NCBI GenBank assembly: GCA_001600495.1
Contig: BCKE01000004.1
Location: 607,852-671,851 of the forward strand
Length of the DNA stretch: 64,000 bases
Source: Pilasporangium apinafurcum
Taxonomy: Eukaryota > Oomycota > Peronosporomycetes > Pythiales > Pythiaceae
Reading direction: 5' to 3'
The notes beneath the pieces are model-generated. The model was given only the letters and a program-made list of their open reading frames with translations, was not told where the DNA came from and made no database searches. Shown here piece after piece: positions 1-64,000 of the stretch. Each line of letters begins with the position of its first letter. The stretch's first letter is position 1. The position numbers were made by a program, and so were the translations under genes.

Positions 1-1270
1 TACAAGGCCACCGGCGACGTCACCGAATGCAAGAAAGCGGCTGAGTCGCTACACAAGTATGGCGTCGTCTGCCTGCGTGATGAGGTACTTCTTGCATATT
101 CGTAGCTTTCTGCCACAAGTAGCTAGATAGGCAGTGTTTACTAATAGAGTTGCTGTTTTTATATCTGAGATAGCGTGCACGCAATGAAGACAACGATACG
201 TTCTTGAGCATGATGGAGCGCTACTTCGAATCGACCGATTTCGTTGAAGACGCACGACCCCAGATGCATTATCAAGTGGGTGTAACGCCGGAATTGAAAG
301 AGCGTGCACGCAACCATTGTGCACGTGCGGCGGATTTGGATCCGCGACATGCACCAGTGACATTGTGTCCACCTGAGGCTGATAAGAAGAGTCGCTTCTT
401 TTGGCGCATTGGCGAGCGACCAGCGAACACTAAATTTGCTGAGTTGAATGCGGAACCGGTCGTGCCCAAGAATTTCCCCGAGTGGGAAAGTGTGATGAAC
501 ATGTGGGGCGGCAAGATGATGGCTGCGATTACGGATTTGGTCGAGATGGCTGCGATTGGTCTGGATTTGGAGAAGGATGCATTGACCAAGCGCATCCAGA
601 ACGGACCACATTTACTGGCACCTACGGGTAGCAATTTCAATGTGTTTAACAAGCTGAACGACGTTCTCGCTGGCTACCATTATGGTAAGATTTGTTTGAT
701 TTATTTACTAGTAAATGAAGACAGAAGATCGTTGGGTTTGTGCTAACATTCGCATCTTTGCTTTGTAACTATAGACTTGAATCTGTTGACCATTCACGGC
801 AAGTCGCGGTTCCCTGGACTGTTCATCTGGTTGCGCGATGGTACGCGCACAGCCGTCAGGATTCCAGATGGATGCCTACTTGTCCAGGTATATGATTATT
901 TATTCAGCATGTTATAGGCATGCATGCATTATATGTGCTCACGACTATGTTTTGGTTTGGGAATGTGTAGGCTGGGAAGCAAATGGAATACCTTACGGGT
1001 GGATACATCCAGGCAGGTTTCCACGAAGTGATCGTTTCGGAAGCGACGATCGACACGATTGCGAAGCGAAAAGCGGCGGGTGAAAGCCTCTGGCGTGTCT
1101 CCTCCACGCTCTTCTCGCACACAGCGTCGGATGTGGCGTTGGAACCACTAGGTCATTTTGCTACGGCTGAGGCGAAGGCCAAGTACCCATCAACTCTTGC
1201 AGGGGATCAAGTGCTGCAGGAACTCTCGCACATTGAGTTAGGTACGGGCTTCACACTACATCGTGACTAG
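1..1270 (+). CDS. 2-oxoglutarate/Fe(II)-dependent oxygenase, isopenicillin-N-synthase-like (5' end off the window)
   Basis: Exons 1-84, 174-684, 775-887 and 971-1270 join in phase and give 335 visible residues; the start lies left of the window. The double-stranded beta-helix carries an HYD (HxD) motif at the junction of exons 2 and 3, a distal His in GFHEV, and a later RVS that fits the RxS 2-oxoglutarate-binding motif. This is the Fe(II)/2OG site of the isopenicillin N synthase-like superfamily. The sequence shows the fold and metal ligands; the substrate cannot be inferred. Intron 1 has a clear ctaat branch-like site. No functional link with the sideroflexin downstream is evident. Confidence 0.8.
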
Positions 1271-1968
1271 AGATGAGGACAGATGTGAATATAAAACGAT
1301 TCGACTGTGATGAACTGCCTGCCAACCCAACACATAACTAGTGAATTAAAATCGAACAGCATGTTCAAACAAAATGTAAAGCCTTTTAGCCCATAGATAA
1401 TCATGCGATACATTATCTCTGGCATCATTTGTTGCTTTTATTCTTAGAATTTCAATTGCTGGCATGGAATTAATGCTCTACTGCTTACCAGATTGTATGT
1501 TTCAAAAAAAGTGTACATAGCATTTGAACCATACTGACCCCCAAAGTAAACCATTCCTTCGCGAACTCGCAACTCTACTAAGCTACAGAAGCCATACTTT
1601 AATAATTCCGCCCAAGAATTGAATACCCACGTCGATGTGCAAGGCATGTGGTTTTGTCAATAAATTCATTTTACTTGAGCTCATGAGAAAACGTCCTCCC
1701 AAAAACTGAAGGTTTTCTTGCTATTACAATTGAAATTGCATTTGCTTTCGATTTTCAACCAATTATAGAAGCTATAAGAGGGAATATCACAATACTAATC
1801 TAAAAATTGTCCAATCACAATACCAGATTAAATGTTGTGTGACACATGAAAAATATTTATCCATCCAAACTTCCATGCGTGTCATCGTCACAAAATCAAG
1901 GTAGTCACTACAACGAGATGCTCACTTGAAGTTTCGTGTGTGGAGGGAAACTAAACCAGAAAACGAAG
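1271..1968. other. Intergenic, AT-rich, with one small minus-strand ORF
   Basis: About 700 bases between the oxygenase stop and the sideroflexin start. It contains the 3' flank of the oxygenase and the sideroflexin promoter. A 67-codon ORF on the minus strand (1444-1647) begins with an ATG and has a protein-like composition, but it has no recognised family and no supporting splice partner, so it is not called as a gene. Confidence 0.5.
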
Positions 1969-3743
1969 ATGACAAACGTGCCGCCCTTCACCATCGGTGC
2001 GTTCCTCCCGTTGGCGCTTTCTCTCCTCACTCGCTCGTATCATACGGGTTTGTGGGAGGAATAACTCAATCCTTCTCTTTCTTTTTTGTAGACACGCCTC
2101 GTTACGACCAGTCGACCTATTACGGCCGCTGGCGGCAATTCGCGGAACTCGTCTCACCCAAGTGCGCTGAAACAACCACGACGTCTTTCGTAGTGCTTGA
2201 TACAGGACATTTAACAAAGCTCTGGATGGTTTTGTGGGGAATAGGTGGCTCTTCGTCACGGAGAAGGAGATCAAGGATGCTGCTGATACACTCGCAGCGT
2301 TCCGCGAGGGCAGACTCGCGAATGGTGCCAAGAGTGACGCCGAACTCTGGCATGCACGGCAAGGTAATTAGCACTTATGATGATTCTTCCCAGCAAGTTA
2401 CTACTCTAACGTATGAGCAATGGATCATTTATGGAGTATAGTGTATGAGTCGGCAGTGCATCCACAAACAAGAGAAACTGTGCCGGTCGCGTTCCGGCTG
2501 GCAGCGTTTGTACCTGTGAACATCCCCATCTGCGCGGGATTGATCTTCGCCCCACCAACGGTAAGGCAAACGATAAAGCGCAGGTGATGTGAGTTTTGGT
2601 TTTGGAGTATAATTGAGTCACCTTTAGCTGTATATTTGGCGGTAAGTAGCTGGCGAATACGATCTTCTTCCAGTGGGTGAATCAAAGCTACAACGCTGGT
2701 TTCAACTACGCCAACCGGAACGCCAGCAGTGAACAAGACAACTCGACCATCCTTAGTACGTACATCACGTAGCCGTAGCAGTATGAGACAGCTATTATGT
2801 TATCTTGGACTAATCCCAGCTCGTTTTTTGTTTGATGCATAGAATCATACTTGACGGCGACGTTCGTGTCCTGTGCGACGGCCGTCGGACTCGGCCGTGT
2901 AGTGGAAAACGCTAAATCACTCTCCCCCGGCACAAAAACGCTCATGCGAAAGGTAGGCATGCTAATTTATGCTCGATATTCTGGTGTAATGCTTATGGAC
3001 TGAAAGCACTCAGAATTGGCCTTGATAACTTTTGTTGCTGGTCTGTAGATGGTTCCCTTCATTGCTGTGGCGAGTGCCGGTGTGTTTAATGCCGTGTCAA
3101 TGCGATTCAATGAACTACAGTACGTCTCCCACTTTTGTTGAACTAGTTTATACTTTTTCATCGTTTGAACTCAACATGACAAACACATACCTGCTGATAT
3201 AGAGAAGGGATTGACATCATCGACGACGATGGCGAAGTGCGTGGACGATCGGTGGCAGCAGGTCGACAGTCACTTATGCAAGTCGCACTCACTCGTATCG
3301 CTCTTCCCATCCCATGTATGATGTGTTATCTGGTCATTTGTAATAACACTCGACACATGAAATCACTCATTCTTCTCTTCTTGTTCTTTGTAGGCCTCCT
3401 ACTGCCTCCTTACTTGAGTGAAGCGGTGAAGAAAGTCGGATTGATGCCCAAGGCTCACGGCCCGCGATTGGCGACCGAACTAGGTACATTTTCGTTGTTT
3501 TGCTTAATGGATGAAAAATTTGATGCTGATGACCATGTGCATCTCCTTACTTTTGTGTATCTGTCTATCGGGTTGTCTGTAGTGTTGCTGACGCTATGTC
3601 TCTGGGGTGCTCTGCCTGGTGCAGTCGCACTCTTCCCACAACAAGGCACGATTTCCGCCGATGATGTTGAAGAAGAATTCCGTCTTCTGCACACCAAATA
3701 CGGCCACCCGATTCGCCAATTCTCCTACAATAAAGGCATCTAA
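1969..3743 (+). CDS. Sideroflexin (mitochondrial inner-membrane amino-acid carrier, SFXN family)
   Basis: Ten exons: 1969-1996, 2092-2161, 2245-2363, 2442-2560, 2650-2755, 2843-2952, 3049-3119, 3203-3315, 3394-3483 and 3583-3743, giving 328 aa, close to the family length. Family landmarks include TPRYDQSTYYGRWRQF near the N-terminus, LFVTEKEI, the IFFQWVNQSYNAGFNYANRN block, and a C-terminal SYNKGI. Sideroflexins transport serine and related amino acids into mitochondria for one-carbon metabolism. The start ATG at 1969 gives a short N-terminus directly before the conserved PRYDQ block. The gene is intron-rich, with introns of 80-110 nt. Confidence 0.93.
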
Positions 3744-4077
3744 GTTCAAAAAACCTGGTGAGTATGTGCATGAATGTGGAGGTGTGTAAACGAAAGACCC
3801 AACCTAGTCAAATCAGTGTTTATACAATGTAGTTTTTTCAATTTCAGTCTTGGGATCAATCGTCCTCACTTTTCTTGCATATGTTTCTACGCTGGCCACT
3901 CCTGCTGATGAAAATAAAAAAACTGGAGTGCATTCGTGATGCCTTTGGGATCTGCTTATCATGCCATGAAACCAAAAAAGCAAGCCCAACACGATTTTGA
4001 TTGAGGAGGGGAAGATGCCTAATAGTTACCTTTATTAACTTAATCGAACAAGTTCACTAAACACAGCACATCAGAAA
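3744..4077. other. Intergenic: 3' flank of the sideroflexin gene and upstream flank of the next gene
   Basis: Roughly 330 bases with an AATAAAA-like poly(A) signal near 3910 and no open reading frame of interest. An additional 3'-UTR intron (gtgagt near 3761) is possible but cannot be shown. Confidence 0.5.
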
Positions 4078-5341
4078 ATGGAGGCATGTCTGCAGGAGGT
4101 GAATTTCTGTGAAAGCGGCGCGTTCCTGCCCATTGTAGAGCCATCGGTCGCTATAAATCATAATCATCAGCCGTCCACTACTACACATCCTACATCTGCA
4201 CTCACACAGCAAGCCACACAGGAAAAAGAAGAAGCAGAAGAAAATCGGCTAGCAACTGCAGATGATGACGATGATGTGAGCAACTCTGCTCACCAGCCGA
4301 GCTGGCAGACAACACCAATACTCACGAACACTTGGCAGCCTCTACTCTCGGCCTTTGCGCCGTCGTCTTCATCGACAATAGTAGAGACAGCAAATACAGT
4401 TCCAAATCATTCGTCGTCGTTTGAGAACTTGCTCTCTATCCCTCCAGGCTTTGTAGTCACACACACCAAAAACCGGTCGGAGGCGACACTGCTATATGAT
4501 GTGGTGTGCCTAGCGATGGAGCTAGATGTGCTACTGGAGAGCATCACGGAGCAGCTTCAGGACCGTGATAAGCTCACGAAGCTCATCCGCACGGCAACGC
4601 AGTCGCTCAAGGAGCAATCACTCGCGACAACAGAACTGGTGCTACTGCGTAAGACGCTAGACAAACGATCTTCAGTAGCGTTGTGATTAAGCACATCATA
4701 TTGTCACGCTTGCTTTTCTTTTTTGATGTAGAGCAGAGCATTGGCTCGAATCAACAAAATGTGGTGATGTTGTTGAAACGTTTCCATATGTGCCTCCAGC
4801 AGCTCTACGACCTGAGGGTACGTGTGTGCGTGTGTACAGAGAGGTTGACATACATGGAGAATGGAATTTGTGGATAGTGATCTGCGTGTTTATGTATGTT
4901 GATAGTATCCATTGGCGCAGCATATTGAAAACAACTCGGTGGTAATGGCTGAACTCCACGAGTTGGGGCATCTAGAATTAGCCAAGACTCGTCAGGAGCT
5001 GTATGTACTCATCTGCTTCGTGACACCTAACAGAGCTGGAGAGAACTGACGCTTATGTGTGTATATATGACTGGAATGCGTGTTTCCACATAAGACTCCA
5101 GGCAGAAACACTCCTGCTTGAACGGCTTCATGGGTTGCATGACAGCAACGACTCCATCTCGTTAGTAGCGAGTATGCCGATCGTACCTCCATCCACCCAG
5201 GGGCGATACAGCAGCAATGTGTGCTGGCCGGTTGGCTCCAATTCGGATGAAAGGCATGAAATTTGCCATGTTTTTCTCTTCATTCATCCATTGCTTGGGC
5301 ACGTAGAAACTGAGTATTTCTTTTGCTTTGAGTTTTTGTAG
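4078..5341 (+). CDS. Uncharacterised protein with disordered N-terminus and coiled-coil C-terminal half
   Basis: Model of four exons: 4078-4648, 4732-4817, 4906-5000 and 5095-5341, 332 aa, phases consistent. The first 120 residues are low complexity (Thr/Ser/His-rich, a DDDDD run). From about residue 125 the chain is helical, with heptad-like Leu spacing (VVCLAMELDVLLESITEQL, then QAETLLLERLHGLH). I do not recognise the family. The end is uncertain: an alternative acceptor at 5101 would change frame and stop at 5165. The 3' part is also open on the minus strand, so this gene and the next minus-strand ORF converge and may overlap. Confidence 0.6.
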
Positions 5342-5510
5342 TAAGCGTTCAACCATGGATGATGTGCGACTGAGTTCGTTGTCGGGGTCCATAGCGTCGA
5401 CGCTTCTGTCTGCGTCACCTCCCAACGACCAGTAGATTTCGTAAACGGGGGATTTGATGCGCACAACTACCGAGACGTGTTTAAAAATCGGAGAAGGACA
5501 ACAGGAAGAC
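5162..5510 (-). CDS. Possible minus-strand exon of unknown function, antisense to the 3' end of the preceding gene
   Basis: An open frame of about 115 codons whose translation looks like genuine protein: mixed hydrophobic/charged, with an amphipathic stretch MVERLLQKLKAKEILSFYV followed by PKQWMNEEKNMANFMPF. The frame on the other strand here looks more like an antisense shadow. No family is recognised. It may be a separate small gene or a downstream exon of the coiled-coil gene whose stop is at 5618. First ATG in frame is at 5464; upstream it could be joined by splicing. Confidence 0.4.
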
Positions 5511-5617
5511 GGTGCGCAATCTCTATAGTCAGCTAGTATTTAGTGTATCTGCTCACGTTGCAACATATTTGACTGGCTTAATTGATCTTTTACGCCAATA
5601 ATCTTGTTAATTCCGCC

Positions 5618-7555
5618 TTATTTCGGATCGATGTTGTTTGATGGTGGTAATGGGCAGACCACTGCTGCAGGTTCATCTCCTATTGTGGGTTGGAAATGGC
5701 GCTTTCCCTTATGCACTTCCATATACAGGCGCATGTTCTTGCGCGCTTCTTCCTTCTTGGCGTCTTTTGTCTTCCACAAGTCAAGCTAAGTGCGGAGTAT
5801 TGACAAACACAAGATAGGTGTGATCGATATCCTTTGCATTGAAAAATGTCAACGCAGAAATTATTACCTCTTTGGTACGACTCGTACGCACAGCATCGTG
5901 CAGCCGCTCTTCAAGCTCCCAACAGTATCGTTGCCATTTTTCTTTCTCAGTGACCTGACTAAAAAGGCCAAAAACCAACAACGAATGTCAGCTCCACCTA
6001 ATAAAAAGCTGATTTTGCAACCTTATATGCTTCGTTAACATACTCTTCCACTAATGCTCGTAAGTCGAGAACGGCATGAGCTGCCGCTGCCAGTTCCTGC
6101 TCTGCTTTCTTCAATTTGAAAGATGCCTCGATGGCTTTTCCATGCAGCGAAATACAGTTGGTGGTTTTGATCGTAGTGGGTGTGATGATTGCCGGACTTA
6201 CCTTGGTCTTTGGCGGCAATGAGTTCTTGCTCCGCTCCTTTTTGTTGTTGGTGTAATTTCTGAATCTCGCTGTCTTTCCCATCGAGTGTCTCCTTCGTAG
6301 ATGCAAATGCTTCGCGCAGTCGCATATTCGTTCGCTAAAGCAGCCATACAATTGCAACAATGTCATCTAAGCATAATAAACTAAGGTGCTACTCGAGCAA
6401 GTAACTATTCATTCATATACTAAATACCGCTTTCTCGTTCACTTCGGTCTTTAACACCTCGCAAGCATCTTCGAGTTTCTAAGATTCCAAAACAACGTCA
6501 AAATCCATGAAGACGATCATTTATTGGTGATCTATCAAGAGGGAACTCGTACCAATGCTTTTTGGATAATGTAGTCGATCGTCTGATCACACGTTACCAT
6601 CGATTGAGCAAGTTCTTCCGTCGTCCCTACAAAATGTGTAGTTTCTCGTCACGCTAAAATACCTTTCAAAAAATATTTGGCTTGTTTTTGCTGTAATGTA
6701 CCGAGCAATATCCCCATTTTGCGTAAGTCGTGGGTGAACTGCGCGGCTCCGTTCTCTCTCAGTTGGGCATAGTATTGCAACACTGTATCAGGTTGTAACT
6801 CCTGAGGATTTGTTTGGCAAACGTGAGTGCTTATTATTTACTCGTTACGAATATTTAGGGAGGATCAAAATCCATACCTTTAGCCCAGCAAGCTTGGATA
6901 TTACTCCTTCATTATGCGCTTCATTCTTCATGAAGTACGCCATCATCTTCACAGCCACTCCACTCCACTCGGGAAATGTTTCTGGAATCGAGAGGTCCTG
7001 CAGACCGAATATCCAGCCATTATCACCAAAATCACAGAGTCAAGATAAAATAAAAATGCTGAGAGTACGAAAGAAACGGGGTTATCTCATCGTACGCTTT
7101 TGATGTCCTTTTCTTCGCTTGATGATTTTGGGAACGACTCTGTTAACTTCGTCACCTGGTGGACGAGAAATTCCAGATTTTGCTGCTTTTCTTTCTATAA
7201 ACAAAATACAAACCAAACACGCAAAAATGAAGATCAATTAATAAAAGACGGAGCGTACATTGGTGGAGGCTCAGAGAGATATGCCTTCTACCAGCTCCAC
7301 TTCATATTCTCGAAGGCGAATTTCTTGCTCAAAAATCGTTTCTCGTAGCGTTTCCAACTCTTGATATACAGTCTTCATGTCAACATAAAACGACTGTAAC
7401 ATCGCTCAAGCAGCAGCACAAGATTGATCACACTATAGTCAGCTACCTAAGACATGAATCAAAAATATTATCCACGTGTCTAAAGTAGCGTGTCACACCT
7501 TGATGCTCTGAATGTGACGGCAACCTTTCTGTTCCGAGTCAACGTAGAGAATCAT
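5618..7555 (-). CDS. Coiled-coil protein of unknown function (multi-exon)
   Basis: Translation begins at an ATG at 7555 (MILYVDSEQKGCRHIQSIK) and is spliced through about ten short exons to a stop at 5618. Recognisable blocks in order are SFYVDMKTVYQELETLRET, a segment with SIPETFPEWSGVAVKMMAYF, TEELAQSMVTCDQTIDYI, the long helix MRLREAFASTKETLDGKDSE, AEQELAAAAHAVLDLRALV, and a C-terminal ARKNMRLYMEVHKGK. It is dominated by Glu/Lys/Gln/Leu heptads. I do not recognise an orthologue. The last exon ends in a proline-rich tail. Exact internal exon edges were not all resolved. Confidence 0.6.
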
Positions 7556-7962
7556 ACAATTTGGTAACCAAGATTCATAGTTAGTCCACGTTCACACAAA
7601 GTGCATTCAAACAGTGAAATGATCTATGATCGTGTGCGCCTACCCAGCAATACAGGAATAGTTCTTTGGCGCCGCATTCTTTGCAACATGAGCGCGCCAA
7701 TTTCTTCAGTGTTTCGCTACGGCCAACAACCCAGGACAGCAAACAACGACGTTATCGGATCAGAGACGTATATACGTAGAGGAAGCAGTGGAGGAGATCT
7801 AATGCAGCGCTCAATTATCCAGCAGCTACGTACGTGGGGAACTTCTCCGTCATGTCAACCGCCTGCAAACTTGACGAATTTGAAGAAAAGTGGTCGTGAA
7901 ACGGATCAGGGCACTTCAACTCTCACCATAAGAACATTTGAGCAATGTAATCATTTCTCGCA
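7556..7962. other. Upstream flank of the coiled-coil gene; no supported gene
   Basis: About 400 bases. A plus-strand open frame (7601-8161) runs through here, but its last third lies inside the fold-back repeat, so it is probably fortuitous. Confidence 0.4.
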
Positions 7963-8342
7963 GTTAGCAGGATACAGACGAAACCGTGTGGATGCGTTTG
8001 AGAGATTGCAAGACTCTCCCGCTGCCCAAGCATACTCCTACACTCTATTCTCCTCATCAGCCGTCTCACAAGAACAAGTCATGCATCGGCCACACACACC
8101 AGCTCAACAAGCTAGGACTCCCACCAGACTCTCCGCTGCAACAACAGCGAGTGCAGAATGACGTGGGAGCGAGATGCGAATATGTTGGAGAACATTCTTA
8201 CACTCGCCATGTGTCTCCTACATGGACTTTTAAGACTACTCGAGTTGTGACGAGGAGAATAGAGTGTAGGGAGAGTATGTATGGAATCTAACAACCCCTC
8301 AAACGCGTCGACATGGTACTCCGTATCCTGATAATCGCCAGT
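7963..8342. repeat. Fold-back (MITE-like) repeat, copy 1, with both terminal inverted repeats
   Basis: The left end (gcaggatacagacgaaaccg) and right end (reverse of ctggcgattatcaggatac) are imperfect inverted copies of each other, about 90 nt each, around a short centre. The inner/right part, 8058-8342, is present again in inverted orientation at 9982-10266 with no differences I could see. Related copies lie at about 11653-11985 and 33229-33600. It has no coding capacity of its own. The class is inferred from structure only. Confidence 0.75.
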
Positions 8343-8361
8343 CGACGCATCGATAACTCAA

Positions 8362-8757
8362 TGGCGACGATCGTTCCTATCACTTTGTTGCCAGTGCACG
8401 GATGGACTCTACTGATTGGTGCTATTGTGTGTTAGGGCATTCAGTGAGTGGTGCTTTGCATTGGAGAAGCACGCCACAAACACAAAATTACATCCAATGC
8501 ACACATCAACATGGTGGAGATTTACCAGCATTCCTTATTCTGCTGTTTACCTCGACATACTTAGTCTGTATGAATCTGAATGGGTCGCAAATATTTACTT
8601 GATTATCGGTACGATCGCTGCAGTGTATATCACCCTCAGATCTCGGTCCTAACTGAAATAGTCCGTGTTGCTGGCTTCGTCGTCTACGCCCGAAGCTACC
8701 CGACTGGAGATCCAAGACAACCACTAACGGAGCAGCCATATATCCATGCAAGTAAAT
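8362..8757 (+). pseudogene. Decayed MAPEG / microsomal glutathione S-transferase copy
   Basis: Starts with an ATG whose first 24 codons (PITLLPVHGWTLLIGA) match exon 1 of the intact copy at 9092, then hits an in-frame TAG at 8431-8433. A shortened exon 2 relic reads YIQCTHQHGGDLPAFLILLF, against FNCIQRAHQN...IPIF in functional copies. An exon 3 relic contains EIVRVAGFVVYARSYPTGDP. No exon 4 relic was found. It begins only about 20 nt from the repeat copy 1 boundary. Confidence 0.8.
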
Positions 8758-9091
8758 AATGTATGATCATCTTATCACCTACATTGCAATTTAAGTATCG
8801 TATCACGACACTGTGTTCATGCTAATAAAAACGTATCAAACTCTTCAGCGATTCTTTGAGGCCAGCGACAACCTCAACAGCAATACCAAGTCAGGACTAT
8901 GCAATGACGGCGGTGCCAACCCATCCACAGAATGATGGCCATTGTTGAAGAGGTCCATCAACAGTACCATCATTCTGCATCTGTGACCACAATCAAACCA
9001 AAGTCCAACAACTCGGCAGTCATGAACAATGATAATGCACATTGCAGATTTTGCCAGACCACTCGCATTACAGATCTTGTCTCGAGCATCA

Positions 9092-9795
9092 ATGGAAACC
9101 ATTTCTATCACTCTTCAGCCTGCACATGGGTGGATCCCTCTGGTCGCCGCCGGTGGATGCTTCGTGGCTCAGTTCACTGCACTTCGTGTCGATGTAGCTC
9201 ACCGCAAATATGGAATTCTGGCACCGCAGGCACGTCTTAGTTTGCGATTACCGCTCATGCTCTCTGCAGAGAAAGCGAGTGGATTTGTAAGATGGTTGCG
9301 TGTATTTGCGTAGATACATGCGGACAAGATTGATAAAACTGACAAGACTGACAAGCACGTAAACGAATTCCACAACATTCAGCGCGGGCATCAATATGTG
9401 GTAGAGAATCTACCAATTTTCCTCACGCTTCTGTTCACCTCAGCGTATGACATTGACCAAAGTGATCTAGCGCTGCAGTTTGCATGTGGATAATACTGAT
9501 TGATGTATCCATTCCGTTCTGGTGCAGTGTATATCACCCGTACATCGCTGCGTCAGCTGGAGCAGTTCGTGTCGCCAGCTTCGTTGTGTACACCCGAGCC
9601 CACCCGATCGGAGATCCTAAGAAAAGAATAAAGGGCCACCTTGGTAAGATCAAAATCTGAATTATTTGTATGCTTGTGCTTGATGGAGTGATTAACATAT
9701 TATATGTGATTGTGGATTCATTAGGCTACTTTGGACTCTTTATGCTGTTTGGTCTCACGATCAAGACAACGTTGAAGATATTGGGATATGTCTAA
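9092..9795 (+). CDS. MAPEG-family protein, MGST3-like microsomal glutathione S-transferase (paralog A)
   Basis: Exons 9092-9229, 9314-9444, 9528-9643 and 9725-9795 give 151 aa. Four membrane helices are expected; the family block HNIQRGHQ sits in exon 2 and corresponds to the glutathione-binding RAHQN region, with His-Gln kept but RAH changed to RGH. Exon 3 carries YHPYIAASAGAVRVASFVVY. Intron 1 begins GCACGT rather than GT, a GC-AG intron. Exon 2 is 18 nt longer than in the sister genes because of a small Asp-Lys-Thr repeat. Exons 1, 3 and 4 match the other copies in length (138, 116, 71). The gene lies between inverted copies of the fold-back repeat. More divergent than the other two intact copies. 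Confidence 0.8.
9230..9313 (+). other. GC-AG intron 1 of MAPEG paralog A
   Basis: Donor context is CAG|GCACGT and the acceptor is TTGCGTAG. The preceding 138-nt exon has exactly the length of exon 1 in the two sister genes, where the corresponding donor is GTATAC or GTATGT. Either this is a functional GC donor or the gene has just been silenced. Confidence 0.65.
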
Positions 9796-9981
9796 ATTGT
9801 CCAGGCTAACATGCTCGACTTCGAAATTATTTCTTTGTGAAATCAATAAAGACGTACAAAGCGAGCGAAGGACACCATAGGATGTTGTTGATCTAAGTCA
9901 ACATACAATGTGTGTTTTGAAAGGCACATTGCTGCATGCAATATTTTTCTGTATCCTTTGGATGTATAATCGTGTCTCTCT

Positions 9982-10360
9982 ACTGGCGATTATCAGGATA
10001 CGGAGTACCATGTCGACGCGTTTGAGGGGTTGTTAGATTCCATACATACTCTCCCTACACTCTATTCTCCTCGTCACAACTCGAGTAGTCTTAAAAGTCC
10101 ATGTAGGAGACACATGGCGAGTGTAAGAATGTTCTCCAACATATTCGCATCTCGCTCCCACGTCATTCTGCACTCGCTGTTGTTGCAGCGGAGAGTCTGG
10201 TGGGAGTCCTAGCTTGTTGAGCTGGTGTGTGTGGCCGATGCATGACTTGTTCTTGTGAGACGGCTGGTGAGCTATGATGGCATGGTCGAATGTATTTACA
10301 CTGCACGACACCATCCATGAACCTTTTGGCTCTTATTTTTCTCAGAAAACGAATTCTAAG
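9982..10360. repeat. Fold-back repeat, copy 2 (inverted relative to copy 1)
   Basis: Bases 9982-10266 are the reverse complement of 8058-8342; each encodes the same 60-codon chance ORF on opposite strands. The copy then continues for about 90 bases (ending ccatccatgaaccttttgg) that are shared with the copy at 33.2-33.6 kb but absent from copy 1. The opposite terminal inverted repeat is missing. Confidence 0.75.
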
Positions 10361-10728
10361 CAATAAAATAATCAACGGAAAAAATGTGGGCTATCGACTA
10401 GTGGTAGTTTCAGCAAAACTAACCCAGTGTGCAGAGAGATCTACTTGTAGCAATTGCAATGGCAAAGGAGGAGGGGAATGAAATAGTCTTTGCCCCTCCA
10501 TATCACTCAGATTCCTGATCCATAGAAACAATATGGGCTATTGTGCTCTGATGTACACTCAACTATTGCGTATTTAATGTACTAGTTGACGATAATGCGT
10601 TTATTACATTAAAACCACTTGATATGACATACCGGTTTATTGAAATCGTCACACTATGAAATCTCATGCCTCAATATCCATACCAAAGGAATGAAAGCTA
10701 CACTACATGAACTTGATCATTTCAGTGT

Positions 10729-11410
10729 CTACAAGTAGCCCAGCAGTCGCAAGCCTGCTTCAATCGTGAACACCAAGTGAGCAAGCAAGCCAAAATATCC
10801 TAAATACGAGCACGCATTAGTTCGCTATTGATTTCATCTATGTACAGAAAACATAGTAACGGCATACCAACGAAGCCCTGCAATCGCTTCTTCGGGTCAC
10901 CGGTGGAGTAGCCGCGGACATACAAGATGAAACCCACAACACGAACCACACCAGCAATCGCAGCCATCTGTGGACGGAAGATTCTATACCATTTAACAAA
11001 ACGCGATTTCACTCATCAATACCATTACTAGAGAGCTTTTTGCAAAAATTTGGACGAGATATACATACCCTGCCGTGAACAGCAACATCAAAAACAATGG
11101 GATTTGCTCCAACATGTTTTGGTGCGCGCGCTGGACACAGTTGAATGCCTTGGCATTCTTATCACTCTTTTCCGCATACATCTATTAGCGGGGAAGAACA
11201 AATAATACCATCAATTTCAGATCGATCTCTATTGAGACGAAGAAGACAAACATTTCCCATTATTGAACATACCTCTGGATAGGGCACATTGTAGAGTTTC
11301 CGCGCTCTACCCACTTTGCTGGCGGCCCAAAAATTCACAAACAGCGTCAACACGACGACAAAGAGCAGATAACCGTGCTCTGGTTGCACTGGGACATGGA
11401 CGACTGCCAT
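10729..11410 (-). CDS. MAPEG-family protein, MGST3-like microsomal glutathione S-transferase (paralog B)
   Basis: Exons in transcript order 11410-11273, 11181-11069, 10983-10868 and 10799-10729 (138, 113, 116, 71 nt) encode 145 aa. The FNCVQRAHQNMLEQIP motif is typical of MGST3/MAPEG proteins that add glutathione to, or reduce, lipid electrophiles and hydroperoxides in ER or mitochondrial membranes. Hydrophobic helices include YLLFVVVLTLFVNFWA and VVRVVGFILYVRGYSTGDP. An upstream in-frame extension to 11482 has no counterpart in the other copies, so the ATG at 11410 is preferred. It lies opposite in strand to the neighbouring paralogs. Confidence 0.92.
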
Positions 11411-11652
11411 TTGCTTTGACTTGGAGTTGATTGTTTTTGCTTGTGATGCACGAAGTAAATTAGACACTGCTTGGATGATCACACAACCGGCAAATGCCGC
11501 GCTTTCAGTATACTATTATGGACTATTACGTCGCAACGGTTGGACAAGTTATATTGAATAAAATATAGAGTCTTTTATTTGATGTGAATATTTATGGATC
11601 AAACGACAATTGATGACGCAATCTGTCACAGAACACTCAACAGCAGAATTGC

Positions 11653-11985
11653 TGGTGATTAGCAGAATATGGACTTGAACCGTGTGGATGCGTTTGAGCG
11701 ATTTAATCTCTCCCGCTGTCCACGCATACTCTTTCTACACTCTTTCCTCTTCGTTGTAACTCGATTAATCCTGGAAGTCCATGTAGGAGACACATAGCGA
11801 GTGTAAGGATATTTTTCAACACATTCACGTCTTGCTCGTCATGCATCTCCTACATGGATTTGCAAGGCCACTTGAGTTATGACGAACAGAAGAGTGTAGG
11901 AAGAGTATCCATGGGAAGCGAGAGAGTCTAACAAACTCTCAAACACCCACACGGTAATCCATATCCTACAAACCGTCAGCGCAAT
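11653..11985. repeat. Fold-back repeat, copy 3 (diverged, palindromic)
   Basis: The left arm reads gaaccgtgtggatgcgtttg ... ctacactctttcctcttcgt ... gtccatgtaggagacacata. The right arm is its imperfect inverse: catctcctacatggatttgc ... gaagagtgtaggaagagtat ... cacccacacggtaatccata. The whole unit would fold into one long hairpin. It lies between paralogs B and C. Confidence 0.7.
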
Positions 11986-12288
11986 CATTCCTGTTGAAGT
12001 GTATGTGTCCCATCACCCTTCCCACATAATCCGCTCATAATACTGGACTTATATTAGTAAAATTATATTCTCTTATAAAGATAATAGCCTTAATAGTGAT
12101 CTAATTACGGCCTTAATAAATTTGGTGTGTGGCCATAATCTTTTGCTAGATTCGAGACTCATTTTTGCTTCGATTCCAGTAGATTCGTTCGAAAATGAGA
12201 TAAATTGGAGGCTGTGTTTACATTCCATAATCTGACAAGACAAGAACAAGAGAGACAAACACGCAAAACCAAGTTAACACTAAGCAAC

Positions 12289-12972
12289 ATGGCCGTCACT
12301 GGACTCGAATTACAGGAAGCACATGGCTACGTCGTGCTTATAGTGGTGCTGACGATGTTTGTTAACATCTGGGCGGGAGAAAAAGTCGGCGCGGCCCGGA
12401 AAACGTACAATATCCCATATCCACAGGTATACTTTAAAGCAACGATGACAACTGCAACAAACTGGTCCTGATGACAACAAGACTCACGCAGTGGTTCCAT
12501 GTAGATGTATGCAGAAAAAAGTGATCGAGATGCCATTGCGTTCAACTGCATTCAACGTGCACATCAAAATCTCCTAGAACAAATTCCAATCTTCTTCGCT
12601 GCTCTCTTCCTTGGAAGGTATGCGTTCAAATATGTCATGTTAGTGTTTCGATTTGGTATGTATCCAATTCTGATTGCGTTGTTTCCTGAAATTTTCTAGT
12701 TTCTACCACCCAGTCATCGCAGCCATCGCTGGATTTGTGCGAGTACTTGGCTTCATTGCGTATGTTCGTGGGTATGCAACGGGTGTTCCAAACAAGCGGT
12801 TGCAAGGCGTCTTTGGTGCGTGTTTTTGTTGTTCTCTTCCGTTCTACCAGCGTTGTCGAGTGGCGTTTGCTAAGCATTTCGGGAATTTATCTTTACCACA
12901 GGCCACCTTGCAATGCTTGTACTGCTCGGGCTTACCATTGAAACGGGTCTCCGTTTTCTAGGAGTATTCTAA
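12289..12972 (+). CDS. MAPEG-family protein, MGST3-like microsomal glutathione S-transferase (paralog C)
   Basis: Exons 12289-12426, 12505-12617, 12700-12815 and 12902-12972 have the same four lengths as paralog B (138, 113, 116, 71) and give 145 aa. Key sequence: YVVLIVVLTMFVNIWA helix, ARKTYNIPYP, FNCIQRAHQNLLEQIP, and VRVLGFIAYVRGYATGVP. Its close match to paralog B in protein and in intron positions shows they are tandem duplicates. Expected role: membrane-bound glutathione transferase/peroxidase activity. Confidence 0.93.
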
Positions 12973-13771
12973 TCACCGGCATTGTCCCTAAATGAGGCCA
13001 TGAATGCGTCATATAATGTAATCAATGCCATACTTTCATCAAGTTTTACGCATCCTGCCTTTCATAGAGTTGCTTGTAGGACAGTCTGGTTTTCTTTCCT
13101 GCTGCAAATGTCACCTCATCGACATTCGCCCGATATTTTGATCGCATGTCTGCTTTTGTTGTGCTTTTCTGGACAAGGTCAACCAGAATTTTACTTAAGT
13201 CATCTTTATTGGCTGTCGCGCACTGCAGCAGATGCATCCGAAGCCGACCCTGGACCGTCCAGCATGATCTGACAGAACTGCTTTGGGTCACAATTTTCGA
13301 GTAATTTCGATAGTTACAAGTAGACCAAAATATCGAAATAGGGAGCGATTGCTGAAACTTCAACATCAAACCCTGATTTGGCAAACCGTGAATACAGTGC
13401 TGTACAAGACTTATTAATATTTGTCCGTACCACTTATTCTTCACCACTCAATTTTCGCTACCAGCGCCATGCGCAAATCAGGAACCTCCGCTCGCACATA
13501 CCATCCAGACATGCATAACGATTCAAAAAAAGGTTTTTGTCATCCATGGTTTTATCGCTATGGTATCACAGGAGAGATTCTATCACATCCAGACGATCCA
13601 TGAAAGATTTGCGATGTGATGATGCTAGCAACTTCGACATCGAAGTAGATCCACCAATCAAAACTGTTGGTAAAATAAAAACTACTTTTTATTGGATGAA
13701 ATGTGTATTAAATGTCTGGATTGGCTGATAATTCATAACCAGCCGTCGCAAAGTGAGAAGCTCCGCTCATT
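12973..13771. other. Interval with a possible minus-strand gene or relic (13046-13447)
   Basis: A minus-strand frame of 133 codons starts with ATG at 13447 and ends at 13046. Its last 50 residues (KDDLSKILVDLVQKSTTKAD ... KKTRLSYKQLYERQDA) look like real coding sequence, and a further coding-like patch (VPDLRMALVAKIE) lies near 13450-13490 in another frame. Together they suggest a multi-exon or degraded gene, but I cannot build a convincing full model or name a family. Confidence 0.3.
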
Positions 13772-15703
13772 GTGTGGACTCACTCCATTTCCGGTTTCCC
13801 CTTTGGATCGCCAAGAAGAACAACAGCCGTCTCGACAAAGCGTCACGTGCTGAGCATCACCATGAGCCATATCCTCCACGCTGTATCCACGGGCACGCAG
13901 AGCTCGCTCGTGCCGATCCGTCGCGCACTTCTTTCCGTCTCTGACAAGACTGGGGTCATCGAATTGGCCAAATTCTTGTCGCAACATGGTGTTGAGTTGC
14001 TCTCCACTGGTGGTACTGCCAAGGCGATTCGTGACGCAAACCTTCCAGTGATCGACGTCTCTGCGTATACTGGTGCACCGGAATTGATGGACGGCCGCGT
14101 AAAGACCCTGCACCCGAAAATCCATGGTGGATTGCTGGGTGTACGTGGCAATGCGCAACACGAAAAAGATATGGCTGACAATGGCATCAAAACCATCGAT
14201 TTGGTGGTGCTCAACCTCTATGCGTTTGAGGCGGCGGTCGCAACGGGTTCGGATTTTGACACCTGTATTGAAAACATTGACATTGGTGGACCATCAATGC
14301 TGCGGTCGTCGGCAAAGAACCACAAATCAGTCGTGATCTGCACAAGTCCTGCGCAATACCAACCGCTGATTGAAGAATTGCAAGGCAATAATTTCCACAC
14401 GACGCTCGAGTTCCGTCGCAAGTGTGCGGCCGCAGCGTTTGCGCTTTCCGCGTCCTACGATTCATCCATTTCGTCGTGGATCAATGGTCAATTGGGTGAT
14501 TCAGCCCCAACCGTCACGCGTGTCTACAAGCAGGAGTTTCCACTCAAGTATGGCTGCAATCCGCACCAAAAACCAGCGTCAATCCTCAGTTTGTCTGGCA
14601 CAAACTTACCGTTCAAAGTGCTTAATGGCACTCCCGGATACATCAATCTGCTGGATGCCGCCAACGCTTACCAGCTCGTGCGTGAATTGCGATTGAGTTT
14701 GCATTTGCCAGCGGCTGCTTCGTTCAAGCACGTCAGCCCTGCGGGTGCTGCTGTGGCCGTGGACTTGGAAGACTCACTCCACTCGGCTTATGAAGTTGGC
14801 AATGTTAAGCTGACACCACTGTCGTTGGCATACTTGCGCGCGCGTAATGCCGATCCACTCTCGTCGTTTGGTGATTTCGTTGCGGTGAGTGACGTTGTCG
14901 ACGAAGCAACGGCCAAGATTCTCAAGCGTGAGGTCAGCGATGGTATCATCGCCCCTGGCTACGAACCAGCGGCTTTGGAGATTTTGAAGAGCAAGAAGAG
15001 CGGTAACTTCATTGTCTTGGAAGCTGATGCGCATTTCAAGCTGCCGGACGTTGAGTACCGTGAAGTGGCTGGTATCACATTCTCGCAGAAGCGCAACGAT
15101 GTCATTTTCTCACATGACCACCTGAAGGATGTGGTCACCAGCGGTGCTGGTACGCTGACCGATTCAAAACAGCGTGATCTGATCTTGGCGGCCATCACGC
15201 TCAAGTATACGCAATCGAACTCGGTCGGATACGCCAAGGACGGTCAAATGATCGGTGTTGGTGCGGGGCAGCAATCGCGTGTGGATTGCATCAAGCTTGC
15301 TGGCCGAAAGGTGGCGATCTGGCACTTGCGTCAGCATCCAAAGGTGCAGGGATTGGCGTTCAAGAGCTCCGTGAAGCGTCAGGATCGTGTGAACGCGCGT
15401 GTGCGGTACATTGAAGGCGACATGGCGCCTGCTGAATTAGCCACATTCAACGAACTGTTTGACGTTGCTCCGGAGCCACTAACGGCTGCGGAGAAGGAAG
15501 AGTTCCTCGCCACGCTCACGGATGTGAGTCTGGCCTCAGACGCGTTCTTTCCGTTCCGTGATTCCATCGATCACGCGTCCAAGTTGGGCGTCAAGTTCAT
15601 CACACAACCTGGTGGTAGCAACCGCGACGCTGATGTCAAGTCTGCCTGTGAAGAGTATGGCATCACCATGGCGTTCTCCAATCTGCGTCTCTTCCATCAT
15701 TAA
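13772..15703 (+). CDS. purH: Bifunctional AICAR transformylase / IMP cyclohydrolase (purine biosynthesis, final two steps)
   Basis: A single exon. The MGS-like IMP cyclohydrolase domain comes first (LLSVSDKTGVIELAKFL, STGGTAKAIRDA, MDGRVKTLHPKIHGGLLG, VVLNLYAFEAAV, IDIGGPSMLRSSAKNH), then the AICAR transformylase domain (LKYGCNPHQKPAS, SFKHVSPAGAAV, KYTQSNSVGYAKDGQMIGVG, RVDCIKLAGRK). The enzyme adds a formyl group from 10-formyl-THF to AICAR and closes the ring to IMP. The family-conserved start is the ATG at 13862 (MSHILHAVST, 613 aa). An in-frame upstream ATG at 13772 would add 30 Arg/Ser/Thr-rich residues (643 aa), which could act as a presequence. Confidence 0.97.
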   Translation: MWTHSISGFPFGSPRRTTAVSTKRHVLSITMSHILHAVSTGTQSSLVPIRRALLSVSDKTGVIELAKFLSQHGVELLSTGGTAKAIRDANLPVIDVSAYTGAPELMDGRVKTLHPKIHGGLLGVRGNAQHEKDMADNGIKTIDLVVLNLYAFEAAVATGSDFDTCIENIDIGGPSMLRSSAKNHKSVVICTSPAQYQPLIEELQGNNFHTTLEFRRKCAAAAFALSASYDSSISSWINGQLGDSAPTVTRVYKQEFPLKYGCNPHQKPASILSLSGTNLPFKVLNGTPGYINLLDAANAYQLVRELRLSLHLPAAASFKHVSPAGAAVAVDLEDSLHSAYEVGNVKLTPLSLAYLRARNADPLSSFGDFVAVSDVVDEATAKILKREVSDGIIAPGYEPAALEILKSKKSGNFIVLEADAHFKLPDVEYREVAGITFSQKRNDVIFSHDHLKDVVTSGAGTLTDSKQRDLILAAITLKYTQSNSVGYAKDGQMIGVGAGQQSRVDCIKLAGRKVAIWHLRQHPKVQGLAFKSSVKRQDRVNARVRYIEGDMAPAELATFNELFDVAPEPLTAAEKEEFLATLTDVSLASDAFFPFRDSIDHASKLGVKFITQPGGSNRDADVKSACEEYGITMAFSNLRLFHH

Positions 15704-16099
15704 TTGACCTTTTGCTTGTCAACGGATCGAAGAGAATTATGACCAGCTAGCACGGACACATTGACAAACTACCTAAGTAATTGATATGCTTAGCTAGTTT
15801 TTGATGGAGTTTGTGGTCTGCATTTGCATGTATTTGCACATTGTTTTTCTGTAATAGCTAATAAATACGCACGAAAGCAAGGAATATTTTCTTTGTTGTG
15901 TTTGAAAGTTGTGTGATTCTTATCGGGCGTTTGACGAGTTTCCTACCTAGCCTTGTTGGTTGCCAAGAGTTTCTCCTCTATTGTGTTCGTTCTATCGTTA
16001 TAGTCTCTAAGTGCTGTTTGCTTGGCATATTTGTTGCCATAACCTCCGTTCCCTCAGTTTATCTTTCTCTCCCTCTACTCAGCCTCTCTATGCTGTCGC
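15704..16099. other. Intergenic between convergent purH and phosphatidylserine synthase genes
   Basis: About 400 bases of 3' flank for both genes. AATAAATA near 15860 could serve as a poly(A) signal for purH. A pyrimidine-rich stretch on the plus strand precedes 16100. No ORF worth calling. Confidence 0.5.
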
Positions 16100-17458
16100 T
16101 TAGTTCGTCTTCGCTTTCTCCGTCTTCTTTGGCTTGTTAAAGAACGTAAAGTAGATCGTCGACCCGCCAATCAACAGCGAAAAGATAATACTCCAAATCA
16201 CCTTGATGTGCCATGGAAACGGTGCCGTGAACATTCCGCGGCCGTGCTTGATAATCACACACACCTCGGTACACACCACAGCGACGCCCAACCACGCACG
16301 AGGTCCCAATTTCTTCACAGGCTCTCTACGTTCTTCACCTTCATAGTGCATCGTGAACGCCGAAAAGATGTAATACTCTGCCACCGCATAGCTCCCGGCT
16401 GTGTACCAAATGGCCAAGCGGTAAACGTTCAAGTTACTGGACGCTGGTACCCACAGCACAGTCTTCAGGAAAAACGAATTAAGCATCATTACTGACAAGA
16501 TCGTGACCATCGACATGACGCGCCAGAATCGATCGGCCGAACGGAAGATCTTCCAATCATATGCGAGCCAATACGCTGGAGTAAATTGCGCTAGTGCACG
16601 CCGCGCTTTTCCCGTCAAATTCGGGATCTTACGGATACCGACCCAGTTGTACTTCTTCATCTCAAACCATCGACAAATCTTCATACCCAAGTAAATGCCT
16701 GCCGCATTACAAGTGAAAATGTCGAGAAAGAGATGATCCCACCAGCACTCGTTGAAGTTTGCAAGCCAATGGCGAAATGTGATCTCGTAAATCTCGAACA
16801 TAATACTCAGGATCCAGCAAATGAGCGAACTGCGTACCATCAACGCACCGACAATCCATCCAAAAAAGTGCATCACCACAAACCGGTCGAAAAACGTGTT
16901 CCGGAGATTGATGAAATGTGATTCCGGATTCTCCGGTGTGTATAGTCGGCAGTCGGCCGCATATGATTCTTCCGGCAGTTGCACACCGAGTGTCGGGTCA
17001 AAGACTTTGAGGAATTGCCGCGCCTCATCTGTTCTCAAAAACAACAAAATAATCAGCAACATCTCGTACAGGATGAACAAGCCCGTCAATAACCGCCACA
17101 CAATCGGATGTGGACGCACGAAATGACCATCAGGCAGTTGCAACGCGCAATACGTGAGGAAGAATACGCCCGCGTACTTCACACCGCGCTTTATGTCTCG
17201 TATGGATTGCTCCGCTGGATCCTCTAACGTCGCTATGGGTTCATGGAATGCTGCGTAGATGATCCAGAGCATGAGCAGGAAACCCGCCGAGAGCGTGTGC
17301 GGGTTGCTGATCCACTGATCCTCGTTCTCGTCGTCAACATCCACCGTTTCTTCCATGCTCCATTTGCGGTTCTCATAGTTGCGGCTGCTAGCGACCCGAT
17401 CGTCTAAGTCTGGGTGTGATCGTCGCATTGGCTGGTCATCTTCCCATTCGTGTGGCAT
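16100..17458 (-). CDS. Phosphatidylserine synthase (base-exchange type, PTDSS family)
   Basis: A single-exon gene of 452 aa. After an acidic, polar N-terminus of about 45 residues come roughly nine hydrophobic helices (AGFLLMLWIIYAAF, WRLLTGLFILYEMLLIILLF, HFFGWIVGALMVRSSLICWI and others). Family signatures are NLRNTFFDRFVVMHFFGW, FRHWLANFNECWWDHLFLDI and CNAAGIYLGMKICRW. The enzyme sits in the ER and swaps serine for the head group of PC or PE. The C-terminus ends in a Lys-rich tail (KPKKTEKAKTN), compatible with ER retention signals. Confidence 0.95.
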   Translation of the reverse strand: MPHEWEDDQPMRRSHPDLDDRVASSRNYENRKWSMEETVDVDDENEDQWISNPHTLSAGFLLMLWIIYAAFHEPIATLEDPAEQSIRDIKRGVKYAGVFFLTYCALQLPDGHFVRPHPIVWRLLTGLFILYEMLLIILLFLRTDEARQFLKVFDPTLGVQLPEESYAADCRLYTPENPESHFINLRNTFFDRFVVMHFFGWIVGALMVRSSLICWILSIMFEIYEITFRHWLANFNECWWDHLFLDIFTCNAAGIYLGMKICRWFEMKKYNWVGIRKIPNLTGKARRALAQFTPAYWLAYDWKIFRSADRFWRVMSMVTILSVMMLNSFFLKTVLWVPASSNLNVYRLAIWYTAGSYAVAEYYIFSAFTMHYEGEERREPVKKLGPRAWLGVAVVCTEVCVIIKHGRGMFTAPFPWHIKVIWSIIFSLLIGGSTIYFTFFNKPKKTEKAKTN

Positions 17459-18674
17459 CTTCTCTTGCTAGTGCAGATTCACTTGCGGATCTGCGCTTCT
17501 CTCTCTCTTGCTCTTCTCCTCCACTAAATGCAGAATGATGGTGATTGCGGACGAAAAAAGTGCTTATGTCAGGTACGGTACTACTCCTATCCCCACCCAT
17601 CAAATAGAAATATTATTTTGTCGCAGATGGTATGATGTTGAAGATGGCAAGATTTTTTTTAAGTGAATAGATCTGCATCGATAGAAGCAGAGATTTGTTT
17701 CGAATTCTCAGCAATGAGCTCTTTTCATCGCTATCCTTCTTTTCAAGAACAGATACGAAGCGATGCCAATGCGTATCCAAAAAGATCCAGCTGAGGACTA
17801 AGTCAAAGCGATTGTCCAGAGAGCGTGGCGCGGTAATATCGATGCGAAAGGAAAGCAAAGATCACATATATGAGATTATATGGGACACCGAGAGTCTTGA
17901 ATGCATCCATCTCGGTAGTATTACCGCCAACACACTGTTGAGTCGCAAGGCATGTAGTAAACCACTGTTCACCACTACCATTAGAGGGTGGCATCTTCAA
18001 ATCAAGAACTGGTGACAGTTATTTTATGGAACCCTCAGGCAAACACTATTGCACGACCTATAGCAAGTGACATGCTACTCCAACCGCAACAAGCAACGAC
18101 AGCACTTGAACAATAGCATGCGGCGACTCTTTATCTCTAGTATGTTACTTCGCATATCATTCATAGCTGCAGACTTTCAAGTGCAACCTCGTGACTGACT
18201 GCCATCTATCTCACTTGTCAATCTCACGACACCCATTTCAGTCGAAAGGCATGACCAAGTATGTATCCTTTGTCAAAGTTAGATAGATGATATTTGGCTT
18301 GAAACCATTAGAGGATCTCTTGAGATAAGGAAAATTTGGATGATAATTGAGATCTTGTGATGAAGAATGCTGTCGCATATGTTGATAGATGCATAATGTG
18401 AGCAGAAAATGAAAATATGTAATCTCCACAATTCGACAGCCAAGTCAATGGATGCCGCTTGTCATCGTATGGATAAAGTGTATTATTACAAAATTGCTCA
18501 TGCTGCTTAAAATCTAGTTGATCTGATCATGAAAGCGTATCGACCCGTACATCATGACGTGATTACAAAGTGGGAATATGCAAGTGAGCATTGTTGTGTG
18601 TATCATCATTGAATCAGAAAGGTTTAAAGAGGTTGGTTTCTATATGTTTTTGTATTTGTTCGTCCTGTCAGGAG
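17459..18674. other. Intergenic region without a supported gene
   Basis: About 1.2 kb between the start of the phosphatidylserine synthase gene and the stop of the PI3-kinase gene. Small open frames on both strands (for example 17613-17858 minus, 17695-18015 plus) show no conserved features. The first 100 bases presumably hold the synthase promoter. Confidence 0.5.
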
Positions 18675-21600
18675 CTAGTGCGCCATGAGATGCACTGCAT
18701 CATTCAACTTGGTTGTCTTGGTGCGCAATGCCACACCAATGAGCTTTTTAAATCGTTTCTCGGCTTCTTCATCTGGCAGGTCAAGCATGAGCGTCTTGTG
18801 GACCCATTTGATATCGCTGATGCTCTTAAGTTCTGGAATCCGACACGTTAACGCAAGCACCAATAGCGTGATCAGCAAATTCGAATGGCGACGTAGTACG
18901 CAGAATGCCTCACAACAGAGCCTTTTAAACTCCTGATAGTTCTCGCTTTTGCGGCCACCCATGGCATCAAGCATGGATGGTGTGAATATGAACGGTGCTC
19001 GCTCCCGCTTTACACCCAGTTTGGATTTGAAGTTGCCCAAAAAGTGCCCAAAATCGATGTGAAATAATTTCCCTGAGCGCTGAAGCATGATGTTGTCGTT
19101 GTGTCGATCACCGATACCGAGAACGTATGTGGCAACGCAGTATCCAGCACAAGAGCGCACGAAATTTTGCGTGATTTCAGTGTCTCTCGACACCACTATT
19201 CCCTTCTTTCGCATTCCACGGATGAGACTGGTAGGTGAGAGCGGGAAGCATGACGATGGTGGCTGCATCCTGACGGGACTGGACGGTGGAGTTACAGGAA
19301 GTGTAGATGTGTACTCACTGTCATTGGTGAGAACTGCGTCGCTATCTTTTGCGTCGTCCTTCTTAAAAAGCCAATCAGATATAACACCATCACGCACAAG
19401 CGCATCAGTCGCAGATTTGAGCTTTCGACCAATCTTGGTGCGTGACTTATCGTGACGCTGGTAAATGATTTTTGCCAGCGTTTCGGAATCCTCGACTACT
19501 TCAATGAGACCGATTTCGTCCCCCGTGGCTATGCACGCGTATGGTGACAAGCAAAGATCAAGATCTGCTTCACGCCAGAGATCGTCCATAACACGTAAGA
19601 TCTGAAGTACTAATTGGTCTTGACGCAGATCATCACCCGACTTGAAGATCACGAAAGGCCGACCGTGCTGAGATTTGGCATATTCGAGTTGCAAGAACAG
19701 CGGTCGCTTCTTCGATTCCATAACACGGCAGTTTTCAGCGATAATGCTCGTGCAATACGTCCGAGGATGCAAAGGAAGCTGATTATTTTACAATATCAAA
19801 ACAAGGGCAAATGAGATTTACAGTATAATATGTGGGAAGCAAAATATATCGTACCTGAAAAATTTCTGGCAGCATAGCTTGGTGTAGTTGCTCCTGTAAC
19901 TTTTCCAAACGCACTGCTGAGGAATGTTCGAGCTTCACCATGGTTGCGATTTCTTCCAGCTTCTTCATAACATACACCGACTGCCGAATTTCCAGTTTAT
20001 AGCTGCCACAGAGTTGGAGATATTGAGAAATCATGAGTTCAAATCTCGCGGAGGTTTGGGCATTATGAGCTTCAGCTTTGAGGAACCAATAGAGCAGATA
20101 GCCAATCTGGGACGGATTCTTCAATGCTCGCATAAGAAGGAAGCGAGCCAAGGCAGAATCATGGTAACGTTCATTCTTCAGCGCTTGAACGAGTTGAAGT
20201 AGATAAAGGCTCAGTCGATGATCCGGAAGCGAATGGATACACCGAACGGCATAAGCTCGCACTTTTGGATCAGCATACTGAGGGTTCAATAATTGAAGTG
20301 CTTCCAAATACGTTGGCTGTCTCCACAGTAACAGCAATCTGTATGTTTCCAACACTGTGTCCCGTTTGCTCCAGTCTACCGATAGCAGAAATTTTGGTAG
20401 TAGTGCTGAGTCTTCTATAAGCACATAGCGCGAATCCCACAGAAACTTGCGATCTTCCTCGGAGAGTACAAAGATAGGATCGCTCCTCAACTGCGCCAAT
20501 AGTGTTTGCTTTTTCGCTGTCTGTAATTTAAGCAGCCCGTTGTTGTGGATCCTCACGTCGCTGTTGTAGAAAATCGATGCTCGGAACGTCATACTCTTCT
20601 TTTTCGTGAGGCTGGAGTATGAAAAAGCCTGGTCACTGGACCCGGAACACTCGATCATCAGTATAGCACTACCAATTACATTTTTCTTGTTTGGACGGTC
20701 TCGTTTGACGCAATTTTCAATGTCAAGTGGTGTGATGGTATCCGACACTGAGAAGTGCTTGTTTACATCCAAGATTATCTGACCAGTTCGCAATGCATGT
20801 CCGAAATCGAATAGATGAATGCCAGTCCACCCTACGATCTCATCCGATTTGTTGACAGCAAGTACTCTCAAGTGTGACCCATGGGGGATGTCGGATAAAA
20901 GCATGCCCATTTCAGTTGTTAATCTCTCAGATGATGGCTTTGAAGGAGAGGCTTGTGTAGCCGATTTGTCTTTTATTGTCGGATATCCGTCGACACTAAT
21001 GTTCCGATGACTGAGTGACAGTTCACCCAGCTGGATGCTAACTGTAAGGTGGGAAATGGCTTCTGGGATATCGAATTCGAAAAGGTTTATACTCACAATG
21101 AGCTGACGCGTATCATACGATGAAGGCGCTGTTAGTATTGGCAATATTTCGATATCTTGACCAGTGGGCTCATGGGTGATGCTTGGATTAGCATCTAGTT
21201 TCTCTTCTTCATTCATCGTCGCTTCAAAAAAATCCTCGTAGTGGAAAAACAAATATCGACCCACTTCGTTGGTGATTATGTCAAGAATGCAAAAGTCGTT
21301 TTCGGTCGCACGCGTGGGAGTTGCTGGTGTCGAGTTTACCGGCTGTAATCGCCCTTCAGAACCAATTACGAGTTCCAGCACACCAACTATCTTTGTCGTT
21401 TTCGCCAGTTTATCTCGTGTTCCCATGGGGTCATATGCAAAAAATGGAGCAGCCAAAATAGCATCGCTACCGTGGTATAGCTCTTTGATGATTGCATCGT
21501 CGTGATTCTGAAGAAGCTCGGACGCTTTTGCCACAAAAACTGGTCCGCGCTTTTCCAAAACCTGTCTCCCGATGCCATAACTACCATCAAAACTACGATG

Positions 21601-22985
21601 CAGCAGCGGTTGACTAGAATACTACAAAGAATAAGCAAACTAATCAGCTGTAAGTCCACGTGTGACAGCGTAAACTTAGCCTATTACCTTTGGAATGAAT
21701 CGGTTGTTGGCATGATCAAACGCATATATGCGTACTTTTTGAGCTGAAAAAACCGATATCATCGCATTTTTTACGTATTCCAGTGTGTGATCCAACTCAT
21801 TCTCCGGCGATATGTGAGGAAGACGGTCTTTGCAAAATGCCTTTGCTGAGCATTTTGCAACGCCTCCGATTTCTGTAGATGGATATTCGCACTTCCGATT
21901 TGCTCTTGCAAACTGCATCGCCCAGTGTTTATAGCTTGATATCTAATAAGAGAGCATGTCTATGAGAAAGGTGAACACTGCATATATCGCTCAAGCATAT
22001 GACATACTTCTGAGGTATCGCACGACCAATCATTCGTTTCTGACTCAATCTGTGCTCTGCATGCATCACTTAACTGCGCAATCACCTAAGACAATTTGAT
22101 TCGAGTAGGTTGAGCTATCGCAGCTTCCGTCATACCATATATCCAGTATATGTTTACCTGCAATGGAAGCACCAAGTATTCCACAAGTTCCATGGCTATG
22201 ACTTTCATATTTGTCGCCGTATGATTCGCAAAGTAATCTCCGATACCAAGCTTCAGCTGCGGCGACAACTCTGCTTGTCTGACTCCCTGTGCGTCGTCAA
22301 TACCATCCTTCACTAATGCTAGGTTCCCGCTAATGATGATATAAAACAATTGGTCTTGCAAGGAAACTTTATAGTCAATCGATAACGATTCTCCAGGGAG
22401 TAGCTTCCGACGCCGGCTTGCAGCGACCAATGCTCGCATTTCTTCGGCAGAGAATCCGTTGAAATACGGTACACTGCACAATAACGACAGTGGCTTCGCC
22501 ATAGCAGCACATCAAATATATAGACAAATTAGGACGACAAATCTCCGCCATAGTAAGCTAATCAGCTCAATTCATACCGTGATATTTTGCTGCCGGAGTT
22601 CAATCTCATTTTTAACACGGTCGGTAAAGTGCATGTTCATTCGCTTCATAAAGACCAACTGCCGCAACGCCAGCTTCCATCTCTCCTTCACAGTCAATCT
22701 GCCGCTGCTACCTGACTTTGGCATGTTCATATGTCCATCTTTCTCTCTGTCCACCTCTCTGGATGTGATTTCCGCGTTTCGCACCTCTTCATCCACGGCA
22801 AGCGCCACACTGCCATTTTTCGCAGCGCTCTGTTTTGTTGAACCAGTATGGTCGTCTGCAATATCGACTGACAAGCCCACTTCATTCACGCTAACGGGAG
22901 AACTTCCGGTACTCATCGCTTCGCTTTCTCCTTCAGCCGTTTTAAGCGCAAATTGCGGAATGGGATCATAAGGAACGACATTCAT
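18675..22985 (-). CDS. Phosphatidylinositol 3-kinase with N-terminal cNMP-binding-like and GAF domains
   Basis: Six exons, all phase 0: 22985-22578, 22493-22158, 22085-22008, 21942-21688, 21621-19855 and 19778-18675; 1315 aa. After a disordered start, residues about 137-250 resemble a cyclic-nucleotide-binding fold (VPYFNGFSAEEMRALV, LFYIIISGNLALVKDG, LGIGDYF), but the phosphate-binding Arg cassette is not evident. A GAF domain follows (about 290-480; VRIYAFDHANNRFIP, KIVGVLELVIG). Then come a PI3K C2-like region, the PIK helical domain (LSEEDRKFLWDSR, KVRAYAVRCIHSL) and the lipid kinase (IFKSGDDLRQDQ, GIGDRHNDNIM, HIDFGHFLG). The activation loop KLGVKRERAPF is basic, as in class I enzymes that use PIP2. 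No Ras-binding domain was seen. Confidence 0.92.
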
Positions 22986-23568
22986 TCTCAACCGCTCACA
23001 TCAAAAATAACTTCAACAAGCAAAGTACTGCGTCTGACACTATATTTCTTTTATAGGCGTACTTAAGAGGCTGTGGCTGGAATGGATCCGAACTTTAGCA
23101 TTAGTTAAGATTAAACCCATATCATACTTGTATATATAACTGGTTTATTGGGTTTTTCTTGTGATTTTAGCTGTGTTAGTAAAAAAAAACTGGTGTCACA
23201 CCTGATTTATGGTTTTTTTAATGAAGAGATATGGAATCAGACTCAACGTCGATATTTCTTGTCTAATCGACATGTTTAGACGAGAGAGAGGATTGCATGC
23301 GCGAGCAAGCAAATATGTCGGGTTGCATAGCCCAAGCGTGTATTATGAATGAGTGTGATTATTATGTTACATGATGTGCACTGCAGCCTTGCATAAAATG
23401 TTGTCCTCAGATCGTGGCGATTACCAAAATAGCCACTTGATAAAAACCCAATCACCCTTGTTTTTGCGCATCCTTGTGAGAAATTCTACGCTCAAAGACA
23501 ACGCAAGACGCTCGCTTGCTCGCTTGATCGGCGGACACCAAGCGCATACATCCGAGCCAAGCAGCAGC
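22986..23568. other. Shared upstream region of the divergent PI3-kinase and CRT-like genes
   Basis: About 580 bases, AT-rich in the PI3-kinase-proximal half. In-frame codons extend upstream of the CRT-like start (ATGs from 23371), but the residues there (IKTQSPLFLRILVRN and so on) show no conserved character, so they are left out of the model. No clear motif was recognised. Confidence 0.4.
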
Positions 23569-25454
23569 ATGGGCTTCAATGCGCCATTTCTGAGCTTAGG
23601 TGTCGATGCCCGTACGGGTAAATCATATGGTATCTGCTCGTGGAAGGTAGCGTTTTGTTTTGTAGTCATTGATCTTGTTTGCACAAAAAACTAAAATACC
23701 TTGTATGTTGGTGATCAATTCGATAGGCACTGCTGTCGTTTGCGGTGATGATAGTGTTGGTGTTGGCAATGACATCCGAGCGCTTTTTGTTTAAACTCAT
23801 GGTGGACCGAATGGAGTCGTATCGGTATGAACAGCTCTTCTGTGTTACAGGATGATGTTCGTTTGCGTTTAACTCAACTTGGTTTGTGGTGTGCGATCTT
23901 GGCGTTTTTAGCTACTTTCTTTGCCAGTTATTCACGTTTCTGTACATTCCACCGCTGTTTTGCATTGTTGGCTACCGATCATCACACAAGGCAAGTTGCT
24001 GTGGCGGTTTATACCCGTAATAGTTTCTATATACTGAATGAGTTTATGCATTTCGTTTATATAGGATTTCATCGAAGAGGATGTGACCGATTTCCCGAAG
24101 ATTCACTTTTTTGTTATGGGAATTCTCGACCTTACTCACGTAAAAAAAAAGACATTGCTTACTGCTTATGCTTGTGTCGTTTATCTGAATTGAGTGTGGA
24201 ATTGGTTAGGGCATGATGCTATTCATCGCTGGTGGTCGAACAGAGCCTATCGAAACCTTACTATTCATGCAAGCATCGATTCCAGTATGTGCATGCTTCT
24301 CCGCGATCTTCTTTAGAACAAGGTGACGTGTCAGCGTGGTTTTAATTGATTTTTCCTATGATTTACTGACTCTGTCGTACATTCTGTGAAGATACTCAAA
24401 GGTGCAAGTGCTGGGTATGCTAGCGATTTGTGCTGGAATTATCCTCTCGCTGTTTCCATCCTTTGCTGAGTACGACAAGATCATGGTGATATCCGTGGAT
24501 TTTGATTTTGGTTGTTCTCATCCTGGTATTTGTGTGACAGTATTGAAAGTAGTCACTTCGACAAACGAGAAGGCGGCTGGAACACGTAAGTAGGCGCATG
24601 TTACTCTTTCACTTCTTATCCATTCTATGTAGTTTCTTATTGCGTGTCTGCGACTGATGAAATTTGCCTGTAGCATTGTTTACTTATTGGCCGCGATTCC
24701 TGGTGCCATATCGATGATGTACAAAGAGCATACCATTCGAGATCAACCTATGGATATGATTTATTTGAATGCGTGGGTCTCAGTCAACCAATTTATTGGC
24801 GGCATATTGATCGCTCCGCTCATCTTTGACGCAGAGGTATGATAGATTTGATAATTGGCTGCTCATTTGATGACTAACTAAATGCTTCTCCCTGTGTTAT
24901 CCATGTAGTCGCTACATCTTCAGCAAAAGGTGAATGGCCTTGCCTGTCTCTTTGATGGGCAAGATGAAGATGATGGAGACCAATGTTTTGTAAGCTCTTC
25001 TCTGCACGTGTGTTGGTCGGGAACCTTCAAGAGCTAATTTTCGTATGTGTATGTGTGGGAAAACCTCATGTAGATGGGATTGGTTATTGTGATCCTATAC
25101 GTATTGTCGAACGTGGTGATGAATGTTTCGCTGATGCATGTGATCAGACTGACAAATGTTTCGGTTATGTACGGCGCCACACTCATCGGTTTCTTTCTCT
25201 CATTCGTCGTGCTGGCGTCGTATCAAGTCGATCCGCATGGCTTTGGCAGCATTTACATTCACAATGGACTTCGAAGTTGGATCCCAGACTCGATCTTCCT
25301 CGATGTTGTCGCGTTCTTAGTAATGTTTGGTGGGAAAATTCTCTACCAGTGGGACCCCGATCCAGAAGTTGAGGCGACAACTACATCCGCTGAAGATAAA
25401 GAGGCTCAGTCACTTCTCAATGACGACAATAATTTTGGATTGCGCTACACCTAG
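23569..25454 (+). CDS. CRT-like transporter (chloroquine-resistance-transporter-like, drug/metabolite transporter superfamily)
   Basis: Ten exons: 23569-23646, 23727-23824, 23912-23990, 24065-24139, 24210-24322, 24392-24469, 24541-24585, 24674-24836, 24909-24989 and 25074-25454; 396 aa. About ten transmembrane helices are spread over the exons. Family landmarks are YFLCQLFTFLYIPPLF, FPKIHFFVMGILDLTH, GRTEPIETLLFMQASIP, IPGAISMMYKEHTIRDQPMD and YLNAWVSVNQF. Homologs (plant CLTs, apicomplexan CRT, Dictyostelium crt) move small peptides, glutathione or drugs across plastid or vacuolar membranes; the substrate here is unknown. The C-terminal acidic tail has a dileucine-like EAQSLL. The third intron uses a GC donor (AAG|GCAAGT). 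Confidence 0.85.
23991..24064 (+). other. GC-AG intron in the CRT-like transporter gene
   Basis: Donor AAG|GCAAGT is the classical GC-AG consensus. Nearby GT donors (in GTTGCT or GTTTAT) would put the next exon into a frame that destroys the conserved segment DFIEEDVTDFPKIHFF, so the GC donor is needed to keep the protein intact. Confidence 0.7.
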
Positions 25455-25808
25455 TCGATATCATTAAAAATTTTGGGGTATGGCTTGATTTATCAAGTGT
25501 GCAATTGTATCGTTCCTCATCCGAGATATGTAGTGTACCAGACACTGCAAGCCGATCATGTAATAATGAAGAAGCAACACAGCTCATATCACCCAGGATC
25601 AGGTAGAGAATTTTCCAAGTTAATGGGGTAAACGTGAAATCATAGATATTTAGGTTCTACAAGTGTGCACAACGTGGGAGTGAAAGCGTTCGAGTCCCTG
25701 TGTGTCGAGTGTATGATTTTAGCGTGGATGCAGAAAGGGGTGGGCGGAGCAAAGGCTCTTGTAATTGACGCAATCACTCACACAAATTGTTTTAGACGAT
25801 AGTATCGA
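25455..25808. other. Intergenic between the CRT-like and coiled-coil genes
   Basis: About 350 bases, no ORF of note. Contains the 3' flank of the transporter and the promoter side of the next gene. Confidence 0.5.
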
Positions 25809-26927
25809 ATGGTCGCAGCAATTCACCTATTTCCAGAACCGGCGCAAGTACAAGCGGCTGCTCTTGTACACAAGATGTCAGTCTCGCTGCGCCAACCCAC
25901 CGCTTCGCGGCTCGCGAAGACCAAAAAGCCACTCTCAGACATGCATCAGTTGCAACGCGCCGTGAAAGAACTGCAGAAAGAAGCGGCTGAACAACTAGTG
26001 CTGGAAGTGGAATCGCAGGCGACATTTGAGTTCTTGACTTCACAGATCAAAGCTTTGAAAACAGCATTCGATACGCTCTCGGACGTCTTAATGAACGAAA
26101 TTGATGGTGTACGCAAGGAAACGAATCGCAAGCTGAGCGACATAGATGCCCAAGTTGCTCGCCAGTGCGAATTGCACAAGGCAACACACACGGAAGTCAT
26201 GCAATTGAAACGCACCATGGAGATTTGGTCTTTAAAAGAACGCGATTGGGCCAAAGATAATGAGATTCTGAAGGCATCACATGCCCACAACGTCGAGTGG
26301 ATGCAACAATTGCAGCGTGATGTCATGGACTTGAAAGACAGAATGCACGAGTTCAAAACTGACATGGTATATCGAATCACGGATATATGTGAAGAAACCA
26401 GTAATCTGAGAGTACACTGGCAAAAACAGGTGGATGACGTCACCGAGCGGCTGCAAGTGTTTGACGCTACTTCACAAAAGCAGACCATGGAGATACGGGC
26501 ACAAGCGCAACAGCGACTCGACGACCTGGAATTAATGGAGCAGGCTCTCAGTACCGTGCAAAAACAACAGCTACACATTCGTTCTCACCTGGACGACCAT
26601 GTGCAGAGTATATCGTCTCAAACCGCGCTCTTACTCAAGAAACTCGAGCTCTTGGAGACACAATGTCAGACGCAAAAAACAGCTGTAGAACAATTACGTA
26701 GTAAAACTGCGTCGATGGAGAAGGACCAGCGTCGAAGAATGGAGAATATCAGCAAAATGTTCACGGTGCGTTCTATTCTGAGGTTTCCGTTATGTCGATG
26801 TTAAAGTGTGGATTTATTGTCCCTGACTGCCTTTTCCTTCATTCCCTCACTTGGTATGATTGATGTCGTGTAGATTTTTGCGGATGCACTCAATATATCG
26901 CCACGGCAGCAGCATCAAGTTGTTTAG
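25809..26927 (+). CDS. Long coiled-coil protein of unknown function
   Basis: Two exons, 25809-26765 and 26874-26927, 336 aa. Almost the whole chain from residue 45 on is a predicted coiled coil rich in Glu, Gln, Lys and Leu (for example QLQRAVKELQKEAAEQLVLE and QTALLLKKLELLETQ), followed by a short ordered tail FADALNISPRQQHQVV in the second exon. A second in-frame ATG at 25875 (MSVSLRQPTASRLAKTKK) may be the true start. No orthologue recognised. A structural, cytoskeletal or flagellar role is possible but is only inference. Confidence 0.75.
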
Positions 26928-27065
26928 CCATGTAACGCCCAATTATAATAAAGAAATGACCGCTCTAAAATCAACAAATACCGCATCGGGTATCATTACT
27001 ACCGTCTTTATAGAAAACTTGGATTCCTGTGGCTTTCTACTCCTAGCACGCAGAAAAATCGCCTA

Positions 27066-28604
27066 CTAATGATGCTGCTGACGAGCGTTCATGTCAAGCG
27101 ACACCTCTTGGACTGTCTTAATAAAGCAGTGTACGTGCGCAGGGTCCATATCGGGGAAACAACCGTGACCGAAATTCGCGACGTATTTCTGCGTACCAAA
27201 CGCCACGAGCATCTTCTTAACCTGCTCCCGGATAATATCGGTCGAAGCATAGATGGCGCTGGAATCAAAATTGCCTTGAAGCGACACACGGTCTTTCACG
27301 AGCTTCCGCACTTCCGCAGGATCAGATTGCCAGTCGAGTCCCAAACAATCGTATTGAGTCTCCGACAATTTTTCATACGCGTATGGGGTTCCCTTTGAGA
27401 AGCAGACGATCGGCGTGTCCGGCGTCGCATCCTTTACGCGAGCAGCGATCTGCGCCAAGTATGAGAACGCAAATTCAAAGTAATGATCCTGCGTCAACAC
27501 TTCTGCACCGACACTTTCGAAGACCTGAAGCGCTTGGGCACCTGCGCGTTGTTGCGCAATCAAAAAGTTGACACAAACGTCGGTAATCGCTTGCAGGATG
27601 TTATGCGCAGCTTGAGGATGCTATGATTTCATACACAGACCAACATTAGTCAGTTTGCTAAAGGGCTGTTGCAAGTAGATTCAGCAATAATGCAAAGCAA
27701 ATACCTCATACAAAAACGTCTTGAGCAGCGCCTTGGTGCGGCTGCCGCCTCCTTCAATCATATAGCACAATAGCGTGATCGGTGCACCGCAAAAGCCGAT
27801 CAAAGGTACTTCGCCATTGATCTTTTGCCGCGCGAGGTTCAAAGCGTCCATGACATAGCCAAGTTTCTTCTCCACATCCGGGTTCAGATCGAGTTTGTCG
27901 ATGTCACTTGGTTGGCGGATCGGTGATGGCAGCACTGGTCCAACACCACTCACCATCTTCACTTCCATACCCATGGCCTATACGTGTTATCAATTGCAAT
28001 TAAATGAGATATTTATGCTCAGCTAAACATTTCATACGATCCGATATGTTGTTGGTACCTGAGGAATGACAAGGATATCGGAAAAGATGATGACTGCATC
28101 CATGTGGTACCGACGCAATGGCTGCAAACTCACTTCTACCGCTAACTCAGGCACTTCACACATCTACATGCGCCCGAGAGTCACTTATAAAGTAAACTTG
28201 AGCATAATCTCAATGCCATCCTTTTCCTACCGTGAAGAAGTCATAGCCCGCATCACGCAACGCGCGGAACTCTGGCAAATGGCTAGACGGGATATCAGCG
28301 CATTCACATGAGCATAGATAATGTAAATAGACAGATCGCTCAATATAATTTACCGGCCAGCTTGACGCATGCACCACACGGGTACACGTTCCGTTCGCTG
28401 TCCCTTCAGTGCACGGAGCAGCAAATCGTTCTTCAAGCGCGGCATCTGAGCCAGTGGCACCCGCTTCAATGGTGTGCGTACTGTCGGGAACGGTTTGTTC
28501 TTTTGCTGCTGCTGATTGCGCGTGCGGATAAAGCGGATAGCCGTTAGTGCCGAGAGTAGAACGATCAGCGAGCGCGTCGCCGAGACCACCCCAGCGTCCG
28601 TCAT
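27066..28604 (-). CDS. hemE: Uroporphyrinogen III decarboxylase (haem biosynthesis)
   Basis: Five exons, 28604-28354, 28282-28231, 28163-28059, 27977-27705 and 27620-27066; 411 aa. Signatures: [20 protein letters not shown] (substrate-binding Arg loop, with His where most homologs have Tyr), [53 protein letters not shown], and [16 protein letters not shown] near the end. It converts uroporphyrinogen III to coproporphyrinogen III. The first about 55 residues precede the catalytic domain and include a hydrophobic stretch ([15 protein letters not shown]) and many basic residues, suggesting a membrane anchor or organelle-targeting leader. Transcript start region at 28604 is supported by in-frame ATG only. 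Confidence 0.95.
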
Positions 28605-29975
28605 GATGAAGATCGTTGATGGTCAGCAGCAGTGAATTCGGAACTGATCAGTTTCTACTTGAGATTTCCGTAATTAACGGAGCTCCTCAATTCAAAACTG
28701 AATTGACACATCACATAAGAGCTTCAATGAAAATGGGCACAGTAATGAGCACGTGCAAGCTTGTACATTTGTGGCTATCGCTGGAGAGATGGGCGGATGC
28801 AGAAGCGAATCGTACGATTGGTTGCGATTTGTGAACATAGATAGGCTTAACAATCGAACTATCTATTTGCCTCCAGAGTTGTAGCAGTGACATCCTCCCA
28901 ACGATAAAGCAAAGCATTGCTCAAACTTCTAGTATCGTTCTTGTATCAATACCGATGGTACTGCTGGGTTCTGGTCGCATGGCTGTCAATATGGTTTGGA
29001 TCGACAATTGTTTGACTGTGATTGGTTTCTGCTGCTTGATAACAGTAAACCATTGAAAGAGCAAGAAGCATGTTGATACCCTACAAATTGACCAACTGGG
29101 GTGCATCTTTGTTCAGATGGATATCGGAAATCGGCAACGACCGCTGCATTTGCTTTGCAATTGAGTCATCATGTTTGAATAGTCACATGAACTCATCTCT
29201 GCTCGCTGCTGTCTCCATCCTGTGATCTCCTGGAACAGCATGTGAAGAAGTCTTGTGATCGTGCTTGCCATACCCTTGTGCGTGATAGTGAGCATTGATG
29301 TGGATGATCGGTACAAAGTGAAATAATTTTTGTGGCTTCTTGGAAGCTGAAACATTATCGGAAAGCAGCGATCAGTAATGAATTATTTTGTGATGTCAAG
29401 TGCTTTTTGAATGCCATCGATGCACTCCTACCCTCTAATAGGAACTTCAGGTGATGCATCGTAATGCAAGGGTGTAATCAAAATACTATTTTGCCGGGAA
29501 AAATATACATTGATGTTTGACTATATCACAGTCGACGTGATGGCCACACTACATCGAGCGATCGATATCTTCTCGGACGATTATTTCATGAGTTTGGCTA
29601 TACTATCGGAGCGCTCAGCTGGTGTGATCAACCAGTTATCGTATCATTTTCAGCATGGTACATGAGCTGAACACATAGATGAAGGTCTTTTAGCAAGTCT
29701 TGGTGGTTGGGGAATGGACGAAGAAAAAGAACGAGTCAGGGTTGTTGGTATCAATGATTCTAAGTGTTGGGATGATTTCAAGGAATAGTACATTTGATGA
29801 TGCCACTGAGATTTCATTAATGGAGAAGAATGTGATGATATATGCGTAGAATTTATTGAATCAAGGCTTATAAAGCTTCCATTTGGACGCTACTGCTGGT
29901 TGATATCCGTATCCTACATAATGCGTCTCGTACGCAAACGTGAATAATTTTAACACTTGAACCGAAAGTGATGTA
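28605..29975. other. Intergenic, possibly with degraded gene fragments
   Basis: About 1.4 kb. Short protein-like patches exist on the plus strand (about 29515-29665: DVMATLHRAIDIFSDDYF) and on the minus strand (about 29113-29355), but they are interrupted by stops, lack consistent splice sites and belong to no family I can name. They may be remnants. Confidence 0.3.
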
Positions 29976-31455
29976 CTCAGATGACAGAACGCTTCCCAGA
30001 CGGACAAATGTTGCGGATCTTGCACTCACTGCACTTTGGATTCCGTGGAAGACAGACGGTCTGTCCAAAACCAACCAGAAGGGGATTAATCGTTGCCCAG
30101 TGCTCTCTTGGCAGCCAGTCCTCGAGTTCCTATACACGCAGCAGTCACAATACGTACATGAGAATAGTAAATCGCAAGATGCTCGGTCAACTGCTAATTC
30201 ATCATACATACAAAACATACCGTTCGTGTTTTCTCGGGTTCTTGGGATTTTGGATTCTTTTTGTTCCATGTGTTTACCCATTTAAGGCGATTTGATATTC
30301 GATGCACATGCGTATCGACACAGATTCCAATCGTGCTTTTAAATCAGAAGCAAAACCACACAACACAATGAGTTACTGGAAAGTAGTATTTCCTTTTCTT
30401 GCAAAGTCCTTACTTGTTCCATGCACAGCTCATCACCAGCGTAGCCATCTTTGGCCCCACACCTGGAAGTGCAACCAGGTCGTCAAATGTGGAAGGAATG
30501 TCGATCGTCTCTGATCCGTTCGCTTGCGTTTTCAAGATCGTCGCGACTTGTTTGATGAACCTTGCCTTGTTTTTATAAAAACTGACAGGATAGATAAGCT
30601 CTCCCAATTTTTTTTCATCAATGTCGATCATGTCTTGGACAGTCAAGCCTACAAGAAACGCAAAGAACATCGCCAATAGTGAGTAATTATGACCAAACAA
30701 ACGGCAATCAAGGACCTTACCGTGCTTAATGAGGCGTCCCATTGCTGCAGCATTTACAGGGTCTTTCGTTTGGCTACTCAGCATGGCTGCAATCAAGATG
30801 TGGAAGCGATTTACATGAGGCAGCAGCGTTTTGTCATCGAACGTCTAAATCGTCCCAGTTGTAACAATTGATCACTTCAAATCAAATCACACACTCTTTA
30901 CATCTCTCGCAAGCAGTACAGACTTACCTCGCATCCATAGACATCCACTTCTGCATCTTTCTTGGCGCGCATTTCCTCAATCCCTTTTAGTAATTGTTTC
31001 CAATTGCTGGGAGCCTGTCGCACTGCTCGCTCTTTGGTTTGTGCTTGACTCCGCTTTGCTTTCGTCTTCTTGGTCCCCGAGGTCATCTTGATTGTTGTTT
31101 GTTCAGTTTTTTCAACCATAATATCCACTGCTGAATCCGCAGCAGCCGCTTCATCTCCTATAGTTGTTTCTGTCTTTGTCTCGAGTTTAACCGATTGAAG
31201 GTCACGACTAGATAGTGAAGCCGAAGCCGCTCCAGGCACAACGTCGATCTGTTCGATCTTTATTTTTTGTCGTTTCGATTGCCTAATTCCATCGGTCAAT
31301 GTCGCTACAGCATTGCTTCCTCCGTTTGCTGCTACTGCTGGTCTGCTTCTGTTTCGCAGCTGCATCGTGCTTGCTCTAATAAAGGCAAATGCGTATGCAC
31401 CAAGAGCTCCTGTGCTTCTTCTGGTGGTGATGATGAACATCAAGAAAAAGAGCAT
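29976..31455 (-). CDS. NTH1: Endonuclease III homolog (bifunctional DNA glycosylase/AP lyase)
   Basis: Exons run from 31455 to 30928, 30844-30721, 30648-30414, about 30338-30214, and a last exon from about 30130 to the stop at 29976. The core has [15 protein letters not shown], the HhH motif [17 protein letters not shown], the GPD-region [15 protein letters not shown] (catalytic Asp; the Lys of the helix-hairpin-helix is in GPKMA), and a 4Fe-4S cluster C-x6-C-x2-C-x5-C in [20 protein letters not shown]. It removes oxidised pyrimidines in base excision repair. The N-terminal 140 residues are Lys/Ser/Thr-rich and disordered. Two possible starts exist: 31455 gives a hydrophobic/Arg leader, and the internal [11 protein letters not shown] about 30 codons later does not. 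Confidence 0.9.
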
Positions 31456-32681
31456 CCCAATCAGATGAACATTTGAACCGAAACTGATAACCGGTCCGAC
31501 TGATTCTGGGTCGGATTAGAGTATATTGCTTTGAAAACAGGTTCGGATTGGGTTCTGGTATCAGAACTTATCGTCATTTTTGTAAGGACTGGGCTCCGAT
31601 CAGAACCACACTCAAATATTTATGGTTAGGGTTATACTATAACCAGGTTATATCTCTTACATAGAGGTTATTTATTGCACTTACATTTAACAAGCAATCC
31701 GCAAGTCAAGGGAGCCAAAAACAGCCTAATTCTCAGGTTGGCCAAAATCCAAAAAATCCGCTATTCGTGCTCTACGAAAATGTGTGGCAGTTCGAAACAG
31801 ATCCGTCCAAGAAAACTTGTTTCCCGTGATTATTATCCAAGTCGTAGCATCCAGAGAGGAGAACTGGTACGACAAAATTTGCATTTTCTGTCAGATGGTC
31901 ATCGATTTTGCGATTCTCAAGGTCGTTCAGAACATAAAAAATACCACAATACCATTTTTGTCCAATGATATACTCTGTAGCACATAGTATGGAACTCAAG
32001 TGCTGAAGAGTGGCTTAAGACACCAACAGTATTGCACCAATAACTCGAAGATTGCCGCCAAATTACTTGGACGACAAACACTCTTGACAATATTAGAGCT
32101 CATTTTATTCAATATGGTTAGGGTAAATGACATATATGAAACGAATTATGAATCAAAAGAAATAAAAACGATGACCATCAAGCTAAAACAATGCCAAAAT
32201 GGAAGCGAATACTCATCTTTGACTGCTAATTACTCGACAACCACTAGTTCGATTTGAACGCTGTTTGCTTTGTTCATCATTACAAATAAAAAACTATCCT
32301 ATGCCAAAATATTATGTGCTAAAAGGCAGTTGCGGATTTTTTGAGTTTAGGAAAACAACTGAAAACTGGCACCGTTGGCTCGCGGATTGCTTGTTAATAA
32401 GAGAACAAAGAATCAGAAAAAAGAAAACTGATGGAGAGACAAAACAGAAAAGAAAGTTCGATGTTGTAAGAATACAATTTTGGACAGAGTTGCGAAATGT
32501 GATAATATTGAAATTGAAGGCTGGTGCAGGTTTGCACACTAACCACCAAAGCGCACTTAATTGTCGGATCGCTCTGGAATATAATGCGAACTTATTGGCT
32601 AAGTTTTCTGGCGTATCATAAATCGCACTTTGCAAATGATGCTTATGGTAAAGTTCGCATAGGAATGAACACAAGTCGAAG
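31456..32681. other. AT-rich intergenic region
   Basis: About 1.2 kb. Around 31490-31600 there are loose repeats of a ggttcggatt/gggtcggatt motif. Open frames on both strands at 32265-32621 (plus) and 32312-32713 (minus) overlap each other and have biased composition; neither is convincing. Confidence 0.4.
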
Positions 32682-33071
32682 ATGCCAACGGCAAACAAAG
32701 GGGTGCTGGTCAAATGGTAGGGAGGAATTGGTGATGATCAGAGCCATAGCATAGCTCTATGGGTTTGAAGATATATATACTAACTTGGTTATGCGTGTGT
32801 ATGCAATCCAGTGACCCGGCGACCAAGCAGTATCTCCTCCATTTGAATGAGACCGCCGTGCATGTACGCGACGATGTTAATGAATTGTTGAAATCATTCT
32901 CGTTTCGATTGTCTTATGGATTTATGTGAATGAATGCAGCATCGGTTTGTGATCGAAGATCTGGACGAAACGCATTTATTTATTGTGCCCGATCCGAAAA
33001 TCATCGCATTTATTGAAAAGAAGATGGACGAATGGAACGAAAAGAACACCTACCAGCCACCAACAGGTTAG
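32682..33071 (+). CDS. TFB5: TFIIH subunit TFB5 (GTF2H5/TTDA homolog)
   Basis: Three small exons, 32682-32716, 32812-32863 and 32940-33071, give exactly 72 aa, the usual length for this family (about 70). The protein begins MPTANKGVLVKCDPATKQYL, which parallels the family start (KGVLIECDP). The centre is HRFVIEDLDETHLFIVPD (family FIIQDIDDTHVFV). TFB5 stabilises the TFIIH complex and is needed for nucleotide excision repair and transcription. The exons are too short for ordinary ORF listing. Intron 1 has a good branch-like tactaac at 32778. Confidence 0.9.
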
Positions 33072-33228
33072 GTCCCAATGTATTGATCCACTCGCCTCGT
33101 GCACAAGATCCATGTCAATAGTGATCGCAGTTTTGTGCACCCAAATACGATGAGAACAAGTAATACACAAATAGAGAGTGTATTTGCACTCGCTTGATAG
33201 TAATGATGTTTGCTCGGGATGTAAGCAT

Positions 33229-33600
33229 TACTGGCGATTACCAGGATACAGACTAAACCGTGTGGACGCGTTTGAGAGGTTGTTAGACTCCTCCACTGTC
33301 CACATATACTCTTCCTACACTATATTCTCCTCATTGCAACTCGAGTGGTCATGAAAGTCCATGTAGGAGACACATAGTGAGCGTAAGGATGCTCTTTGAC
33401 GCATTCACATCGCGCTCCCATGTGATTTTGCACTCACTGTTGTTGGAGTGGAAAGCCTGATGGGATCTCTGCCTCATCGGGCTGGTGTGTGTGGTCGACG
33501 CATGACTTGTTCTTGTGAAGCGACTTGCGCGCTATGATGGTATGGTCGAATTTATTTACACTGCATGACACCATCCATGAGTCTTTTGGGCCATAGCAAA
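33229..33600. repeat. Fold-back repeat, copy 4
   Basis: Starts actggcgattaccaggatac and follows copy 2 in the same orientation for about 370 bases, through gtccatgtaggagacacata and catgacttgttcttgtgaag, to ccatccatgagtcttttggg. It is clearly diverged (many substitutions) from copies 1 and 2. It sits between TFB5 and the histidine-degradation pair. Confidence 0.75.
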
Positions 33601-33814
33601 AGCTCATCGTTCGTTCATATCTTTGGATTGGATGTGCTTTTCACGGTCTATAAGTGAATATAGTACCATAACGGATGCCTTGGGGTTTGAATACTATTTT
33701 TCCATAAATATCATAACTGCCTCTCGTAATTGACAGCATTTTAGATCACTCAGTAAAAGGTTGGGTTCTTACACAACAAAAATGCGTCAGACATCGCTAC
33801 GCTTTTTACTTATT

Positions 33815-35247
33815 TTAGTTGTACTCTGGGTAAAACGTTCCTTTTTTCACGACATACTCAATAGGTGGGTCCACCATCTCGTAAACCACTTGCTCCCATT
33901 GTGTCGCACGTAGTAACACTAGATCTGCCTGCTTGCCGACTTCCACACTACCATGTGTCTTTGAGCGATTGATTGATGCTGCCGCATTGATCGTGGCACC
34001 CACGAGCGCTTCCTCTATGGTCATACCAAAGAGCACACAGGCCATGTTCATGGTCATAGGCATCGAGAGGCAGTGCGCGTTCGGGTTGAAATCGCTTCCC
34101 AATGCCACAGGGACGCCAGCGGAGATCATATCACGTGCTGGTGGATTAGGGAGCTTCAGAATGTACTTGGTGGTGGGTAACAACACTGCAAAGATCGGTT
34201 CCGGAGTATGTGCCGCCATCGCGTTGATATCATCTGCAGTCAGCATCTCACAATGAGAAATCGCGCGAGCGTGGACATTCGCAGCTAATTTGCCCGACTG
34301 CATAGGGTGAATCTCATCCCCATGGAAATTGACTTGGAGACCGGCTTGGACGCCAGCTTCGAGGATACGGGCACTGTCGTCGTGTTCAAACACACCTTTC
34401 TCACAAAACACATCGCTACATAACACGAGGCAAATGCTAAGTCAGTCCCACCTAGAATATAATGATATACGCATGGACATACATGAATTCTGGAGAGATC
34501 ACTCCTTCTTGTTTGGCCTTCATGACAGCTGGGATTTGTTTATTCACGATATCATCCGTTGCAGCAGCCGCAGTCATGCCATCAGGAACGGAATGTCCAC
34601 CCAGAAAATTCGAAACAATCTCCACGGGGTGCTTGGCATTATGCAACACACGGAGCATCTTGACTTCAGTTTCAGCATCCAGTCCGTATCCACTTTTGGC
34701 TTCGATCAACGTGGTGCCGCTGCGCAGCATGCGGTCCAGCCGCTGATGAAGAAGTCGTGCGAGTTCTTCCTCACTGCTCTTTCGAGTAGCACGTACTGTA
34801 TTGTTAATGCCACCACCGCTTGCATGGACCTAATGTATGCAAAACAAAGATAGTGAAAATGAGCTCGTACTTAGGGCAGGATCCATCAATCTCACATTTC
34901 CATACCTCCATGTAAGTAGCGCCAGCGAGTTTCATAACGAATTCATTCACACGGTTGCCGCTCCACACCGGATGCGTATGGCCATCTACAAACCCAGGTA
35001 ACACCACAAACTCGCTGCCATCCACTTCTCTCTCAAATCGCACTGGTTGTGGCTGTTGGTTCAGCCATTCCTGTACGTCCTCATTTGTGCCAACCGCAAC
35101 GATCTTGCCGTCATGATCAACAACGAGTGACGCATTTTTCAAAACCGCGACGTTTCCTTGTGCAGCGCCTGCTTTAAACGGTTCATGGTTGGCGCAGACT
35201 TGCACGATCTCACGTGCATTGACGATACGAAGACGGAAGGAGCTCAT
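33815..35247 (-). CDS. hutI: Imidazolonepropionase (histidine degradation, step 3)
   Basis: Three exons, 35247-34906, 34829-34483 and 34415-33815, 429 aa. An amidohydrolase-fold enzyme: the N-terminal metal motif VLPGFVDGHTHPVWSGNR, then IEAKSGYGLDAETEVKML, NFHGDEIHPMQSG, HCEMLTADDI, and SDFNPNAHCLSMPMTMNMAC with the metal Asp. It hydrolyses 4-imidazolone-5-propanoate to N-formimino-L-glutamate. It is divergent from the HutF/M20 fusion gene, which would act on its product, with 243 bases between the two starts; this arrangement implies coordinated expression. Confidence 0.95.
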
Positions 35248-35490
35248 GTTATGTTATGCTGGTGCGGCTGAGAGTCAATGAAGCTCTTGAGTGTGCGGTT
35301 GAAGTTGCGATCAATGATCGTGGAATGAAGAGCTCCGCTAGTCATTGGAGCATAGGATGGGATGGTAATCCTCCAGTTTACCACGCCTGTTTACCATCGC
35401 GGCTGTTTACCATGGAGGTTTACAGCGTAACCTCCGTGTAACCCAACGATGCACCTCCTCCTTCAACTTACGAGGACCATCATCACATAG
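35248..35490. promoter_or_regulatory. Divergent promoter between hutI and the HutF-M20 fusion gene, with repeated GTTTACCA elements
   Basis: Three exact GTTTACCA octamers lie at 35376-35383, 35389-35396 and 35405-35412, followed by GTTTACA at 35418-35424 (start-to-start spacing 13, 16, 13). The last one is part of a perfect 7-bp inverted repeat, GGAGGTT at 35414-35420 and AACCTCC at 35429-35435. They lie nearer the fusion gene. This looks like clustered transcription-factor sites; no known factor is assigned. Confidence 0.5.
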
Positions 35491-38400
35491 ATGGCTCATT
35501 TGCGGATTTGTATGCGTTGGCGCATCGGTAAGAACGTTTGGCGGCAGCAGCATCTTCATCACTACCATCAATCGGCTTCTTTTCTACGTGGTAATCCTTT
35601 CTTCACTACACTAACTACACGTGGTCTCCAAACATCCTGCTCCTCAGTACACGCAATGGACCAACTTCTCAATAAGCACCATGGCGAAGCGTACACGCTG
35701 GAACCGGAACTTACATGGACTGGCGCGGGGTTTGAAAAGAACATCTGTGTGCATGTCAATGCTGACGGCAAAATTCAAAGCGTCCAACCAAAAGATACCA
35801 CAGTTTGTGCGGGTGCGGGGGGTATTGCGCTACCTGGGTATGCACTCTTGCCAGGGATGGTGAACGCGCATTCACATGCGTTCCAACGCGGGCTGCGTGG
35901 ATTGGGTGAGACCTACGCGAAGGACGCGACAGCGCAATCGAGTTTTTGGACCTGGCGAGAGGAAATGTACAAGCTCGTGGGTGGGATGACCCAGCAGCAG
36001 ATTTATGACCTCACGAAGCAGTGCTTTTCGGAGATGCTGGATGCGGGAATCACGAGTGTCGGCGAGTTCCATTACTTCCACCATGCACGACCAGAGGAAG
36101 AGCATGATGGAAAGAATCGGTTCTTTGCCTATGATGAAACGGTGTTACAGGCAGCCAAAGATGTTGGTATTCGTGTGGTGTTGCTGAACGCTTATTATGA
36201 ACACGGCGGATTCCAGCGCGCTCCCATGTCAGAATCGCAGAAACGGTTTAAAGTATCTTCCCATGACGAGTATTGGCGCCAAATGGATGCGCTGGCGAAG
36301 AAATTAGCACCGACACAGACGATTGGTGTGGTGGCACATTCCATGCGTGCCGTGGAGCTGCGCGATATTGTGCAGTTGCATGAAGAAAGCGTGCGTCGTG
36401 GACTCGTGTTCCATATTCACTTGGAAGAACAGGTAAGAGAAATGGGTTTATATCGTGTAAAGTCGAATACTGGCTTGCTAATTTGTTGGCAACTTCTTAT
36501 CTGTAGACAAAAGAAGTGGACGATTGCCAGGCTGCGAACAATGGAGAGCCCCCGATGGCGCTGCTGTTGAAGAATCTCAAGATCGATGAGAAGTTTACAG
36601 CCGTGCATTGCACTTGGACAAAAGCGGATCAGCTAAAGGAGTTTGTCGAGCGCAAGGGCAACGTCTGTATTTGTCCACTCACTGAGGTGTGTTCATTAAT
36701 ACTTACGTGTTGATGATTTCGAACATCGTATTTACATATGGTTAATCATTTACCATTGGATTTATAGGGCAACCTCGGTGATGGTTTCCCATTTATTGCG
36801 AGCTGCTCGGATCGTATTTGCTTGGGAACAGATTGCAACGCCAGAATTGACATGTGTGAAGAAATGCGGTGGTTGGAATATGCCCATCGCCTTCATCAAA
36901 GCCGTCGGGGTGTTTGCACGGACTCGACCTCCGAAACAGATCTTCCACGTCTCTTGTTTCGATATGCCACGAAAAATGGCGCCGAGTCACTCAACCTCAA
37001 AGTGGTATGTCTTCAGAGTATTGTGCTTTGCGTATTGGGTTATTAGTTAACATAGTGGATATGTGAAACAGGGTGAAATTAAGGAGGGCTATGGTGCCGA
37101 TTTTGCACTGATCGACATCAATGACGAACAATTGAAGTTTGCAACCCCAGCATCACTTATGGGTGCGTTTGTTTTTGGCGCCAACGGAAGTAATGTTGTG
37201 AAAGCAACATCCGTAGATGGCAAATGGCGTCAGACGTCAAAGTCTGCCACATCTGAAGAGATTTCTGTAAAGCCAAGCGAGGGTGATGCATCAGAAACGT
37301 CAGCAGAGCATGTTCAGCAGGTGAAGGCCGCTGCTGAGTTAGCTGATCCCATGAGTGATGATGTGGTGAAACTTTCTTGTGGACTCATGAATATTCCGTC
37401 GACATCTGGTGAAGAAGAGAAGGTAGGAAGAGCGCTCCACAAATGGTTCAAAAACAGAGGGTGGCAGGTGGAACTGCAGAAGGTAGAACCTCAGCAAGAC
37501 GCCGCTGTCAAGGCAGATAGGTACGTACATTCCATCTACACTTTTTGGTCCACGTTTTTGAGACTCAGTCTGAGTTCTGTTACGGCAGATACAATATCTT
37601 TGCAAGCCGCACTGGCAATAAATCTCCACGTTTGCTATTCAATTCGCATATGGACACGGTGCCGCCTTTTCTTCCAGCTCGAACTGATGGGGAAACGCTT
37701 TATGGACGTGGCTCATGTGATGCCAAGAGTTTAATTGCAGCACAGATGATTGCTGCTCAAAAGCTGGTAGAAGCTGGCTATGAGAGCGATGTTGGACTTC
37801 TCTACGTTGTCTCTGAAGAGACGGATCATAGTGGGATGAAGAAGGCGAACGAGCTTGGATTATCACCACGTAACATGGTCGTCGGTGAACCAACTGCCCT
37901 TAAGATGATTAAAATGCAGAAAGGAATTCTGAAGATCCGATTAACTCGTCGCGGAGTTGCAGCACACAGTGGTAGGACGAAACTTTACCTTGTCTTGACG
38001 TCATCGAAGAAAAACGAAAAATTCATGCAATACGCTTTTGTTTTACCTTGTAGGTTATCCACACTTGGGAGAATCCGCGATTGACCCGTTGATTGATGTT
38101 CTCCATGATTTGAAGCATGCCGATTGGCCAAAGTCCAAGGATCTCGGTGATACGACGTTGAACGTGGGCATCATTAGTGGCGGACAAGCTGCCAATGCTC
38201 TGGCTGAACATGCTTCGGCAATGCTCATGTTCCGCTTGACAACCAATCCAGAAAGCATTTTGCAACGCGTAAAGGTTAGTTTCAGATCGCTGATCCAAGT
38301 GAGTGTTTGCATTTATTGCTCATTGTGCTCGCTGTTTACCGTGTTCTGCAGGAAATCGTCGCGAATCGTGTCGATGTGGAGCTATACTCGTCCAATGCAC

Positions 38401-38615
38401 CAGTACACCTGTCTGTGGTTGAAGGCTACGAAACTGATGTCGCATCGTTCAACACGGATATCCCATACTTTCAGTTTGATGGGAAAGCATATCTGGTCGG
38501 TGCTGGTAACATCACCGATGCACATTGCTCACGTGAATTCATCGAAATCGATGATTTGAAGACACTCGTCGATTACTACTTCACTTTGGGCAAAAAGCTT
38601 ATTGAGGACAACTAA
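35491..38615 (+). CDS. Fusion of formimidoylglutamate deiminase (HutF-type amidohydrolase) with an M20-family deacylase
   Basis: Seven exons: 35491-36432, 36507-36686, 36768-37004, 37072-37520, 37589-37971, 38054-38274 and 38352-38615; 891 aa, all phases closing. Residues 1-55 are basic and Ser/Thr-rich, like a mitochondrial presequence. The HutF domain (about 65-500) has LLPGMVNAHSHAFQRGLRG, VGEFHYFHH, VFHIHLEEQTKEVDDC and LGTDCNARIDMCEEMRWLEY. A Ser/Glu-rich linker leads to an M20 domain (about 560-890) with metal ligands in LLFNSHMDTVPP, LYGRGSCDAKS, VVSEETDHSG, VVGEPTALK and a terminal DAHCSREF. The linker and both domain edges are in one exon (37072-37520), so this is a true fusion. HutF makes N-formylglutamate and ammonia; the M20 half could be a deformylase (inference). 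Confidence 0.9.
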
Positions 38616-38706
38616 AATCTCAAGTCCATATGCTGATTAGGATTAATCGAAAGCGACTCAATTAAGATGTGTTTGTATATATGCGCGTATTCATTAGACG
38701 ATCACT

Positions 38707-41022
38707 TCATGTAGCACCAAACTGGGCAGCTTCTAAGTCAAACAAAATTGGATCTAAATTCGCCCATTCAGCACGCCACTCAATTGTCTGCGTGCCAAAG
38801 TTGACACCAATGAACTCTTGATATTCACTGAGCCCTCTAAGCGGTCCCAGTTCGAACTTGCCAGCTTTATGATCATCTGAAATATCTTTAGTATGAGGAT
38901 CAGCTTCTTTTGTTCGCAACAAGGCGTGGACATATGCTTGCGCTAACTTTCGCTGCTCAATCGTTTCGTCATCTTCAATTTCTTGGAAAACCGGTCGGTA
39001 TGCTCGAGACCATAAGTGGTAGACAACTGCTTCCGTTGGCGCGAAAAAATCCCACCCTGAGGTCCACAGGCGAGCGCTCATACTCGCTTCTTCTCCAAAG
39101 AATAGAAACCGCAAAGAATCGTCGTATGGCACCTCCTGGATGACTTGCGCTGACGAAAATGCACATCCCGCTGCCCAAAAAAGTGAAGGGTGCGGACTGT
39201 GTCAATCACAGAACGAAGTAAAATGTCAGCATCATCAGATGACAGCGACTAATACTCTCATTGTAGCAATTCAACACATACCTAGTCCGTTTTTGCTTGA
39301 GCCTTTTACTCACTTGCCGCAGAATTCCATTAGAATCAAAATGTGAAGCACATAGAATAGTGGGTCTGGTATCATTTGGAATCTGTAACAGTACAAGATG
39401 AGCACATGAGGATATTCGTAGTATTAATCAGCAGCAATGTGTTAAACTGCTGAGGAGACTCACATTATTGGGCAGGGTATACCCCAGTGGATACGTCGTC
39501 AGGATGGGCTTTGGACTAGGACACTTTTTCAGCTGGTCGAGGAGAAAGACATCCCATCCTCGTCGGAATCGCATGTGGCTATCGATTTGCAGATAGTACT
39601 GCTCCCCGTGCCAAAGCTTTTGAGCATGCGCGCGTGCGACGCATGGTCCCGCTGCATGACGATAGTCCACAAAATATACGCGAACTTTATCTTGCGGATA
39701 TTTGTCATGTAAATAGCGTCGGGTATCATCGCTTTCGTTAGATTGAAGGCATACGCCGACAGTAATTCGCCCAGGAAACATAGCTTTTGATAGCAAATCA
39801 TCGATGGTATGGCGGCATTCAGAGTCTCGGTAACTTGGTATCGCTACAAATATAGTTTCAGGTATGGCTATGACATCCAGAGATGTAATAGAGAGCGGTG
39901 GAGGGCTTGTAGGTGTCGAAGATGGTGGTGTTGAGACTGAAGATACCGTTGCCGACGCTACAGACTCGTGTTTTATCTTTCCGTAATACCAGATCGTCAA
40001 CGCCATTCGATCGTGGAACGTGGGTAAGACTTCATGCTCCACATCATAGCTCCGAAACATCACCAGCGTGTCTAGCTGTGGCGCGATGTCCCAATGACAC
40101 TGAGCATCTGACGGTAAATTACCATCTTTCACGTAGACTCGAATTTGTCCTTCGTGCTCTGGCTGCCAATTTTCATTTAGATAGTAGACACACGTGATGA
40201 GACGCGCCAAATCACTTGACGACGAAGATGACAGAAGTCCATCGGCATGCGCAGTCGAGTAAGTATCTATGTGCTTCACAAACCGACTGCCATCTCCAGG
40301 ATAGATGGCGAATTGTGTGGATGTAACGTTACGAAGATCCAAATCGGGGGACGCCTTCTTTAACCCATAAGCCAACGATTCTACTTGTTTCATGAGGTGC
40401 ACAATCGAAGGATGCAACTCACCATTGGGATTGTTAAGGTCATTTGGTCGTTGCAGCCAGCAGATACGATCGCCACGCACAGCTCGTTCATTCCGGAGTG
40501 ATTCGCCATGACCAACTTTTGCTTCGTGTAGTTCTTTTGTTTGCGCTAACTCCAATAAGGCATCCCGGACGGCTACTGCTTGATCTACACCAAGGAAATT
40601 ATTCTTTACGACAAAACCTGGTGAGTCTGGATGCTTCAACACTGACCAACACGACACAACACTAGGTCAATTACAATAACCAGAGACAAACATGAGCTTC
40701 TTTGCTATATATACCTACCAAAAAGATCAGAAGGATTAAGCTTCGGCTTCACTACTACACTCTTAGTGTCCACTGTTGTAGTAGGTGCAGTTGATCTCGC
40801 CACTTGATTTGAAGAAAGGAGAACACTCTCTTTTGTCACTGCTGATTTATTTTCTGTGTGCTCTTCTTCTATCTTCGTCTGTTTACCATCAGCAACAGTT
40901 GCAACTGTAGAGGTAACTGGCAGTTTTTCACCAAGCGACGCCTCCACAAGCGCCTGCAACTGCGGTGACAGCGCATTCAACAGCGTCTTTGCTTCCATTT
41001 GTTGTTGCATTTCTCTGACCAA
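38707..41022 (-). CDS. Prolyl 4-hydroxylase / GlcNAc-transferase fusion (Skp1-modifying type)
   Basis: Exons 41022-40719, 40641-39464, 39382-39282 and 39196-38707, 690 aa. Residues about 1-100 are variable. The next about 220 form a 2OG-Fe(II) prolyl hydroxylase (SRFVKHIDTYS gives HxD, ITCVYYLNENW, VEHEVLPTFHDRMALTIWYY gives the distal His and the Arg). After a Ser/Pro/Thr linker comes a glycosyltransferase of the GlcNAc/Gnt1 class (IFVAIPSYRDSECRHTIDDL, ITVGVCLQSN, YYLQIDSHMRFRRGWD with a DxD-like DSH, and AAGCAFSSAQVIQEVPYDD). In protists these two activities hydroxylate a Skp1 proline and cap it with GlcNAc in an oxygen-sensing pathway; that substrate is inferred from family knowledge. Confidence 0.88.
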
Positions 41023-41208
41023 TTCGCCAATTCACCAGTATCGGCACCTATCAAAAAAATGGATTCTGATAATCTGAGTCTGATCTTTTCTTCTGATAAT
41101 TTGTGAGGATGGGTCCATTTTATACCGGTTTTTGTACCGACACAACTCTTAGACAGTTGAAGAAAATTGAAGAGCTACACATCACACCGCCGGGAGAAAC
41201 GTGGGAAG

Positions 41209-43083
41209 ATGTTGCGGAAGAGCGTGGGCGATGTGGTGGTCATCGGCGCGGGCGTGGCAGGATGCTCAGCTTTCTACAATCTCGCTCGATTGAACCGTTC
41301 CACGAAGAATTTCAAGCCGATCTTGGTGGACGCACTTCCTCCATTGTCGCTCACGAGCGCGAATGGATCGTTCAGTTATCGCGACTGGTTTCCGAGCGAC
41401 GAAGAAGCGCCTATGCGCGCTTTGGTCGTGCAATCTATCGATGAACTAGACAAAATCTCGAAAAAAACGAATAATATGATCGGATTGAATCGCAATGGGT
41501 ATTTATTCGTGACGCGCGATCCCGTGAAAGTAGAGCATTTCAAGAAGATGGCGATGTTAATGAGCAACAAAGGCGGTGGTGCGTTGCGTGTTTATGAAGA
41601 AGGAGACCGCCAAGCGCTTGATAGCTATCGCTTCTCGACCGAGCAGATTCAATATGATCTGGATGGGTCGGATTTGCTGCTTGGAATTGAGAATATTGCG
41701 CGAGTGTTCCCGTCACTTAAGGACTCGAAAGCGATTGCTGCTCTGCATGTACGACGATGTGGATCGATGAATCCGTTCAAGCTGGTGAGACAACAAGTTT
41801 ATAAAAAAAACGAGCTGCTTGATCGGTGGAATTAGAATCGAACTGACGATATATTGTATACTGGGGATGGTGACAAAGTAGGGCAACTATGAACTCACGA
41901 AAGCCGTCGAGTACTGTCCCCATGCGCAAATCCTTCGTGGCAAAGTCACAGATATATTTGCAGTGGGAGGAAAGATCAGTGGAGTCAAAGTCGAGTCGGA
42001 TCAGGGTGAATCCCATCACATATCTACACCACATGTTGTATTCGCAACAGGTCCTCTTTTTGAGAAGACAATGGAGATTCTCAAAAAGCGTAACCTTTCA
42101 AGCTTTGATGTGCCGATCATCAATGAATTGCATTGTCGTGCACTTTTTGACGACCCCAATCAAGTGATGCCACCGACTACACCGCTCACATTCGATTCGG
42201 ATCATTGTGGTAAACTACCGGTAGGCTTAACCTTGCCAAGCGAAGGACATATGGATTTTTGAATGAGGAGCCTCACATCCTTACTTCTGTCACTAGTTTA
42301 CAGACGAAGAGCGCAAGAAGATAGCTGCGAACCCTTTGGCGTCGCGAATGCTCGAAGAATATCCATCTGGTACAACCGTTTTTACGTTGTGAAACGGCCA
42401 TGGTAAGGTCTTTGATCTTTCACGTGTTGTTGGGTACCCCTGTAGGTGTACACGCTCGACCGTACTTGGATTCCAAGATGATGGCAGTGTGGACATATGA
42501 TATAGAGCCTGTACCACCCCATTACCCAGTGGATGATGTGCTGGACAACAAGTATGATTTGCGATTGATTACGATGCATATTCGATATAGGATCCGCTAG
42601 ATAATCCCTCACTTGTTTGCATCTTGTGCAACAGTTTTCCTGAAACATGTGTTCGCGGTCTCATGAAGTTGTTTCCTCAACTACGATCGTATCTCGACGA
42701 CCCACAAGTTCGTAGCTCTTTCAAGGTAAACGGCGGCTATTATTGCAAGACCATGGACAATATGCCCATGATTGGACCTGCTCCCAGCACTGTCGATGGC
42801 GTCTTCTTGCAATCTGCCATGTCAGGAGTGGGACTCATGTACGTTGATCTAGACAAACAAGCTCTAGAGAATTTCTATGCATTCTAACGATGCATTTCAC
42901 TTGTTCTAATGGCATAGGTCTAGTGGTGCGTCCGGACAGCTTCTGGCTGCTCGTGTAATGGGCGTCGAACCCGAAGGGAAACGACTCGTTGAATACGCAG
43001 ATACCTTTCTTCCTATCCGCTTCGAAGATAAAGCATACGTAGCGTCTCTCGCTGCTGGCCGCAGCCGTATGGGTCAAGTATAA
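41209..43083 (+). CDS. FAD-dependent oxidoreductase (DAO family, FOXRED1/dimethylglycine-dehydrogenase-like)
   Basis: Six exons: 41209-41784, 41882-42209, 42304-42369, 42446-42551, 42635-42838 and 42918-43083, 481 aa. The N-terminal Rossmann motif is VVVIGAGVAGCSAFYNLAR. The C-terminal half has NGGYYCKTMDNMPMIGP and SAMSGVGLM followed by SSGASGQLLAARVMG, the usual FAD-contact end of DAO-fold enzymes. The substrate is probably a secondary or N-methyl amino acid, or it is an assembly factor, but neither can be settled here. The frame is open upstream of the ATG, so a longer N-terminus through an upstream exon is possible. Splice choice between exons 4 and 5 is the least certain. Confidence 0.82.
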
Positions 43084-43200
43084 AACGAACATGAAAGAAA
43101 ACTTCCGGATTAAAACTGACAAGAAGCAAGCAGTGAGTAACGTGACGTGATAAAAGCGTACAAATTTTGCTTTCTATTGTTTTTTGTGTTGTTCCTGTCT

Positions 43201-44421
43201 CTATGATGGGAAGGTTGGCATCACCTCTCGCGCAGTTGGGAGCGGCGCCTCCTTGAAATAATCGTGATCCAGCGCCTCTTTCGCTGAAATCCGTCGCTTT
43301 GGGTCATATGCAAGCATGCGACTAAGCAAGTCAAACCCAGCATTCGAAAGCGGCGATGTCCCTTTCCCAGAGAAAGATGCCCCTGCGAGTGGGAATTTCT
43401 CGCGCAACTTGCTCTGCTTTTGCCATTTCCACCTGATCTTCTGCGTGTTGGGATACTCCGAGAGTCCAGGCCAATTCTCTTCTGTGGGGGATCCCAACAA
43501 CTTGAAAATCTGATCCATTTGGTCCACTTCACCTCTTCCAGGGAAGAGTGGTTTTATCAGCAGCAACTCAGCAAAGATACAGCCGACTGACCACATGTCC
43601 ACCGCTGTCGAGTATTGTGTCGCGCCAAGCAGAAGCTCTGGTGCTCGGTACCAGAGTGTGACCACCAGCTGCGTGTATGCTCTGATGGGCGAGCCATATT
43701 TTCTCGCCAACCCGAAATCGCACACCTTGAGATAGCCATTGTTATCGTAGAGCAGATTACTCGTCTTCAAATCGCGGTGGATGTACCAATTGTCGTGCAT
43801 ATAAGCGACTGCACTGAGCAACGAATGCAGCAAGTACTTAACTTCGGCCTGTAGGAATGGATGCTGCATATGCTTCTCCATGATCGTCTTCAAATCATTC
43901 TCGGCGTATTCCATGACCATGTAGATCTTGTCAGGCGTCGATCCGACGACCATCTCTTTGACTCGAACGATGTTTTGATGTTGCAACGCCAACAGCACGT
44001 TCGTTTCGCGTAGCGCCGTGACGGGGAACCCTTCGTGACACATGTCGGCGCTCATCTTGACCTGTTTCAGCGCGACAATTTCGCCTGTGGCTTTGTCGCG
44101 CGCTTTTGAGACCACGCCGTACGTGCCTTCATCAATTTTGCCAATACGCGCGTAGTTGTCGACGCTGCGGCACCCATGCAAGTAAAAATTATGCATTGCT
44201 GCACCTCCTTTGTAGTTGTATGTTTGAAGAGCTACGTCCGTTTGTGTCAGTGATTCCGTCATAATATCTCGATTATGGTCGTTCTGTTGCTCCTGCGCCT
44301 GCACTAGCTCTTTGTGGTTTTGTTGTTTTCGTTTGTCCCTTTCGTGTTGCTTTTGCTTCTTCTCATTGTCAGAGTTCTCGTCCGAATCCGAATCCCATCT
44401 ATTGCGCTTTCTTCCTGCCAT
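43201..44421 (-). CDS. Cyclin-dependent kinase, CDK11/PITSLRE-like
   Basis: Single exon, 406 aa. Charged Lys/Arg/Asp/Gln-rich N-terminus of about 85 residues, then a complete kinase: Gly loop [11 protein letters not shown], Lys in IVALKQVKM, cyclin-binding helix GFPVTALRE (PITSLRE-type), [23 protein letters not shown]-loop [19 protein letters not shown], and the CMGC insert [20 protein letters not shown]. The best match by feature is CDK11, with [12 protein letters not shown] before the kinase corresponding to its QGCRSVEEF. CDK11 acts with cyclin L in splicing and transcription. The ATG at 44421 is the first in frame. Confidence 0.93.
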
Positions 44422-44587
44422 TTGGATGTGTGAAGGCAAACTATGACTTAATTATTTTATTTAGTGTGAATGAAACATTTTTGTTCATAAATATTTTGCA
44501 AGGCAACGCATTATCGTCAATTAGTGCATTAAATACATTAATTGGTGTGATATTTTGCTTTGGTATATCTCGAGTTCAAAGCTGAGC

Positions 44588-45880
44588 TCAGCTATTGGTA
44601 CGAAGGTTACTCACTGTGGGTGAGTGCTCTGGTGGTCGAGAGGTCGAGGGTTTCTTTGGTCGAATTACACGTGCCTCTGCAGGGATGACGCTGTAGGTTC
44701 CACGAGGTGCTGGTCTTTCTTTTGGCAGGAGACTCATCTTGATGTCCTGGAGTTTCTTCGTGGCCTCGACGACCTGTTTCGACTCCAAGACTGCCTGAAC
44801 ATTCCGATTTCGCTGTAATAACCGCTTGGAATCAAGATTGCGCTGCTTCAGATGCTCTTTCCTTCTGCCATCGATGCGCTTCAAAAGTGCCTGTAGCTCT
44901 GCTTGCTGTTGCTGCCGCAACTTGGCTTCTTTCCGGGCAAAGACTTGTTTGTACTCGTCGTTCATCTTGGAACGTTCCTCTTCTTCGACTTCATCAGCGA
45001 CTTTTTTTATCTTCTGGGCCTCTGTATAGCATTTCTGTTGGGCGAGACGGTGTTGACGACGACGCCACTCGATGAGTTCTTTCGAAAATTTGGGCGGACG
45101 TTCTAGGATTTCCTGTTGTAGTTTCTCTTGGAACTCGCGGAGATCTGCTGCATGCTTCTCGGTCATTTGCTTGATGTAGGCCTGCGCCATGCGGTCGTAC
45201 TCTTCCAGGTACTGGTCCCATGCCTGATTGAAATCGTTGAACTGCATATTGTGCGCGATCTGAATATCCTGTCGTTCGGCAATTTGTTTTGCCTTTAGCG
45301 ACTTAGATTGTCGCTTAAACTCTTGCTTGCGCAAAGCATTGAGTTGCGTGTCGGCTCGTTGGGCTTCTAAGTAATTCCCATCTTCCTCGCACTTCATTCG
45401 ATACTCTTCCAGGATGGTGATAAATTCCATCATTTTTGGATCTGGACCCAGTCGGAATTGGTCATTTTCCTGTTCTTGTTGTCGCAGATTTGTTTGGATA
45501 AGTGATACAAAGTCATCAAATCGAATGGTGTCATTTTCGTTCGCATACTCGTCCAGTTCATTCAACATCTCTGCTTTGCCATAAGGTCAACACACAGCAT
45601 AGAATTCAGTTTGCGTTCGATTGTACTCAAATCAGTGAAGCAGTCATTGCATGGAACGAACCTTCAGTGGCATTTCGCCCGAGTTTATCTAAGATTGCTG
45701 GAATATGTTCGACTGAGATATACCCATTCTCTTCTTCATCGTAGATATTGAACACCGCTGGATGATTAACATTGAGTAGCATCATTAGAAAATAGATATG
45801 AAATCCTTCCCTCGACTATCATTACCTCGTAATGCTCCCAATTCTTCTGCAGACAAATCATTTACATTTTCTTCCGTCAT
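44588..45880 (-). CDS. EF-hand-like coiled-coil protein
   Basis: Three exons, 45880-45826, 45757-45662 and 45570-44588, 377 aa. Residues 1-75 contain an EF-hand-like pair: VFNIYDEEENGYISVEHI with an acidic loop, then a degenerate one around NENDTIRFDDFVSLI. The rest is a long helical, very charged coiled coil (KRQSKSLKAKQIAERQDIQ, WRRRQHRLAQQKC). The last 50 residues are basic and Ser/Pro-rich. Proteins of this shape are often flagellar or cytoskeletal; no specific orthologue was recognised. Confidence 0.8.
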
Positions 45881-46293
45881 TCTGATCTGTGTCAGAGAGA
45901 TCGCGGCTTACTTCAGCGTACTACAATTCCCTTAATCCTCCTGACATTCACCGGGAGATAAGCCAAAGCCTGTACGACCACAACCACGTAGAGAAGAAGC
46001 GCAGTAATTTCAACAGCAATACATGAGACCAAATTTACCTACCGCCAATCATGTTGAAGCTATTCCTGTCTTGAAACAACACATTCCAAAAATACAATTT
46101 CGATCATTGTATAAAAAGCCACCAGAATGAGAAGTAATGACGTCAAAGAGCGCGCAATAACCCGCGCATTATCTTTCATATTCATAGCACTTGCTTGATC
46201 AAAAACAGCGATGCGCGCTCGGTTGACGTGATACAGTTAGAAATATTGTTCCTGACTTCAGTCCTTCGATCACGTTTGGCAGGTCGAATACAG
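45881..46293. other. Intergenic between the EF-hand gene and the SRPK stop
   Basis: About 410 bases with no ORF of interest. Holds the promoter of the EF-hand gene and the 3' flank of the SRPK gene. Confidence 0.5.
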
Positions 46294-49258
46294 CTACCTA
46301 TCAATTTCCTCGTCTTCGTCTTCCTCGTCATCACAATCTAGTGAAGTAATCCATGGGTGTGCTAGACATTCTTCGGCAGTAGCTCGTTTCGACTGGTCAT
46401 AACGAAGCATTGGCTCCAAAAATGATGCAAGTGATTTGGCCCCACGACGTGGATAGCGATACTTCTCAATCAGAACATTCTCTAAATTCCAAAACTTGAG
46501 ATTCCGAATGCGTTTTAATTCTCCCTTACGATTGAAGAATTCCTTTGAACCACGTGGACATCCCGTAAATGACTTGGGCATCTTGCCCAATAATTCGATC
46601 ATTTGTGCTAAATGGTCCTCGTCCCGATTAAAGTTCCGACCACTTTTCGGATCAAAAAGAAGATCTCCGGTCAATAACTCAAATATGAAGCACGCCATCG
46701 ACCAGATATCCGCTGATGTATCGTATTTCTTGCCCAGTATCACCTCAGGGCTCCGATACTGGCGGGTTTGGATGTCGTCGGTGAAGTGCTTGTGCGTCCA
46801 ACAAGCATTTCCGAGATCACATATTTTAGCGTTCCCTCGCATCATATCAAACGTCGGTCTTGTACGAATCTCTTGAAGACAATCTTGCCATGGCTCCATT
46901 CGCGTTGCCAGTGACTTTACAACTAGAACCTCATCCGGCGAGCGGAGAAATGAGGACATTAACATTCCTTGTATGACACACTTGTTTTCGTCATCATCGC
47001 TGCCCTTCACCTCCACGTGTGCTCGTCGATTTTCGTCATCAGATTGTGAATTTGGCAAATAAAAACCAGGCAGTGCAAACGACATGGACGTGTCGACAGT
47101 CAAGAAACAAAAATTATCGATCTGATCTTCTAAATAACCTATTGATTGACACAAAAGCATTACATCCATTGGTTAGCAAATACTCGGAGGGCAAAGTTAA
47201 CATAAGCTCGAGAACGCACCAAATATAGCTGTGGCATATCGCACATCAAATTCCAATCTCCAAAGGCAAAGCTTTTTATTTATCGGAAGAGAAGGAGATG
47301 GCGCTCGGTTCTTCACTAGTGGGCTCAGCGCTTCATCTATTGACAATAGAGTATCTTCGTTGAGGCGGTCCAAGTACCTTTGAATACATAAACATCAAAA
47401 TAATCAAATATTATATCACGGCATAAACACTTCCCAGCAAAGAAACAGCTTGATACTAACCTTAGCACAAAGGAAGTAATTACAACTTCATTGTTGCCAT
47501 TCTGCGATTGTGATGAAGGAATCGGAATCGTAAATTCAGTTTCCTTTTTCCTCGATCCTGCCACTCTGCCCTCTGGAAGCAACAGTATCACGCGTGCAGC
47601 GAATTCTGGAGGTAAATCTACCCAATCTTCATCATCATCAGTGCGCGATTTACGTGTTGATGCATCCTTACGATCTTTAGCGGGCATTAACACCACTTTT
47701 GTTTCTGTCGAAATATCTATATCCCCAGGCGAAACAAAATTACAGGCGAACATGCTCGCTTGCTCCTGTTCCGTGATTTTGAGCTCTTCCATCATGTCAT
47801 CAAGTTTGTCGACAGGCTCGGCATTCTCGGTGTTTCCAGTCGACATTTCTGGAGCCTCGTCTTCCGTTCCTGTCTCCAAATTCTGCTTCTTGATTTTCTG
47901 TCGTCTCTTTTTCTCTTTCTTTTTGAGCTTTTTCTTTTCCTCTTTCGACAATCCCACATCTTGTGTCCCGCCAGACTCACGGATGGATGTATCTTGGTAA
48001 TGTTTACCGTTCGAGGTCCTTCTATTTTGTGTAAACGGTCTAAATTGTGAAGGCTGGACTTTGGGTAGCTGGGGAATACGATATGATAGCAAAACGTTCT
48101 CCGGTTTCATATCCGTGTGAATGATATGGCACTTGGAGTGAAGAAATGCAAGGCCCTCTAAAATATCCTTTGCCAAACGCTTCACCAACTGCATTGGGAT
48201 GCCTCGATAATTGTAGTGCTTGATCAGGGTAAGGAGGTTATCACCAAGCATTTCAAATACCATGCAGACATCTGCCCAAGGAAACGGAAGAAAAAATATA
48301 ACCACAGTCAGATAAAAATACAGTATCTAACATGCACATGCAAGTACGCAGTATTTACGTCTGCCATTGGGGCCAACGTGCTCAAACGAGTCGATGAGTC
48401 GCACGACCTTAATGTCCGCGATCTTGCTCTCTTGAGCGGCTGCCACAGTGCATTCCAAGAGCTTGATTTCATCTTTCGCTGCTTCTGTGTAATGTCGGGC
48501 GCTTTTCTGAACTTTAAGCGCAACAATTTCCTCCGTGGCTCTGTCTAGACACTTCCATACTGTTGAAAAATGTCCCCACCCAAGTTTCTCCAGCACTTCG
48601 AATCGTGCATTGTACACTTCACCCACCTACCGTCAACATCATCATGGTCTCATTACATTAAGCGTCCAAACCTATACGCACCATACATTCGTACCTTGAC
48701 GCGATGGTAACCACCTGGCTTATAACTGCCATCGTCTTCTTCCTCACTCTCGGACGAATAATAGTCCACACCATCGTCTTCTTCGTCCTTCAGCTCACAC
48801 TGATCATCGTCTTCCATCGGGGTCGAACTGCCATTCGGCGACACTGCCTCATCAGAAAGCGAGCTACGCACACTGGAGCCCATATGTGTAGCCGAAAATG
48901 CATATAATGAATCTTCTTCTGCATCCATTCGTCTGAAGGCGCTCATACCCCCACTAGCTGCACCTTGCGTGGGTTGATTGCCCTTACAACCTTCTTCATC
49001 CTCTCTGCCATCACCAACATCATCATCACACTGACCAGCCATTGCACTATCAGAACCCTGAACAGCATTCGCTGTGAGTTTTTTCTTTCGCTTTTTCTTC
49101 TTCTTCGAGGCAGTAGCGGGCGAAGGCGCCACTGTAGAGTTAATAGATCGATTCATTCCCGTAGTATCATCGTCATCATCATCATTATCATCACCATTGG
49201 CACGCACGAACCACCACCAGAGACAAGCAAAGTACATCATCACATATACAGACGTCAT
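46294..49258 (-). CDS. SR-protein kinase (SRPK family)
   Basis: Exons: N-terminal 49258-48695, then 48626-48359, 48271-47461, 47377-47220 and 47138-46294, 881 aa. The kinase is split by a long acidic/Lys-rich spacer, as in SRPKs. Lobe one has KLGWGHFSTVWKC, IVALKVQKSARHY, CMVFEMLGDNLLTLIKHYNY and HIIHTDMKPENVLL. The spacer (about 350 residues, with KKKLKKKEKKRRQKIKKQ) follows. Lobe two has AKICDLGNACWTHKHFTDDI and QTRQYRSPEVILG. The family phosphorylates SR splicing factors. The N-terminal exon carries acidic runs and KKKKKRKKK. Its first residues (MTSVYVMMYFACLWWW) are oddly hydrophobic; the true start may lie further in. Confidence 0.92.
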
Positions 49259-49748
49259 ATTCTTCTTCTCCACTAAGTATGAATGTTGAAGATGAGAATA
49301 AAACACATACGCACGTACCCGCATGCACACTTAGCGGCACTTTTGGTTCCATTTTTCCCTCGTTTCCTTTTTTGCAGCTGGTGACAATCATTGCCATCCA
49401 GGAAATTACGTTTAGCCCAAAAATCCAAAAAATTTATTTTGTCCAATCAAAAAGTAGTACTTCTATTATATTAGCCAATTAAAACAATATTTTCCAATAT
49501 GGGTTCCCTCCATTGTGGACGATAGCGGAGAGAATTTGAGCGGACGAGTAGTGGATCCACTTGGTGAAACCCTACCACAGCCATAGCGTCCACTCATCTG
49601 TCCCACCTCAGCAACTCTTCAACAGTAACTGGTAAACGTCGACATTGCTGACGCGTGATGCAACTGTCGTCGCGCTCGGTCTGATTTCCCTCCCACATCA
49701 GCGTTCGTGCGTGTTCTGCTACTCTACGGTGTCCTCAGCACCCAAATA
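49259..49748. other. Intergenic between the SRPK gene and the next minus-strand gene
   Basis: About 490 bases. Upstream flank of the SRPK gene; the minus-strand frame of the N-terminal exon stays open to 49330 without a conserved start. No other feature. Confidence 0.4.
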
Positions 49749-51230
49749 TTAGCTGTTTTTGATACCCAAGTGCTTCAAATACTTGAAGCGGATGTCGTGA
49801 GGAGACCGTGCGCGAGGAGCTAGCTTAATCTGAGTCTGGGTTGGGCATAACGTGAGGCTGGGGATGGGATTGCTACCGTTGCTACCAATGCGTAAAGTAG
49901 GTGAAGACACAGCTGCTGCTTTCGCTTTGTCTGCTTCTTTCACCTGCAGCTCCGCTAAATACGCACGCATCAGAGCTTCTTCACGTTCCATGACTTCGTT
50001 TTCCATTGCTTCAGCTTGGCACTGTTCCTCGTATTCACGTTCCATCTCTTCGTATACATCATCTAAATTTCGTTCGACCATGGCAATGAATTCGGACCGT
50101 GTGTGCCACATGCAATCGCGCTGTCGCTTCGAATAGTCCCGGTGCAACGGGATATAGAACAGTTCTGCCTCCTCATTAAACACCACGGTTTTCTTTCGCT
50201 GCAAAATGGAGTCACTGCGTGATAGCGAACTGCCTCTACGCCTTGCGCTGCCTTCTGTTTCTGATGTCGAATTGCTGGATTTACTCGTGGTGGCGTCCTT
50301 CTGCTCTTTGTCGGCGCCATACCAACTCGCGATGAACTGAAAGAACGTCTTCGACTCGCCTTGTTTGCCTGCATCGTTGAGACGCACTTTCAATCCTTCC
50401 TTGCGTTCTTTTTTCCGGCCAGTCGAGCGTTCTAAATCGCGTCGCGTTAAACTAATACCGAGTTGCGTCCAGTACTGCCTTCGAATCGCCATCGAATCAC
50501 GACCTAATTGAGGTGCCACAATAGGGGCTACTGTTGCTGTTGCACCTATTCCGCCATCCAAACTTCTGACATTTCGTGGTGGCATGATGAGCTGTAATGA
50601 GCGTGGTGTCGTCGGTAAACTTTCTGCATCTGCACAGGTGCGTTTCGTGTGTTTCCTGTTGGAGTTCTGTCGTGATCGTCGGCGGCGTTTTTCTTCTTCA
50701 ACCGCTAAGTCATCAACAGGGCATACCTGTAGCATTGACGACATAGGTTTCACGAGAAATCCCGTCGGATCCTCGTGATCATCATCTATATCGTCGTCAT
50801 CATCATCAGAGCCAAACGCTCCATCACCACTGGAACTGCTGCTGCAGCTTGATCGTTCACTACTGCAAATGGTCGTATCGCTATGGCCATCTAATGTCGG
50901 CAACAAACGCTGTTGTTGTTGTGCCGATGCCCGCTCAACGACAATAGATGTGTCGGCAAACGACGATTGATTGTCCGCACTGCGGTGCTTGCTCACAACG
51001 ATATTGTTGCTTTTGGTGGTAGTGCTCGCAGAAGACGCATTCGCCACCTGCCTCGGATGAGTAGTTATGCACATCTCGTTCGCACTTGCAATAAGTGATC
51101 CGTTGTTAGCCGTCGTAGCTGAGGACGGCGAAATGTCAAATGGCTGCAATGGAGAGGATGATGTGTGAGAAGTGAAAGAGGAGGTAACTGTTGCAAGCGC
51201 TTGTCTCTCTGTTGTTCGTTTGCCATCCAT
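49749..51230 (-). CDS. Disordered protein with a conserved V-F-acidic/W motif, unknown function
   Basis: Single exon, 493 aa. Mostly low complexity: Ser/Thr-rich N-terminus, a polyacidic stretch DDDDDDIDDDHED at about residue 150, and basic patches. One ordered block lies at about residues 340-410: TVVFNEEAELFYIPLHRDYS, then RDCMWHTRSEFIAMVERN and a Glu-rich helix. This resembles a segment (VxF...V...IP...Y...WYT..E) that I associate with many stramenopile proteins of unknown role. The C-terminus, RFKYLKHLGIKNS, is also ordered-looking. No enzymatic domain is visible. Confidence 0.75.
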   Translation of the reverse strand: MDGKRTTERQALATVTSSFTSHTSSSPLQPFDISPSSATTANNGSLIASANEMCITTHPRQVANASSASTTTKSNNIVVSKHRSADNQSSFADTSIVVERASAQQQQRLLPTLDGHSDTTICSSERSSCSSSSSGDGAFGSDDDDDDIDDDHEDPTGFLVKPMSSMLQVCPVDDLAVEEEKRRRRSRQNSNRKHTKRTCADAESLPTTPRSLQLIMPPRNVRSLDGGIGATATVAPIVAPQLGRDSMAIRRQYWTQLGISLTRRDLERSTGRKKERKEGLKVRLNDAGKQGESKTFFQFIASWYGADKEQKDATTSKSSNSTSETEGSARRRGSSLSRSDSILQRKKTVVFNEEAELFYIPLHRDYSKRQRDCMWHTRSEFIAMVERNLDDVYEEMEREYEEQCQAEAMENEVMEREEALMRAYLAELQVKEADKAKAAAVSSPTLRIGSNGSNPIPSLTLCPTQTQIKLAPRARSPHDIRFKYLKHLGIKNS

Positions 51231-52011
51231 GAGGGTCGTTCGAATGGATGGGAGAAAGAAGGAGGGGGGATCGGGCGTTTTTCTTGTGGGGAGTGCTCTG
51301 CCTGCGTCGTCACCGCCACCACACCACTAGTACACCCACCTCTCCGGAATAGTGGGATCGATGGGCAACGAAAGAATGAGTTTTCTTTTCTTCTGTTACT
51401 ATACACCACAACAACACGCCCCATCCCCTTTATTGAGTGCGCTCGTGTATACCTCACTGCAACACAACAAACCAGCTGAACCAAACACTGTGGGGGCGGA
51501 GGGAGCGTAGCCCCTTTCCCTATGCCATAGAATATCCGGATATACCCACCTAAAAATAATTGAAAAAGTAAAGTATACACTTACATCTTCTTTCTTTTAT
51601 CCGGCTTTCCAACCTCCAGTAAATCTTGCCCACTAGAATCTGGCTGGATTGTTGACGTGGGAACTGATAATGTGTATACTAACGGGGTGGAACTACGTAC
51701 AGACGATGAGTAAGACGAAAAAGGGCGAGAAGTGCACAGTAGCTACACGCACATTCAATGGGACCATGCGTCTCGCTTTTTATGCGAAACGTATCCATGG
51801 ATTCATTTGCTTTCATTCGTACTTTTACGATTTGCCGTGTTTGGATAGAATTGTTCGTTATGTATGTGTGTGTGTTTTTTTTTTTGCGAACCGTCGCTCG
51901 TTTTGTTCTCAGAAAATGGGTGCTTTTGGTGATGCTGGACGAGTCACCTTGACATGATTGGGTTAGAACGCTATTTTTGAGCTGACTAAACACGCGTCAC
52001 AGCTCACTGGA
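51231..52011. other. Divergent upstream region of two uncharacterised genes
   Basis: About 780 bases with ORFs on both strands but none supported. A coding-like patch on the plus strand near 51709-51800 (MSKTKKGEKCTVATRTFNG) could be an unrecognised 5' exon. Confidence 0.35.
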
Positions 52012-54516
52012 ATGGGCGAAAGGGCGAGTGTTGTTTTGACTTGGGTACCTGCTTGGATAGATGAGTGAGAAATGCAACCATCACATCTTCCTCCTCACCT
52101 CCAGCACCGGTCTATTCGTCAAGAGCGGCTTTATAATGGAACCAAGATCATCAAAACGTACATCCATGAGTCAGAACTGCGCCGTGAATGCTCCAGGTGA
52201 ATGCCACTTTTTGTAGCTGATCGGTAGTCTTACTCCTGGACGTTTGCACTCAATAGTTAGAATTGTGGTGGCTGTAGGTTCAACAACTCGCTGAGCTTGC
52301 TCAGTCCAAGGCAAGCGCAATTGCGACAAGAGGACCATGCCAATAGCTGTGAAACAGAAGAAATATCAACGGATGAGCGCTGTAGCAAGGATGGTGATCA
52401 GACTCAGAAAACCACATTTGAAACCACACCAAACAACCCGCTCATACCGACGCCGCCTCCACATTTTGGGCTTCACGGTTCGCGTAATAATCAACTCGAG
52501 AATGCTGCAGTCACTGATGTGCAGCCGCTAGCAGCGTTCTTTGCTGGAAAACGTGTGTCTCATCGCGAGCGGCGACTGTCCATTATCAACACTAATGCTG
52601 TGCCGGTCACATCGAATGGAACAGGATCAGGTGGGAACAATGTGACGTCACAGAGCCCCTTGCGACCGCATTTAATGCTGAAGCGAAAGCTCCAAATGGA
52701 GTCGGTGGCATTGCATCCGCATCGCATGATCACAAATGCGCGTCTCAACAGTCCACGGGCGAAGAATAACGTGAGAATAATCGATCAAAATGACTAAGCA
52801 CAAATTTTTGATTTCGACGCCCTAACCGCTCATTTGTCGTTTGCTAGTTGGCAGCCAAATTGGACGCGATCGCGAAGAACCCCCACTACCTACGCCGGAA
52901 GGTAGTGTTGGGCGACGACAAAGCTGCGAAAGGGTACTCAAAGGCGCACTCGCCACGGCATGCAAGTACCGTTACGATTGGAGCGGCTGGAGGAGGGCCA
53001 AACAACAACAATAGTAGCGATGGGTCAGCATCTGCCACTAGAAGTGGAGCTGCCAGTAATAAAGACACAGTTGAATCGGAAATGGAGAAGAAAGTCATGA
53101 TTGCATTTGGGCAAAGTACGTTCAATCTTATATGAGTCTTGGTGTACGCCGCAAAAATGATTGTATTTATTATTCATGGAACTGTAGTTGTTCGACTTTG
53201 GCGGGAACGGAAACGTCGATCAGAAGAAGCAGCGCTCAACATCATGAATAGTAAAGGCTACGGAGGCAGTGCTGGCGCAGGTAGGAACAACAACAAGCTG
53301 CGGATAGAAATCTCGTCTCAGTCACCCAACGTCATGAGCATTCTCAGTCGTCGCGTCATTCGAGAAGTGCCAGCATTCAAATTTTTTGATGAAGAACCAG
53401 AAACAAGTTCCTCAAGTACAACTACCCCACATCTTACAGCAAAAGCGTCTGCTCATTCTGGTCATTCTATTGCTGGACGAACAACAGCATCTGCATCTTC
53501 AAATATAACCCTTGCTCCACATCCTCCTCGTGCTACTCCAAAGGGTGTTTGTTATACTTTGGATGCCTCAGGATGTCGTAAAATCAAGATGCAGTCTGGT
53601 GGACTCCTTGCAGGAACAACCAATCGAATTGACCCACACCAGCAAGACGAAGAAATCACGCTCGAAAAAGCCACCTGCAAAAGCTTGCATCGCAAGTACG
53701 ATTATCGTGTTCTCTTTGTCTTGGTTGTGCTCAGTATTGGTTTCTGAATTGACAACGCATCGATATGTATTAGGATGGTGAAGCGCGTGAAAAGCAAACG
53801 CATGGCTATTCTCCGCTTAACCGAGGATTTTCGAAAATCAAGGCGGGACTTGACCATGAAGCTGCGATCACAATTGGGTAAGGAAATCTATGCATTTTTA
53901 TCCTTTCCTAAGTAACCCAAAGAACGAAGCAAACTAAAGTGATCGTTTCTAATTTTCGACAAAGCATTGCATCAGGCAGAAGGCGAAAAGATGTTCAATA
54001 CTCGACTAGCCCTGCTCATGTCCGATGATGTAAGTCTTCCACATTACCAATCACAAAAGGAGCTTCACTTGGCAAGAATCCGATCTCGTAAAGCATACAT
54101 GCTGGAAAAATGCCAGGTACTGCGTATATACTCTGTACTGTTTGCCTGATGGCTGCATTATCGAAGTTGATAACGCTTACTTTGGCATTGTTTAGACCTT
54201 GCATGTGTTTGGTATGTTGCTACAACATATTGAAGCCCTAGGTGAAGCGAGCGGGGAAGACCTATCATCATGCGAAATGCATTTTCTCGACCTCTTTCGC
54301 TGTGTCGTTGATAAAGATCAAGTATTAACGCCACTGATCTGTGAAGGTATCCGGCAGCTACTCACCAAGAAGGATCTTCAGCATCCCATTGTAGTGGTAG
54401 GGAGTCTTCGTTTCGTTTGTGGATATGGAGTCCAACGTGCTGATTCATGGTTGTATTTTGCTTTCTTGTATCTTAAGGACCTCTTGAAAATTTTGGATCG
54501 TGAAGTCGATCAATAA
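52012..54516 (+). CDS. Uncharacterised nine-exon protein with disordered middle and helical C-terminus
   Basis: Exons 52012-52044, 52105-52196, 52278-52770, 52848-53115, 53188-53695, 53774-53877, 53965-54116, 54196-54396 and 54478-54516; the phases close perfectly to 629 aa, which strongly supports a real gene. Residues about 45-390 are disordered (Asn/Ser/Gly/Pro-rich). From about 390 onward there are basic helices (MVKRVKSKRMAILRLTEDF) and an ordered helical region (LHVFGMLLQHIEALGEAS, then FLDLFRCVVDKDQVLTPLI). No known domain was recognised. The first exon (MGERASVVLTW) is the least certain part. Confidence 0.7.
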
Positions 54517-54666
54517 TCACACGAAGACAGCAATAGAAAAGACACACAAAATATCGTCAAGCTTGTAGAATACTATGAAAAGATAACCTATATACATTTC
54601 CCATGGAGCGGTAGAATCGAACTGTATGAGCTTATTTCTCGCTCTCTCTCCATTCATTCTGCAGTT

Positions 54667-55800
54667 TTATACTGGTACTGAGTGTCGATTTTCTTCATCC
54701 TCGATGTCCGGCGAACTTGATCGATGCCGCAGTTCTGGAGATGACATCTCCTCTGCATTGCTACTTCCTCCTTGATCGTCTACTTCATCATTTTTCACTT
54801 CATCCAACTCTCCAAGCAACTCGTCGTTCACATTTTCTTCAGTTTGGTCCATGTGCTTGAATCGATAGGCGACGAAGCCCACGGCACCAATGGAAACCAC
54901 AGCGGCGGCGACACTACCCACCACCGCACACCATACGGGCCAGCTCAGTGTTGACAGTTTGTAATCATCACTATGTGCGAATTGAACGGCAGTATCGTAC
55001 TGAAGATAGACGCCATCACATACGCCACCCGTGGGCTGGTTCCGTGTTTGCAGCGTATAGCATGAGCTGACTTTGGTACTTGTGGCCGATTTGCAGGTCA
55101 GATCCTGTGTGGCTTCGTTATATGGTACTTGGAAATGGAATGTTCCTGCTTTCATGTCGCTGCTTCGTGAACCATCCGCCATGAAATGGTAGGTGTTGTT
55201 CTCCTTCCACGTCGTCAGCAAGTAGCCGCACTGTACGACGTTGCACTGGTGGAACATACGAATTATCGCACAGTCATCCGACAGGCACTTGGATGCATTC
55301 TTGAAGAAGATCCAGTCTGCGTTCAAGTTCGACTCGGTTAGGTCTACAAACGATCATCAACGAAACAAAACCAAGCGTTAGATACACTCTTCAAGTATCT
55401 GCACCATATCTTCTACTACATTGGACTCACTGGTGAGATTCTGGGCGACGGCACATTTCTGAAAGCGTGTCTCGAGCGTTGTGTTCCCAACGCATCGCTT
55501 GCGGCTGCGTGCCTGGAACATGTTTGTGCAGCCTATGACCAGACTGACACATTGCTTGGTGTCGGCGCAGAGACAATTATCGTTATCACAAAAGACGTCG
55601 TCAATCTGGATCTTTCCATCGATGTTACAGACATCCATAGTGTCACTTTCGCTATCGGTATCAGTAGCGGATGTCGAAGAAGCCAGCAGGTCACTGCAAT
55701 TGCGTGCGTTGTAGCTACACGAACTGCACTCAGAAGCGGCCATGTCTAATGCCATGAACAGGCACAGTGCGATAACCAAGGCCCTCAAGAGCGATCTCAT
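54667..55800 (-). CDS. Type I membrane glycoprotein with Cys-rich ectodomain
   Basis: Two exons, 55800-55431 and 55343-54667, 348 aa. The N-terminus (LLRALVIALCLFMALDMAAS) is a signal peptide. The ectodomain has about 18 cysteines and several N-glycosylation sequons (for example NLT, NNT, NAS). A single transmembrane helix (VWCAVVGSVAAAVVSIGAV) precedes a basic stop-transfer (YRFKHMD) and an acidic cytoplasmic tail ending NRHSVPV. No family recognised. It is likely a surface protein. The intron donor GTGAGT at 55430 is preferred to a 42-nt intron that would otherwise be required. Confidence 0.8.
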
Positions 55801-56102
55801 TGTACTGTGAGGCTATGTTCGGTGCTGTCTTGGTAGATAGAGCTGCGTATTTCGTGTCCACGCTTGGAATCTTCAGCTATCTTGTAGTGGGCCAAGGTTG
55901 TCCAGGCCACTTTTGTTCATGATAAGAGTCACACACGTTTTTAGACTGGCGTTCGGATAATCACAGTATAAATCCTTAATTGTGGGCTATATGAATTACT
56001 GGACCTGATACTGTTGATGATCTTTATAGTGAGCGGTGCGAACTTAGCGGATGGGTAGCAGCTTTTTTCTTTCTTTGAACCGACAAGTGGAACAGTCGGT
56101 CG
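55801..56102. other. Divergent upstream region between the membrane glycoprotein and enkurin genes
   Basis: About 300 bases, no ORF. Serves both promoters. Confidence 0.5.
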
Positions 56103-57381
56103 ATGAGCGGGAATTATGGTATCCGTCGCCGCGATGGTAACTCATCGGAGGCGATAGCAGCGATTCTGCATCCAAATGAGGGCTATCGGTATGAAATTCA
56201 GAGATAATAATTGTCAACTATCGATGGGATGATGTACATGATGTAATCTTGGTGTGGGGTAGTGAGAAATTAAGGCGAAAGGGGATCACGCCGAAGGATT
56301 ATGAGCGCGAAAACAAATTGCGGTTGAAGCAAATACAGGCTAAGAATCGTGAACAACGGCAACGAGAGGTATGCAATATGTTTTCAGTATTGTTCATGGT
56401 TTGGTGATCTTTTTAGTTGATGCGATATTTCATTTTTGAATGATCAATGCGTTTAGGCGGCGCAACAGCAAGAAGCATTCAAGTTGACGCGGTTCAAAGG
56501 TATTCGACCACGAGTGTTTCAGCAAGTAATACGATTCCACATAGCTATGATGTTAAAATCAGTGAATGCACACTAATTGTCTATACACTCGAATATTGCT
56601 TTACAGCAACGAGACGCTACTGGGCACAAGCACGAATTTCTTCGTCGAAACATGGTATCGCCATCTAAACCTACACAGGAATCTACAAGCAACGATGGTA
56701 TATCCGTCTATCAAGAAGGAGACTCTCATCAATTAGTAGCGTCTTCGCCCAATAAGCTAGTGCGGCAACACCTAAAAGCTCCTGTTCCTTCACTGGAAGA
56801 ATTAGAAGAGCGGAACAAGACCCTCGCAGAGAAGGTAAACCGGATAGCTTTGTTATTTGTCTTCAATTTGTACAACGCGAGCCTTGACTGTGAAATGGTA
56901 TGTTTAATAGGTCAAGAAAGAGAAAGTGGACTATGTGAATGCAAACGCGTGGGAAGTGATCAAGAAAGCACCAGCAAAGCCACCTGTTGGCACACAACAT
57001 CTCCGCAATACTCACAGCAGTTATGGTCGCATTCCAGCATATTTATTGAAACGCAAGGAGCAATGGGCGAAAGAGGAAGAAGAGCGACGACGGAATGCTC
57101 CCGATCCAAATTGTCCACCTGGCATGATGATGCTAGACGAAGAAGAGCGATTGCGCACGTTGGACGTGTTACATAAGTCACTGGCAGAAGCACGTTTGCA
57201 GATTAACAAACTACCACTACGAATCGAAACTCCCCGTCAAATTCGTCGTAAAAATGCACTCGAAGCCAAGTTGCATGAAATTGAAGATGCTATCAAAGTA
57301 TTTGATCGGTCCAAAGTGTATGTGGCGATTCCGTTGGTACAAAAAGACGAACATAACCAGCTCAGCAGCGTTGCTGCATAG
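56103..57381 (+). CDS. Enkurin-domain protein (ENKD1/enkurin-like, ciliary)
   Basis: Five exons: 56103-56188, 56263-56368, 56457-56525, 56607-56834 and 56911-57381, 319 aa. Conserved parts are FKLTRFKGIRPRVF in the first third and the C-terminal enkurin domain: YGRIPAYLLKRKEQWA, CPPGMMMLDEEERLRTLDVL, ARLQINKLPLRIETP and IEDAIKVFDRSKVYV. Enkurins are microtubule-inner or axoneme-associated proteins, so a gene like this suggests a species with flagellate stages. The gene converges on SBDS with only 93 bases between the two stops. Confidence 0.88.
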
Positions 57382-57474
57382 ACAGCAGATCAAATGGAAG
57401 CAAAATCGCCAACATTTTTGGTTCGTTATCTTGCTGAAAGGCATATTCAATCAAGAGCGGAGTGGTTTGGTATT

Positions 57475-58867
57475 TTAACTTAACGAAGCCAAAAATTCTT
57501 CAATTTCTGCAGAGTCCAGAGCATCAAATGTGGCTTCATCAACGACCGGCAGCTTTTTCCCTTTTCGCTTCAGGTTGTAACGATGCCATTCCGACCGAAA
57601 ATGCTCACGGTATTTTTGCATGTCTGATCCAAAATCGCCGCCGCATGTGCTGCACTGTCTTGATTTCTTTTCTCCATCTGCAGCACCACCAGCTGGAACA
57701 ATTGCAGGCTGAGTTGGAGCGGCGCTGAGCTTCGTAGAAGATTCTGAAGACAAACCCAATCGTTCCGTTTTCTGTGTGATTTCGTCGTCAATGTTGTGTT
57801 CACCTTCTCGATGGCTCTTCAGGTCAATCACTTGCAAGGATCCCGAACCTACCACAAACGTCAGCTCAGTACTTCAATATGGCAAACTCATGAAGATAAT
57901 CTTACTCCTACCGGCACTATGCTCCTGGACGAGTGCATCTGCAATACGATACGAGCCAGGGTTAATGAGAACGACCATTCGAGCAGGCTCCGTCCACGAT
58001 TCTTCAATAATTTCGGCTTTTTCTTTGAGTAACGCTTCCTTGATCAGCTTTGCCCCCGCGACTGGTGCCATGACCTGAATTTTCATTTTGGCGCGTGCAA
58101 TCGGGATGTGACCCTGTAATTTCTTGATCACTTCCAGTGCCTGTTGCTTGGCGCTGCGGTTTGGGATGACAGCGTAGTGAATCTCTTTCATCACACGTTC
58201 AATCACACTGAACTGATTTACATGACACACACATAGATGCAGAGACATAAATCATTCGTTACAAATATCATTGCCGACAATGAACCAGAGATTTAGAACG
58301 TACTGGGTAGGGACGATTTGAATTTGGATTGACACATTTGTCAGCAACGATGGTGGCAATATCTCGATACATACTACGCTCACGCGCATAACGACATATT
58401 CAAACAAAACGTAATCAGTAAGTGCCAATAGCCCAATAGATACAGTGAACAGTATCGACCTACTTTTCCACTTGCGCCTTGCGTTCTCCTTCGGAAACCT
58501 GTAATTCGCCATGATCCAGAATGATGCGACACGCTTGCTCTTCATCGTTCACGCCAAATACCTCAACCCAGTCCTTCTTCTTAGCGAATTTACCCTGTCC
58601 AAGCATGATATATTAATCCACGTGACTCGTTCCACCCATATAGACAGTTACGTGCATGTGCACCGCACGTACCTTGGAGACGTTTTCGTACACTTTGGTG
58701 ATTTGTAGCACTTCATCGATGTCTTCTTCGACGCCATTACGCCAGTTGAGGACCTTGTTCTTATAGCACGCGATCTCAAACCGCTTACCACTTTTCTTCA
58801 TGCGCACAACAGCGACATTCGTGAGCAAGATCTTCCCCACGGGTTGGCTGATGCGTCCGCCGCTCAT
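57475..58867 (-). CDS. SBDS: Ribosome maturation protein SBDS with C-terminal C2H2 zinc finger
   Basis: Exons 58867-58673, 58594-58464, 58373-58304, 58212-57912 and 57848-57475, 356 aa, against about 250 for animal and fungal SBDS. Family sequence: [79 protein letters not shown] and [25 protein letters not shown] works with EFL1 to release eIF6 from 60S subunits. After the SBDS core an extra tail has a zinc finger, CSTCGGDF followed by [14 protein letters not shown], similar to fingers in RNA/60S-binding proteins. Extended SBDS forms with a finger are known in some other eukaryotes. The ATG at 58867 is the family start. Confidence 0.93.
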
Positions 58868-60821
58868 TGTCGTTGCTGCTCTACCTTCCACCCGATTTAG
58901 ATAATCAATCCACTTTTTCTCTCAACACAGAAGAATCTACACTATTCCACACTATTTAAGATAATAACCATCATTGTGTCTCCGTAGACTATCACTCATG
59001 GTGGGAAAGGAAACTTGCGTGACTTCTTCGTGTGGAGGGATGGATTTTTGAGGCAGCCGCAGGTTCATGGGTTATGCATTGCATGGTGGCAGCGTTTGAG
59101 TGAATATCTCATATCTGTGGTTATGGATTTTCTGTTTCATAAAGCTGGATGGACTTCGTACAACCTGGCCTTGCACGAGTTCGTCACCCATATCATGCAA
59201 AAAAACATAATAATTAGTCGACTAAATTTGGCTAAACAAGTTTCTTTGGCGACTCCATCGTATTCTTTATGTACTTGTTGTCAGGAAATAAAGCGGAAAC
59301 TTGCCGGTGATTGGGGCGCCATGAATCGTTGCGTGAATAAACGATGGACCAACGATGTGGAGCTTGGACACGTTGTCATTTCGTGCTTTTGAACGAGAGG
59401 AACTGGATCCTGTACGATTGGCAACAAGATTCACGTCTAGTCGTGCAAACCAGTAACACGCACGAAAAATGACGACGATCGAGTTACCAATGTCGTGCAG
59501 ACGATGGCAGTTGATCCTGACATCATGTTCTTATGACAGGAAAACCTGGAATCAATGAACATTGCATTTGTCTTTTGTGATTCTTTGAATATGGCTGCCG
59601 AGGCTTCCTTCACAATTGCACAAGATTTGCAACAAGACGGCATTTCAAGGAACATTGCCCTCTACTTGGTATGTATAGGCCAGATTCAACTAAAAACGAG
59701 CATTAGTACCTCTGTAAGTGTCGTGGCGACATCTCCCAATTTGAGCACCACATGCTAAATATAACCCAAGTAATCACTGCCACATGGACGTCCACGATTA
59801 CCGGTGTAATTTTTCCTACAGCATCTTGTTATTCCACTATATTCCAACCCAGTTGGGAGAAGACGTGCATGGTACTTCAAGTCGATCTGCCGTAAGCTCG
59901 ACGTTTTCTTCCCAGTCAAACTATGTCCATATGCTATAAGAATGGAATTGAGGCAATTCTTGGAGTGTATGAGTAGTGGTTTTTTAATAAACAGAATAAC
60001 TCAATTTGGAAGTATAGAAAACAAAACTACTAGCCATCGTCAAGCAATGTTGACGTTAAATTTGTCTATCAAGTGTCTGGAATATGCTTCTTCTTGATTG
60101 TTTTTGCAGGTTCAAGTGAAAGGATCCAATCAAATGCTCCACGTCTGCTCTATCACAAGCAGATGGGTGTCTATAATCCACGGTAGGTACAATTTTTAGA
60201 CACAGACCTTCACTTTTTTTTCTAAATTGTGTAGGTACGCGAGTCACAACGATACGATAATCTGTGACGGTAGTCTGATTGGACCAGTGACAGATCCAAA
60301 GCGTGGACAGGGCAGATCCAAAAACAAGCTCATCTTCAAGTGACATTTCCGGTCACCAACTCGTCTCACAAAAAAGCAAAAACGAACAACAGCAAGAGTG
60401 GAGCCAGTCAAAGCGGGTGAGAAAGCTGCGGTTTCGGGGTAACTGCCATCCCCGATCCCTTGTTACTATACAAAAACCAAATGATCGAAGATGTATTTGC
60501 GATGGGGCGGGAAGTACGAGACAAAAATCCGAGACGTTTTGTGGCGTTGTGGGGTGGAAAGGGGGGGGGTACGTTAGTGGTTTTTGTCGCGGATCGGTAG
60601 TGCAAGAGTGATGGTGCGTGTACATTTGTGTATGTGAGTGGTCGACGCCACTTCTTCGTCCACGTCCACACACCTGGCAAACAACTGTACACCACCACTC
60701 TCGTCAAAACAGATTTTTAGTCTGCGGGCGAGAAAAATTCATTTGCTGAATTCCTGTCAACAGCGCAAAAAGAAAATCGCAACAAAAAAGCGAAAACAAA
60801 TTTTATCACACACATCCAATA
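58868..60821. other. About 2 kb without a supported gene; probable gene remnants
   Basis: Several coding-like plus-strand patches lie in different frames separated by stops: near 59020-59110 (VHGLCIAWWQRLSEY), 59355-59440 (SLDTLSFRAFEREELDPVRL) and 59540-59670 (ESMNIAFVFCDSLNMAAEAS). A minus-strand frame at 60056-60346 starts with ATG (MSLEDELVFGSALSTLW). I cannot join these into a consistent gene. The most likely reading is a decayed gene plus the promoter of the gene at 60822. Confidence 0.3.
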
Positions 60822-61499
60822 ATGAGCTTTTGTGTAGTGCCTGTGTCCCCTGTCACGCGGCAAGAACGAATCCTGAAAAGACCACGAACCACGAGCACTA
60901 CTATCGACGACGCCTCAAGTATTGAGCGTATCCTTAAAGCGTGCAAGCAAACCAACCAAGCGTCACCACATTCCCCGTGTGTCAGCCATAATAACGAATC
61001 GGGGGCAGCCACAGTTTCCAATAAAAACCACACTACCCGACCAAATATGAATGTACCGCCAACAGCAGAAGCAGATAATATGGCATCATTCCTACAGATG
61101 TGCAGCAATATCCGCCAAGCGATCACATTCCTACAGAATTCGCGACGACACGCGTTGGGATTATGTCTGAAGAATCAATGGGAACGCGCGCTGATGGTCT
61201 TGGAGAAAGTGGAACGCGCCAACGACATGATTTCGCGTCAACGACGGAAAACCGTGGTACAGGAAGCAAACGCACAGCATATTTTGGATCTACTCGCTGA
61301 CGATGAAAACATCAATGACCAACAAAGTGAACAGAGCGCCAAGCGAAAGGTTCGTTTCAGTGACGACGTCCAGGTCGCTGAGGTGGAAGCGATGGATCGA
61401 TCGCCTGCGCCGATGCCTCCATTTGTACGTGAAGAGATCCTGGTGTTGCGTGCGTCTCGTCCAATTCCGGTGGGGAATTTTTCCGAATTCTGGAATTAG
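60822..61499 (+). CDS. Small protein with a KVRFSDDV-type motif, unknown function
   Basis: Single exon, 225 aa, ATG at 60822. The N-terminal 90 residues are Thr/Ser/Asn-rich and disordered. Residues about 90-150 are helical and Arg-rich (MASFLQMCSNIRQAITFLQN, WERALMVLEKVERANDMI). A C-terminal RKVRFSDDVQVAEVEAMDR is short and basic-then-acidic, the style of a phosphatase-docking (RVxF-like KVRF) or the stramenopile V-x-F segment. It ends in a proline-rich stretch and FSEFWN. No domain recognised. Confidence 0.7.
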   Translation: MSFCVVPVSPVTRQERILKRPRTTSTTIDDASSIERILKACKQTNQASPHSPCVSHNNESGAATVSNKNHTTRPNMNVPPTAEADNMASFLQMCSNIRQAITFLQNSRRHALGLCLKNQWERALMVLEKVERANDMISRQRRKTVVQEANAQHILDLLADDENINDQQSEQSAKRKVRFSDDVQVAEVEAMDRSPAPMPPFVREEILVLRASRPIPVGNFSEFWN

Positions 61500-61687
61500 A
61501 TGGAATTTTTGAGGGCGTTCTTTATTTATTGCGATGAAAATGCTAATTTTCCTTTAAAGTTGTTTAATATTTTTGACAAACCAAATGAAATGGATGTTTC
61601 TATCAAACAAAGCATTCACGAAATCCAACTCTTGTTTCTCACCCATTATCTCTCAGTGCAGCCACTATAACAACGCAGGTGCGTGAC

Positions 61688-62724
61688 TTAGTAGCCAACA
61701 AGAACCTTCTCTCGCAGTGAAGGGGGCAGTTGCCGTTGAACAATCTCTTCAATCTCGCTCAGCTTATAACGCGCTGAGAAATGCACCAAGATCAGCTTCC
61801 TGACGTGCTGAAAACGGTCCGCTAATTCAACAATCTGATACGTTCAAGAAGAACAAACAAGAACATTATTCAATAAATAACAGGTAAAACCCAATTGGAC
61901 TTCCGAAAATAACAATGGAGTGTACAACACCTGATGGAGATGAATGTGACCGCGGTTAGTCGCCTCTGCTGGCGGCATTTTCTGATCAATATACGTTGCC
62001 TTCAAACAGCGAGAAAAAGGAATCAAATAGAATCATGTGGATGTAGCATGTTAGCCATTCAACCATCCGGCATACCAACCTCTGTGATGAGAACTTTGAC
62101 GCGAAGCAAATCATTAACTGCTGAACCTTCATCATTATCACCACTATTCGCATTAAACACATCCACGCTAGTGTCGCCAGTGTAGGCAATCTCTGGGGTA
62201 ATCTTCGTGCATGTAACTTCCTGCCCTTCCGTCCTGAGCGCGCGTACGGCGAGACGATCGAGATTTGAGTATTCTTCTTTAAGCTTAGTCTTTTTCTGAT
62301 AGAGAATGTACCCAAGGCTGTGCACACGATGGTGAGTCGGAACGGCACGAACCATCCACTGTTCCGATATGTGCACTTCTTGCTCAGGCTCCACGGGAAT
62401 GATGTGTGCAGCGAAGCATTCATCTTCCTGCATTAATGCTGCACTTTTTAAAATATTTTCCATGTGTGCGACAAGATGCGCTGGTACATAGTACTTGGCT
62501 GGTTTCATCCTTTGCAGCGAACGACGTGCTGCGTGGGTCACGAAGGCGTTGATGTGATCTACATGGCCATGTGTGATGAATACATGTGACTTCCCCACGA
62601 CCGTGCGGTCAATAAACCCCATATCGAACGCAAGATCAAGTCCATCTATGTAGCAACATGATTCTATTCCAGCCACCGCGCGAATACGGAAAGTGTATCC
62701 TTCTGCCTCCACCACCTTGGTCAT
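61688..62724 (-). CDS. tRNase Z, short form (tRNA 3'-end endonuclease, metallo-beta-lactamase fold)
   Basis: Exons 62724-62080, 61999-61931 and 61834-61688, 286 aa, the size of short tRNase Z. The metal motif is VFITHGHVDHINAF (HxHxDH), followed by the tRNase Z family region THHRVHSLGYILYQKKTKLK, the metal Asp in EIAYTGDTS, and EATYIDQKMPPAEATNRGHIHLHQ. It most resembles plant TRZ1/2-type proteins. It trims the 3' trailer of pre-tRNAs. The preceding frame is open but lacks an ATG, so 62724 (MTKVVEAEGYTFRIRAVAGI) is the start. Confidence 0.9.
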
Positions 62725-63065
62725 CTTGTGTTTTTGCTGTCCATGTGATTGACTGGGTTGGGCAAAAACACTGCGTTTTTGTATAGAAATTTCTAATTGA
62801 GGATTTCCGGTATATTTATGCCGTTGCTTGGGCTTCACACTCACTGTTACCACTTGGACTTTACCTAATTAACAGTCGTGGACATCATAAAGGAAACATT
62901 TTCACCAAAAAAATAATTGGGCTGCTCAAAAAGTTCAGATAAAGCGCCGCTGATTTCAATTGTTTTCGCTCACATCACAGGTTTGTGTATTGCAGGAGCA
63001 CGCATCAAAAAAAATTATTGCTACAAATTTAATATGAATTTCATTATAGGTCAACTGTGTGCATA
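62725..63065. other. Upstream region of the tRNase Z gene
   Basis: About 340 bases. A possible upstream 5' exon boundary (ttaattag before the open frame at 62865) exists, but the frame has no start codon. No other feature. Confidence 0.4.
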
Positions 63066-63275
63066 CTAAAGTGCTATTAAAAATGCAGCCTCATTCGAGC
63101 TCTCCTCGTGCTGGAAATCTTCGAACTCAGCGCTCTCAGAGTCTGAATCGCTTCTCGCTTCGTCTATATCACCCTCTTCATCAATCTGAGCTTCTTTCCA
63201 CAGCTCAAATGCCCGCTCTGCTGCTGTACGAATCATTGTTTCAACCCTCATTTGTTTGTCGTCCTCATTTTCCAT
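63066..63275 (-). CDS. Small acidic protein, unknown function
   Basis: An uninterrupted 69-aa frame with ATG at 63275. The N-terminal half is a helix (MIRTAAERAFELWKEAQ) and the rest is strongly acidic (EEGDIDEARSDSDSESAEFE). The composition is unlike random ORFs in this AT-rich stretch, so it is probably real, but no family is recognised and it could be one exon of a longer gene. Confidence 0.5.
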   Translation of the reverse strand: MENEDDKQMRVETMIRTAAERAFELWKEAQIDEEGDIDEARSDSDSESAEFEDFQHEESSNEAAFLIAL

Positions 63276-63920
63276 TGTGAAATGTCACTACGTCAATAGC
63301 ATACAAAATTCAATATACTTATATTTTCACAAATTTACGCACCAGCCCTAATTACGAGGAATGAGCATATCTCGAGCTTAAATCCCCCAATTCAACAGCT
63401 GAGTACATCATTGGAAAGCCAGCAAAAAATACTTTCAAACACAATTATCCTTGTTGCATATACAAAAGAATTGAGAAAGTTATCCCAATGTTTCCTTTAT
63501 GGTGTCCACCACTGTAATACAGTATTACTCATAGTTACCTAATTTTTTCATTATTTTTTCTAAGAAATGGGTAAAATTGGGAGGTTAAATCTTGCAATAT
63601 CAGCAATTACAGCAACTAGAAAGTCATTTTGCCAAAGTTCCCATCATTTATCAACGTTAGAGAGATGATATACACCCTCTTTACTAACTGACACTAGATA
63701 CACGTGCGAGGAAGCGTATGAAGAGGAAAGAGAGAAACCGAAAGAGATTTGCTCTTCTGGAGGAAACTTAGGAACTCAATTATCACATTTAATAAAGCTA
63801 TGTAGAAAGTAAAACAATGAGTGACTGATGTTCGAGAGATTCACTACATACCAACTGTAGCAACCAAAAACCTCAGCGCACGATCGGACGCCAAACTTCA
63901 ACATTCTCCGATTTGCCACG
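63276..63920. other. Divergent upstream region
   Basis: About 640 bases, AT-rich, between the small acidic protein and the gene beginning at 63921. No feature recognised. Confidence 0.5.
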
Positions 63921-64000
63921 ATGAAGAGAAGAGGTCGTCCACCAGATTTCGATGAGGAAGACTCTCACGATGACTTTGAAGATGTAGGGCTTCAAATTGG
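63921..64000 (+). CDS. Start of a gene cut by the right edge (Lys/Arg-rich then acidic N-terminus)
   Basis: An ATG at 63921 opens a frame that runs to the window end: MKRRGRPPDFDEEDSHDDFE and on. The RGRPP is AT-hook-like, followed by an acidic stretch, which fits a nuclear protein. Too short to identify. Confidence 0.5.
   Translation, partial: MKRRGRPPDFDEEDSHDDFEDVGLQI

What the first reader, a model, noticed from the sequence alone, without database searches (positions are those of the whole stretch)
33815..38615. Two-gene histidine-degradation unit in which HutF is fused to an M20 deacylase
Seen: a divergent pair encoding HutI (HutI motifs and metal ligands intact) and an 891-aa protein whose N-terminal half has the HutF motifs (NAHSHAFQRG, HIHLEEQTKEVDDC, LGTDCNARID) and whose C-terminal half has a complete set of M20 metal ligands (SHMDT, GSCDAKS, SEET, GEPT, DAHCSR). 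The junction is inside one exon. Known: HutF converts formimidoylglutamate to N-formylglutamate and ammonia, which bacteria then hydrolyse with HutG. Inference: the M20 domain replaces HutG as an N-formylglutamate deformylase, so one polypeptide would perform both last steps. I know of no described eukaryotic enzyme of this build.
Basis: partly seen in the sequence, partly recalled or inferred. Interest (0 to 1): 0.8.

Follow-up and report, generated by a model that had tools for sequence, protein, structure and literature searches.

The report
HutF–M20 fused histidine-degradation enzyme
In this oomycete (water mould) the enzyme for the second-last step of histidine breakdown is welded to a metal-dependent deacylase that most likely does the last step, replacing the missing bacterial enzyme HutG, and another protist lineage seems to have solved the same problem by welding on a deformylase.

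Summary
A seven-exon gene (35491/35656-38615, +) encodes an 836-891 aa protein: a HutF-type domain plus a complete M20 deacylase, joined inside one open exon; HutI is divergent beside it. The fusion is listed for five oomycete genera, Sphaeroforma and Amoebophrya. The genome has HutH and HutU but no detectable HutG (PF05013) or FTCD, so something must deformylate N-formylglutamate. The M20 half belongs to its own clade; some of its nearest outside relatives sit in lysine (dap) operons. ArgJ is present and published work gives oomycetes a DapL lysine route, so ArgE or DapE roles are not needed. In one bacterial class, 6 of 93 genomes carry this clade and the same 6 carry HutF (threshold 1e-50); 5 of the 6 lack HutG. 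Strongest new evidence: a second HutF fusion, to a peptide-deformylase domain, in the chrysophyte Paraphysomonas and in metagenomes. Against: the bacterial clade genes are not in hut operons, 3 further clade genomes lack HutF, and the HutG contrast weakens under a stricter model.

The parts
35491..38615 (+). HutF-M20 fusion gene (891 aa from ATG 35491; 836 aa from ATG 35656)
   Evidence: splice model and translation; Pfam/NCBIfam
35491..35655 (+). 55-residue N-terminal extension, Arg-rich and without Asp/Glu; possible mitochondrial presequence (inferred)
   Evidence: sequence; similar Arg-rich extensions in P0003, P0004, P0008, P0013
35656..37233 (+). formimidoylglutamate deiminase (HutF-type) domain, about residues 16-452, exons 1-4 (end approximate)
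   Evidence: TIGR02022 371 bits; PDB 3mdu N-formimino-L-glutamate iminohydrolase E 2e-68
37072..37520 (+). exon holding the HutF/M20 junction and the variable linker
   Evidence: open in one frame; linker of low confidence in the orthologue model (residues 465-478 of P0001)
37360..38615 (+). M20 deacylase domain with dimerisation insert (start approximate)
   Evidence: PF01546 and PF07687; H79, D103, E135/E136, E159, H318 of the domain invariant in 24 aligned sequences, (their role as metal and catalytic residues is recalled from the M20 family)
33815..35247 (-). HutI, imidazolonepropionase, three exons
   Evidence: TIGR01224 406 bits, cut-off 298
35248..35655 (.). shared stretch between the divergent HutI and HutF-M20 starts (243 bp if ATG 35491 is the start); candidate common promoter (inferred)
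   Evidence: coordinates

Best explanation
The gene encodes a bifunctional enzyme for the last two steps of histidine degradation. The N-terminal amidohydrolase half (HutF type) hydrolyses N-formimidoyl-L-glutamate to N-formyl-L-glutamate and ammonia. The C-terminal M20 half hydrolyses N-formyl-L-glutamate to L-glutamate and formate, doing the job of HutG. Shown here: both halves, their active-site motifs, the spread of the fusion, the earlier pathway enzymes, and the absence of detectable HutG and FTCD. Inferred: the substrates of both halves, of the M20 half above all, and any coupling of the two steps in one chain.
For: (1) The fusion is listed for Globisporangium, Pythium, Phytophthora, Lagenidium and Hyaloperonospora, and for Sphaeroforma arctica and Amoebophrya; one Amoebophrya protein (P0028) bears an MMETSP transcriptome id. 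(2) Own genome: HutH 670.6 bits over 539, HutU 426.7 over 375, HutI over cut-off; no PF05013, no FTCD; the one arginase-family match passes the arginase cut-off. (3) M20 residues invariant in 24 clade sequences; all eight motifs of both halves in 20 of 26 fusions. (4) HutF is separately fused to a peptide-deformylase domain: 17 of the 120 rows listed; 17 of 18 examined keep all three deformylase motifs; one bears an MMETSP id of Paraphysomonas. In the HutF tree that group is sister to the oomycete fusions under a fork of support 83. (5) P0049 joins HutF to an ArgE/DapE-family deacylase of another subfamily. (6) In one bacterial class the M20 clade and HutF occur in the same 6 of 93 genomes and neither in the other 87 at E 1e-50; 5 of the 6 have no PF05013 over cut-off. 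(7) The nearest M20s outside the clade have dapA, dapB or dapD neighbours in 3 of 7 loci looked at; oomycetes make lysine with a DapB-DapL fusion (PMC2705460, passages) and this genome has ArgJ, so neither DapE nor ArgE is needed.
Against: No biochemical test. The genome searches read six frames without introns in an assembly of 136 contigs, so absence of HutG and FTCD is absence at that sensitivity. None of the 7 bacterial clade loci has a HutF, HutI, HAL or urocanase homologue in the stretch held, at most 10 kb a side. Three of those 7 genomes have the M20 but no HutF over cut-off (G001, G005, G006), and G005 and G006 have a PF05013 protein. The co-occurrence rests on related genomes of one class, and the HutF matches of the six (E 1e-59 to 1.4e-51) lie just inside the 1e-50 threshold, so a more distant HutF in the other 87 could have been missed. 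The HutG contrast (PF05013 in 8 of 9 HutF genomes without the clade, in 1 of 6 with it) is clean only by Pfam: by the TIGR02017 cut-off just 1 of those 8 qualifies. The window's HutF half is under the TIGR02022 cut-off. M20 stretches on contig C15, one of them scanned and aminoacylase-1-like, could deformylate instead.
Confidence: 0.75

Rival explanations
1. The M20 half is an acetylornithine deacetylase (ArgE) or another N-acyl-amino-acid deacylase joined to HutF by chance or for co-regulation, with no role in histidine breakdown.
For: Best PDB sequence match is E. coli acetylornithine deacetylase, 4e-18; some sources name relatives 'acetylornithine deacetylase'; bacterial clade genes are not in hut operons.
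Against: Under the ArgE equivalog cut-off, 123.9 vs 297.7 bits. The genome has ArgJ, which makes ArgE dispensable (recalled). Clade members occur in nematodes, which are not known to make arginine (recalled). HutF bears a deformylase domain instead in another lineage.
Confidence: 0.1
2. The M20 half is a DapE-type desuccinylase of lysine biosynthesis.
For: Some of the nearest relatives outside the clade have dap neighbours, and DapE structures match.
Against: Oomycetes use a DapB-DapL fusion, which by-passes DapE (PMC2705460, passages; the by-pass is recalled). The dapE cut-offs shown are not met. Clade members also occur in nematodes, which are not known to make lysine (recalled).
Confidence: 0.04
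3. The M20 half acts on N-formylglutamate only as a side activity or acts directly on formimidoylglutamate; another enzyme (aminoacylase-1, or a mitochondrial peptide deformylase) does the main deformylation.
For: An aminoacylase-1-like M20 stretch exists in the genome, a partial frame of 175 bits under its cut-off of 338.6.
Against: Does not explain why the fusion and its M20 motifs are kept in oomycetes, Sphaeroforma and Amoebophrya.
Confidence: 0.09
4. Gene-model artefact: two adjacent genes read as one.
For: In Nothophytophthora the two halves are annotated as neighbouring gene models (P0019/P0085 and P0020/P0084 by their serial gene numbers).
Against: Junction inside one open exon; same fusion in independent annotations and in a protein with a transcriptome id, P0028.
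Confidence: 0.02

Closest known systems
HutF, N-formimino-L-glutamate iminohydrolase of Pseudomonas aeruginosa (PDB 3mdu, 3mdw, 4rdv)
   Different: Bacterial HutF is a single-domain protein and works with a separate HutG (recalled).
HutG, N-formylglutamate deformylase (PF05013 / TIGR02017)
   Same: Proposed same reaction.
   Different: Unrelated family; none found in this genome.
M20 deacylases ArgE / DapE / LysK (PDB 7rsf, 5vo3, 5xoy)
   Same: Fold, invariant ligand positions and dimerisation insert.
   Different: Separate clade; under every ArgE, DapE and LysK cut-off shown; fused to HutF.
FTCD (formimidoyltransferase-cyclodeaminase) of animals
   Same: Also a two-domain enzyme that disposes of formimidoylglutamate (recalled).
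   Different: Uses tetrahydrofolate (recalled); not detected here (PF02971).
Oomycete multidomain enzymes surveyed by Morris et al. 2009 (PMC2705460; outline, abstract and passages seen)
   Same: Oomycetes are reported to have many novel fusions of pathway enzymes, such as DapB-DapL.
   Different: The main text has no match to amidohydrolase, M20, formimino, deiminase or deacetylase. Whether this protein is in the supplementary material on the 273 proteins could not be checked.

Membership tests
HutF (formimidoylglutamate deiminase) | amidohydrolase metal and substrate motifs (HSHAFQ, EFHY, HSxRA, HxHxEEQ, H, G(T/S)D) | tested here: met
   alignment to 3mdu; invariant columns across 14 fusions, (roles recalled)
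HutF (formimidoylglutamate deiminase) | NCBIfam TIGR02022 curated cut-off 413.05 bits | tested here: not met
   371 bits, the best family by score. NCBIfam is made for bacteria and archaea. I therefore call it a HutF-type domain, not a member by cut-off.
HutF (formimidoylglutamate deiminase) | activity on formimidoylglutamate | not testable with these tools
   needs assay
M20 peptidase/deacylase | PF01546 and PF07687 gathering scores | tested here: met
   69.5 over 24.6 and 73.2 over 21
M20 peptidase/deacylase | complete metal-ligand and catalytic set | tested here: met
   invariant columns, 20 of 26 fusions have all eight motifs of both halves, 6 lack one or two
Acetylornithine deacetylase ArgE (TIGR01892) | equivalog cut-off 297.7 bits | tested here: not met
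   123.9 bits
DapE (TIGR01900 and others) | equivalog cut-offs | tested here: not met
   TIGR01900 91 bits vs 304.2, NF009557 94.3 vs 284; TIGR01246 not among the best 25 shown
HutG (PF05013) | FGase domain | tested here: not met
   no match in the own genome nor in the protein; the M20 is not this family, it is proposed to do the same work
N-formylglutamate deformylase by function | hydrolysis of N-formyl-L-glutamate | not testable with these tools
   needs assay
HutI (TIGR01224) | equivalog cut-off 298.15 bits | tested here: met
   406.2 bits

The most novel reading that the evidence does not exclude
A further family of N-formylglutamate deformylase exists, an M20 clade found in bacteria (standalone) and eukaryotes (standalone or fused to HutF). 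Eukaryotes that degrade histidine without folate have recruited unrelated deformylases, M20 in oomycetes, Sphaeroforma and Amoebophrya and a peptide-deformylase homologue in at least one chrysophyte, onto the same HutF chain: two convergent bifunctional enzymes for the same pair of reactions.
Probability: 0.6. Interest if true: 0.72.

Novelty: new variant of a known kind. Interest (0 to 1): 0.62.

Why it matters
It would fill the missing last step of histidine breakdown in an oomycete whose genome shows neither the animal (folate) enzyme nor bacterial HutG. It would name a substrate for an M20 clade whose members are called 'acetylornithine deacetylase' or 'carboxypeptidase' in the databases. 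It would also show one pathway enzyme with exchangeable, unrelated partner domains, a clear case of non-orthologous replacement read out by gene fusion. All of it can be tested with two simple enzyme assays.

Tried and rejected
Expected hut operon linkage of the standalone bacterial M20 genes: not found in the 7 clade loci (blastp at 1e-20 against HutF, HutI, HAL and urocanase of this genome; Pfam on neighbours of 5 of the 7). Neighbours of HutF in four of the clade genomes were read by eye only, and no M20 or hut partner was recognised.

Tried to sharpen the HutG contrast with TIGR02017: it did not help. Seven of the eight outgroup candidates and the proteins of G007, G005 and G006 are all under its cut-off, so the contrast stays Pfam-level and suggestive. 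The G007 gene lies directly after a gamma-glutamyltransferase-like frame and has the lowest score of the full-length ones (86.6; the partial one of G009 has 87.6).

Number of fusion events: open. The M20 tree (66 rows picked by hand) joins all fused rows, with P0155, which begins without HutF, at a moderate 87/86. The drawn HutF tree puts the deformylase fusions beside the oomycetes and the Sphaeroforma/Amoebophrya fusions elsewhere, but its label count does not exclude one origin of the M20 fusions. Rows dropped: aligned stretches of 280 aa or less (130 rows kept), stretches under 330 aa, three in four of the rows from P0241 on, and P0049 (128 kept). In one search the dap rows were not one clade: L041 joined the HutF-type side and the chytrid row P0166 the dap side.

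DapE and ArgE roles were considered and set aside (see rivals). The structure model (mean pLDDT 91.6, pTM 0.61) does not fix how the two halves face each other, so channelling is not claimed.

Literature: searches listed no paper on this fusion that I recognised from titles and abstract starts; one search matched 2,786 papers by two common words and showed 15. PMC2705460 was seen as outline, abstract and passages; the other papers only as search listings. No supplements could be opened.
Full report
What is there. The gene at 35491/35656-38615 has seven exons with standard splice signals and reads through without a stop, 836 or 891 aa depending on the start. Its first half is an amidohydrolase whose best NCBIfam model is hutF (371 bits, under the cut-off of 413) and whose best solved relative is the P. 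aeruginosa N-formimino-L-glutamate iminohydrolase. Its second half is an M20 deacylase with the dimerisation insert and a complete metal and catalytic set. The change from one to the other happens inside exon 37072-37520. The extra 55 residues from ATG 35491 are Arg-rich without acidic residues, and some Phytophthora and Lagenidium orthologues begin in the same style, so a mitochondrial presequence is likely (inference). HutI is divergent, 243 or 408 bp away. The closest database protein is the Globisporangium ultimum orthologue at 78% identity, so the window is from an oomycete near it (inference).

How widespread. Of 82 database proteins listed, 26 have HutF-type and M20 domains in one chain. 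The named ones are Globisporangium, Pythium, Phytophthora, Lagenidium and Hyaloperonospora (oomycetes), Sphaeroforma arctica (an ichthyosporean, recalled) and Amoebophrya (Syndiniales), the last also with a transcriptome id. In Nothophytophthora the two halves are annotated as neighbouring gene models, and other downy mildews appear with partial models. All eight motifs examined, three of HutF and five of M20, are kept in 20 of the 26; six lack one or two (P0009, P0015, P0016, P0017, P0026, P0027). A 27th protein, P0049, joins HutF to an ArgE/DapE-type deacylase of a different subfamily after what looks like a frame change.

The pathway around it. The genome (36.5 Mb, 136 contigs) has a HutH over cut-off on contig C8, a HutU over cut-off on C56, and HutI and HutF-M20 on C4. 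It has no match to PF05013 (HutG) or to FTCD; the same searches rang in 1 of 14 control genomes each, and the same kind of six-frame search did find the intron-bearing ArgJ and HAL genes. Its single arginase-family gene passes the arginase cut-off. Of the other M20 stretches, C10 is a TIGR01891-type amidohydrolase and one on C15 is aminoacylase-1-like; the one on C17 that was scanned matched no NCBIfam model at 1e-15. HutF makes N-formylglutamate, so a deformylase is required; the domain welded to HutF is the obvious candidate.

A second, independent fusion. HutF is also found joined to an N-terminal peptide-deformylase domain (PF01327): 6 rows, and 17 of the 120 rows listed in a follow-up search. 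One bears an MMETSP id of Paraphysomonas, a chrysophyte. All three deformylase motifs are present in 17 of 18 rows; the exception, P0210, lacks the first. P0036 passes the NCBIfam subfamily model NF001159 (129.4 over 125) but not the equivalog TIGR00079 (100.1 under 103.95); P0205, which begins just before the first motif, passes neither (103.6 for NF001159). In the HutF tree this group is sister to the oomycete fusions under a fork of support 83. A domain of a family that takes formyl groups off amino groups, fused to the enzyme that makes N-formylglutamate, argues strongly that the partner of HutF in these chains is a deformylase.

The M20 clade. Fused and standalone eukaryotic copies (brown algae and their kin, nematodes and others) and a 35-row group of mostly unnamed proteins of about 333 aa, the named ones bacterial, form one clade of 96 rows (SH-aLRT 96), apart from some 30 rows mostly at 41-44% identity; the separation is weaker. 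The lower group has dapA, dapB or dapD neighbours in 3 of 7 loci examined, so at least some of them look like DapE. The 7 clade loci have no hut homologue in the stretches held, and the neighbours scanned in 5 of them are no arg, dap or hut genes.

Phyletic pattern in bacteria. In the class of Sulfidibacter, 6 of 93 genomes have the clade M20 and exactly the same 6 have HutF; none of the 87 others has either at E 1e-50. The HutF matches of the six lie just inside that threshold (1e-59 to 1.4e-51), so more distant HutF genes elsewhere could have been missed. By simple counting the chance is 1.3e-9, but the genomes are related, so this is not a probability. Five of the six lack PF05013 over cut-off. 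Of the genomes of 46 of the 80 loci, 13 have HutF over cut-off, 4 of 7 with the clade and 9 of 39 without. Of those 9, 8 have PF05013. Five of the 9 are titled Myxococcales. The contrast, 1 of 6 against 8 of 9, gives 0.011 by Fisher's test, again without correction for kinship. Against this: G001, G005 and G006 have the clade M20 without HutF over cut-off, G005 and G006 have PF05013, and with the stricter TIGR02017 model only one of the 8 would count as HutG. So the bacterial pattern supports, but does not prove, a hut role, and the clade may not have one substrate throughout.

What it is not. ArgE: cut-off not met, ArgJ present. DapE: cut-offs shown not met, and oomycetes use a DapB-DapL fusion (PMC2705460, passages). 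Nematode members of the clade also speak against both, since nematodes are not known to make arginine or lysine (recalled).

Verdict. The reading as HutF plus N-formylglutamate deformylase is the best explanation, at about 0.75. It is a new variant of a known pathway rather than a new kind of system. I found no paper describing it in the library searched, though the supplementary material of PMC2705460 on P. sojae multidomain proteins could not be opened and may list it.

Noticed in passing
proteins P0029, P0034-P0036, P0048, P0060, P0202-P0210, P0212, P0214, P0221: Peptide-deformylase domain (PF01327) in front of HutF in the chrysophyte Paraphysomonas and in metagenome contigs; probably a second bifunctional solution to the same two steps.
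   Followed up: partly
protein P0049: HutF running, apparently through a frame change, into an ArgE/DapE-family deacylase of another subfamily (PRK06915/PRK06837 type); may be two adjacent genes.
   Followed up: partly
G005, G006 (Bdellovibrionia) and G001: Carry the M20 clade but no HutF over cut-off; the substrate there is unexplained.
   Followed up: no
own genome C3:242703-243374 (L018): Aromatic-ammonia-lyase-like stretch in one long open frame with a histidyl-tRNA-synthetase-like later part; an odd pairing, possibly another fusion.
   Followed up: no
window 38707-40666 and 41161-42262: Glycosyltransferase-like frames on the minus strand and a flavin-oxidoreductase-like frame on the plus strand next to the fusion (read by eye).
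   Followed up: no
proteins P0152, P0153, P0157, P0159, P0163, P0174, P0183, P0184: Nematodes, including parasitic ones, hold standalone members of this M20 clade of unknown function.
   Followed up: no
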